DNA of 41,269 nucleotides from Methanoregula sp. Lineage in GTDB: Archaea; Halobacteriota; Methanomicrobia; Methanomicrobiales; Methanospirillaceae. The notes beneath the pieces are model-generated. The model was not told the DNA's origin, did no database searches, and saw only the letters and a program-made list of their open reading frames with translations. The stretch spans positions 1-41,269 of the forward strand of contig JAUYTV010000039.1 in NCBI GenBank assembly GCA_030694985.1, written 5' to 3'. A program made the position numbers and the translations under genes. Positions 1 through 41,269 of the stretch are shown here, piece after piece (the stretch's first letter is position 1; each line of letters opens with the position of its first letter).

Positions 1-18
1 AAAGAATGAAAAAACCCT

Positions 19-28
19 AAAAAAAAAA
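19..28 (-). terminator. Oligo-T terminator after mcrA
   Basis: Ten consecutive A on the plus strand give a run of ten T about 20 nt past the mcrA stop codon on the coding strand. This is the usual form of an intrinsic archaeal terminator and fits the end of the mcr operon. No strong hairpin precedes it. Confidence 0.6.
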
Positions 29-46
29 GTGATTGATTGAACTGAT

Positions 47-1732
47 CTACCTTGCCGGGATGATCAGTGAGCGCTCGCCTGCGGGCATAAACTCGCGGAT
101 TGCACCCTTTGCAAACTCGCGGCGTGGTTCGGAGAAATCGAACTTGAGTGACGGGTCGGCGAAACAGATCTTGATCAACGGGGACAGGGTCCAGGCATCC
201 TGGCGTCCATAGTGGGCGGCAGCTGCAATGGCTGCATATTCTCCCTGGTGTCCGACGTTCATTGCGTAGTTGGGGTAGTTTGGTCCACGGAGCTCGCCGA
301 TACAGCCTTCGTCGGGTCTGATCGACATTGAGTTGGTTGAACCGCACTGGTCCTGAAGGTCGTAGCCGAAGAAGCCGAGACGTGACCATCCTTCCTTGTG
401 GGCGAGCATGGACATGTACCATCCGTTCAGACCGGCGTTGGAGTTTGCTGTTGCCAGTGAACAGGAGATACCTGATGCTGCTGCAAGTACGGATGCACGC
501 TGGGATCCGCCGAAGTGGCTCTCGAGGGTGGTGGGGAACTGTTCGTACTGTTCCATACCGTAGAGGGTGACTTCGGTTGCGATGTCGTTGATAACGTCCT
601 GGGTCTTCTTTGCCTTGCCGAGACCACCGTGTTTGGCCTTGATGTAGTCAAGACCGTAGTAGCAGTAGTCATCGAGGATGTTGTCGGTGTATGCTGCGGT
701 TGCATACTGGGTGAAACCGACACCACCGCTCATGTAGCTGCCGAGCCAGATCTGGTCGAAGAGCATTGCACCTGCACCGACGACTTCAAGGGTTGCCTTG
801 ACGGGGTCGTTGGGGTACTTGCGGTCTCCCTGGATCATGTCTGCGAAGTGACCGAACTTAATGCCACCTGGCTCGTTCGGGCCACGGGCACGGCGGGCGG
901 GCAGAATGTCTGCCATCTGGATAACACCGGCGTGTTTTGCGGCGAAAGCGAGGTCGGCGACTGCTGCCTCACCGGCACACATCTTGTATGCGCCGATAAA
1001 GGACATACCGATCTGCATTGCAGACCAGCGGGAGGTGGTTCCACCATCGCAGGTCCTGCTTACGGTTGTGGGGATGTGCACTGCCTGGTACATCGACTTG
1101 CCGACGGAGGCCTTGAGTGCGGCTGCACTCTTTGCCGGGAAGAGCTTGTCGAGGTTCAAGAGGAACTGGGGCTCGATGTCATCTGCCATCTCGTCGTCGC
1201 CAGTGAAAACTTTCACGTAGCAGTCATCGACAAGTGACGGGTGGGTCTCGACCATGTGTTCCTGAACAACTGCTGCGCCGGGCATGGCGTGGTTCAGCAC
1301 GTGGAGGTACTCGTTGATGGTTTCAGGAGTAACTTCCTTGCCGAGACGCTTCTGCAGGGTCTGGTGAGCGAGGTCGAGGCCAACGATGATGGTCCTGCGG
1401 ATGTCGTCCCACATCTGCTGCATTGCTGCGTTGTTGACAAAGTGAAGGTCGTCGCCTTCTACAAAGACGTTGGTGCCGCTGACTTCGTAGGTCATCAGCT
1501 GGCGCTGACCGAGCGGGATACCACCACAGTGGCAGCGCTTGGGGTCGTACATGGAGATACCGCGGTCCATCTCGGCCTTCTTACCGGCCTTCATGAACTC
1601 GACTTTACGCGGGGACTGCTCAAGACCTTCGCGGGCAAACACGGTTGCGGTTGCCTGGGGGTCTTCTGCAAACTTCTCCTTCATTGCCTTTAGGAAGAGC
1701 TTCTGCGTTCTCTCGATTTTTGCTTTTGCCAT
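47..1732 (-). CDS. mcrA: Methyl-coenzyme M reductase alpha subunit
   Basis: McrA is the catalytic subunit of the (alpha-beta-gamma)2 enzyme that reacts methyl-CoM with coenzyme B to give methane and the CoM-S-S-CoB heterodisulfide, using nickel cofactor F430. The 561-aa product is of normal length and has the family landmarks: [16 protein letters not shown] around the F430 pocket, [13 protein letters not shown] (the region of the methylated Arg) and [12 protein letters not shown], where the Gly before Tyr (about residue 456) is the usual thioglycine and Cys463 the usual S-methylcysteine. The modifications themselves are known from the family and are not visible in DNA. It is the last gene of mcrBDCGA, starting 2 nt after mcrG ends, and is followed by an oligo-T terminator. 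The start [13 protein letters not shown] agrees with the family. Confidence 0.99.
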
Positions 1733-1734
1733 GA

Positions 1735-2502
1735 TTATGCCTCCTTTGGCATGAAGCCGTATTTAACACGGAGCGAGTGGATGCGCTGGATGTATTCTAC
1801 GAGTTCTGCATCGTCACGGTAGGCAGTGCCTACGAGTGAGTGGTAGATGGTGCTGTGGCTCTTGATCCACTTTGCGTCCATCGGCTTTCCTACCTTGACT
1901 TCGCCGTCAAGAGGAACGCCGACCTGGTCCTTGACAATCTTGACAATGCCTGACTTCTTGTCGAGGATACAGCGCTGGAGCATGTCGAACATCATTCCGT
2001 TCTCATCGAGACGGAGGGAGTGTCCGTGAACAGTACATCCACGTACGCCGGTGAGGGCTGGGTCAAAGAGCTCGGTGTTGACGAGGTCTCTTGAATATTT
2101 TTCAAGGTCGCGTTCGCGGCACTCGACAATCTGACGGCCTGACAGGGTACCTGGGTCAATGCCACGGAAGCGGTATGCTTCGAGGTAGGACCGGAGGTAT
2201 GGGTGGCAGGGTGCATTGTACATCGAGTCGCTGAACTGGATGTAACGGATGCGGTCGCCGGCCTTTGCTCCGTCGGTTGCTGTTACCAGCTTGCGGACAG
2301 GGCAGGCGGGTTCCTGCTGCTCTGCGAGGGGTGGGTGTGCACTCTTGTAGGCTGAGCCTGGTACACGGTGTCCCATGATAAGAACGAGGTCCTTATCTGA
2401 GACCTCCCTAAGCTTTTCGAGCTTGTGTGCCGGGTCCATCTGCTTGCGCCTGTTGTCGGCAACAATAGTTTGTCCTGCACAGTATTGGGGTTTGTATGCC
2501 AT
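1735..2502 (-). CDS. mcrG: Methyl-coenzyme M reductase gamma subunit
   Basis: McrG is the small structural subunit of methyl-coenzyme M reductase and contributes residues to the F430 and substrate channel. The 255-aa product begins [20 protein letters not shown] and contains the conserved [15 protein letters not shown] and [18 protein letters not shown] segments typical of the family. It lies between mcrC (7-nt gap) and mcrA (2-nt gap) on the same strand, the normal order of the operon. Expression should therefore be coupled to the other subunits. Nothing about its length or sequence is unusual. Confidence 0.98.
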
Positions 2503-2509
2503 TTTTTTA

Positions 2510-3145
2510 TCACTCCAATGAATCCTTCTTTTTCATAAGTTTCATCACTGACGATATGACTTCTGCCATCTTCTCTCGTGTGGGGGTCTGACCACGGGTT
2601 ACACCGCTCACAATGGACATGACCGTACCTTTGGTACGGATCCTGTCTGCGGGTGGCATGACCACTGCAGTCTTCACTCCCTCCTTTGCGAGATCCTCGT
2701 AATCAATCGGGCATTGGGAAACAACAACTGCCTTCACATCACAATTTGCCAGAATAAACCGCACCTTGTGCACCACGTGGGAACGAACGTTCCCGTGGTG
2801 GAGAATGGCTATTTTGTGTTTCTCTATCTGCATGACCTCTTTGTCGGATAACCCAAATGAAGCGCCGATGACGCCACCGGCAATTTTCGGTGCGTCCTTC
2901 GGTACGCCACTTCCGGCATTCAGCACCAGCGTACTGATGCTGTATTCGACGCCTTGTTGTCGCAGGCCTGAGGTGATATCGCACACCGGCTTTGTCACGT
3001 GGCGGCGTCCGGGAGACATCCCGACCACTATGACATCCGGGTACCGGCACTCGGAGATGGTGCCCCTTTGGGCAATACCGCCTCCTTTACCCATGCCCAT
3101 CGCCTCGCGGCAGTCAACAACCTGGGTTACTCGTCCAATCGGCAT
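2510..3145 (-). CDS. mcrC: Methyl-coenzyme M reductase operon protein C
   Basis: McrC is not part of the crystallised enzyme. In Methanothermobacter it belongs to the A3a complex that reductively activates the nickel of F430 (established for the family). The 211-aa product begins MPIGRVTQVVDCREAMGMGKGGGIAQRGT, contains ILHHGNVRSHVVHKVRFIL and QCPIDYEDLAKEGVKTAVVMPP, and ends in a lysine-rich tail. The Cys in VDCRE and in ANCDVKAVVVSQCP could serve metal or redox chemistry, but that is inference. It lies between mcrD (2-nt gap) and mcrG (7-nt gap). Confidence 0.95.
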   Translation of the reverse strand: MPIGRVTQVVDCREAMGMGKGGGIAQRGTISECRYPDVIVVGMSPGRRHVTKPVCDITSGLRQQGVEYSISTLVLNAGSGVPKDAPKIAGGVIGASFGLSDKEVMQIEKHKIAILHHGNVRSHVVHKVRFILANCDVKAVVVSQCPIDYEDLAKEGVKTAVVMPPADRIRTKGTVMSIVSGVTRGQTPTREKMAEVISSVMKLMKKKDSLE

Positions 3146-3147
3146 AA

Positions 3148-3618
3148 TTATTTTATTCCCTGTAGGATTACGGGCTTGGACTTGCTGCTAGGATCAGCCA
3201 TTCCAAGCATTTCTTTGTCCGCATTCGGGCCGTACTTGCAGTAATCAACAAGTGACGGCTCGGTCTTCATGTACCTGCCTTCCTGTATACGGAAAGTAAA
3301 GTCGGTAAAGACCGATTCACATGCGGCTTTCAGTGCGGGAATCGCATCACGGCTCTCAAGCTCAAGGAGAACATTACCTACATGAACCTGCAATTCGACA
3401 TCCTGGTCACCAACCTTGATCGTCTTCCTCATCGGATGAGGATTGGCAAGACCTTTGGCGGGGCCATAGGGAATGATCCCCGGGATGCGCTGTCCGTTCA
3501 GGAGCATGCGCCGGATACCGGGGACTTCGACGAGCTTGTTCAGTAAGCGTTCTGTTGTCTCGGGATTGAGTAACCGCTCTGCAGAAATCCTGCACTGGGG
3601 GAACGTGGCTTCTGTCAT
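3148..3618 (-). CDS. mcrD: Methyl-coenzyme M reductase operon protein D
   Basis: McrD is a small accessory protein encoded in mcr operons. It associates with the reductase or its apo form and is thought to act in assembly or activation. The 156-aa product has the expected family pattern: an N-terminal segment with ECxISxERLL-like spacing (QCRISAERLLNPETTERLLN), a central PGIIPYGPAKGLANPHPMR stretch and a C-terminal RIQEGRYMKTEPSLVDYCKYG segment. It follows mcrB after 19 nt and precedes mcrC by 2 nt. Its biochemical function remains incompletely known. Confidence 0.95.
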   Translation of the reverse strand: MTEATFPQCRISAERLLNPETTERLLNKLVEVPGIRRMLLNGQRIPGIIPYGPAKGLANPHPMRKTIKVGDQDVELQVHVGNVLLELESRDAIPALKAACESVFTDFTFRIQEGRYMKTEPSLVDYCKYGPNADKEMLGMADPSSKSKPVILQGIK

Positions 3619-3637
3619 TCGTATCCTTTAATGGGGT

Positions 3638-4951
3638 TTAGATACCCTTTGCAACTGCCTGGATCGGCTTCTTGAATGCATCAAGCTGGCCGAAGGTGTC
3701 CTGGTAGATCTTCGAGGTGTGTTCTGGGCCGAACATCTGGGTTCCGGCGTCGAGTGCACAGGCTGCGACGATACAGGGCATACCGACACCGGCTGCATGC
3801 CGGGTCACGACGTGGTTACCGTTAAAGACACCGGGGCCGCCGCCACCATAGATTGAGTGGCTGAAGAACGAGAAACCAACTGCAACACCCATGGTACGAC
3901 CGAAGTCTGCACCGGGGAGGCCGGTCTCGTGCTCAAGCAGGTCGTTGAAGTACAGCAGGGTTGCTGAGACTGCCTGGGCGAAACGTCCGGCACCACAGTT
4001 AACCATGGTTGCTGCAAGGGTTCCTGCAGATGCGTAGGCATTCCAGAGCATGGGGTCCTTGGTCTCGTAGAACACGAAGCCGCTCTTGCCTTTCTTGCCT
4101 GCCTTGATGACCTTGTCTTCAATTGCCTTCTCAACAAGGCTCTGCACGACAGTACCGATGGTACCGGTCTTGCCGTTTGCCTTGACGAGGTCGTAGACCA
4201 GGTTGTTTGCATTGAGTCCCTGGTATGCGTAGAGCATGAGTTGTGCACGCTCGAATGGGCCGACTGCGTTACCCATCTCGAACATACCTGCCTGCTCAAA
4301 GGTTGCTGAAAGTGCTGCACCCTGGAATGCATTCCGGTGGGTCATCATGACCGCGTGGTTGGCCGGAACGTTACGGAGTGCATAGCCGAGACCTTCGTTG
4401 AACTGGGGGATGGAAAGGATCGAAACTACGTTTCCGCCCTGCATGTCCATTGTCTGCGGGTAGGTACCCCAGACTGCTGCCTTGATGTAGGAACCGTCGA
4501 ACATGTCAACCTTGTACTGGTCAACCAGTGCATAGGTGGTGGCTGCTGCCACTACGGTTGATGCGACATCGTAGGTTGCTGCTGCATCCATACGGGCAGT
4601 CGGGACCTCAACGAGGATCATCTTTCCGCCGCCGACCTTGGTGATCTTGGTGTTGTCGCCGTCGGTGACCTGGACCATCTCCTTGATCTTGGCTGAGAGT
4701 GCGTCTGCGTCCTTGACACAGCTGCAGCTCATGCTGCGGCCGAGAATCTGGTTCGACTTGCCGCCGACCTTTCCGGTCTTTAAGGCATCTTCGATACCTG
4801 CAAAGTTAACTGCCACTGTCCTCTTGGTGAGGTCGATGACATTCAGTGCGCCTTTGTTGACAACGGGGCTGATCTTTTCAAGAGTTACATTGCTCTTTAA
4901 GAGTTTGCCTTCATCGTCGTAGAGGTCGATTACATCTTTGTATTTAGCCAT
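3638..4951 (-). CDS. mcrB: Methyl-coenzyme M reductase beta subunit
   Basis: McrB is the beta subunit of methyl-coenzyme M reductase and forms part of the coenzyme B channel and F430 pocket. The 437-aa product contains the conserved FFSHSIYGGGGPGVFNGNH segment, whose Tyr is the active-site tyrosine of the family, followed by VVTRHAAGVGMPCIVAACALDAGTQ. It is the first gene of the operon. Its ATG is preceded by a strong GGAGG Shine-Dalgarno sequence at about 7 nt, and a roughly 600-bp AT-rich region separates it from the next unit. The N-terminus (MAKYKDVIDLYDDEGKLL) matches family starts. Confidence 0.98.
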   Translation of the reverse strand: MAKYKDVIDLYDDEGKLLKSNVTLEKISPVVNKGALNVIDLTKRTVAVNFAGIEDALKTGKVGGKSNQILGRSMSCSCVKDADALSAKIKEMVQVTDGDNTKITKVGGGKMILVEVPTARMDAAATYDVASTVVAAATTYALVDQYKVDMFDGSYIKAAVWGTYPQTMDMQGGNVVSILSIPQFNEGLGYALRNVPANHAVMMTHRNAFQGAALSATFEQAGMFEMGNAVGPFERAQLMLYAYQGLNANNLVYDLVKANGKTGTIGTVVQSLVEKAIEDKVIKAGKKGKSGFVFYETKDPMLWNAYASAGTLAATMVNCGAGRFAQAVSATLLYFNDLLEHETGLPGADFGRTMGVAVGFSFFSHSIYGGGGPGVFNGNHVVTRHAAGVGMPCIVAACALDAGTQMFGPEHTSKIYQDTFGQLDAFKKPIQAVAKGI

Positions 4952-5005
4952 TTGAATTCCTCCAAATTTTCATTTAACCGCGGTACAATACTGTCAGTGA
5001 GCGAA

Positions 5006-5027
5006 AGTATACCCTATCAGGCATACT
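5006..5027 (-). promoter_or_regulatory. Hairpin in the mcr 5' leader
   Basis: On the coding (minus) strand an 8-bp stem (AGTATGCC with GGTATACT, one G-U wobble in RNA) encloses the 6-nt loop TGATAG, ending about 55 nt upstream of the mcrB ATG. It is flanked by the near-direct repeats CTTTCACTCATT and CTTTCGCTCACT. It could stabilise the mRNA or control translation. The structure is visible; a function is inference. Confidence 0.4.
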
Positions 5028-5288
5028 GGTAATGAGTGAAAGTCGCTATTGCACGTCCCCTAAAATGGGACAAATTAATAATTACCCAATTTCGCCATAT
5101 AAGGATTCCGATTTTGTCCCGGTGCGCCAAATTATACCACATAAAAAATAATACTCTAAAATGGAGCAATGTTCAAATATTACATATTCTTCGCATTTCA
5201 TTGTTTTACGCAGTATTATTAAAAAATAAAAAAGTGCTACTAATCACCACATGTTCAAAAAAAAAATCAAATTTTTCTGTGCGCTCTG

Positions 5289-5298
5289 TATATAAAAA
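5289..5298 (-). promoter_or_regulatory. Candidate TATA box of the mcr operon
   Basis: The minus strand reads TTTTTATATA here, close to the archaeal TATA consensus. Use of this box would give an mRNA leader of roughly 310 nt. A nearer but weaker candidate (CTTATATGG) at 5097-5105 would give a leader of about 120 nt. The true transcription start cannot be decided from sequence. Confidence 0.35.
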
Positions 5299-5509
5299 GT
5301 GGGGTTGAGGAACCCGGTTTGATCATTTTTTTTTAAAACAATTGTTCCAATGAACCGGTTACCTGATTTTTTTATTGGTGAAACAACCCTAAAATCCGAT
5401 TTATGCGGCTTTTTGACCTGTTTAAACCTTTAAAAAAAATCCTTAAAAATGGAAATATTGTATCCGTTCCCTTACCTCCACTTATGTGATCAGCACTGGT
5501 GCGTCTGAT

Positions 5510-5541
5510 AAAAAAATGGATGGGTGGATACGTTTCCCATC
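5510..5541 (-). terminator. Terminator after mvhD
   Basis: On the minus strand, 9 nt past the mvhD stop, GATGGG and CCCATC form a 6-bp stem with an 11-nt loop. A run of seven T follows directly. This is a textbook intrinsic terminator and marks the end of the polyferredoxin-hdrCBA-mvhD unit. Confidence 0.7.
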
Positions 5542-5550
5542 AATTTTGCC

Positions 5551-6009
5551 TTATTTCTTAAACTCGGTGATGGGGCTTGGCCCCAGTTCGGTCACCGTGT
5601 TGACCACATCAGTAATGACTGCTGCCCACTTTGCACCTTCTGATGCAGAGACAAATGTCATCCTGAAGCGGCGGTCGTCAAGACCAATGCTCTTCATTAA
5701 GCGCTTGACCATGAACATCCGCTTTGCTGCCTTGTAGTTGCCTTCAAGGTAGTGGCAGTCTCCAAAGTGACAGCCTGATACGAGCACACCGTCTGCGCCA
5801 TCGGCAAAAGCCTTTAAGACAAACAGTGCGTCAAGGCGTCCGGTACACATGACACGGACTACCCGGACATCGGGCGGGTACTGGATACGGCCGCCACCGG
5901 CAAGGTCTGCACCGGCATATGAACACCAGTTGCAGAGAAGACCGATGATCTTGGGTTGCCAGATACCGGGTCCGCGTTCGGGGATCTTGAAATTTCCAGG
6001 AGCTGACAT
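5551..6009 (-). CDS. mvhD: F420-non-reducing hydrogenase iron-sulfur subunit D (MvhD)
   Basis: MvhD carries a [2Fe-2S] cluster and passes electrons from the hydrogenase (or formate dehydrogenase) module to the HdrA flavin for electron bifurcation. The 152-aa protein has the family cysteines in LLCNWCSYAGADLAG, VMCTGR and GCHFGDCHY, and is of normal length. It begins directly after the hdrA stop with no gap and ends the operon before a terminator. No mvhG or mvhA hydrogenase genes are adjacent. In Methanomicrobiales, which commonly lack MvhAG, MvhD is thought to couple HdrABC to F420-reducing hydrogenase or formate dehydrogenase. Applying that here is inference. Confidence 0.93.
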   Translation of the reverse strand: MSAPGNFKIPERGPGIWQPKIIGLLCNWCSYAGADLAGGGRIQYPPDVRVVRVMCTGRLDALFVLKAFADGADGVLVSGCHFGDCHYLEGNYKAAKRMFMVKRLMKSIGLDDRRFRMTFVSASEGAKWAAVITDVVNTVTELGPSPITEFKK

Positions 6010-8136
6010 TTACTGCTCACCTCCGAGCAGGAATGCATCGATCTGCGCCACGATCTGCGGGGTTGCAAAGTGGTTCATCCAGATTGCACCGCCGGGGCAG
6101 AAGCCACCGCAGGTACCGCAGCCTTTACATTTCGCTTCGGTTACTTCCATAACTGTGCGACCATCCTTCTCTACAAGCGCAAGAGCGCTGTAGGGGCAGA
6201 GGTTCACACACATACCGCAGCCTGCGCATTTCTCATCAATGCAGGTTGCAAAGTACGGCTCAAGTTCAACTTCTCCCTTGTGGATCGGGATACTTGCTGC
6301 AGATGCTGCACCTTCAGCAGATGCTACCGTGTCGGGGATATCTTTTGGTCCCTGGCAGACACCGGCAAGGAAGACACCGGCAGTTGTTGTACCGCACGGG
6401 TTTAACTTCGGGTGGGCTTCTAACAGCCAGCCGTCCATTGAACACGAGACACCGAACAGCTTGCGGGTCCGGTTGGTGTCAGCTGATGGCTGAACTGCGG
6501 ATGCAAGCACGACCATATCCATTTCCAGATCGATCGGGCGGTTGAGCAGCGTGTCGTCAGTCATCACGTGGAGAGACTTAGTCTTTGGGTCTTCTAAGAT
6601 GTTTGCGACACGGCCGCGAATGAACTTAGCTCCCTCGTCCTGGATACGGTAATAGAACTCTTCGTATGCCTTGCCGAATGACCTGATATCCATGTAGAAG
6701 AGGTAGGGTGTGCATCCCGGGATCTTCTCAATGATCTGGTGGGCGTGTTTTAACGAATACATGCAGCAGAACCGTGAACAGTATGGCTTGCCGATACCGG
6801 TGTTGTCACGGGAACCTGCACAGAGGACAAATCCGACTTTCTTTGGAGTCTGTCCATCGCTCGGGCGGACAAGGTGTCCACCGGTTGGACCGGATGCACA
6901 GATGAGCCGCTCGAATTCGAGACCATTAATAACGTTCTCAAACTTCTTGTATCCCCATTCAGTCTTCTTCTCAATCGGGAACAGTTCGTACCCGGTTGCA
7001 AGAATGGCAGTACCTACCTTGACCTTGACAAATTCATCCTTTGCCTCAAGGTCGATTGCTTTCTTCTCACCGCATGCTGTTACACAGAGACCGCACTTAA
7101 CACAGGAGTCCCAGTCGATGGTATAGAGAAGCGGTACAACCTGCGGGTGGTTGATGAAGATCGCCTTTCGTGGCTTCATGCCCATTTCGAATTCATTGGG
7201 CTTGATGACCGGGCACGGGGCTTCACAGTCACCGCAACCGTTACATCCACCGCCGACAATGCCTTTGGCTTCTGCTTCTGCCATGGTGATCACACCACGG
7301 GCTTTCTTTTTGATGGTCACATCGAAGTTGCCTATGTACCCTTCGACATCATGGATTTCTGACCAGGTGAACAGCTCGATGAGGGGCTCCCTGCCGACAT
7401 CCACCATCTTGGGGGTTAAGATACACTGGGAACAGTCGAGTGTGGGAAACGTCTTGTCCAGCTGGGACATGCGTCCGCCGATACTGGCATCGGACTCAAC
7501 GAGGTAGGTCTTGATGCCTGCTGCCGAGAGATCGAGTGCTGCCTGCATACCTGCAACACCAGCACCGACAACGATTGCTGCCTTTTCGACAGGTACCGCC
7601 TTTGGGAACAGATCCTGGAGGAGTGCTGCTTTTGCAACGGCAATGCGGATTGCATCCTTTGCCTTATCCGTTGATCCTTCCTGGTCGTGCATGTGCACCC
7701 ATGAGTTCTGCTCACGGATGTTTGCCATCTCGAACCGGAACGGGTTTAAACCGCCTTCCTTGGTTGCTGTCCTGAAGGTCGGCTCGTGGAGACGGGGAGA
7801 GCATGCAGCGACAACGACACCGGTAAGCTTGTTGTCATGGATTGCCTTGTTAATTACTGCCTGACCGGGCATCGAGCACATGTACTTATAATTGTCAACA
7901 TAGGCTACATTCGGGACGGTTTTTGCATATGCCTCAACTGCAGTGAGATCCATCGATCCAGCGATGTTCGTACCACAGTGGCAGATGAATACACCTACCC
8001 GGGCCTTCTGCTCGGTGGTGCTACCGGCTGCTGCCTTTGCCTGTTTCTTAACTTCTTGTTTCACGGGTGCCACCTTCTTTGTATCCTGCTTTTTGGTCTC
8101 GGTCTTTTTGGTGGTTGTTTTTTTCTTCTCTGCCAT
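6010..8136 (-). CDS. hdrA: Heterodisulfide reductase subunit A (flavin, Fe-S)
   Basis: HdrA is the FAD-containing electron-bifurcating subunit of the soluble HdrABC complex. In the 708-aa product I see an N-terminal Fe-S domain (VGVFICHCGTNIAG to ACSPRLHEPTF), a dinucleotide fold (AAIVVGAGVAGMQAALDL), the GGRMSQLDKTFPTLDCSQC segment and four ferredoxin-type motifs: CNGCGDCEAPCP, CVKCGLCVTACG, CAGCGMCVNLCP and CKGCGTCGGFCP. The first 45 or so residues are an extra Lys/Thr-rich extension (MAEKKKTTTKKTETKKQD) not usual in HdrA, which normally starts near the VGVxxCHCG motif. The gene lies between hdrB (11-nt gap) and mvhD (no gap). The lysine-rich start is kept because no convincing internal ATG precedes the conserved domain. 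Confidence 0.95.
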   Translation of the reverse strand: MAEKKKTTTKKTETKKQDTKKVAPVKQEVKKQAKAAAGSTTEQKARVGVFICHCGTNIAGSMDLTAVEAYAKTVPNVAYVDNYKYMCSMPGQAVINKAIHDNKLTGVVVAACSPRLHEPTFRTATKEGGLNPFRFEMANIREQNSWVHMHDQEGSTDKAKDAIRIAVAKAALLQDLFPKAVPVEKAAIVVGAGVAGMQAALDLSAAGIKTYLVESDASIGGRMSQLDKTFPTLDCSQCILTPKMVDVGREPLIELFTWSEIHDVEGYIGNFDVTIKKKARGVITMAEAEAKGIVGGGCNGCGDCEAPCPVIKPNEFEMGMKPRKAIFINHPQVVPLLYTIDWDSCVKCGLCVTACGEKKAIDLEAKDEFVKVKVGTAILATGYELFPIEKKTEWGYKKFENVINGLEFERLICASGPTGGHLVRPSDGQTPKKVGFVLCAGSRDNTGIGKPYCSRFCCMYSLKHAHQIIEKIPGCTPYLFYMDIRSFGKAYEEFYYRIQDEGAKFIRGRVANILEDPKTKSLHVMTDDTLLNRPIDLEMDMVVLASAVQPSADTNRTRKLFGVSCSMDGWLLEAHPKLNPCGTTTAGVFLAGVCQGPKDIPDTVASAEGAASAASIPIHKGEVELEPYFATCIDEKCAGCGMCVNLCPYSALALVEKDGRTVMEVTEAKCKGCGTCGGFCPGGAIWMNHFATPQIVAQIDAFLLGGEQ

Positions 8137-8147
8137 TTCTTACCACC

Positions 8148-9071
8148 TCACAGCACCTTCTGAAGGAACGATTCGCAGCTGATTCCATGGAGATCCAGCC
8201 CGAGGTCCTGCGGACTCATTCCCTGTGCCAGGCCTAAGAGTTCAGCGAAGTGAAGAACCGGTAAATTGTATGATACTCCGAACTTCTCCTGAATCTCAAT
8301 CTGGCCACGGTCGAACTGAAGCTGACAGAACGGGCAGATATCAGTGAGTGCATCTGCACCAGCTTCCTTGATATTGATCAGCTTCTCATTTGCGATATCG
8401 AGTGCATGAACGATATCATAACCACGGACACCGCCACCTGCACCGCAGCACTGCATCTTGTTGCGGTACTCAACCGGAGTTGCACCGAGTGCAGCAACCA
8501 GTTCTTCCATCCATACGGGGTGCTCGGTATTGAGCATGATCTCCTTTTCAAACTCCCTGTCCTTGTGGGGTTTTGTTAAGTGACATCCGTAGTGGACTGC
8601 GATGCGTGCTCCTGTTAAGGGGTTCGTAACGCTGTCGCGGACCTTCGCAACGCCGATGAATTTGTCATTATAGAGGAGCTCGGCAGTGTGGTACACGTTG
8701 ATTGTACCCTTGTATTCCATGTCGATCTCTTTTAAGACTTCATTGACACCATCGCGGAGGTCCTTGTTGTGCTTGAGCTTGTGGTTGACTTCCCAGATTG
8801 ACTTGTAGCATCCATTGCAGACAAGGGCAATGTCCATCTTCATCTGTTCGGCAAGCACGAGATTACGGGCTGCCATTGCATAGAACACATTCAGGTCAAT
8901 GGACCCGAATGCACCTGGTGCGGGACAGCAGCTTGCACCCTTTAAGGGAACCAGCTCAACGCCGAGTTTCTTCATGGCCTTGATAGAAGCGGATTCGACA
9001 CCGGGATACCGGTTGGGGGCAATGCATCCGAGATAGAATGCAAACTTGTGTTTTGCGCCTGATTCTGACAT
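8148..9071 (-). CDS. hdrB: Heterodisulfide reductase subunit B
   Basis: HdrB holds the two noncubane [4Fe-4S] clusters at which CoM-S-S-CoB is split. The 307-aa product has the two cysteine-rich CCG-type domains: GCIAPNRYPGVE with GASCCPAPGAFGS in the first half, and HYGCHLTKPHKDREFE, MQCCGAGGGVRG and CPFCQLQFDRGQ in the second. Their spacing fits the Cys-Xn-CysCys-Xn-Cys-X2-Cys pattern. It follows hdrC after 6 nt and precedes hdrA by 11 nt on the minus strand. Length and motifs are normal. Confidence 0.97.
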   Translation of the reverse strand: MSESGAKHKFAFYLGCIAPNRYPGVESASIKAMKKLGVELVPLKGASCCPAPGAFGSIDLNVFYAMAARNLVLAEQMKMDIALVCNGCYKSIWEVNHKLKHNKDLRDGVNEVLKEIDMEYKGTINVYHTAELLYNDKFIGVAKVRDSVTNPLTGARIAVHYGCHLTKPHKDREFEKEIMLNTEHPVWMEELVAALGATPVEYRNKMQCCGAGGGVRGYDIVHALDIANEKLINIKEAGADALTDICPFCQLQFDRGQIEIQEKFGVSYNLPVLHFAELLGLAQGMSPQDLGLDLHGISCESFLQKVL

Positions 9072-9077
9072 GGTATC

Positions 9078-9668
9078 TTATCCCTCCCTTTCCTTGACAA
9101 TGCGGTCAGCATTGGCCTTGAGCTTGTAGTGGTCAAGGATCTTCTGGATGCCCTTAATATATTCAGGGAACATGTGTGTGGTCGGCGGGTCGCGTGAGAG
9201 CCCGATCTTCTCGCGGGCAGCACGGTTGACATCGTTGTTGGGCACACCATGACCTGAGCTGTAGATTGCCTGCACGGTCTTTAGGAAATTGACCGGGATG
9301 ATATCCCTCTTAAAAGCAAGGTTTCTCATCGACATGATGACATCGGTTGGGATGATGTCTCGCGGGCAGCGGTCGGCACAGCTGTAACAGGTAGTGCAGA
9401 GCCAGAGATCCGGATCGGTTAATGCTTCATTCTCGAGCCCGAGAACCGCTCTCCTCATAAACAAGCGGATGCGGTACGAGCTGCGGGGAGCTGACGGGCA
9501 GGAGCCGGTACAGGTACCGCACTGGTAACACATGTGGGCATTTGTACGCGAGATGGCTTTTACGTTCTTGGTGAATTCAGGGTTTGAATCATCGAGATAC
9601 AGTTTTGTATCCTGAAGTTTCTTATCCAATGCTGCGGGGTAACCTTTTGTTCTTGCCATGGTACTCAC
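9078..9668 (-). CDS. hdrC: Heterodisulfide reductase subunit C
   Basis: HdrC carries two [4Fe-4S] clusters that relay electrons from HdrA to HdrB. In the 196-aa product the motifs are CYQCGTCTGSCP and CTTCYSCADRCP with the usual spacing. The start shown is a GTG overlapping the stop codon of the upstream polyferredoxin gene, with GGAG at 5 nt. An ATG three codons later (9659) is an alternative that makes no difference to the domain. Overlap with the polyferredoxin gene shows that they are co-translated. Confidence 0.95.
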   Translation of the reverse strand: MSTMARTKGYPAALDKKLQDTKLYLDDSNPEFTKNVKAISRTNAHMCYQCGTCTGSCPSAPRSSYRIRLFMRRAVLGLENEALTDPDLWLCTTCYSCADRCPRDIIPTDVIMSMRNLAFKRDIIPVNFLKTVQAIYSSGHGVPNNDVNRAAREKIGLSRDPPTTHMFPEYIKGIQKILDHYKLKANADRIVKEREG

Positions 9669-10843
9669 GCCTTCTCCATCTGTTTGAGGGAAACCTGTCC
9701 GGTGATCTCCTCTTTCACTTTTGAGGTTCTCTTAGTGAAGAGTTTCTCTTTGATCTTCTTGAACAGGTCAGTCTCTGTACCTTTCATGCGAACGCCGGTC
9801 CTCTGCATCACAATGATATCTTCACCGGGGCAGGCATTCACGCACGCTCCGCAGAAAATACAGAAATCCTTGTTGACTGCAATGGTCTTTTCAATGCTGT
9901 TGAGTTTCATGTCAGCTGCTGCAACCGGGCTTGGGAGATAAATCGCATTTGCCGGGCAGATATCTGCACACGTTGAACAACCGCCGGGGCATTTCTCGGC
10001 ATGGAATTCAATATCGCCTTCAAAAATCTTCTCAACAGTGATTGCTTCAGTCGGGCAGTTCTTGGAACACCACATGCAGGTGCAGCAGTTGTCCTTGATG
10101 ATCTCGACTTTGCCAAGTACCTTGTCAGAGATGATCTCTCTTTCAATGGTGATGCACTCCTCCGGGCATACCTCAAGACACACCTTGCAGGCATCACACT
10201 TGATCTCATCCCAGATCACTTCGCCTTCGACTTTACCAGTCTCTGCAGTGAACGCCTTGTGTTTCACCACAAGTGCCGGGCAGAGCGCCCCGCACAGACC
10301 ACAGAGCGAGCATTTCTCCATATCAACTTTGAATGTCGTCTTGGTCTTGATTGCTGTCTGGCGGTCCTTTGCGCCAGCAACCGGTCCTTTATAGGTTCCT
10401 TCAAAAGCAGGGACGTTGCGGTCAATTGCATCTCGCGGGCAGACCTCTTCGCAGATCGTGCACTTGACGCATTTCTCGTCATCAATCTCCGCCTTTATAT
10501 CAAATTGCGGGAACCCTTCCTTTTCAAGGATCGGGAGTCTCTCTTGTCCATCCACTTTCAGGGTCAATGCATTGAATGGGCACAATATGACGCAGACGCC
10601 ACAGTATGAACACTTGACCTCGTCGATATCGACAGCAGCAGCGTAATTGATTGCGCCACGCTTCGATGCACCGACGAGCCCGAGGACAATAGCTTCCTCA
10701 GGACAAGCCTCCACACATATACCGCATCCCGTGCAGGTCTCTGCATTGAGAATAAGGTTGTTCACGTTCTGTAGGAGTTTTTGCTCCATTACAACGTTGA
10801 CCCCATCCCTCTTTTTGGAAAATTTGGGAAACAGATTGTTCAT
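9665..10843 (-). CDS. Polyferredoxin (MvhB-like, eight Fe-S motifs)
   Basis: This 392-aa protein is almost entirely made of ferredoxin repeats. I count eight cysteine motifs: CTGCGICVEACP, CSYCGVCVILCP, CVKCTICEEVCP, CSLCGLCGALCP, CDACKVCLEVCP, CTCMWCSKNCP, CPGGCSTCADICP and CIFCGACVNACP. The sixth and seventh are slightly irregular. It resembles the MvhB/VhuB polyferredoxins linked to Mvh hydrogenase and Hdr, but is shorter than the 12-cluster MvhB of Methanothermobacter. It is first in the unit ahead of hdrCBA and mvhD, with a GAGGGT ribosome site before its ATG, so it likely stores or relays low-potential electrons from the bifurcating complex. The exact orthology is uncertain. Confidence 0.88.
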   Translation of the reverse strand: MNNLFPKFSKKRDGVNVVMEQKLLQNVNNLILNAETCTGCGICVEACPEEAIVLGLVGASKRGAINYAAAVDIDEVKCSYCGVCVILCPFNALTLKVDGQERLPILEKEGFPQFDIKAEIDDEKCVKCTICEEVCPRDAIDRNVPAFEGTYKGPVAGAKDRQTAIKTKTTFKVDMEKCSLCGLCGALCPALVVKHKAFTAETGKVEGEVIWDEIKCDACKVCLEVCPEECITIEREIISDKVLGKVEIIKDNCCTCMWCSKNCPTEAITVEKIFEGDIEFHAEKCPGGCSTCADICPANAIYLPSPVAAADMKLNSIEKTIAVNKDFCIFCGACVNACPGEDIIVMQRTGVRMKGTETDLFKKIKEKLFTKRTSKVKEEITGQVSLKQMEKA

Positions 10844-10893
10844 GAATTAACCCTCATGCAATACCATTATAGTACGTTTGCCCGTGCTTTTTT

Positions 10894-10909
10894 TTGGTAA
10901 TTTTACCAA
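10894..10909. promoter_or_regulatory. Palindrome TTGGTAA-TT-TTACCAA (candidate operator)
   Basis: Perfect 7-bp arms separated by TT lie 51-66 bp upstream of the polyferredoxin ATG. The size and symmetry are typical of a binding site for a dimeric transcription factor. No regulator gene is visible nearby, so the role is inference. Confidence 0.4.
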
Positions 10910-10953
10910 TAAATCGCACTGCAAATGCTTTCTTTTTACGCACCAGCATATGA

Positions 10954-10969
10954 TCGATTTTAAAATCGA
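10954..10969. promoter_or_regulatory. 16-bp perfect palindrome TCGATTTTAAAATCGA
   Basis: This is a fully symmetric 16-bp palindrome with a central TTTTAAAA, about 110 bp upstream of the polyferredoxin gene and 225 bp upstream of ftr. The centre could be an operator or a TATA element used from the hdr side. Which of these applies cannot be told from sequence. Confidence 0.4.
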
Positions 10970-11193
10970 CTATCCAAAAGTGGTAGAAGAATGTAGATAA
11001 ATGTTCTGAAATCTACTCGGAAAAAAGAGCGTTTTATTCGGGTTTTTAAATCCTAAACTCTGTACTCTTTATTAAGATTAACAAGATATCGTGTACTTAA
11101 TTGTGGGTTTTTTGTGCGCTCTTTTACTGGAATTAATTTAGAAAATTTATTCAACACCTATCATAGTACCATTGTGGTATCGGAGGTTATCGT

Positions 11194-12078
11194 ATGGAAA
11201 TCAACGGAGTTACTATTGACAACGAATTTGCAGAAGCATTCCCGACATGGGTCTGCCGTGTGATCATCACCGCAGTCACAACCGAATGGGCAAGGAAAGC
11301 AGCAACCGAAGCAACCGGCTTTGCCACATCTGCTATCGGGTGCCCGTGCGAAGCGGGGATCGAGCAGGAACTTGACGGTTCACAAACCCCTGACGGTCGC
11401 CCGGGTGTATCAATCCTGATCTGTGCGGGTAAGAAGAAGATCAAGGATCAGGTTGTCGAGCGCCTCGCAGAGTGCGTACTCACTGCACCAACGACAGCAG
11501 TCTTTAACGGGATTACCAATTCTGAAGAGAAGATCCAGGTAAAACTTCACTTCTTTGGGGACGGTCACGAGTACCAGAAAGAGGTTGGCGGCAGGAAATG
11601 CTGGGTCATCCCGATCATGGAAGGGGAATATATCGGTGAAGAAGAGTTTGGCATTGTCAAGGGTGTTGCCGGCGGCAACTTCTTTGTGATGGCAGAAAAC
11701 CAGATGGCAGCCCTCATGGGTGCGCAGGCATCTGTTGATGCAATTGCAAAAGTTCCTGGCACTATCACAAGTTTCCCCGGCGGTATTGTAGCCAGCGGTT
11801 CAAAAGTTGGAAGCCTGAAATACAAGTTCATGCCCGCTTCAACCAACGAGAAGTACTGCCCGACCCTCCGGGAAAAAGTTCCCGATTCCAAGGTCCCTGC
11901 AGGAATCAAAGGGGTTTATGAGATTGTCATTGACGGTATTGATGAAAAGTCCGTTGCAGCTGCAATGGCTGCAGGTATCAAGGCAGCAGTCCTGGTGCCA
12001 GGCGTGAAGTTCATCACGGCCGGCAACTTTGGCGGCACGCTCGGACCTTTTAAGATCGAGCTCCATAAAATTCTTTAA
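11194..12078 (+). CDS. ftr: Formylmethanofuran-tetrahydromethanopterin N-formyltransferase
   Basis: Ftr moves the formyl group from formylmethanofuran to tetrahydromethanopterin, the second step of CO2 reduction to methane. The 294-aa product begins MEINGVTIDNEFAEAFPTWVCRVIITA and contains ATSAIGCPCEAGIE, DGRPGVSILIC, FFGDGHEYQKEVGGRKCWVIPIMEGEY (given here in parts of the same conserved core) and a C-terminal AGNFGGTLGPFKIELHKIL. All are typical of the family, as is the length. A good GGAGGT ribosome site lies 8 nt upstream, and an oligo-T run follows the stop. It appears to be monocistronic and is divergent from the hdr unit. Confidence 0.97.
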   Translation: MEINGVTIDNEFAEAFPTWVCRVIITAVTTEWARKAATEATGFATSAIGCPCEAGIEQELDGSQTPDGRPGVSILICAGKKKIKDQVVERLAECVLTAPTTAVFNGITNSEEKIQVKLHFFGDGHEYQKEVGGRKCWVIPIMEGEYIGEEEFGIVKGVAGGNFFVMAENQMAALMGAQASVDAIAKVPGTITSFPGGIVASGSKVGSLKYKFMPASTNEKYCPTLREKVPDSKVPAGIKGVYEIVIDGIDEKSVAAAMAAGIKAAVLVPGVKFITAGNFGGTLGPFKIELHKIL

Positions 12079-12081
12079 TCC

Positions 12082-12088
12082 TTTTTTT
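12082..12088 (+). terminator. Oligo-T tract after ftr
   Basis: Seven T begin 4 nt past the ftr stop codon. No strong hairpin precedes them. This is consistent with an archaeal oligo-T terminator that separates ftr from the coenzyme B unit. Confidence 0.45.
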
Positions 12089-12216
12089 AAGATGAAGACG
12101 TCTATCGCCGTTTTTATTCTACGGTATGCTTTCAGCGAATCTTAATGTGTTTTTTAACTGATTCTGGTTAATGTGGATACTTTTCTTTTGCGATCTTCCA
12201 ACACCGAATCGATCGG

Positions 12217-12224
12217 TATAAATA
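12217..12224 (+). promoter_or_regulatory. TATA box of the coenzyme B unit
   Basis: TATAAATA preceded by GATCGG is a good archaeal TATA/BRE arrangement. Transcription would begin near 12243-12250, within or just after the left arm of the adjacent hairpin. It is the best promoter candidate upstream of the nine-gene unit. Confidence 0.5.
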
Positions 12225-12230
12225 CTGTTA

Positions 12231-12264
12231 TTGCCGAATCTCTTGTTAACGAGAATTTCGGCAA
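12231..12264 (+). promoter_or_regulatory. Inverted repeat just downstream of the TATA box
   Basis: TTGCCGAA (12231-12238) and TTCGGCAA (12257-12264) form a perfect 8-bp stem, with an inner CTC/GAG pairing (12240-12242 with 12251-12253) and loop TTGTTAAC. Its place at or just after the expected transcription start suits an operator for a repressor. It would be a leader hairpin only if transcription starts upstream of it. Confidence 0.4.
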
Positions 12265-12417
12265 CAACATGATCCCCGTGAACTGTAACGACTTAAAAGA
12301 GTGTTTTGGTTTGCTCTATTCAGAAATTTCCTGTATGGCCGGGCAAACCGCCCGGAAGAATTGCAAACCCTGTACTGCGCGGAGCTGCGTTGCACATAGG
12401 GTATTGAGGTAGTACCG

Positions 12418-13314
12418 ATGGCGAGTTTGTCTGAACCGTATGTAATCCACTACCCGCAGATCGTAGCGGTAGCCGATGAAACCGGCAGCCGGGTGGAACT
12501 GATCGAGTTTTTTGACTGTGTGGGCGGAGCGATGTGGTCGAAACATCACTATATCCAGAGCCCGGTGGTTAAGGATGTCTGCTGTGTGGGCGCAACCATG
12601 CGGTATTTATTAGAACCGCAATCGGTGAACCTTGCCCTCGAAGGCTCCCGCTTCCCGGCGGGCATTTCTGCCTGTACCGTTGACAAATCCGAAATTTCTG
12701 TTACGTATATCGGCATGGGCGGTGGCGGTGTGGGTGCTGCTGCCTGCCGCTCGGATGCACGCGGGGTTATAAGGAGCCGGAGCGATCCTGCGGGTGGAGG
12801 AAAAGTGGCCGGTGCCACGATCTGGATGAGACGGATGCAGCGGGTGCTCATCGGGGTGGATGATACTGATACGCCGGAAGTTGGGGCAACGTGGACGCTT
12901 GTCCATAATATTGCAAAAGCTGTGGAAGATGAACATTCAGTTTATCTTTCGCACACGATAGTCCAGCTCTTCCCGGTAGCGTACCGGACCAAGAACTGCG
13001 TTGGTCTTGTTGCAGAGTTTGCCACAACAGATCCCGCAGGGCTTACCAAACGGTTCCACACCCTCTTAAAAAAATACACGCTATCCCAAAAGACCGGCAT
13101 GGCGGTCTACACCGCTTTTTCCCCATCAGAAGAATTACTTGCGTACGGCCGGAAGGTGAAACGCGGTGAGGTTGAACCGGGTCTCCATGAACAACTCAAG
13201 GATAAGAATTTAGAGATTATTATGAACGGCCGGGGCATCACCGGGGCAGTTGCAGCAATCCCGTTCTTTACCCGGTACGAGGAGGCACTCGAACTATGCA
13301 GTGGACCGACTTAA
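12418..13314 (+). CDS. Methanogenesis marker protein 11
   Basis: This 298-aa protein matches my recall of the methanogenesis marker 11 family (TIGR03280), found across methanogens and of unknown function. Visible features are HYPQIVAVADETGSRVELIEFFDC near the N-terminus, a glycine-rich YIGMGGGGVGAAACRSDARG stretch in the middle and, from about residue 140, RVLIGVDDTDTPEVGATWTL. The DDTD motif with its flanks resembles the nucleotide-binding DDTD segment of TiaS, the tRNA-Ile2 agmatidine synthetase, so an ATP-dependent activity is possible (inference). It is the first gene of a tightly packed unit with the aks coenzyme B genes. Its start has GAGGT about 9 nt upstream, and its end overlaps the radical SAM gene by 19 bp. 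Confidence 0.85.
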   Translation: MASLSEPYVIHYPQIVAVADETGSRVELIEFFDCVGGAMWSKHHYIQSPVVKDVCCVGATMRYLLEPQSVNLALEGSRFPAGISACTVDKSEISVTYIGMGGGGVGAAACRSDARGVIRSRSDPAGGGKVAGATIWMRRMQRVLIGVDDTDTPEVGATWTLVHNIAKAVEDEHSVYLSHTIVQLFPVAYRTKNCVGLVAEFATTDPAGLTKRFHTLLKKYTLSQKTGMAVYTAFSPSEELLAYGRKVKRGEVEPGLHEQLKDKNLEIIMNGRGITGAVAAIPFFTRYEEALELCSGPT

Positions 13315-14261
13315 AAGCAAAACTCCTATCGTTAGGTTCAGCAAGAATCACCGGTGAACCTGCCGACCGTTACATTGCCCGTTCCACCGCAGGCCCCGGT
13401 GCCGGCGGGAGCGGGGCTGTCTTCTTTTCCATGGGCAGTCACCGGGTCAAGCTTGCCTTAAACCCTCTCAGCGCAGTAGAAATCGCCCACAGGGGCAATG
13501 GGGTTGCTGACCTCTATTTTGAAGGGGCCCTCATATCGGGACGACTCCTTGAGCCGGGATTTCACTGCCCCGACCAGGCGTTCATCACCGTGACTGGCAG
13601 CTGCATCTTCCATTGCCGGTACTGTCCTGTACCGACACTGGGCGGCAAACGAAAGTCAATTGAAGAGATCATGGGAATGGTTGAATCGGTCCGGCACCGG
13701 ATTACGGCAATTTCTGTTACGAGCGGGGTGCTCGAAACGATCGAAGAAGAGGAGTCCTATGTGCTTGAAGTGGTTAAGCACCTGCAGGCCTGCAATCTCC
13801 CCATCGGAGTTTCGATTTATCCTACTGACCAGACGCCTGACCGGCTCAAGGCCCTTGGTGTGGCTGAAGTGAAGTTCAACATCGAAGCGGCAACCTCAAC
13901 CATTTTTGCAAAGCAGTGCCCGGGGCTTAATTATGAACAGCTCTGGCGTGTGCTCGACCGCTCGGTGGAACTCTTTGGGAAAGGAAGGGTGTTCTCAAAC
14001 GTGATCATCGGTCTTGGCGAGACTGATGGGGAGATGGAGGCCTGCATCAAACGGCTGACTTCTCACGGGATAATTCCTGTGCTGCGCCCGCTCAACCCGG
14101 TTGCTGAATTGACCGGTACCCCCCGCCCGTCAGCGGAACGGTTAAAAAAGTTTTTTGCTATCCATACCCGCGAACTTGCCAGAGCAGGACTTGATCCCCA
14201 TCAGGCACTCACCATGTGCTCGAACTGTGCCGGCTGCGATCTGGTGCCGGGGAGGGACTAA
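13296..14261 (+). CDS. Radical SAM protein, biotin synthase-like
   Basis: The 321-aa product has a classic radical SAM cluster motif, CIFHCRYC (CX3CX2C, about residue 103), followed by the expected SAM-binding pattern (ITAISVTSGV, VKFNIEAAT, VFSNVIIGLGET). The general form is that of biotin synthase-related radical SAM enzymes (COG2516-like, by recall). At the C-terminus MCSNCAGCDL adds a CX2CX2C group that could bind an auxiliary cluster or metal. It lacks the multi-cysteine N-terminus of Mmp10, the McrA arginine methylase, and is shorter, so it is not that protein. The start overlaps the marker 11 gene by 19 bp and the TPP gene begins 1 nt later, so they are almost certainly co-expressed. 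The substrate is unknown. Confidence 0.85.
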   Translation: MQWTDLKAKLLSLGSARITGEPADRYIARSTAGPGAGGSGAVFFSMGSHRVKLALNPLSAVEIAHRGNGVADLYFEGALISGRLLEPGFHCPDQAFITVTGSCIFHCRYCPVPTLGGKRKSIEEIMGMVESVRHRITAISVTSGVLETIEEEESYVLEVVKHLQACNLPIGVSIYPTDQTPDRLKALGVAEVKFNIEAATSTIFAKQCPGLNYEQLWRVLDRSVELFGKGRVFSNVIIGLGETDGEMEACIKRLTSHGIIPVLRPLNPVAELTGTPRPSAERLKKFFAIHTRELARAGLDPHQALTMCSNCAGCDLVPGRD

Positions 14262-14262
14262 C

Positions 14263-15534
14263 ATGAAAGGCATTGATGTGATCACAGGAGCACTGCTCGC
14301 ATGCACTGACCGGCAATATACCGTACCGGGATTTCCCGTAACTGAACTGGGCGCTAAAACCCGTGCAGAGATGGTGATCAATGAGAAAACTGCTCTTGAA
14401 TATGCATTGGGTGACTCGCTTGAGGGGCGACGAGCAGCAGTCATTATCAAGAATGTTGGTGTGAACGCATGCGCCGATCCCCTGTTACAGGCAGCTGCCC
14501 AGGGTCTCATCGGGGGTGTGCTTCTCGTTGTCGGGGATGACCCGGAAGCACTGGGATCGCAGACCGCACAGGACTCGCGGTATTACGGCGAACTTGCAGA
14601 ACTTCCCGTAATAGAACCCGATGCCTCTACCTGTTATGCCGGTGTCGAGGCAGCTCTTGCAGCATCCGAGCAGTTCTCAAGGGTTGCGATGCTCAGGCTG
14701 ACACCTGAAATATTCGATGCGGAAGTGAAATATTTACCCGTACCGCGACATCCCGGGAAAGGGCGCCTCTCTGACCGTTCGTGGACAATGAACGGGAGGA
14801 TAACGGCTGCTGAGGAATTGTACCGGACCATGTTTGACTGGTCGAACGCTTCTGCATTAAACCAGTGGAAGGGAGACCCAGCCGGTGTTGGTGCTGCGAG
14901 AGGAAACACCCGGATTGTTACCGTACATCCCCTGCCGGCACAGGCCGCACGGATAACAGAAGTGCACGAGGTTGGCCGGACATTTGTCCGCGATCACCGT
15001 GGCCTGCAACCGCCTGCTCCCCAGCAATCCCCGGAAGTGATGCAGAGTCGTGGGTATTACCGGACATTCTGTAAAAACTGCCCGTTCAAACCGATGATGA
15101 ATCTTCTCAAAGCACGGCGGATGAACATGATATGCGATGCTGGCTGTTCAATACTGGGAATGACTCCCCCGTACGAGCTGGGTGTTGCCAGTTACGGCAT
15201 GGGTTCGAGTATTGCAGTCGCTGCCCGGAGCACAAAAGTTGCCCTTATTGGTGACTATGCCCTGCTCCATTCCGGCCTGAATGCGTTGATCGATGTGTAC
15301 GAAAAACACTTTCCGCTGCTCTGCATTGTGATGAACAACAACTGCACAGCGATGACCGGCAAACAACGCTCCTATGATCCGGCCCCCTACCTCCTGTGGG
15401 CAGACCCGGTGATATGCAGTGCCGATGATGAAGAGACATTGAAAAACGAGCTCGTGGTGACGGACACGCCCCGCACGCTTGTAGTAAATGGTACCTGTCC
15501 GGAGGGAAGCAGCCATGAAACCGTTAACTATTGA
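14263..15534 (+). CDS. TPP-dependent enzyme, IorA-like without ferredoxin domain
   Basis: This 423-aa protein has the PYR-PP domain order of indolepyruvate:ferredoxin oxidoreductase alpha (IorA). In the N-terminal half are INEKTALEYALGDSLEG, KNVGVNACADPLLQ and VGDDPEALGSQTAQDSRYY. In the C-terminal half are CKNCPFKP, DAGCSILGMTPPYEL and the TPP/metal segment GDYALLHSGLNALIDVY with MNNNCTAMTGKQ. The two [4Fe-4S] motifs that end IorA are absent, and no IorB gene is adjacent, so an oxidative ferredoxin-linked reaction looks unlikely. It lies directly ahead of aksA and overlaps it by 20 bp. A non-oxidative 2-oxoacid decarboxylase, such as 2-oxosuberate decarboxylase for coenzyme B, is my inference from context. 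The start is set at 14263 by GGAGGG 7 nt upstream. Confidence 0.85.
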   Translation: MKGIDVITGALLACTDRQYTVPGFPVTELGAKTRAEMVINEKTALEYALGDSLEGRRAAVIIKNVGVNACADPLLQAAAQGLIGGVLLVVGDDPEALGSQTAQDSRYYGELAELPVIEPDASTCYAGVEAALAASEQFSRVAMLRLTPEIFDAEVKYLPVPRHPGKGRLSDRSWTMNGRITAAEELYRTMFDWSNASALNQWKGDPAGVGAARGNTRIVTVHPLPAQAARITEVHEVGRTFVRDHRGLQPPAPQQSPEVMQSRGYYRTFCKNCPFKPMMNLLKARRMNMICDAGCSILGMTPPYELGVASYGMGSSIAVAARSTKVALIGDYALLHSGLNALIDVYEKHFPLLCIVMNNNCTAMTGKQRSYDPAPYLLWADPVICSADDEETLKNELVVTDTPRTLVVNGTCPEGSSHETVNY

Positions 15535-16642
15535 GATCTGTGATGTGACGTTGCGGGACGGGGAGCAGACGCCCGGGGTGTCGTTCTCCTGCGAAGAGAA
15601 GGTAAAGATTGCAACCATGTTAGACACCATCGGTGTCGAGGTCATTGAAGCAGGATTTCCTGCTGTTTCACAGAATGAGGCACACTGTGTAAAGACTATT
15701 GCAAACCTCGGTCTTGACGCCCGTATCTGCGGATTTTCCAGGGCCCGGGAAGGCGATATCCAGACGGCAATTGACTGCGATGTGGAGATGGTGAGCATCT
15801 TTATCCCGACCTCCGAACTTCACGTCCGGCTCAAGTTCAAAAAATCACGGCATGAGGTGCTTGCAGATTCGTTAAAAATGATCGATTACGCCCGGGATCA
15901 TGGCGTGGCAGTGCGGTTTGCCGCTGAGGATGCGTCCCGGACTGATCTTCCCTTTTTAAAAGAAGTCTATCGCGGAGCAGCTGAACACGGGGCTGCCCTG
16001 CTCAGTTTTGCCGATACCGTCGGTTGCCTGATCCCCACAGAGATGCAAAGCATCATGACTGAACTCGTATCTTCTGTGGACGTGCCGTTCTGCGCCCACT
16101 GTCATAATGACATGGGCTGTGCTGTGGCAAACACGATCACCGCTGCCCAGGCGGGTGCCTTCCAGCTTCATACGACGGTCAATGGGATTGGGGAACGGGC
16201 GGGTAATGCCTCATTAGAAGAGGTGCTTGTCGCCCTGCGAATGAAAGGAAACATTGACAGGTACGATCTCTCCCACTTAAACAAACTCTCGCATATGGTA
16301 GAAAAATTCTCCGGAATAACGCTTCCCATGAATAAACCGGTAACCGGAGAACTTGCGTTCTCCCACGAGAGCGGCATACACATTGCTGCAATCCTTGAAG
16401 ACCCGTCAAGCTATGAATATTTCCCCCCCGATATGGTAGGCGGAGAGCGGCATTTCATCTTAGGGAAACATACGGGCAAAAAAGCACTTGAGCACGTCAT
16501 GGCCGGGCTCGGCTGCGAATGTACAGACAAGCAGGTCTGTCGTGTCCTTGACCTTGTCAAGGATCACTCTGAACACAAATGCAACATCACGCCGGAAATC
16601 TTAAGAAAACTGATCACAAAAGCACAGCGGGAGAATGCCTGA
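15515..16642 (+). CDS. aksA: Homocitrate synthase family protein (AksA)
   Basis: AksA condenses acetyl-CoA with 2-oxoglutarate and with its longer homologues, starting each round of 2-oxoacid elongation toward 2-oxosuberate for coenzyme B. The 375-aa product has the DRE-TIM signature CDVTLRDGEQTPGVSF at the N-terminus, SFADTVGCLIPTEM, the metal-binding HCHNDMGCAVANT segment and NGIGERAGNASLEEV. The family also includes isopropylmalate and citramalate synthases. Assignment as AksA rests on neighbouring homoaconitase and homoisocitrate dehydrogenase genes and on overall form. ATG at 15515 with GGAGGG 8 nt upstream is preferred over starts further upstream. It overlaps the TPP gene by 20 bp and shares one base with aksD (TGATG). 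Confidence 0.88.
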   Translation: MKPLTIEICDVTLRDGEQTPGVSFSCEEKVKIATMLDTIGVEVIEAGFPAVSQNEAHCVKTIANLGLDARICGFSRAREGDIQTAIDCDVEMVSIFIPTSELHVRLKFKKSRHEVLADSLKMIDYARDHGVAVRFAAEDASRTDLPFLKEVYRGAAEHGAALLSFADTVGCLIPTEMQSIMTELVSSVDVPFCAHCHNDMGCAVANTITAAQAGAFQLHTTVNGIGERAGNASLEEVLVALRMKGNIDRYDLSHLNKLSHMVEKFSGITLPMNKPVTGELAFSHESGIHIAAILEDPSSYEYFPPDMVGGERHFILGKHTGKKALEHVMAGLGCECTDKQVCRVLDLVKDHSEHKCNITPEILRKLITKAQRENA

Positions 16643-17853
16643 TGGCGACATTATCAGAACGGATTTTAGGCGGAAATGCCGGTGAGTATGTGGACCGGAA
16701 GGTGGACCGGGCCTATGTCCACGATGGTACTGGTGTTCTCACGCTTGAGGCATGGAAACGTATCGGGAGTGAGCGGCTCACCGATACAACCCGGCTCTCG
16801 ATGCTCTTTGATCATATCGTGCCGGCAAACAACAGCACGACAGCAACGCTCCAGCATGAACTGCGGGAATTTGCCCGGGGTTCATTCATGCACTTCTCGG
16901 ATGTGGGATGTGGGATCTGCCACCAGATCATGAGCGAGGGCCTCGTGCTTCCCGGTGAAGTTGTTGTCGGTGCCGACTCGCACAGCTGCACGCTTGGGGC
17001 ATTTGGTGCATTTTCAACCGGTGTCGGGGCAACGGATATGGCCGCAATCTGGCTGACCGGAGAGACCTGGTTCCGCGTCCCCGAGACCATCGGGATACAC
17101 CTGTCAGGAAAGTTCTCCGGTGCAGCAGAAGCAAAAGACCTTGCACTTACGTATGTGAGCAGGCTGGGTATGGACGGCGCCACGTACAAGGCACTGGAGT
17201 TTACCGGCGATGGGGTTTTGGGACTCTCCATGGATGACCGGCTCGTCCTTTCCAACCTTTCAGTAGAGACCGGGGCAAAGGCCGGGTTGTTCTATGCCGA
17301 TGACGTGACGGTGCAGTATCTCGCCCGGGCCGGGCAGATGGTACAACCGCAGGTACCAGAGCCGTGCAGCTATGCACAGGAACTCACCATTGACCTGTCA
17401 GAGATTGTGCCGCTGGTTGCCGTGCCTCACCGGGTTGATACGGTCAAACCCGTGCGGGAGATTGCCGGTCTTCCTCTTGATCAGGTATTTGTCGGCACCT
17501 GCACAAACGGGCGGTATTCCGATCTTGCACGGTTTGCCCGGATCGTCAAAGGAAAGAGTGTGGCGGTGCGGACAATTGTCGTCCCGGCCTCAAAAGCGGT
17601 GCTGGCAGAAGCGATCCGGACCGGTGTGCTCACCGATCTGGTGGATGCCGGTTGCACCATCGGAACACCCGGCTGTGGCCCCTGTCTTGGCGCCCACAGT
17701 GGGGTGCTCGGCGAAGGAGAAGTCTGCCTTTCTACAGCAAACCGGAACTTTAAGAACCGGATGGGTGTCGGTGCTGCGATATATCTTGGCTCGGTTGCTA
17801 CGGCAGCAGCGAGTGCGCTTGAAGGCGAGATCACCGAACCGGAGGTGAACTGA
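16642..17853 (+). CDS. aksD: Homoaconitase large subunit (AksD)
   Basis: AksD with AksE isomerises (homo)n-citrates to (homo)n-isocitrates through the aconitates. The 403-aa product belongs to the aconitase/isopropylmalate isomerase family. It has FDHIVPANNSTTATLQHELR, GADSHSCTLGAFGAFSTGVGA split in the usual way, and cluster cysteines in VFVGTCTNGRYSDL and in TPGCGPCLGAHSGVLG. That gives the three Cys (one plus CX2C) that hold the [4Fe-4S] cluster. The ATG overlaps the aksA stop by one base (TGATG) and its stop overlaps the aksE ATG in the same way. The start MATLSERILGG is the family-like one; an in-frame start 21 codons upstream is inside aksA and unlikely. Confidence 0.9.
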   Translation: MATLSERILGGNAGEYVDRKVDRAYVHDGTGVLTLEAWKRIGSERLTDTTRLSMLFDHIVPANNSTTATLQHELREFARGSFMHFSDVGCGICHQIMSEGLVLPGEVVVGADSHSCTLGAFGAFSTGVGATDMAAIWLTGETWFRVPETIGIHLSGKFSGAAEAKDLALTYVSRLGMDGATYKALEFTGDGVLGLSMDDRLVLSNLSVETGAKAGLFYADDVTVQYLARAGQMVQPQVPEPCSYAQELTIDLSEIVPLVAVPHRVDTVKPVREIAGLPLDQVFVGTCTNGRYSDLARFARIVKGKSVAVRTIVVPASKAVLAEAIRTGVLTDLVDAGCTIGTPGCGPCLGAHSGVLGEGEVCLSTANRNFKNRMGVGAAIYLGSVATAAASALEGEITEPEVN

Positions 17854-18323
17854 TGACATCAAAAGGTCCGGCCGTCTGCGTGGGACCGGATATCGATACG
17901 GACCTTGTCATCGCAGGACGATACCTGCGGACAAAGGACCACAGCGTCTGGGTTGAGCATGTGTTTGAGGATCTCGATCCATCGCTTGCCCCCCTTCTTG
18001 AAGGATCGGTGATCGTGGCAGGGAAGAATTTCGGCTGCGGGTCATCGCGGGAACAGGCCGCAGTTGCGATCCGTGAAGCCGGAGTTGTTGCAGTAGTGGC
18101 ACCCTCCTTTGCCCGGATCTTTTTTAGGAACGCGATCAATGTGGGTCTCCCACTGATCGAATGTGACCTCACCTGCACGGAAGGATGCCTTGTGACATTT
18201 GATCTCTCCGAGGGTTGGGTTGAAGCGGAGGGAAAGAGACATTCAATCCACCCGTTGTCGCCTCGCATGCAGGCAATCCTCTCTGCCGGGGGACTGGTGG
18301 AGTACTGGAGGAACCAGCGTTGA
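17853..18323 (+). CDS. aksE: Homoaconitase small subunit (AksE)
   Basis: AksE is the small swivel-domain subunit of methanogen homoaconitase and sets substrate range. The 156-aa product has the substrate-loop motif YLRT at residues 24-27 (GRYLRTKDHS). In work on the Methanocaldococcus enzyme this loop, with its Arg and Thr, separates homoaconitase from isopropylmalate isomerase. Other family motifs are GKNFGCGSSREQAA and the RIFFRNAINVGLPLIE segment. This supports a role in the coenzyme B pathway over leucine synthesis. The ATG overlaps the aksD stop (TGATG), and the next gene starts within its stop codon. Confidence 0.92.
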   Translation: MTSKGPAVCVGPDIDTDLVIAGRYLRTKDHSVWVEHVFEDLDPSLAPLLEGSVIVAGKNFGCGSSREQAAVAIREAGVVAVVAPSFARIFFRNAINVGLPLIECDLTCTEGCLVTFDLSEGWVEAEGKRHSIHPLSPRMQAILSAGGLVEYWRNQR

Positions 18324-19120
18324 TCTTTCCTGAACAGTGCAAGCAGGTAGGGTATGCGACAACAAAACCCTGCGGGGATCTGGTGTATTTCCTGAGCCGT
18401 TATCTCGTGCGGGAAACCGGTGCGGGCTACGAACTGCTCGCCATCACTCCTGATCCCAATGGGAGCGGTATGATGCGAAAAATCGTATCATCAGAAGTAA
18501 TCGCGACGGTAAAAGAAACTTACCGCTACGCGGATAAGGTGCAGATCCATGACCGTGCCCGGCTTGTCGAGCTGGCGCTGGATTCCGGGTACCGGTGCAC
18601 GATCTTCTCCGGGCTTGACGAGCACATGACCTTTGTGCTCGATCCCGATCTATCGGGATTTCTTACGATTCATGTCTACGATGTGACACCACCCCGCCCG
18701 AGCCTGTCTGCCTGTTTACAGGAGCTTTCGGCAGCAGGACTCTTCGGGGAACTTGCCGTCACGTTCTGCCATCATACCCGGGACATCACGCAGGTGAAAG
18801 CGGATGTCTACCCCTGCCGGGCGGCAGGGTATGAAAAAACGCTTGATGCGGATTTGATGCACGGCGGCGAGAAGGTGGCCGGCTGCCTGACCGGTTCGCA
18901 GTTTTACACTGAATGTTATGGCAAGGATTTCACGCTTGAGAATATCTGCCCCTTAGAGTCCGTGCAGCAAGAGCCGTTCATTGCCCGCTGCTGCCGTTCA
19001 GAACGCGAGGGGATAGGCATGTACAAGGGAAAGTTTGGGGCTGTAGTGCACTGGGGTGCAAGTCCGTCCCGTATTGCCCATGCAGTGGAAGATATGGTGG
19101 CACAGTGGAGGAGGAGATGA
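18320..19120 (+). CDS. Uncharacterised conserved protein in the coenzyme B unit
   Basis: This 266-aa protein is not one I can assign to a function. It starts with TTG, three bases of which overlap the aksE stop, and GGAGG lies about 8 nt upstream. It ends in ATGA overlap with aksF, so it is translationally coupled on both sides. No signal peptide or membrane segment is seen. Notable are about ten cysteines (for example ARCCRSEREG near the C-terminus and VTFCHHTRD in the middle), LVYFLSRYLVRETG near the N-terminus, and a C-terminal GKFGAVVHWGASPSRIAHAVEDM segment. Its place between the aksE and aksF genes argues for a role in coenzyme B synthesis or its control. That is context only. Confidence 0.85.
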   Translation: MIFPEQCKQVGYATTKPCGDLVYFLSRYLVRETGAGYELLAITPDPNGSGMMRKIVSSEVIATVKETYRYADKVQIHDRARLVELALDSGYRCTIFSGLDEHMTFVLDPDLSGFLTIHVYDVTPPRPSLSACLQELSAAGLFGELAVTFCHHTRDITQVKADVYPCRAAGYEKTLDADLMHGGEKVAGCLTGSQFYTECYGKDFTLENICPLESVQQEPFIARCCRSEREGIGMYKGKFGAVVHWGASPSRIAHAVEDMVAQWRRR

Positions 19121-20094
19121 CGCGGATTGCCATTGTTGAAGGGGATGGGATCGGTCACGAAGTGATTCCGGTTGCCCGCAGTGCGCTCGAACTGCTCCAT
19201 CCCGAGTATGATTATTTCACGGTGGATGTGGGGTATGGCATGTGGGAGCGGACCGGCTGTCCCTGTGCAGATAAGGAGATCCGCGAGATGAAGGATGCGG
19301 ACGCGATCCTGTTTGGGGCTGTCACCACCCCGCCCATGAAGGACTACCAGAGCGTGGTGTTAAGGATAAGAAAGGGGCTCGACCTGTACGCGAACCTCCG
19401 TCCCGTAAAAGACGGCGGGTTTGACATCATGATCGTGCGGGAGAATACCGAGGGGCTCTATTCCGGTATCGAAGAGAGCAGCCCGGACCGTGCGACAACA
19501 TTGCGGGTGGTGACCCGGACGGGTTCGGAGCGGATTGTCCGCATGGCAATCAAACTTGCCCGGCAGCGACGGAAACTGTTGACGATCGGCCACAAGGCTA
19601 ACGTGCTCAAGTCCGATGTGCTCTTCCGGGACATCTGCATTGCCGAGGCAAAGGCTTCCGGGATTTCCTATAATGACAAATTCATCGATGCCCTCTCGCT
19701 CGACGTGCTCCAGCACCCGGCATCGTATGATGTGGTTGTCACAACCAACATCTTTGGAGATATCCTCTCGGATGTTGCCTCGTACCTTGTCGGGGGACTG
19801 GGACTGGTGCCGAGCGCAAATATCGGTGAGCGTTATGCTCTTTTTGAACCGGTGCATGGCAGTGCTCCGGATATTGCAGGAAAGAATCTTGCAAATCCCA
19901 TTGCTGCCCTGCGGAGTGCGGGGATGCTCTTAACCCATGTCGGGGATGCCGGGGGCGAGGATCATATTGAATCGGCAATCCGTGCAGTGCTAGCACAGGG
20001 GATCAGGACCCGGGACCTTGGGGGTTCGGCTGGAACGCGGGAGTTTGGTGAGGCGGTACTTCGTGTGCTTAAACAGACTGGAAGGGGTGCCTGA
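19117..20094 (+). CDS. aksF: Homoisocitrate dehydrogenase family protein (AksF)
   Basis: AksF oxidatively decarboxylates (homo)n-isocitrates to the next longer 2-oxoacid, closing each elongation round toward 2-oxosuberate. The 326-aa product shows the isocitrate/isopropylmalate dehydrogenase form: IAIVEGDGIGHEVIP at the N-terminus, VRENTEGLYSGIEE for substrate binding, GHKANVLKSDVLFRD, and the metal/NAD segment VVTTNIFGDILSDVASYLVGGLG with EPVHGSAPDIAGKNLANP. ATG 19117 lies directly after GGAGGAG and overlaps the previous stop (ATGA). A GTG four codons earlier is possible. Isopropylmalate dehydrogenase is the alternative, but the homoaconitase neighbours favour AksF. Confidence 0.9.
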   Translation: MTRIAIVEGDGIGHEVIPVARSALELLHPEYDYFTVDVGYGMWERTGCPCADKEIREMKDADAILFGAVTTPPMKDYQSVVLRIRKGLDLYANLRPVKDGGFDIMIVRENTEGLYSGIEESSPDRATTLRVVTRTGSERIVRMAIKLARQRRKLLTIGHKANVLKSDVLFRDICIAEAKASGISYNDKFIDALSLDVLQHPASYDVVVTTNIFGDILSDVASYLVGGLGLVPSANIGERYALFEPVHGSAPDIAGKNLANPIAALRSAGMLLTHVGDAGGEDHIESAIRAVLAQGIRTRDLGGSAGTREFGEAVLRVLKQTGRGA

Positions 20095-20420
20095 TGTTTG
20101 CAAAAAAACATGTTGCCGGGTATATTCCGGTTGCTGAAAGAATTGCCCGGAAGACACTGGTCCATGGGACGCATACCCTCATGACGGAATTCGTGCTGAA
20201 AAAGGATGCTGTTCTTCCCGCTCACAAGCACCCGCAGGAACAGACCGGGTACCTGGTTTCCGGTCATATGTTTCTCACCATCGGCGATGAAGTGTTTGAG
20301 GTATGGCCCGGTGACAGCTGGATGATTCCGGGGAATGTGGAGCATCAGGCAAAGATTGTTGCTGATTCGGTAGCAGTTGAGGTATTCTCTCCGGTCAGGG
20401 ATGATTACCTGCCGGGATAA
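20094..20420 (+). CDS. Small cupin-domain protein
   Basis: The 108-aa protein is a single cupin barrel. It has the first cupin motif in PAHKHPQEQTGYLVSGHMFLT (metal ligands H, H, E/Q and a Gly turn, shown here as pattern) and the second in PGDSWMIPGNVEHQAKI. It starts in a TGATG overlap with aksF and is the last gene of the nine-gene unit, followed by an oligo-T tract. Cupins of this size bind metals and act as enzymes, sensors or ligand binders. The substrate here is unknown, and a link to coenzyme B synthesis is inferred from coupling only. Confidence 0.85.
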   Translation: MFAKKHVAGYIPVAERIARKTLVHGTHTLMTEFVLKKDAVLPAHKHPQEQTGYLVSGHMFLTIGDEVFEVWPGDSWMIPGNVEHQAKIVADSVAVEVFSPVRDDYLPG

Positions 20421-20422
20421 GG

Positions 20423-20434
20423 TTTTTGGTTTTT
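20423..20434 (+). terminator. T-rich tract after the coenzyme B unit
   Basis: The sequence TTTTTGGTTTTT directly follows the cupin stop codon. It is a plausible oligo-T termination zone, without a clear hairpin. Confidence 0.4.
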
Positions 20435-20706
20435 GTCTCACTGGCAGTCATATATTGGGTTTCTTCTTTGTTGATGGGGGAAGCAAGGGTTCTGGAAATA
20501 AGCATAACAACGTCCGGGTTTTTTTATTCCGCACAGGGTAGTTCCCAATCAAGGCACTGGTTGGTATGATCCTTCATTGGCTCTTACAGTAGTCAGGTGA
20601 TGATGTATCAGTAGGCAGGACCCGGCACTGTTCCGGGTGTATGATAAGAGAAAAAAGAGAATTGTGGGAAACAGACAAAATCCGGTGTAAATTTAAAGCG
20701 GATTTA
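20435..20706. other. Intergenic region after the coenzyme B unit
   Basis: No gene is seen. The only structure is a 6-bp hairpin at 20620-20638 (ACCCGG, 7-nt loop, CCGGGT), which lies about 70 nt beyond the vapC stop on the minus strand. It could act as a terminator or be incidental. Confidence 0.4.
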
Positions 20707-21108
20707 TCAGGATTGCTTATTTGCAGGTTTGAAAGGATTGTATACCGAAAGGCCATTGACGTGTAAAAAATCCTTATCATTGCGGGTTACGAGAATCGCA
20801 TCAAGGGATAATGCAGAGGCTGCAATGACCGCATCGGGAAGAGAGATGGAGGTATAACTCCTGATCTCAATTGTCTTTTCTGCAAGCATGTCGGTGAGGG
20901 GAAGACACCGGGCGCAATCCAGCAGGTGACGTGCCTTGATCAGTCCCTCAGGAGTATGATCTTTCCAGCCAAGAAGTTCTATTTTTGTAATAATAGAGAT
21001 ATTAAAAGAGTCCTGCAGTATTTTGTCGACAGTGGGTTTTTCTTCCGGAGTCAGAGCACCGGCAAGATAATAGATGAGGATATTGGTATCAATGAGGTAT
21101 TCGTTCAT
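20707..21108 (-). CDS. vapC: PIN-domain toxin, VapC-like ribonuclease
   Basis: VapC toxins are Mg-dependent RNases, usually cutting initiator tRNA or rRNA. This roughly 133-aa protein has the PIN acidic residues in order: Asp in YLIDTNI near the N-terminus, Glu in ITKIELLGW, Asp in SLPDAVIAASAL and Asp in VTRNDKDFL. The start at 21108 overlaps the antitoxin stop (ATGA), the standard arrangement for a coupled pair. An in-frame ATG four codons upstream is an alternative. Sitting in a small accessory patch next to a lone antitoxin gene, it is likely a mobile-type toxin-antitoxin module. Confidence 0.88.
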   Translation of the reverse strand: MNEYLIDTNILIYYLAGALTPEEKPTVDKILQDSFNISIITKIELLGWKDHTPEGLIKARHLLDCARCLPLTDMLAEKTIEIRSYTSISLPDAVIAASALSLDAILVTRNDKDFLHVNGLSVYNPFKPANKQS

Positions 21109-21311
21109 AACCGGGTCCACTCGTTGCGGAGTGCCCGGGCTGTGACCCCAGGATCTTTTATCATGTCACGGTATATCCCATAGTACTCCTGCGGATTGCA
21201 GGGTACATGATGCGGATTCTGCACCTGAAGTGTCTTTTCCCAGAGTTCAACTGGGATGATGACACTCCGCTTGTGTCCTGCGGCATCGTACACGTACTGG
21301 ATATCATTCAT
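21105..21311 (-). CDS. Antitoxin of the PIN toxin pair
   Basis: This small protein (about 68 aa from MNDIQYVYDAAGHKRSVIIP) lies directly upstream of, and overlaps, the PIN toxin gene. The N-terminal beta-type YVYDAAGHKRSVIIPVELWEKT is typical of short antitoxins that bind DNA and the toxin. The C-terminal half (YYGIYRDMIKDPGVTARALRNEWTRL) would wrap the toxin. It does not fall into an antitoxin family I can name with certainty. A longer version starting at 21353 adds 14 residues and cannot be excluded. Confidence 0.75.
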   Translation of the reverse strand: MNDIQYVYDAAGHKRSVIIPVELWEKTLQVQNPHHVPCNPQEYYGIYRDMIKDPGVTARALRNEWTRL

Positions 21312-21364
21312 TATACACTCATCTCCCGGCAGAATGAATATATTTTTCCCCATTCCCAGTTGCC

Positions 21365-21419
21365 CTAGTCCTTCCCCAGCCGCTCATTCCGGAACCGGAT
21401 CAGCGCATCGCAGAACCCG
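21365..21419 (-). repeat. 55-bp direct repeat, copy 1 (3' gene fragment)
   Basis: This stretch matches 21821-21875 at 53 of 55 positions in the same orientation. The second copy is the true 3' end of the DUF5591-type gene, including its stop codon. Here the fragment stands alone with no gene body. Together the copies bracket the AbrB-like gene. A target-site or recombination duplication is likely. Confidence 0.85.
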
Positions 21420-21476
21420 ACTCTTTTCTGGCAGTATGACTGAACACGACACCCAATATTCGGAAATACTCATAAT

Positions 21477-21497
21477 CTAAGAATCTTATATTCTAAG
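21477..21497 (+). promoter_or_regulatory. Candidate operator/promoter of the AbrB gene
   Basis: CTAAGAAT-CTTAT-ATTCTAAG includes a 5-bp inverted repeat AGAAT/ATTCT around CTTAT, 13-33 nt upstream of the AbrB start. AbrB antitoxins often bind their own promoters, so autoregulation is a fair inference. CTTATATTC may also be the TATA element. Confidence 0.35.
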
Positions 21498-21509
21498 TTG
21501 TGAGAACAT

Positions 21510-21740
21510 ATGCCTGACACGACACTTGTCAAGGTTTCATCCAAGGGATTGATCACCCTCCCAAAAAAGATCCGGTCAGAGCTCAGTATCGAGGAAGGGC
21601 ATTACCTGTCAATCTCTTCGGATAAAGACACGATCATCTTCCGTAAAGCCAGAATCGAGATCGATTACGAGAATTCGGACGATGCATGGAAGGAGTATAC
21701 GAAGAGAAGGCTGATGCCCCCATACCCACAAACACGATAA
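21510..21740 (+). CDS. AbrB/SpoVT-type antitoxin-like DNA-binding protein
   Basis: The 76-aa protein has a swapped-hairpin AbrB domain in its first 50 residues (LVKVSSKGLITLPKKIRSELSIEEG, seen as the usual VSSKGxxTLPKxIR pattern) followed by an acidic then basic tail that would bind a toxin. It usually pairs with a PIN or similar toxin, but none follows it here. A GC-rich hairpin comes directly after the stop. The gene is bracketed by a 55-bp direct repeat, which suggests that it arrived as a small insertion. It may act alone or on a toxin elsewhere. Confidence 0.82.
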   Translation: MPDTTLVKVSSKGLITLPKKIRSELSIEEGHYLSISSDKDTIIFRKARIEIDYENSDDAWKEYTKRRLMPPYPQTR

Positions 21741-21743
21741 ACG

Positions 21744-21775
21744 CCGCCGCCCCCGGCGGGGCGCCCCCGCGGCGG
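21744..21775 (+). terminator. GC-rich hairpin after the AbrB gene
   Basis: CCGCCGC (21744-21750) pairs with GCGGCGG (21769-21775) in a 7-bp stem, with a further GGGGCGCCCC palindrome in the loop. It starts 3 nt past the stop codon and is followed by TTT only. It is a strong hairpin that could serve as a terminator or 3' stabiliser. Confidence 0.5.
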
Positions 21776-21820
21776 TTTAAGTGACTAAATATGTAAAAAA
21801 CATCACCATCTTTTTTATCT

Positions 21821-21875
21821 CTAATCCTTCCCCAGCCGCTCATTCCGGAACCGGATCAGCGCATCGCAGAACTCG
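21821..21875 (-). repeat. 55-bp direct repeat, copy 2 (in the DUF5591-type gene end)
   Basis: This is the intact 3' end of the gene at 21821-22468. It repeats 21365-21419 with two mismatches and the same orientation, 456 bp apart. See the entry for copy 1. Confidence 0.85.
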
Positions 21876-22468
21876 CCTAAGTATTCCTCCATCGAGAGGC
21901 TTCCTTCCTGGAACGAGCAGTCACCTTCCTCAATTACCTTGTTGATGATGTCCCGGGTGGGGAGGATTAAGTCAAGAGGAACTCCTGCCTGTTCTGAACC
22001 CCTGATGAGGGCTTCTCTGAAGATCCCGATGGAGTACGCAATCCGGTATTTGTATACATTCCGGGTCTTATTGAGATAGCCGGCAACCCGTTCGGTCTCG
22101 ATACGGAGAAAATCATCCTTGACCTTGTCATCGTTGCATTTCCCGAGCATGTACTTGTAATGGGCATACGGGTACATGCTCTCAAGTTCGGCAGGCACAA
22201 TCCCGCACGTCCCAAAGATTACGATATGGTATTGCGATGGTTCGAGCACCTGCGAGATGATCATACGGATCAGCTGGTGGCTGGGGCTCGCGCTGTACGG
22301 TTTTCGCACCGCACAGGGCATGAAGATCGCAATATCTTTGGGTGCCACTTCGTACTCATCGATGATATAACGGTACGATTTCTCAAACTCCGGAAGATAA
22401 AAGGGGGGATCGGTGAGGAGCGGAGGTTCGCTCTTCTCTTTATACTTCTGTTCTTCCGTGTTGCCCAT
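21821..22468 (-). CDS. DUF5591 protein related to the archaeosine synthase C-terminal part
   Basis: The 215-aa product looks like the DUF5591 module found in archaeosine synthase ArcS and in tRNA-guanine transglycosylase relatives. It has IAIFMPCAVRKPYSASPSHQ near residue 45, IVIFGTCGIVPAELE, and YPYAHYKYMLGKCND. The Cys in MPCAVRKP, GTCGIVP and the following core are typical. It lacks the PUA and transglycosylase parts, so it is either a stand-alone subunit or an unrelated user of the fold. The 3' end has been copied to 21365-21419. The assignment is by recall of the family and the reaction is not certain. Confidence 0.75.
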   Translation of the reverse strand: MGNTEEQKYKEKSEPPLLTDPPFYLPEFEKSYRYIIDEYEVAPKDIAIFMPCAVRKPYSASPSHQLIRMIISQVLEPSQYHIVIFGTCGIVPAELESMYPYAHYKYMLGKCNDDKVKDDFLRIETERVAGYLNKTRNVYKYRIAYSIGIFREALIRGSEQAGVPLDLILPTRDIINKVIEEGDCSFQEGSLSMEEYLGEFCDALIRFRNERLGKD

Positions 22469-22713
22469 AACTCTTCCCTACCAGATCGGTTTTGGGAATA
22501 CAAGAATCAAGCGCCCGAACACTGCCGGCATTTTAAAAAAAGTGCGGTCACTGGACATTATTTCCGGTGAATTTATGCCCGACTTTTTTTAGACCGTGTG
22601 TACGCATCTCCATTTCCCTCTCGAATTCCTGAGATGAAGTGGAACTGCCCTTTGCATAGTTTTAATCAGGTTCAACAGTAAATCAGTAATTTAGCAGATA
22701 AAATGGGCAAACA

Positions 22714-23100
22714 ATGTTCGATCGATTCTTTGAACACGATGCAAGCGGTGTCTTAAAAGGGCTCACCCTCGAATGGAAATGCCTCAAGTGCGAAGGACTC
22801 AACTTCAAACTTATCTTAAAAGGGGAGCGGGATATTGGCAACTACCATACCCATTGCAGGTATTGTAAGGCAAAATACCGGGTGGAATATCCTATCCCAA
22901 AAAGCGCAATTGAAGGTGAAGATAAGTTTTTAGAGCGGCTATCGTACGAAGACTTCACTCCTGAAGAAGAGTTAGATATGATCAAGGACTTTGCAGAAAT
23001 TGCTGCATTAAAAGTTGATCGTGCCCCCCTCCTGATCATCAAAGGAAAAGAAAACGCACTCGAAGAAAAGATAATGTTTGCAAAACGGCGCACGCGGTGA
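22714..23100 (+). CDS. Hypothetical zinc-ribbon protein
   Basis: I do not recognise this 128-aa protein. It has one likely zinc site, CLKC at about residues 23-26 and CRYC at about 48-51, between which lies a short beta-rich stretch as in zinc ribbons. The rest (EDKFLERLSYEDFTPEEELD and a C-terminal KGKENALEEKIMFAKRRTR) is acidic then basic and probably helical. It stands alone on the plus strand, and its reading frame is intact. A role in nucleic acid or protein binding is possible, but nothing more can be said. Confidence 0.7.
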   Translation: MFDRFFEHDASGVLKGLTLEWKCLKCEGLNFKLILKGERDIGNYHTHCRYCKAKYRVEYPIPKSAIEGEDKFLERLSYEDFTPEEELDMIKDFAEIAALKVDRAPLLIIKGKENALEEKIMFAKRRTR

Positions 23101-23410
23101 AAGTTTAAGACACTCTTGTCTCAATCCAATACAAAACCGCTGAGCCAAAAAAAACACCGAGATCCTGCAACTGGTAATGATGTTAACTTTTTTCACTGGC
23201 AGCTATTACCGGAGTGGATACGAAAATCAGATGCAACAAGGCATAGAGTTGTGGCAGGCACCGCTTACAAAAGTATAAGTGATCAAAAACAGTACGCACA
23301 CAATACCTTAAAAAAAATCCGGTTAAGTGTTACCGGGAAAAGGGCAAATAGGGAGACCCGGTCAGGAAATGGCTGCTGGTATGAGTTCTTAAAAAAAAAT
23401 CTGGTGTATT
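23101..23410. other. Intergenic region upstream of cheC
   Basis: No convincing gene is seen. An open frame of 102 codons in 23116-23424 runs into the cheC start, has no good ribosome site and an unusual composition, so I did not accept it. A TATA-like AAGTATAAGT lies near 23270. Confidence 0.45.
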
Positions 23411-24049
23411 ATGGATTTTACTGAATTTCAGAAGGATGCATTGCAGGAACTTGCCAATATTGGTTCTGCACATTCGGCTACCACACTCTCGCAGATGCTC
23501 AACACGAACATCGGCATGAGCGTGCCAAAGATTGATATTATTGATATCTCTAAAGTGGGTGATTTCCTTACCGATGAATTGACCACCATGGTCATCTTTG
23601 AACTCCAGGGGGAGATCCCGCACGGCGGATTTTTAATTCTGCACTTTCCCCGTGACTCTGCCATGAGAACTGCAGATATCATGCAGGGAATCGATTCTCA
23701 AAGTAAATTGGCATCCGATCCAACAAAAATTAATAATCCGTTCAGCGAGATGGACCAGAGTGCGATCCTTGAAGTTGGAAACATCATGGTCTCATCCTTT
23801 TTAAGCGCAGCATCCGATCTCATTGGCCTCCTGATGCTCCCCTCCCCACCAGTCCTTGTAGTTGACATGGCTCACGCAGCAATCACCTCCCTTGTCGCCC
23901 AGATGACTGTTGAAGTGGATGACGTGATCCTCTTTAAGGTCAAGCTGACTTCAGATGAGCACAAAATCGCAGGAAACATTCTCATCTTCCTTGAGGTCAA
24001 CACGCTCCAGCAGATCGCGTTAAAACTCGAAGAGATGATTAAGGGATAA
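23411..24049 (+). CDS. cheC: CheC-family CheY-P phosphatase
   Basis: CheC dephosphorylates CheY-P and, in many species, interacts with CheD. The 212-aa product keeps both active sites of the family pattern (D/S)X3EX2NX22P. The first is D9, E13, N16 and P39 (in KDALQELANIG). The second is in QSAILEVGNIM, also with a Pro 23 residues after the Asn. No cheD, cheY, cheA or archaellum genes are present near it, so it stands as an orphan in this window. It may serve a chemotaxis system encoded elsewhere or a separate signalling path. The start is the ATG at 23411. The ribosome site is weak. Confidence 0.88.
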   Translation: MDFTEFQKDALQELANIGSAHSATTLSQMLNTNIGMSVPKIDIIDISKVGDFLTDELTTMVIFELQGEIPHGGFLILHFPRDSAMRTADIMQGIDSQSKLASDPTKINNPFSEMDQSAILEVGNIMVSSFLSAASDLIGLLMLPSPPVLVVDMAHAAITSLVAQMTVEVDDVILFKVKLTSDEHKIAGNILIFLEVNTLQQIALKLEEMIKG

Positions 24050-24208
24050 ACGCCCGCTTAATGACAGTGAGCCCGATAAAAAACTTCCCGGACAACTATC
24101 ATTTTTTAAAACAGATCCCCATTCCCTTTAAGGAAATCCCTGAATTCATCCACAATCTATTCAAGACTCCCGGTAAGATTATTAGGATCAGGTGTGTTTT
24201 TTTAAGGC

Positions 24209-24778
24209 ATGGAACCGGTTGCCCTGGGGGTATTTGTACTACCCTTCATTATCCTGATTGCAAGGATAGTAGAGACCAGCCTTGAAACTGTCAGGACGAT
24301 CTACATCAACCGGGGGCATGCAAACCTTGCTGCCTGTATTGGGATAGTAAAGACCGGTATCTGGCTGCTCTCCACCGGTCTTGTGCTCACCAATCTTTCG
24401 GATTACTTAAACCTGTTTGCGTACCTTGCCGGTTATGGTATCGGGACACTGCTTGGCATGGAGATCGAAAAGATGATCTCTTTAGGGCATGTGATCGTCC
24501 GGCTCATCACAGCCGCAGATCCCCAGCCACTCATCACTGAACTTGCGACCCTCGGATATGGTATGACCCGGATCGAGGCATCGGGGAGTTTTTCGCATAC
24601 GGTAGCGATCATCTTTATGATCGTGCCCCGTTCAGAACTGGGACGGTTGTTAGTCGTGCTCTCAAGAAATTATCCTGACGTTCTCTATACCGTGGAAGAT
24701 GTGCGCAATATCAAGGAAGGTGCAAAGATCTTCCACAAGGACCCAAAGAGCCGGATACTAGGGTTCTTTGGGCTTTGA
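24209..24778 (+). CDS. DUF2179/DUF5698 membrane protein (UPF0316 type)
   Basis: The 189-aa product has an N-terminal hydrophobic region with about three membrane segments (ALGVFVLPFIILIARI, LAACIGIVKTGIWLLSTGLV, YLNLFAYLAGYGIGTLLG). A soluble C-terminal domain of about 90 residues follows, containing the DUF2179 pattern (GYGMTRIEASGSFSHTVAIIFMIVPRSEL). Such proteins are widespread in Firmicutes and archaea, and the soluble part is thought to bind a ligand. No function is established. It sits about 160 nt after cheC and is followed by a T-rich tract. Confidence 0.8.
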   Translation: MEPVALGVFVLPFIILIARIVETSLETVRTIYINRGHANLAACIGIVKTGIWLLSTGLVLTNLSDYLNLFAYLAGYGIGTLLGMEIEKMISLGHVIVRLITAADPQPLITELATLGYGMTRIEASGSFSHTVAIIFMIVPRSELGRLLVVLSRNYPDVLYTVEDVRNIKEGAKIFHKDPKSRILGFFGL

Positions 24779-24873
24779 TCCGATTGCTTTTTTGTTTTTT
24801 TCCTCAAACCAAAACACTATCCTCTCTTCAGCCAAGTAACTCATAGAGTAAAAATGATTGGGGTGGCAATGCG

Positions 24874-25326
24874 ATGAACAGCAAAGATACAATTCCCATT
24901 TACAATTCCCGCACGGGAAAAAAAGAAGATGTAACACCGGTTGTAAAAACCGATGCAGAATGGCAGGCAATTCTCACCACGGAACAGTATAAAGTGGCCA
25001 GAAAACAGGGAACTGAATACGCGTTCACCGGGAAATATCATGCATCAAAAGAGCAGGGCATATACACCTGTGCCTGCTGCGGCACTGACCTGTTTAACTC
25101 GACAACAAAATTCGACTCGGGGACAGGCTGGCCCAGCTTCAATGCCCCGGTATCTCCCCTCAATATCCGCACCCACACAGATATCTCCGGCGGGATGGTG
25201 CGCACCGAAGTGCTCTGCGCCCGGTGCGGAGCTCACCTTGGCCATGTCTTTGATGACGGTCCTGCACCTGCGGGCAAACGTTATTGCATGAACTCGGCAG
25301 CTTTGGATCTTCACAAGACATTCTGA
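24874..25326 (+). CDS. msrB: Peptide-methionine (R)-S-oxide reductase
   Basis: MsrB reduces the R isomer of methionine sulfoxide in proteins. The 150-aa product has the whole domain: [44 protein letters not shown] and [11 protein letters not shown] near the C-terminus. Two CX2C pairs (CACC and CARC) form the structural zinc site, and the Cys in RYCMNS is the catalytic one. It begins ATG 24874 after a weak GGTGG and is a simple single gene. In a strict anaerobe it is most likely for repair after oxygen exposure. Confidence 0.95.
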
Positions 25327-25399
25327 CCGCTCATGTACCTGCCCCTTCACAACCCTTTTTTAACAATGCTCTCCCCATAGCACAACAAAGACAGGTATC

Positions 25400-26527
25400 A
25401 TGCTCTACCGCAAGATGAATAACACTGACAGGAAACTCTCTATTCTGGGTTTTGGCTGCATGCGATTGCCGCAGACTGCTGACTTTGCCATCGATGAGGT
25501 AAAGGCAACAGCGATGGTGCGGTATGCAATCGACCGGGGCATCAACTACATCGACACTGCCTATGTGTACCACAACGGGGAGAGCGAACCGTTCCTTAGT
25601 AGAGCATTGGCAGACGGGTACCGGCAAAAGGTAAATCTCGCTACAAAAATGCCGGTCTGGGATGTCGAGTCGCAACAGGATATGGATCGCATCCTTGACG
25701 AACAATTACAGCGGCTCAACACGGATCACATTGATTTTTACCTGCTTCACGGGCTTTCACATTCGTCCTGGGTTGATATGGTAAACCTTAATGTGGGTGA
25801 ATTCCTTGACAATGCAATTGCTGATGGCAGGATTCGCTCTGCGGGCTTCTCGTTCCATGACAATGTGCAGGTCTTTAAAGAGATCGTGGATGCTTATCCC
25901 TGGACTTTTGCACAGATCCAGTACAATTACATGGACGAGGATTACCAGGCGGGTACTGCGGGGCTGAACTATGCAGCGGAGAAAGGACTTGGCATTGTGG
26001 TCATGGAACCCCTGCGGGGAGGAGTGCTTGCCCAGGAGACCGCAGAGACAAAAAAACTCTGGGCATCGGGTGGAAAATCCCTTTCAGCAGCCGAATGGGG
26101 ATTACGCTGGCTCTGGAACCGGCCTGAAGTAACAGTCGTGCTCTCCGGCATGAGCACAATGCAGCAGGTGAAAGATAATATGAGTTATGCAAACGATGGC
26201 AAACCCTCCCTGCTGACAGCAAACGATCTCGACGTCTACGAGCAGGTAAAAACCTTCTACCGCAGCAGGGTAAAGATTCCCTGCACAAACTGCCGGTACT
26301 GCCAGCCGTGTATGGTCGGAGTTGGGATCCCGGACTGTTTTTCTGCTTACAATGACGCGTTTATCTACAACGACACCGCAGCAGCAAAGTTCTGCTACAA
26401 TGCCTTTACGGCTTCTGGCGGGGATGCTTCGCAGTGCCAGGATTGCGGAGTGTGCGAAAGCCTCTGTCCCCAGCACATCCTGATACGGGAGCGCCTCAAA
26501 GAGGTAGTATCGCTATTTAAGCATTAA
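25400..26527 (+). CDS. Aldo/keto reductase with C-terminal ferredoxin-like domain
   Basis: This 375-aa protein combines an aldo/keto reductase barrel with an iron-sulfur tail. The catalytic tetrad is visible: Asp in IDTAYVYHN, Tyr in the same segment, Lys in LATKMPVWD and His in FYLLHGLS. The tail has CTNCRYCQPCMVGVGIPDC and CQDCGVCESLCP, which would hold [4Fe-4S] clusters. This fused type is common in methanogens and anaerobic bacteria, and the electron donor may be ferredoxin instead of NADPH. The substrate is unknown. It is close upstream of the uvsE gene (16 nt). Confidence 0.9.
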   Translation: MLYRKMNNTDRKLSILGFGCMRLPQTADFAIDEVKATAMVRYAIDRGINYIDTAYVYHNGESEPFLSRALADGYRQKVNLATKMPVWDVESQQDMDRILDEQLQRLNTDHIDFYLLHGLSHSSWVDMVNLNVGEFLDNAIADGRIRSAGFSFHDNVQVFKEIVDAYPWTFAQIQYNYMDEDYQAGTAGLNYAAEKGLGIVVMEPLRGGVLAQETAETKKLWASGGKSLSAAEWGLRWLWNRPEVTVVLSGMSTMQQVKDNMSYANDGKPSLLTANDLDVYEQVKTFYRSRVKIPCTNCRYCQPCMVGVGIPDCFSAYNDAFIYNDTAAAKFCYNAFTASGGDASQCQDCGVCESLCPQHILIRERLKEVVSLFKH

Positions 26528-26543
26528 ACGAGGAGCACACATT

Positions 26544-27455
26544 TTGCGCATTGGATACCCCTGCATCAACCGCTCGATTGGCTGTACCGCTTCTCATACC
26601 TTCCGGCTTGCCTCCTATACCGGAGAGCGGCTGGAAAAGACGGTAAAAGAGAATCTCGCCTGCCTAAAAAAAACCCTCGAATATAACCGTGAGCACGGTT
26701 TGCTTTTCTTCCGGATCACATCAGACATGGTACCATTTGCTTCGCACCCGGTCTGCACGTTCCCGTGGCAGGAACACTTTGCAGAAGAGTTCCAGCAAAT
26801 CGGGAAATTCATCCGGCAGCACGGGTTTCGTATCTCCATGCACCCCGACCAGTTTGTGCTTCTCAATGCGCCGGATCCCGGAGTGTTCCAGCGGAGTATT
26901 GCTGATCTGGAGTACCAGACAAAGGTGCTCGACCTGATGGGACTCAGCACAACTGCAAAAGTCCAGATCCATGTCGGGGGCGTTTATGGCGACAAGCCGG
27001 CAAGCATGGACCGGTTTTCAGAGAGCTATGAACTGCTGGACACAGCCATAAAGAACCGGCTTGTGATCGAGAACGATGAGCGGCTGTACACGATCAGTGA
27101 CTGTCTTGCCATTCATAAGCGAACCGGAATCCCTGTGATTGCGGATTCGTTTCATCATAGCCTCCTTAACCATGGGGAGGGTTTTTCTGATCTGCTAAAA
27201 CCCCTGCGGGCAACATGGGAAGCGCATGACGGCATCCCGATGGTTGATTACAGCTCGCAGGAACAGGGCAGGCGGATGGGGGCACATGCAGAGCATATCG
27301 TACCAGATGAGTTCGAGCAGTTTCTTAATGAGACCCGGATGGCAGATTTTGATATCATGCTTGAGATCAAGGATAAAGAGAAGAGTGCCCTTTTAGCCCT
27401 TGACATTGCCCGCAATGATCCCCGTCTTGTCAGCAGGAAAATTACCGGGGCGTGA
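26544..27455 (+). CDS. uvsE: UV DNA damage endonuclease
   Basis: UvsE (UVDE) nicks DNA 5' of UV photoproducts and other lesions, starting alternative excision repair. The 303-aa product begins with TTG after a strong GAGGAG ribosome site and reads MRIGYPCINRSIGCTASHT. It has the TIM-barrel landmarks FRITSDMVPFASHP, RISMHPDQFVLLNAPD, IHVGGVYGDKPASM, VIENDERLYTISDCL and VIADSFHHSLLNHGE, which supply the metal-binding His, Glu and Asp. It follows the aldo/keto reductase by 16 nt. The Nre protein and Y-family polymerase further on form a separate repair pair. Confidence 0.93.
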   Translation: MRIGYPCINRSIGCTASHTFRLASYTGERLEKTVKENLACLKKTLEYNREHGLLFFRITSDMVPFASHPVCTFPWQEHFAEEFQQIGKFIRQHGFRISMHPDQFVLLNAPDPGVFQRSIADLEYQTKVLDLMGLSTTAKVQIHVGGVYGDKPASMDRFSESYELLDTAIKNRLVIENDERLYTISDCLAIHKRTGIPVIADSFHHSLLNHGEGFSDLLKPLRATWEAHDGIPMVDYSSQEQGRRMGAHAEHIVPDEFEQFLNETRMADFDIMLEIKDKEKSALLALDIARNDPRLVSRKITGA

Positions 27456-27491
27456 TCTTATCAGATTTCCCCACCCAATTGTAACCAGCAC

Positions 27492-28052
27492 ATGGACCTC
27501 TTAACACCTGCCTTGATTGGCATTGGCCTTTCTATGGATTGTTTTGCTGTATCGCTTGCGATTGGCACAACAACCAAGACCCGGCTTATCTACGCTGCCG
27601 CGATCATCGCATGCTTTTTTGGTGTGTTCCAGGCAGGCATGACACTCGTTGGCTGGCTGGCAGGGTCATCGCTAATCGGGCTTATCTCTGCATATGATCA
27701 CTGGATTGCGTTTATCCTTCTCGCAATTATTGGCGGTAAGATGATTTGGGAGGGAGTACGCGGGGGTGAAGAGGAGGCTCATATCGAGGCTATCCAGTTG
27801 GTCCCGGTGATCGTTTTATCCCTTGCAACCAGCATCGATGCCCTTGCTGTGGGCGTCAGTTTCGGGGTGCTCCAGACGGCAGTGCTCATTCCTGCCATCA
27901 TCATCGGGCTTGTCTGTTTTGCAATCTCGTTTGCCGGTGTGATGCTCGGCGAGCGGCTTGAAGATATTCTTGGAAACCGGATGGAGATCATCGGCGGCAT
28001 CATCCTCATCCTGATCGGCATCAACATCCTTTTAAGACACCTGTTCTGGTAA
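27492..28052 (+). CDS. mntP: Manganese efflux pump MntP
   Basis: MntP exports manganese ions. The 186-aa product has six predicted membrane segments in two homologous halves. The conserved acidic motifs are GLSMDCFAVSLAIGTT in helix 1 and ATSIDALAVGVSFG in helix 4, with the Asp residues the likely metal path. The length matches the family. It lies 36 nt after uvsE and before a hairpin terminator. No yybP-ykoY manganese riboswitch is seen upstream. Confidence 0.93.
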   Translation: MDLLTPALIGIGLSMDCFAVSLAIGTTTKTRLIYAAAIIACFFGVFQAGMTLVGWLAGSSLIGLISAYDHWIAFILLAIIGGKMIWEGVRGGEEEAHIEAIQLVPVIVLSLATSIDALAVGVSFGVLQTAVLIPAIIIGLVCFAISFAGVMLGERLEDILGNRMEIIGGIILILIGINILLRHLFW

Positions 28053-28146
28053 TAAACCGTGGTATCCCGGCATTTTTTATAGCGGAATGTCGTGGTTGCG
28101 GGGATAGTGATGAATTAAGGGAATTGTTACATTAAAAGAAAAAAGA

Positions 28147-28170
28147 CAGGATGCTCTTTTAGCATCCCTG
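28147..28170. terminator. Hairpin between mntP and the rubrerythrin-like gene
   Basis: GGATGCT (28149-28155) and AGCATCC (28161-28167) form a 7-bp stem with loop CTTTT, extended by CA/TG pairs with one bulge. It lies between two convergent genes and could end transcription from either side. Confidence 0.5.
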
Positions 28171-28186
28171 TACATGTGTTTTTCTC

Positions 28187-28642
28187 TTACCACGCTTCGG
28201 GGAATGCCATGTTGGTGTAGATGTCCTCGAGCCGGGCCTTGTGGCCGCGTTCCATGTTTGCCAGCTGGGAAAAGAGCAGTTGTGTCTCTACATCCGTTGC
28301 CAGGTTGGCCAGCTGGGTGTACATCTGCATAGCTTCTAATTCTTTCTTGATCGAGATGACAATTCCTTCAAGGGGTTTCATCTCAACAGTCAGGGCTGGA
28401 GTCGGGAGGGTGTCTGCCACTTTGTAGTCATGGCTGGCATCAAAGTGCATCTTTGCGACATCTTTGGTGAGCATGCCCTGCAGGAACTCGCGGTGCTTCT
28501 TCTCTTCACCGGCAAGCTCGGCAAACAGTGATTTCAATGCCGGGTCCTTTACCTTGTCTGCAACACCGCGGTAAAACGTGTAGGCTTCAACTTCCCTGTC
28601 GATTGCTGTAGAAATGATCTTCTTTGCATCATCTGCCTTCAT
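28187..28642 (-). CDS. Rubrerythrin-type ferritin-like protein
   Basis: The product (151 aa from ATG 28642) is a four-helix ferritin-like diiron protein. The iron ligands appear as Glu in IDREVEAYTFYRG, Glu-X2-His in ELAGEEKKHREFLQ, Glu in KKELEAMQMYTQLA and Glu-X2-His in ANMERGHKARLE. The C-terminal rubredoxin domain of classic rubrerythrin is absent. It likely removes peroxide or handles iron. The longer start at 28675 adds 11 residues (MAIFKKKRCYT) without a ribosome site, while the ATG chosen has GAGGTG about 7 nt upstream. GTTAAATAG near 28684 is a TATA candidate. Confidence 0.88.
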   Translation of the reverse strand: MKADDAKKIISTAIDREVEAYTFYRGVADKVKDPALKSLFAELAGEEKKHREFLQGMLTKDVAKMHFDASHDYKVADTLPTPALTVEMKPLEGIVISIKKELEAMQMYTQLANLATDVETQLLFSQLANMERGHKARLEDIYTNMAFPEAW

Positions 28643-28792
28643 TGTATAACACCTCTTTTTTTTAAATATTGCCAATTACTCTATTTAACAACATTGGTTT
28701 AGACACACGCAGGATAAATTCAAACCATGTCCGAATGTTTTATTTTACATGCCGTCTGTTTTATCAGATCCTCTCGTAAACACTACATAGAT

Positions 28793-29383
28793 ATGGATGA
28801 AGATGACCGTGCAGAGATTGAACAGATCCTTAACTATCATTTCTTTGAACCGCAACACTTAATCCGGGCACTCACCCACCCTGCCTGTGCTCATGAAATG
28901 CTCCAGCAGAACAAACGGTGCATGGACCAGGAAGCCTACAGCACGCTTGGAGATGCAGTGCTAAAGAGCGGCTTGATCCTCTATCTCATGGAAAAGGGTC
29001 TCGAAACCAAAGGTGAGATCACAGTGAACAAAGAACCCGTTGAGAAGAACGAGACACTGGCAAAAGTTGGCAAACGGTTAAAGATCAAACGGTTCATCCG
29101 GCTGGGGCGCGGGGAGAAAGAACTCTTAAGGCTTGGCGAAGAAACGATCCTTGCCGATACTGTTGAAGCCCTGATAGGCGCGATATTTTTAGACAGCGAT
29201 GCAGGTTTTGGCGTGGTAAAACAGTGCATCGGGCTCTGGTTTGAACCTGAACTAAAGAAGATCAAAAAGGGGGCAGCCCCTCTCAAGACTGAAAGTCCGG
29301 TTATCAGTCGTCCGATTTCATCCCCCAGACGTGCAGCACCCAGAGTAAAGAAGCCGCAGTCGCGACTACCGTGGAGAGGATGA
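28793..29383 (+). CDS. RNase III-domain protein lacking dsRNA-binding domain
   Basis: This 196-aa protein has the RNase III catalytic fold. QEAYSTLGDAVL corresponds to the signature (usually ERLEFLGDAVL) and LADTVEALIGAIFLD to the second acidic motif, giving D54, D122 and E125. The Glu that normally lies four residues before the signature Asp is Ser50 here, so one of four metal ligands is missing. No double-stranded RNA-binding domain follows. The tail is short and basic (SSPRRAAPRVKKPQSRLPWRG in outline). The start could be 28727 (22 residues more); neither has a clear ribosome site. Its last 80 nt overlap the convergent CorA-like gene. RNase III is uncommon in archaea. Confidence 0.78.
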   Translation: MDEDDRAEIEQILNYHFFEPQHLIRALTHPACAHEMLQQNKRCMDQEAYSTLGDAVLKSGLILYLMEKGLETKGEITVNKEPVEKNETLAKVGKRLKIKRFIRLGRGEKELLRLGEETILADTVEALIGAIFLDSDAGFGVVKQCIGLWFEPELKKIKKGAAPLKTESPVISRPISSPRRAAPRVKKPQSRLPWRG

Positions 29384-29591
29384 GAAGCGGTATATACCAC
29401 CATTGTGCCGCCATCGTTCCCTCCATAATTCCGCTTCCTGCAATGGTTGCGATCGTATTTGGGACTAAAAATGCTGTGCCAAGCACCGTGAGGTACGCAG
29501 TCACAAGGGCAAAGCGGTTGTTCATGCTCTGGAGCTGGTTGTTGTAGATGCTCTGCATCACTTCAAGTCCTGAAGAGAGCACATTTGACAT
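29304..29591 (-). CDS. CorA-like C-terminal membrane fragment
   Basis: The 95-aa protein resembles only the C-terminal two-helix part of CorA-like magnesium transporters. It has NQLQSMNNRFALVTAYLTVL, then FLVPNTIATIAG, followed by a second membrane segment (WWYIPLLILSTVVATAASLL). The usual GMN motif between the helices is not present and the large cytoplasmic domain is missing. It overlaps the MFS gene end by 34 nt and the RNase III-like gene end by 80 nt. It may be a small membrane protein derived from CorA, or a remnant. Translation coupled to the MFS gene is possible. Confidence 0.55.
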   Translation of the reverse strand: MSNVLSSGLEVMQSIYNNQLQSMNNRFALVTAYLTVLGTAFLVPNTIATIAGSGIMEGTMAAQWWYIPLLILSTVVATAASLLWVLHVWGMKSDD

Positions 29592-30799
29592 CTGTTCCGA
29601 ACTGCTACCGCAAATACGATTGCGACTGCCACTGTAAGCAGGAAGCTGGCAAAAAAACCGTATGCATAGCCAGAGGTCATGACAATGATTCCCGTACAGA
29701 CCGGCCCTGCCGCATGTCCGATGTCCATGGTCGATGATAACGCCCCCATCGATGCTCCGATCTCTTTTTTTCCTGCAACATCAGCAACATACGCGCTGGT
29801 AGCAACTGTTGAAAGTGACATGCCAAGACCACATACGGCGCTCACGAAAAGTATCTCATAAAACCCGGTTGTGAATGGGATGAGGGCAACAGAACTGCCA
29901 AGGATGATGAGCCCGAAAGTGATCTGATATCGCTTATCGAACCGATCGGCAAGTTTTCCAAAGAACGGTTTGGTCCCGGCGATGATCAACACCTGAACTG
30001 CAAAGATGATGCCAATCTGGTAAGCATCGATCCGGTTGGACATGAGAAAGAGGGGAAGGAACGTCTCAAACGCACCGAACGCAAAATACGTTGCCATATC
30101 AACCAGTGCGGTAGCACAGAGCCGGGCATTTGCAAAGAACGCAATGAAACTATCTTTAAATTTTGATAACGGGAGTCTGGTCAAGGGTGACAAACCCTTT
30201 TCATGGAACATCAGTGTCAGGATCAGGACCGGTACTGCAGCGATTGCAGCCGCCACGTACACCATTTGGAAAGGCACCAATCCTGGGTATAGAATAAAAG
30301 AAGAGATGATGATTCCCCCGGCCAGTGGTGCAATTGTCCGCCCTATGAGTGTGGCTGAAGAATACTGACCCAGCATGGCACCTTTATTTTCCGGAAACCG
30401 CTCTGCGATGACTGCTGATATGACCGGGCCAAGGATGGCAGTGGCAGTCCCATGGAAGAAGCGAACCGGAATGAGCCAGAGCGGATCGAAGATGAGCAGG
30501 TAGAGGAGCGGGGCAGATAAAAAGACAAAACCTGCGAGAATGAGCAGCCTCCTCCTCCCGATATGATCCGAGAGCACGCCCACAGGAAATGAAAAGAGAA
30601 TTCCTGCAAGGGGAGAGACTGCCGCTACCAGCCCTATCACTGCATCGTCTGCTCCAAGCGCGTGCGAGAAGAGAGGCAGCACCGGGTTTTTTGAGATTGT
30701 TGTAGAAAAAATTGCAAAGAACCCGAGCAGGAACAAGTAGTACATCATCCTGCGATCCGTAAAGAACGGTTCTCCTGAATGAATGGTTGGATGCGACAT
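29558..30799 (-). CDS. Major facilitator superfamily transporter
   Basis: The 413-aa product has about twelve hydrophobic segments and the MFS loop motif GVLSDHIGRRRLLIL between helices 2 and 3, with GKLADRFDKRYQI at the matching place in the second half. The family is one of proton-linked or uniport exporters, and drug or small-molecule efflux is the common role. The substrate cannot be read from the sequence. The start ATG 30799 has no clear ribosome site. The gene is divergent from the secreted protein gene at 30907. Confidence 0.88.
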   Translation of the reverse strand: MSHPTIHSGEPFFTDRRMMYYLFLLGFFAIFSTTISKNPVLPLFSHALGADDAVIGLVAAVSPLAGILFSFPVGVLSDHIGRRRLLILAGFVFLSAPLLYLLIFDPLWLIPVRFFHGTATAILGPVISAVIAERFPENKGAMLGQYSSATLIGRTIAPLAGGIIISSFILYPGLVPFQMVYVAAAIAAVPVLILTLMFHEKGLSPLTRLPLSKFKDSFIAFFANARLCATALVDMATYFAFGAFETFLPLFLMSNRIDAYQIGIIFAVQVLIIAGTKPFFGKLADRFDKRYQITFGLIILGSSVALIPFTTGFYEILFVSAVCGLGMSLSTVATSAYVADVAGKKEIGASMGALSSTMDIGHAAGPVCTGIIVMTSGYAYGFFASFLLTVAVAIVFAVAVRNRCQMCSLQDLK

Positions 30800-30906
30800 T
30801 TTTGTTGTCCCTGGTACTGGTGATAATCAGGAATAAGGATGACGATACCGGCATTGCGGGATAAAACCCATAATGCTAATAGTAATTACTCCCTAAAAAC
30901 TTCCGT

Positions 30907-31659
30907 ATGAAGAAATCTGTATCTCTTGGAATTGCAGTCATTGCTCTTGTGCTGCTGGCAGCACTTGTAGTACTTCCGGTCTCTGGCGTGGCAACCCCTG
31001 CAACTGCCGTTACAACCACCTCCCCCGCAGCAAGCGGTGTTACCAGTGCAAAACCCTTCATCAGTGCAACCGTTTCATCGTCAGCTCCCACTGTGGGAGA
31101 CCCATTGACTATCAGCGGGCTGGCAACCGGGGGGAATCTTGCATCCGGTGTCCAGATCTGGATATTTGCCGGTCACTATGTGAGTGTCACAACAGTACCA
31201 GTCAATGCAGATGGGACTTTTTCAAAAACCTACCAGACTGCGACATTGCCCCCGGCAATGTACTATGTCTTTGTCCAGAGCCCAAGCACTGACGGGACAT
31301 TTGATATCGCTCTGTATGATGCAGGAATATATTCCGGACAGGTAGTCAACACCAGGACCAAATCTACGGTCTTTAACTTCACCGGAACCGGCAGTGTGCA
31401 GGATGCCGCCGCATCAAAAGCCCTCTCCGATGCCCTCAACCAGCCCGGACAAGACGACATATACACCAAGCTCACGTTCCAGTTGTCAGCCACGGGCGCC
31501 ACACCCGCAGCGGTAATAACTACTGTTGCGGCACCGGTAACCACTGCAGTTCCCGCCGCAGCCACTACGGCAAAATCTCCCCTGCCCGTTGAAGTCACCG
31601 CAGGCGCGCTTGTGATCAGCGGGTGCTGTGCGGCTCTCTTTATGCGAAAAACCCACTAA
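30907..31659 (+). CDS. Secreted, C-terminally anchored protein
   Basis: I do not recognise the function of this 250-aa protein. It has an N-terminal signal peptide (MKKSVSLGIAVIALVLLAAL), a Thr/Ala/Ser-rich linker, a beta-rich domain of about 110 residues (VGDPLTISGLATGGNLASGV onward, similar in style to bacterial/archaeal Ig-like surface domains), another Thr/Ala-rich linker and a C-terminal hydrophobic anchor (VTAGALVISGCCAALFM) with basic end. This is the form of methanogen cell-surface proteins. The start has no ribosome site and may be leaderless, with a TATA-like element near 30870. Confidence 0.8.
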   Translation: MKKSVSLGIAVIALVLLAALVVLPVSGVATPATAVTTTSPAASGVTSAKPFISATVSSSAPTVGDPLTISGLATGGNLASGVQIWIFAGHYVSVTTVPVNADGTFSKTYQTATLPPAMYYVFVQSPSTDGTFDIALYDAGIYSGQVVNTRTKSTVFNFTGTGSVQDAAASKALSDALNQPGQDDIYTKLTFQLSATGATPAAVITTVAAPVTTAVPAAATTAKSPLPVEVTAGALVISGCCAALFMRKTH

Positions 31660-31742
31660 TTTTTCATTTTTTCTCGTTCTGCTGTATTATGGCATACATG
31701 GGAGCGGAAAAGTTCATCGTCCTATAAACAAGAAGCCTCCAC

Positions 31743-33947
31743 ATGGATGATGCACGGTCCTGGTACATTTCAGGAATGTCTCTGCAGGCTGAAAACCGGC
31801 ATCAGGAAGCGCTCCTTGCATTCGAGCAGTCTCTTGCCCTTGATCCGGGAAATGCCGGTGCATGGAATGGTAAGGGACTGGCTCTTGCCCATCTTTTTGA
31901 GAACGCAGAAGCCATCCAGGCCTTTGACAGGGCTCTTGCGCTAGGAGAAGATAATGAGTTTGTCTGGTACAGCCGTGGTACTGCCCTGCACCTGCTGGGG
32001 CGAAATGAGGATGCGTTACAATCCTTTGACCGGGCGCTAAAATTAAAACCGGATGATCCACTTGCATGGACAGGCAGGGGTGATGCCCTGCTCGCACTTG
32101 AACGGTATGAAAGTTCAGTTGAATCCTATGACCGTGCCCTCACGTATGCAGCCGGTAGTTCATCTGCGATGATTGGAAAGAGCCTGGTCTGGTTTGTGCT
32201 GGGGGATTATGCAAAGGCGCAGGATTTTTCAGAAAAAGCGATCGCGCTTGAACCTGACAATACCCTTGCACTTATTACACTGGGCTCTTCACTGGCTGAA
32301 CAACGGATGTACAATGAAGCGATCACGGTCTGTGAGCAGGCGATAAAAATCGATGAGCACGGTGAATCTGCATATGCGGTAAAAGCTGCAGCACTTACCG
32401 AACTGGGCCGCTTTCCTGAATCTCTCAAATTCTTTGATCATGCCATTTCCTTAAATTCCTTAATGCCGGATGCCTGGATGGGTAAGGGGATGGTACTTGG
32501 TAAACTTGGGCGGAACGCTGATGCAATGCTGGCATTTGACCAGGCACTGCTGCTCAACCCGGACTGTGCAGCGGTCTGGTATAATGAGGGAAAAATATTC
32601 CGGTTTGTCTCCCGTACTGAAGAGCGCATGCAGGTTGCAGACCGCATGCCCCCGGTAAACCCGAATGTGGCAGAAGCATGGGGCAGCCGGGCGTTTGAAA
32701 AAGCGCAGGCCGGTCTCATGAATGAAGCTGTGCAGGAGTACGAGTGCGAAATCCAGACGAATTTTTATTCAGCCCCTCTCTGGTATAACCGTGGATTGGC
32801 GCTCGACACACTGGGCAGATCAGAAGAAGCGGTCCACTCCTTTGAAAATGCACTCAATGCAGATCCGTCCATGATGGCTGCATGGTACAACAAAGGGGTT
32901 TTAAAAGCCGCTTCCGGGCAGTTTGCAGAAGCAATCAACAATTTTGATCATGCACTGGCACTCGATAAGACTGCTGCGATCATCTGGGTGAACAAGGGGC
33001 TTTTATTTTCCCGGCTCTTCCGGTTCGAAGAGGAACTGGCGGCATATGATGCGGCTCTTACAATTGATCCAAATATGGCAGTTGCCTGGTACAACAAGGG
33101 TGTGGCGCTCCGGCAGCAGAACCGTAACCAGGATGCGCTCACCTCATTTGAAAAAGCGATCTCAATTGATCACGGATTGGTGCAGGCATGGTTTAACAAG
33201 GCCACAATCCACAGCAGGGAGGGATCCTATGAACTTGCCTTACAGGCCTATGAAATTGTCCTCTCTTTAGAACCCCTCCATACGCTTGCATGGGTGGGGA
33301 AAAGTATTGTCTTGATCAATATCGGCAGATCGGGTGCAGGAAAAAAGGCCTTTATCAGGGCAAACCAGGTAGCCACGCAGCTATCGCTGATGCGGAGGAA
33401 TTACGGAGGAGCACTCTTTCTTTTAAAAAGGAGCCGTAACTATGTGGCATTTCTTGATAAAAAAAGAAAATCTCCCCGCGATATCTCGCTTGCATGGTAT
33501 TCAACAGGGCTCTCTCTTTACCAGAATCACCGCAATGAAGAGGCCATTGGTGCGTTTCGCCGGGTATTGGCACTAGATCCTGCCAGTTCACGCAGCTGGT
33601 ATTACATTGGCCGCGCTGCTTCCAATATCGGAAAGTACAAAGAAGCACTCGAAGCCTATGGTCATGCACTCCATATCGATCCTGCCAACAAACAGGTCTG
33701 GAACAACAAAGGACTTGTCCACAGGCGACTTGGGCAGCCGGATGCCGCACTTTCCTCGTTTCGTAAGGCGCTCGAACTCGATAAAAAATACTTCCACGGC
33801 TGGTACAATACCGGGCTTGTCCTGATCGACCAGAAAAGGTATGCCGAGGCTGCAGGGGCTTTTGATACAGCACTATCCTTAAAACCCGATGATTCCCGTG
33901 CCCTCAACCGGAAACAATATGCAGCAATTAAAAACCGGGCTGTCTGA
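31743..33947 (+). CDS. Large tetratricopeptide-repeat protein
   Basis: The 734-aa protein consists nearly entirely of TPR units of 34 residues, about twenty in number. Each shows the W/Y-LG-Y/F-A-A/D-P pattern, for example AWYNKGVALRQQNRNQDALT and AWNGKGLALAHLFENAEAIQ. It has no signal peptide and no added domain, so it is a cytoplasmic scaffold for protein-protein contacts. Partners are unknown. A less regular stretch at about residues 540-580 (RRNYGGALFLLKRSRNYVAF) separates the main array from a last block of repeats. TATAAAC lies about 20 nt upstream and there is no ribosome site, so the mRNA may be leaderless. Confidence 0.9.
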   Translation: MDDARSWYISGMSLQAENRHQEALLAFEQSLALDPGNAGAWNGKGLALAHLFENAEAIQAFDRALALGEDNEFVWYSRGTALHLLGRNEDALQSFDRALKLKPDDPLAWTGRGDALLALERYESSVESYDRALTYAAGSSSAMIGKSLVWFVLGDYAKAQDFSEKAIALEPDNTLALITLGSSLAEQRMYNEAITVCEQAIKIDEHGESAYAVKAAALTELGRFPESLKFFDHAISLNSLMPDAWMGKGMVLGKLGRNADAMLAFDQALLLNPDCAAVWYNEGKIFRFVSRTEERMQVADRMPPVNPNVAEAWGSRAFEKAQAGLMNEAVQEYECEIQTNFYSAPLWYNRGLALDTLGRSEEAVHSFENALNADPSMMAAWYNKGVLKAASGQFAEAINNFDHALALDKTAAIIWVNKGLLFSRLFRFEEELAAYDAALTIDPNMAVAWYNKGVALRQQNRNQDALTSFEKAISIDHGLVQAWFNKATIHSREGSYELALQAYEIVLSLEPLHTLAWVGKSIVLINIGRSGAGKKAFIRANQVATQLSLMRRNYGGALFLLKRSRNYVAFLDKKRKSPRDISLAWYSTGLSLYQNHRNEEAIGAFRRVLALDPASSRSWYYIGRAASNIGKYKEALEAYGHALHIDPANKQVWNNKGLVHRRLGQPDAALSSFRKALELDKKYFHGWYNTGLVLIDQKRYAEAAGAFDTALSLKPDDSRALNRKQYAAIKNRAV

Positions 33948-34325
33948 AAGTCAAAAAAAACAGTTGGCGCTTCAGCGAAATGAGTGGGTAAATTCATTGC
34001 AGATTTACTATACTGATTGAGGACTGCCGCCCTTAAAAACCCCTGCATTGCGAGTATCTCCCCACCGGATGGGGGTCGGCGCGATGCTTCGTCGGGTCGC
34101 GCCTTGGCAAGGGGGTTTATAAGAGATGATGAAGTCCTGCAACTCACATTGAATAGCTCTCCACGGTTTGTGATATTTTCCGCTGGCCTTTGTGCAATCT
34201 TTTATGCAGGACTAAAAAATCCTAAATCCGGAGAAGAGCCCTAAACGGTAAAATTTTCCAGATTTTAATGCCACATGCATGCGACCATATGAAAAAGGCA
34301 GAGCCCTTTTGATAGTAAAAAAGTA
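33948..34325. other. Gene-free region holding a structured element
   Basis: No protein gene is accepted. An open frame within 34017-34244 only reads through a highly structured element (34017-34142, listed separately). The remainder (34150-34325) is AT-rich with nothing evident except T-rich stretches beyond the aIF1A stop. Confidence 0.5.
34017..34148 (+). ncRNA. Candidate structured RNA or structured repeat, possible H/ACA-like guide
   Basis: The sequence folds by eye into a closed structure. TTGAGGACT (34017-34025) pairs with AGTCCT-g-CAA (34133-34142). Inside, AAACCCCTGC (34037-34046) pairs with GCA-a-GGGGGTTT (34107-34118, with bulges). Two apical hairpins follow: CCCC/GGGG (34060-34063 with 34071-34074) and GGCGCGA/TCGCGCC (34078-34084 with 34097-34103). 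An ACA lies 3 nt after the basal stem (34146-34148), as in archaeal H/ACA guides. The GC content contrasts with the AT-rich surroundings. It might instead be a dispersed repeat element. The strand is uncertain. Confidence 0.35.
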
Positions 34326-34655
34326 TTAAAGATACCGGTTCTTGCGCAGCCAGTCCGCCTGGGGCGGCAGGTAGCGGTAGATGATATCGCACTTCTCGTC
34401 CTGGAAACTCCAGGGTGTGACAATCACAATGTCACCTTCCCGTATCCAGGCGCGCTTCTTGATCTTTCCCTTGATTCTGCCCATGCGGGTGACTCCGTCA
34501 TAACACCGTACCCGGATATGGTTTGCCCCCATCATGAGGTCAGCAAATGCGAACTGCTCACCGGCCCATTTCTTGGGAAGACGGACACGGACAACGGGCG
34601 TTCCGTCCGCGTTTACTGCGTTTGGATCTACATCATCGTTATTGTTGGGTCTAAT
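34326..34655 (-). CDS. Translation initiation factor aIF1A, apparent ATT start
   Basis: aIF1A binds the A site of the small ribosomal subunit and helps place the initiation complex. The visible core is ANHIRVRCYDGVTRMGRIKG, KIKKRAWIREGDIVIVTPWS and a C-terminal DWLRKNRYL. The family normally has about 35-40 further N-terminal residues, and the same frame continues upstream of the first ATG pair as RVRLPKKWAGEQFAFADLMM preceded by NNNDDVDPNAVNADGTPVV. That stretch holds no ATG, GTG or TTG. The frame opens after TGA at 34656-34658 with ATT at 34655. AAAGGAG lies upstream with 8 nt spacing. This gives 109 aa, the family length. An ATT initiation codon is therefore inferred. Confidence 0.85.
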   Translation of the reverse strand: MRPNNNDDVDPNAVNADGTPVVRVRLPKKWAGEQFAFADLMMGANHIRVRCYDGVTRMGRIKGKIKKRAWIREGDIVIVTPWSFQDEKCDIIYRYLPPQADWLRKNRYL

Positions 34656-34813
34656 TCAGACAACTCCTTTGCTATATGTATGACGTTCCAGACCAATGAA
34701 GGTATGTATTGTATTTATGGTAGCGCGATATCTCATAAAACTTACCCGGCCTCACTTTCTCCCCGCACACTATTTCCCTTATATTCTCTCGTTCTTACCT
34801 TTCTCACTATGCA

Positions 34814-35989
34814 ATGATCGGCAAAGGTGCATATCTCAAACAACTGACCGCATCAACCCAGCAGATGAGATCGGTGGAGGTGGGAAAAGAGATGGAGGGT
34901 AGTTCTCCACCCTCGGTATTTATCGGCAGCTGGAATTACCCAAATGTCTATGCCGGCCCGATGATCGCACCACAACACGGTGACACTGCGATCATGGACC
35001 TGCCTGAGTCATGGATTGCCGGCAACCACACGCAGGAAGAGATCATCGGTTACCGGCTCAATCTGGTACGGGGAAAATCCATGGTGAATGCGGGAGATCT
35101 TGGCTCGCGCTACGTAGAGAAACTCCAGGAGATCTCCTTGTCCTCATCCTCTATAGAAAGCGAAGTGGCTTTCTCATCAATTCCCACCGGTACAACCTTT
35201 TCTGAAGAGCATACGCCGTTTGGCCCGAGTGCAGGAATCGAGCGGTTTGAGATCGAGAGCGCAAGGTATGATCACAAACTCGAAAAGGTGTTCTATGACA
35301 CGGACCTGAGATCTGCTGAGGCAGTCATCAGCCTGCACCAACAGGCAGTCCCATTCTCCAGTATCCAGAAAGCATTCTCGGTTGGGACTATGGGGGTGGA
35401 ACGAAACCGGCACCTGGTCCCCACCCGCTGGTCGATAACAGCGTGCGACACCATGATCGGCGACCGGCTCTTAAATGATGTGAAGAAAAATCCGGTGATC
35501 GATACTTTTCGGATTTGCCAGTTCTCAAGCCTTCACAACAATTACGCAGTCATCCTGATGCCCACCAGCTGGCAGTACGAATGGTCAGAGGCGTTTTTGA
35601 AAGTGCTGGGCAATGAAGAGCTCGTCTTTTCGGATCATGAAGGGTACAAAAAGAAGAGCGGGTACTCTCATCTGGGCGGATGTTATTACTCGTGCAAGAT
35701 GGCCGTGCTCGAAGCGCTTTCCCGTCAGCAGGAGCAGGCAGGCGCAATCATTCTAAGAGAAGCACACCGGGGCTATGTGCCAATGGGAGTCTTTAATGTC
35801 CGTGAAAATGTCAGGAGCGCAATGCAGCAGCCTGCACAGGAGTTTGAAGATATCCGGTCTGCACTCCAGAGCCTCTCTGAAACGTTTACGCTTCCCATGA
35901 CCCGGTTTATTGAAGAAGGGGCATTGTTACGAGAATCTATCCGGCAGCGCCAGTGCAGGCTCAGTGATTTTTCATCGGCAGTGAACTGA
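34814..35989 (+). CDS. Nre-family DNA repair protein
   Basis: Nre proteins are archaeal DNA repair factors that interact with PCNA. The 391-aa product has the family core [20 protein letters not shown] and [18 protein letters not shown] near the N-terminus, and [19 protein letters not shown] in the middle. Many homologues begin with a Cys4 zinc finger. It is not seen here, and the in-frame sequence upstream does not encode it. The C-terminus QCRLSDFS (about residue 380) is a fair PCNA-interacting peptide (QX2LX2F). The gene is divergent from aIF1A and followed directly by the Y-family polymerase gene, so the two are probably one repair unit. Confidence 0.88.
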
Positions 35990-35990
35990 T

Positions 35991-37121
35991 ATGACGAGCA
36001 GCGCGGTACAGGAATTCAGGTGTGGGACCTTTGCTATGGGAAATAAGAGCACAGATCGTCAGCGGATCATCCTGCACCTGGATATGGACAGTTTCTATGC
36101 ATCTGTTGAGGTGCGGGAGAATTCGGATCTCAAAGGAAAACCTGTAGTCATTGGTGCTGATCCAAAAAATGGCACCGGGCGTGGGGTGGTCTCTACCTGC
36201 TCGTATGAGGCGCGGGCATTTGGCATACGATCTGCAATGCCCATATCCCAGGCATTTGTTCTCTGCCCGCATGCGGTTTTTCTCCCTCCAGATTTTCCCC
36301 GGTATGCCAAAGCCTCTGCTGAAGTGATGGCGATCTTAAAATCCCATGAGTTTCCGTTCCAGCAGGTGAGCATCGATGAGGCCTTTTTAGATGTGAGTGC
36401 TGTGAGGAATTATGCGGAAGCAACCGATCTTGCTGAACGGATAAGAAATGATATCCGCACGCAGCTCGCTCTCACCTGCTCGATTGGTATTGCCCCGACA
36501 AAAGTGGTGGCAAAGATCGCTTCAGATATCAATAAACCTGATGGACTTACCGTTGTTGAACCAGAGAAACTCTTTTCATTCCTTGCCCCAATGCCGGTAA
36601 GAAAGATTCCCGGTGTGGGCCGGAAGGCAGAAGCAGAACTCTTTGAGATGGGCATCAGGATGATTAAGGATCTCGTTGAATCTGACATCCAGGTGCTGAT
36701 CGCACGGTTCGGGCGTTTTGCGATTGCTCTTCAGGCTGTTACTTCCGGCATTGATGATGACATTGTCAAAGAGAGGGACCGTGTGAAGTCTGTGTCCCGC
36801 GAGACGACATTTTTAAACGATACAACCGATGAGCAGGTGATAGCTGCAACCATGGATGCACTTGTACAGGAGGTATGCCGGAATCTTTCTGATGAATCAC
36901 TGAGATGCAGGACCGTTACTATCAAGGTGCGGTATCACGGATTTGTGACAAAGACAAAATGTCGGACTCTCCTGCATTATACGGATGATGAAAAAACTCT
37001 GCGCTCCTGTGCACATTCCCTGCTACGGGATATTTTTGATGGCCGTCCGATCCGTCTTCTTGGCATACGATTGTCCACTTTTGAGAAACATGATGCCCGG
37101 CAGATGATCCTTAATGTTTGA
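35991..37121 (+). CDS. dinB: DNA polymerase IV (Y family, Dpo4/DinB)
   Basis: This lesion-bypass polymerase of the DinB class has the palm motifs in order: RIILHLDMDSFYASVEVREN (first acidic site), then ARAFGIRSAMPISQAF, and the SIDEAFLDVSA motif with catalytic Asp and Glu, followed by TCSIGIAPTKVVAKIASD, helix-hairpin-helix FLAPMPVRKIPGVGRKAE and the little finger domain. It begins one nt after the Nre stop. An internal ATG at 36039 (MGNKSTDRQR) is the alternative start and closer to family starts. The first 16 residues are not conserved-looking. The C-terminus shows no evident PCNA-binding peptide. Confidence 0.94.
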   Translation: MTSSAVQEFRCGTFAMGNKSTDRQRIILHLDMDSFYASVEVRENSDLKGKPVVIGADPKNGTGRGVVSTCSYEARAFGIRSAMPISQAFVLCPHAVFLPPDFPRYAKASAEVMAILKSHEFPFQQVSIDEAFLDVSAVRNYAEATDLAERIRNDIRTQLALTCSIGIAPTKVVAKIASDINKPDGLTVVEPEKLFSFLAPMPVRKIPGVGRKAEAELFEMGIRMIKDLVESDIQVLIARFGRFAIALQAVTSGIDDDIVKERDRVKSVSRETTFLNDTTDEQVIAATMDALVQEVCRNLSDESLRCRTVTIKVRYHGFVTKTKCRTLLHYTDDEKTLRSCAHSLLRDIFDGRPIRLLGIRLSTFEKHDARQMILNV

Positions 37122-37696
37122 CCGTCCGGTTCGCCGGTTTGATGTACGGAATGTGCCAGTCATGCTGCTTGTTATTGGACTTACAATTACGCATTACAAG
37201 CCCATCCATTCCGGTAATGAAAGATGGGGCGCATAAAAAAAGGTTATTTATCTGATATTATTATGGGGCTGGAGGGTTTGCCTGCCGTTGTGATCGGACG
37301 GCAGGTTCAGGATGTGTAATTTTGGGGAAATGCAGTGCATAGGGACAAAACCCGGAATAAATCAAACCACCTCCATTAATAGGTATATTTCTTAATTATA
37401 CTTTATAGTATTTAAAAATTATCTTCGAGGAATAACACAGAATTTCTAATTGTAGAGAATTTGCATACAAATTTTCTGCATGTTTCAAAAAAATTTCCCA
37501 ATCAAAGGTATGTAGCATCTTATTTTTTTTATCTTTTTTTTTTGGTTAAGCAAACCCCATCTTTTTTTTATAAACGGAAACTGCAATGCAGACAATGATA
37601 AGTAAAAAAAATATCCATAACCTTGCGGCAGAACGCAATAAAAAAACAGCTACACCCTCATTACCGGAAACTACCAGCCATCTGAATCACGCGCAG
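37122..37696. other. AT-rich intergenic stretch
   Basis: No gene is seen in this 575-bp interval. It has one clear hairpin (CCTGCCGT 37281-37288 and ACGGCAGG 37298-37305, 9-nt loop) about 160 nt past dinB, and several A/T-rich tracts at 37370-37620 with TATA-like sequence near 37405-37420. It may include a small untranslated RNA, but nothing supports one specifically. Confidence 0.5.
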
Positions 37697-37978
37697 TCAT
37701 CGCTGCTCTTCCTGCTCTTTTGGTAAATCGGTTTCCTGTTCGCTGGATGAACTTGCATTACATGCTATCGCATGGCCAGGTGCCAGACAACGTTCCGGAA
37801 GCAATCCTTCTTCGTGCGGTGTTGCGGTATAGTGCAGTTTCCTGTCGTATTCGTTTGCACTGATGCTGCGCATCGGACCGTTACACAATTTACAGAATGC
37901 ACCCAGAACAAAATCTTTTGTCTTCCTGCATCCCAAAGCCTGACAAAATGAGCATTGACAATAGGTTAGTGTATTCAT
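37697..37978 (-). CDS. Small Cys-rich hypothetical protein
   Basis: The 93-aa protein is not recognised. Its first third is cysteine-rich (YCQCSFCQALGCRK at residues 6-19 and FCKLCNGPM at 28-36), which would form a zinc ribbon or similar small metal site. The C-terminal part is a Ser/Glu-rich, disordered tail (SSSSEQETDLPKEQEEQR). A good ribosome site, GGAG, lies 4 nt before the ATG, which supports a real gene. It stands alone in a gene-poor stretch. Confidence 0.6.
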   Translation of the reverse strand: MNTLTYCQCSFCQALGCRKTKDFVLGAFCKLCNGPMRSISANEYDRKLHYTATPHEEGLLPERCLAPGHAIACNASSSSEQETDLPKEQEEQR

Positions 37979-38193
37979 TTCACTCCAATTCCCTTTTTGT
38001 ATATGATATTGGAATAGTATTTTTTAAGGGTGTTTCTGTATGATATCCCATAAGAAACACCAAAAGAAACGCGACTGTCCGTGGCTCTGCTGCCAATGCT
38101 AAGGGGGCAATCACACGGACTTCATTCCTGTGTTCATATGGATAATTTCAATAGTACCTGGTATGCGACAGGTCATACTCTGGATCATCCACT

Positions 38194-38201
38194 AAAAAAA
38201 A
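38194..38201 (-). terminator. Oligo-T tract after the CocE/NonD-type gene
   Basis: Eight T on the minus strand lie about 15 nt beyond the stop of the hydrolase gene. This is consistent with an archaeal terminator. No strong hairpin precedes it. Confidence 0.45.
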
Positions 38202-38216
38202 TGAGAGAAAAATGAA

Positions 38217-40304
38217 TTATTGAAAATCTCTGGGTATTAAATCATTCCAGGCCTTTTCCCTGATCAGCGTTTCGTTCTCATATAACTTTTTAGAGACGGA
38301 TAGCGTGAAGGCTTTCTCATCCGAAGTCATGGTATAAACTCCAACAACGCGTAGAGTACGGCCTGGCAGCATAATCTCATTGGTCACAATTGATTCATAT
38401 TCAGCATGAGCCGGATCATTATCATTCACACGCCATGTGTTCAATTCATTTGTGTGATAGGATCTGTTTCCGATTGTCCAGGTGCTGTCATCGCCAGTGG
38501 TATAGACCGATTCTCCGCTTTTGGAATCATGGTACTGGGGGTAATCAGTATTAACGGGTTTTGATTTCCCTGATTCTGCATCCGGCCAACCCTCTTCTGG
38601 TTCTGGCAGTGGAAGAACGCAGGAGCCGGTCAGGGTATTTTTCATTACAACCGGAAGATCAAGAGAAGTACCAGGCCCAAAATAGAGTGTTGTACTCCCT
38701 TTGTAAGGAGTTGGCCATGCCATCGGAAACTGGGCATTACTGACCGAGAGTCGTATCCGGTGACCGGGATTGAATTTCCAGGTTGTGTAATGAATCTCAC
38801 CATAGAGGTCTGTAGGGTTGTTTGGGATCAGGGGTATCCGTTCAAGACGTGATATCCGGTCTGCCGGATTTATTAAGGTGCCACTGACAAGGGAGACTTT
38901 CCCATCAGGCCAGACATCTTCAAGCCGTACGGTCCATTGATAATGCGGTGCATCAGCTGAGACTTTTAAATGAACAACAGGTGACCCGATGATCTCTACA
39001 GGTTCTGCTAACGGGGCTGAATCATACACCAGACTTCCTTTATCATCGTCAGCCATGTCACCGGTCATCTCTCCCCACCAGGTGTGAATACCAATACCGG
39101 ATCCTGCAATATAGGGTAGTGTATTTTCAACTGATTTTTCTGGTACTGAATCTATGAGATGGTGGTTTGAATCAGGATAGAATCGTCGCATCTCTATTCC
39201 TTTAACCGGCCATTCCCCACATCGCCATTCTCCGGGTGATACATATCCCTCGGGTACATCTGCTGCAGGCAAGGGAGGATCGCTATCCCTGACAAAGACC
39301 ATAAAGCGGGGTTCGTTCATAATTCCTGTATCCACTCCTTTCAGCCACATATCCCACCACCGGACAGCCTTAGCCCGCCACTCATAATTCGGCCCGGGTG
39401 TTCCTGTATTTGGCCAGGCATGATTCCATGGGCCCAGGTCGGCCTTAATCCGGGTATTTGATGAGTTCATCATGCGGGGGATTGTATCCCGGTATCCATC
39501 GAGCAGTCCCCCAATCAAATATACCGGAATCTCAATATCGGGTTTAAACCGTACAGATTTCTCACGCCAGAATGGTCCATCCTTCTGGTTTTCTTTCCAG
39601 ATCAAATGCCAGGGAGTCTGATCAAACCGGTTGGCAAAATATTCATTGGTGATTGCATATTCATCGGTAGCAGGCAAGGAATTGGATGTATCGATCATCG
39701 GTTCCCAGCAGTCCATATGGATCACCCCGTCGATATAATGAACATCCTGGTAAAAAAGATCGTCTGAGCCATGAGCGATCAGGATGGCTTTGAGTGCAGG
39801 TGGTTTACGGGCTGCAATCAGAAGGGAGTTAAATCCACTCCATGAGAGTCCGAACATCCCGACATTCCCATTAGACCACTCACTCCTTGAGAGCTGGTTT
39901 ATAATCTCTACCCCATCAGAGAGTTCCTGTTCAGTGTACTCTGAAGTTGGAAGAACCCCCTCACTGCTACCGGTGCCCCGGACATCTACTTTTGCAACTA
40001 CATATCCCCGCTTGGCAAAATATGAGCAGAGCGGATAATCTTCCAGATATGCGATATCATCCTTACGATAGGGGTCCATCTGAAGGAGGACAGGGAATTT
40101 TTCGCCAGGATTACCTGAAACCGGCATAAAATAGGTAACTGATAATTTTACCCCGTCTGACATAGTCAGCCAGTCTTTCTGGGTTGTTATTGTATAGAGT
40201 GATGAAGAAGAGCTAACCGATGTCTGGGACGGCGATGGAGTACTGCACCCGGATACCAAAAGCAGTACGATTATGAATAAGGAATACATTGGAACGACTT
40301 TCAT
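38217..40304 (-). CDS. CocE/NonD-family serine hydrolase lipoprotein
   Basis: The 695-aa protein is an X-Pro dipeptidyl-peptidase/cocaine-esterase type hydrolase. It starts with a lipoprotein signal (SLFIIVLLLVSGCSTPS), so it is tethered on the outer face of the membrane. The alpha/beta-hydrolase part has AKVDVRGTGSSEGVLP, the nucleophile elbow GLSWSGFN with Ser at about residue 164, and a likely catalytic His in GPWNHAWPN. The C-terminal half is the jelly-roll domain of the family (WTVRLEDVWPDGKVSLVSG and NPGHRIRLSVSNAQFPMAWP). Its substrate (peptide or ester) is not known. Such an enzyme is uncommon for a methanogen and suggests acquisition from bacteria. Confidence 0.88.
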   Translation of the reverse strand: MKVVPMYSLFIIVLLLVSGCSTPSPSQTSVSSSSSLYTITTQKDWLTMSDGVKLSVTYFMPVSGNPGEKFPVLLQMDPYRKDDIAYLEDYPLCSYFAKRGYVVAKVDVRGTGSSEGVLPTSEYTEQELSDGVEIINQLSRSEWSNGNVGMFGLSWSGFNSLLIAARKPPALKAILIAHGSDDLFYQDVHYIDGVIHMDCWEPMIDTSNSLPATDEYAITNEYFANRFDQTPWHLIWKENQKDGPFWREKSVRFKPDIEIPVYLIGGLLDGYRDTIPRMMNSSNTRIKADLGPWNHAWPNTGTPGPNYEWRAKAVRWWDMWLKGVDTGIMNEPRFMVFVRDSDPPLPAADVPEGYVSPGEWRCGEWPVKGIEMRRFYPDSNHHLIDSVPEKSVENTLPYIAGSGIGIHTWWGEMTGDMADDDKGSLVYDSAPLAEPVEIIGSPVVHLKVSADAPHYQWTVRLEDVWPDGKVSLVSGTLINPADRISRLERIPLIPNNPTDLYGEIHYTTWKFNPGHRIRLSVSNAQFPMAWPTPYKGSTTLYFGPGTSLDLPVVMKNTLTGSCVLPLPEPEEGWPDAESGKSKPVNTDYPQYHDSKSGESVYTTGDDSTWTIGNRSYHTNELNTWRVNDNDPAHAEYESIVTNEIMLPGRTLRVVGVYTMTSDEKAFTLSVSKKLYENETLIREKAWNDLIPRDFQ

Positions 40305-40497
40305 GAATGGCTACTCCGGTTCTAATCACCTTTCAGGTAATGGATACTGGATACTTTATGATGTTAATGATTATCGATTCTTTCTTTTGCTGTTCCAAAT
40401 CCATCGACCACGAGATCAGCTGGCAGAAAAACCTTATTTTACGTTGATTTTAAAAATCAGGCCGGGGTAAGATCCACTGTCCACGGACCATCCGCCC

Positions 40498-40941
40498 TCA
40501 CCTCAAGGATATGTTTACCTTGGGTAATTTGACAATTTTTCTGCCTGTGCAGGAGCCGGATCCCATTTCGTTGAAAACATATTCCTCATTTTTACCGCTG
40601 CTGTCAGTGATATGGACTATGAAAACTCCGGTTTTCGGGTACGATGCAGTTATTGTATACCCCTCTTCCACGGTTACAAAAAATCCACGATTTTCATCAT
40701 TGGCGCCGGAAATTTTCAAGTGCTCTGATGTTCCTGTTGAGGATTTGTATTTTTTTTCTGGTGCTGATGAATCTGAAGCGACTGTTTCTTGACGTACCGG
40801 CTCCTGCTGTGCAGCTGCAGTGGGGATTGGTGTTCTTACTGCAACCGGTGCCGTATTTGTGGTAGCCGGGCTTGTGCACCCTGCCGCAAGTATGAGCATT
40901 ATACAGAGAAAAATGAGAAACATTCCCGAAGAATTTTTCAT
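40498..40941 (-). CDS. Small lipoprotein
   Basis: The 147-aa product (start ATG 40941) has a lipoprotein signal, FLIFLCIMLILAAGCTSP, then a Thr/Ala/Gln-rich linker and a C-terminal domain of about 75 residues rich in beta strands (EGYTITASYPKTGVFIVHIT, SSGKNEEYVFNEMGSGSC). I do not recognise the domain. The frame is open for 59 more codons upstream, but that part is the coding sense of a dispersed repeat at 40951-41015 and beyond and lies before the signal peptide, so the internal ATG is chosen. No clear ribosome site is seen. Confidence 0.65.
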   Translation of the reverse strand: MKNSSGMFLIFLCIMLILAAGCTSPATTNTAPVAVRTPIPTAAAQQEPVRQETVASDSSAPEKKYKSSTGTSEHLKISGANDENRGFFVTVEEGYTITASYPKTGVFIVHITDSSGKNEEYVFNEMGSGSCTGRKIVKLPKVNISLR

Positions 40942-40950
40942 ACTATCTAT

Positions 40951-41015
40951 AATGAAGTAAACAACCCTTTTGGCATCCTCATAGACCTGCTCCCATCCGG
41001 GCTCTATACGGGCTT
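40951..41015. repeat. 65-bp direct repeat, copy 1
   Basis: This stretch equals 41205-41269 at 64 of 65 positions in the same orientation. On the minus strand it can be read as a continuous frame (GWEQVYEDAKRVVYF), which continues into the next 100 bp. In the second copy the Trp codon is a stop (TGA). It appears to be part of a longer dispersed element. Confidence 0.85.
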
Positions 41016-41204
41016 GGATTCCCCCTTTTCGTCCTGTTTGACCGGCCTTATTGGATGTTTTTCCACGATGATTTTTAAAATACCCCAAAATATCGGGCCA
41101 ATCGCCAGATGAGAGCATTTTATCAGGATAAAACCGGCCTTAACAAACCCTATTGGATTGAATCCGTTTTTCCGGATGACCTGTAATCAATGGGGGCAGA
41201 CAAA

Positions 41205-41269
41205 AATGAAGTAAACAACCCTTTTGGCATCCTCATAGACCTGCTCTCATCCGGGCTCTATACGGGCTT
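41205..41269. repeat. 65-bp direct repeat, copy 2 (cut by window end)
   Basis: This is a second copy of 40951-41015, with one mismatch. It runs to the last base of the window, so its full length cannot be seen. Between the copies, 41130-41180 shares further short pieces (ACCGGCCTTA, GTTTTTCC) with 41040-41070, which hints at larger and older duplication. Confidence 0.85.

Follow-up and report, generated by a model that had tools for sequence, protein, structure and literature searches.

Coenzyme B is required by every archaeon that depends on methyl-coenzyme M reductase (MCR), and a paper of 2025 calls its biosynthetic pathway unknown (PMC12068725). COG1900 proteins make the aldehyde-to-thiol step of coenzyme M and are suspected by the same authors for coenzyme B; in M. 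acetivorans they are mutually redundant and, as a set, essential for more than coenzyme M, which suggests a role in coenzyme B (PMC12068725). Thermococcus LipS2, a radical SAM component of lipoyl synthase, places the omega thiol on the octanoyl chain, and its auxiliary [4Fe-4S] cluster is held by C85 together with C-terminal C276-X2-C279 (PMC9585515).

The locus described here, from Methanoregula sp., joins Mmp11, a radical SAM protein, a thiamine diphosphate (TPP)-dependent enzyme and a DUF7714 protein to known chain-elongation genes of coenzyme B in one overlapping unit, and no report of the radical SAM gene or the operon was found in the literature searched, subscription papers lying outside its coverage. 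The best single reading, to which we give a probability of about 0.38, is that the radical SAM enzyme acts directly on sulphur in coenzyme B biosynthesis, since LipS2, its nearest characterised sequence analogue, thiolates an omega carbon and coenzyme B likewise calls for a thiol at the omega end of its C7 chain. The enzyme, whose relatives repeatedly lie beside sulphur genes, is a testable candidate for the thiol-installing steps of the coenzyme. With four such proteins beside the chain-elongation genes, decarboxylation, thiolation, ligation and phosphorylation become assignable by direct assay, and a radical SAM family linked both to coenzyme B and to sulphur assimilation offers a concrete, falsifiable lead.

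The radical SAM gene and its operon

The window, by which we mean the whole stretch of 41,269 nucleotides that was analysed, carries a nine-gene operon in the order Mmp11-radical SAM-TPP enzyme-AksA-AksD-AksE-DUF7714-AksF-cupin, in which neighbouring genes overlap or abut (Table 1). The sequence-only reading that preceded this work had placed a radical SAM protein with a C-terminal CX2CX2C in a coenzyme B unit, next to a decarboxylase candidate. The unit is borne out by AksA, AksD, AksE and AksF, which lie downstream in the one operon, and the adjoining candidate proves to be a TPP enzyme akin to the alpha subunit of IOR. The radical SAM reading frame runs from an ATG to a TAA; a ribosome-binding-like GAGGAGG stands 10 nt upstream of the ATG (by eye), and the stop of Mmp11 overlaps the start by 19 nt.

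Table 1. Features of the operon and of the radical SAM protein in the window (positions in nucleotides).
Feature	Position	Strand	Basis
Mmp11 (TIGR03280)	12418..13314	+	269.6 bits vs cut-off 255.8; full match 12448-13293; TiaS-type TCKD, FLD (PF22641/PF08489)
Radical SAM protein, methanogen-type family, 321 aa	13296..14261	+	PF04055; AF2 model; LipA/HydE/MqnE/BioB-like fold
CX3CX2C AdoMet cluster motif, C103-C107-C110	13602..13625	+	invariant in 59/59 aligned sequences; 154/154 distinct sequences
Cys208, possible fourth cluster ligand or catalytic Cys	13917..13919	+	invariant column, methanogen-type family
C-terminal CX2CX2C, C308-C311-C314, presumed auxiliary Fe-S site	14217..14237	+	154/154 methanogen-type, 39/39 TIGR04043-type
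TPP-dependent enzyme, IOR alpha subunit relative, candidate 2-oxosuberate decarboxylase	14263..15534	+	TIGR03336 151 bits, below cut-off; PF02775
AksA-type homocitrate synthase family protein	15488..16642	+	PF00682, PF22617
AksD-type homoaconitase large subunit	16639..17853	+	TIGR02086 487 bits, above cut-off; extended ORF from 16579
AksE-type homoaconitase small subunit	17853..18323	+	TIGR02087 156.7 bits, above cut-off
DUF7714 protein, five invariant Cys	18320..19120	+	PF24830 298 bits
AksF-type homoisocitrate dehydrogenase	19105..20094	+	PF00180; AksF2_Meth 319 bits, below cut-off
Cupin-domain protein, last overlapping gene	20094..20420	+	PF07883 50.7 bits

Membership of the radical SAM superfamily follows from the CX3CX2C motif together with a score above the gathering cut-off for PF04055 (Radical_SAM; 51.7 bits against 29.5), the sole Pfam domain of the protein. 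Every NCBIfam model scored below its own cut-off in the profile search, the top partial scores being those of NF045502 (68 bits), LipS2 (65), TIGR04043 (60) and bioB (33). The family is a sister group to TIGR04043 that is itself uncharacterised and keeps the normal CX3CX2C. The search for an orthologue with a known function, which would have spoken against the sequence-only reading, found none.

The last residues of the protein, TMCSNCAGCDLVPGRD, form the CX2CX2C, and the columns that are invariant across both branches of the family tree (groups A and B, see below) comprise the three AdoMet Cys, C208 and C308/C311/C314. The 154 and 39 sequences of Table 1 are all the distinct methanogen-type and TIGR04043-type sequences collected. 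Since the C-terminal motif is present in all 154 distinct homologues, with every Cys an invariant column, its occurrence is not due to chance, and the conservation on which the earlier reading of the terminal Cys had depended extends to both types. Conservation thus points to C308, C311 and C314 as the presumed ligands of a second, auxiliary Fe-S site. The idea of C208 as a universal fourth ligand was dropped, most TIGR04043 relatives lacking this residue (by eye).

Conservation of the operon was counted in 80 Methanomicrobiales loci, each gene being scored only where the flank was long enough. Mmp11 was in place in 78/78, the TPP enzyme in 73/73, AksA in 69/69, AksD in 65/65, AksE in 62/62, DUF7714 in 60/60 and AksF in 58/58. 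The overlap between Mmp11 and the radical SAM gene, measured from the true ORF ends, is 19 nt in 72 of 76 relatives and 4 nt in the other four (4/76). The same genes are grouped in two loci of a distant family (f14; L060 and L063), where the radical SAM identity is 40-44% and DUF7714 is found in L060 only. In locus L190, whose family we take to be that of the genus Methanosarcina, Mmp11, the TPP enzyme and AksA stand together and the radical SAM gene is absent from the unit.

Several further features of the neighbouring genes deserve mention. A second Mmp11-like gene (30-36% identity) lies just upstream in many relatives and is lacking in the window. Mmp11, whose TCKD domain is the kinase-type domain known from TiaS, could in this operon be the enzyme that places the phosphate on the threonine of coenzyme B. 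The TPP enzyme has about 423 aa in Methanomicrobiales against 518-565 aa in Methanosarcina-type operons (L190:8172-9866), and the TIGR03336 scores (151 bits in the window, 273 bits in the Methanosarcina type) differ likewise, which points to an apparent loss or gain of a region. The five invariant Cys of the DUF7714 protein are C166, C189, C210, C224 and C225; the protein weakly resembles the XcbA coenzyme M family (52 bits against a cut-off of 150), fold searches with it returned no solved fold above noise, and it is a further candidate for making the thiol or for the ligation step.

Distribution of the family and its sulphur-gene neighbourhoods

The distribution of the family was followed in 247 genomes of the phylum, in which f1-f29 are our own family labels. 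The methanogen-type enzyme is present in all 106 McrA-positive genomes of f1-f8, f14, f21, f28 and f29 (106/106, hand count). In f9, f10, f12, f15, f18 and f23, McrA-positive lineages mostly without the methanogen type, a TIGR04043-type cousin is found instead: it was matched in 31 of 32 genomes tested (f9 was covered separately), the exception, G083, being a genome without McrA, and G110 shows only a fragment that contains a stop. In the tree, group A consists of the Methanomicrobiales operon copies, and every remaining sequence falls into group B, second copies and the operon copies of f14 among them; the genome of the window has a group A copy only.

This close tracking of McrA, together with an mcrA gene within the same window (G000:C35:377-757), might suggest that the radical SAM enzyme modifies MCR post-translationally, in the fashion of Mmp10 or MgmA. 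Such a role is highly improbable, however, as the neighbours are enzymes of small-molecule biosynthesis, relatives of the TIGR04043 type occur in bacteria, and the protein matches no Mmp10 model at E 0.001, with the Mmp10 structure 7qbu a weaker structural neighbour (Z 16.2). The earlier view that the protein is not Mmp10 is thereby upheld. Elsewhere, in one f15 locus (L186:7990-11133, G078), Mmp11 lies upstream of an apparent mcr operon, mcrB included (by eye), the McrA of that genome being found nearby at G078:C1:878285.

For class I methanogens the evidence comes from a single control genome, M. jannaschii, since the 80 loci retained from the contig scan are all from Methanomicrobiales. M. 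jannaschii makes coenzyme B and has Mmp11, and it gave no match to NF045502 at 1e-14 or to TIGR04043 at 1e-12, thresholds at which both M. acetivorans and the genome of the window do match. As no counterpart was detected in M. jannaschii at thresholds that find that of M. acetivorans, the family is unlikely to be a universal thiol-forming enzyme. Further, TIGR04043 cousins adjoin Mmp11 in Archaeoglobi-like loci (f9, f16 and f25), with and without McrA, so that the pairing with Mmp11 is wider than the linkage to Aks genes. Bacterial TIGR04043 relatives are annotated as the MSMEG_0568 family, which we take to be part of nitrilase (Nit1C) clusters, where a connection with sulphur is not evident.

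Sulphur genes are prominent around the group B copies of Methanomicrobiales, which lie in an island of SepCysS, MetX, MetY, CysK, CysE, ThiI, MoaD, MoeB and SufS (L077, L079, L084, L090, L231, L232, L237, L239 and L244). With a gene list compiled on the initial loci and tested on held-out ones, the island was present in 4/4 discovery and 5/5 held-out loci, while none of the control regions from this order (0/8) showed it. When the held-out group B loci from every family are taken together, sulphur genes were found in 6/20 against 1/20 in the control (Fisher p = 0.046). As a family-wide rule the association was rejected, copies of the Methanosarcinales type being mostly without sulphur genes, and the signal is mainly limited to Methanomicrobiales and f14.

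Such neighbourhoods bear on the idea that the radical SAM protein works outside coenzyme B, modifying tRNA together with Mmp11, a relative of TiaS, or serving another thio-cofactor or a sulphur amino acid, and that it is in the operon so that its expression follows methanogenesis. The TiaS-type TCKD and FLD domains of Mmp11 would suit it, as would the ThiI, MoaD, MoeB and JAMM genes near group B copies, the occurrence of Mmp11 with a TIGR04043-type enzyme in Archaeoglobi-like genomes without McrA, and the presence in M. jannaschii of Mmp11 without a radical SAM protein of this type. We nevertheless think it unlikely, for the rest of the operon consists of coenzyme B chain-elongation genes and the TPP enzyme, exceptionless in the 80 loci where testable, and in the Methanosarcina locus too Mmp11 adjoins the TPP gene and AksA.

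Thiol synthases themselves are neighbours of the TIGR04043 cousins, which directly adjoin COG1900/HcyBio genes in 12 loci of f10 and, at the opposite flank, in f12 (the loci of both families being L197, L198, L199, L202-L207 and L211-L215). The superfamily is thus tied genomically to sulphur and thiol chemistry in three ways: through the coenzyme B operon, the group B island and the TIGR04043-COG1900 adjacency. An L-ASST-type COG1900 gene was found in every complete Methanomicrobiales genome tested, including that of the window (G000:C25:62485-63498), which has this type only and lacks the shorter Mmp16-like gene. Group B copies are commoner in the order where the Mmp16-like gene is absent (15/36 against 6/40, p = 0.011; a hand count uncorrected for phylogeny).

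It is conceivable that a COG1900 enzyme of the L-ASST/Mmp16 type both reduces and thiolates 7-oxoheptanoate, and that the radical SAM enzyme with Mmp11 serves another step of the coenzyme B pathway, such as mobilising sulphur for the thiolating enzyme or late tailoring. The redundancy of the COG1900 proteins of M. acetivorans and their joint essentiality beyond coenzyme M speak for it (PMC12068725), as does the L-ASST-type gene in all those genomes. The adjacency of TIGR04043 and COG1900 genes suits a helper as well as a catalyst, and the pair of Mmp11 and radical SAM protein is more widespread than the Aks linkage. We know, however, of no radical SAM protein that serves COG1900 enzymes, which counts against a helper role, and overall this account is a serious possibility that we still hold to be somewhat doubtful.

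Proposed role in coenzyme B biosynthesis

The preferred reading remains a direct action on sulphur by the radical SAM enzyme. In this scheme AksA, AksD, AksE and AksF would construct 2-oxosuberate, and the TPP enzyme would decarboxylate it to 7-oxoheptanoate. The CX3CX2C cluster of the radical SAM enzyme would cleave SAM to yield the 5'-deoxyadenosyl radical, and the enzyme would help to make the C-S bond at the omega position of the 7-mercaptoheptanoyl arm, its putative auxiliary cluster acting as sulphur donor in the manner of LipS2 and LipA. Mmp11, with its TiaS-type kinase domain, may supply the phosphate. That the radical SAM protein belongs to coenzyme B at all is indicated by genomic association, and association alone proves no function.

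A sulphur role is favoured by the constancy of the Methanomicrobiales operon, the invariant CX2CX2C, the LipA structural neighbours, the sulphur islands, the COG1900 adjacency and the co-occurrence with McrA. It is weakened by the Mmp11-TPP-AksA unit of Methanosarcina without the radical SAM gene, by the TIGR04043-Mmp11 pairs in Archaeoglobi-like genomes without McrA, and by the bacterial MSMEG_0568 annotation and the sulphur genes in only 6 of the 20 held-out group B loci. Moreover, 7-oxoheptanoate, as the intermediate presumed here, is an aldehyde to begin with, so that its thiolation requires no C-H activation, which counts against thiolation by a radical SAM enzyme. The equivalent step of coenzyme M, for its part, is carried out by COG1900 enzymes, for which a part in coenzyme B is suspected as well (PMC12068725); this weakens the sulphur reading further, as does M. 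jannaschii, which seems to do without the family. The suggestion of sulphur insertion and thiol formation made from the sequence alone thus gains from the LipA and BioB fold neighbours and from the sulphur and thiol-synthase gene neighbourhoods, and loses from M. jannaschii and the COG1900 precedent.

A bolder version of the proposal would make the family an unrecognised class of sulphur-inserting radical SAM enzymes, marked by an auxiliary cluster at the C-terminal CX2CX2C and responsible for the omega thiol of coenzyme B among class II methanogens and their archaeal relatives, class I methanogens using a different enzyme; this extension we consider rather unlikely.

Comparison with characterised radical SAM enzymes

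The AF2 model of the radical SAM protein (pLDDT 95.3, pTM 0.92) has LipA, HydE, MqnE and BioB as its nearest solved structures, tied at VIA Z about 18-19.6, and the predicted fold class by itself picks no reaction. LipA, an enzyme of AdoMet radical sulphur insertion, provides the top neighbours (4u0o, Z 19.6, rmsd 3.1 over 234 residues; 5exj, Z 19.2, rmsd 3.1 over 225), although sequence identity with it is 16-17%. Identification as LipA itself was rejected: the protein lacks the N-terminal CX4CX5C, with one Cys (C91) before the AdoMet motif, has no RSSY, and scores 20.8 against 310 bits with the lipA model.

The description of the protein as biotin synthase-like stands only for the fold (Z 18.1-18.7 with 1r30 and 8vcw) and for a weak profile match, and fails for membership, the TIGR00433 score being 32.6 bits against a cut-off of 225; a phmmer comparison gave E 3.3e-6 over 255 residues. 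In the phmmer alignment to 1r30, moreover, the [2Fe-2S] ligands of BioB, C97, C128 and C188, face an insertion, G171 and F233, none of them a Cys.

Cousins of the TIGR04043/NF045502 type (the MSMEG_0568 family of variant radical SAM proteins) share with the window protein the C-terminal CX2CX2C, a similar N-terminal G-rich GP motif and, in Archaeoglobi-like genomes, the pairing with Mmp11. Membership was rejected at 59.6 bits against a cut-off of 303.7, and the first motif is widened to C-x6-14-C-x2-C in 38/39 of them, whereas all 154 methanogen-type sequences have CX3CX2C.

LipS2 (NF053743) is the best-scoring family with a known function, at 65.1 bits over profile positions 22-195, and membership was likewise rejected, the score being far under the cut-off of 270. 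The window protein differs from LipS2 in its extra N-terminal part, which places the AdoMet motif from residue 103 rather than 39, in its extra invariant C208, in its genomic setting without lipoyl context and in its terminal CX2CX2C where LipS2 has CX2C; what the two have in common is the CX3CX2C and the presence of Cys near the C-terminus.
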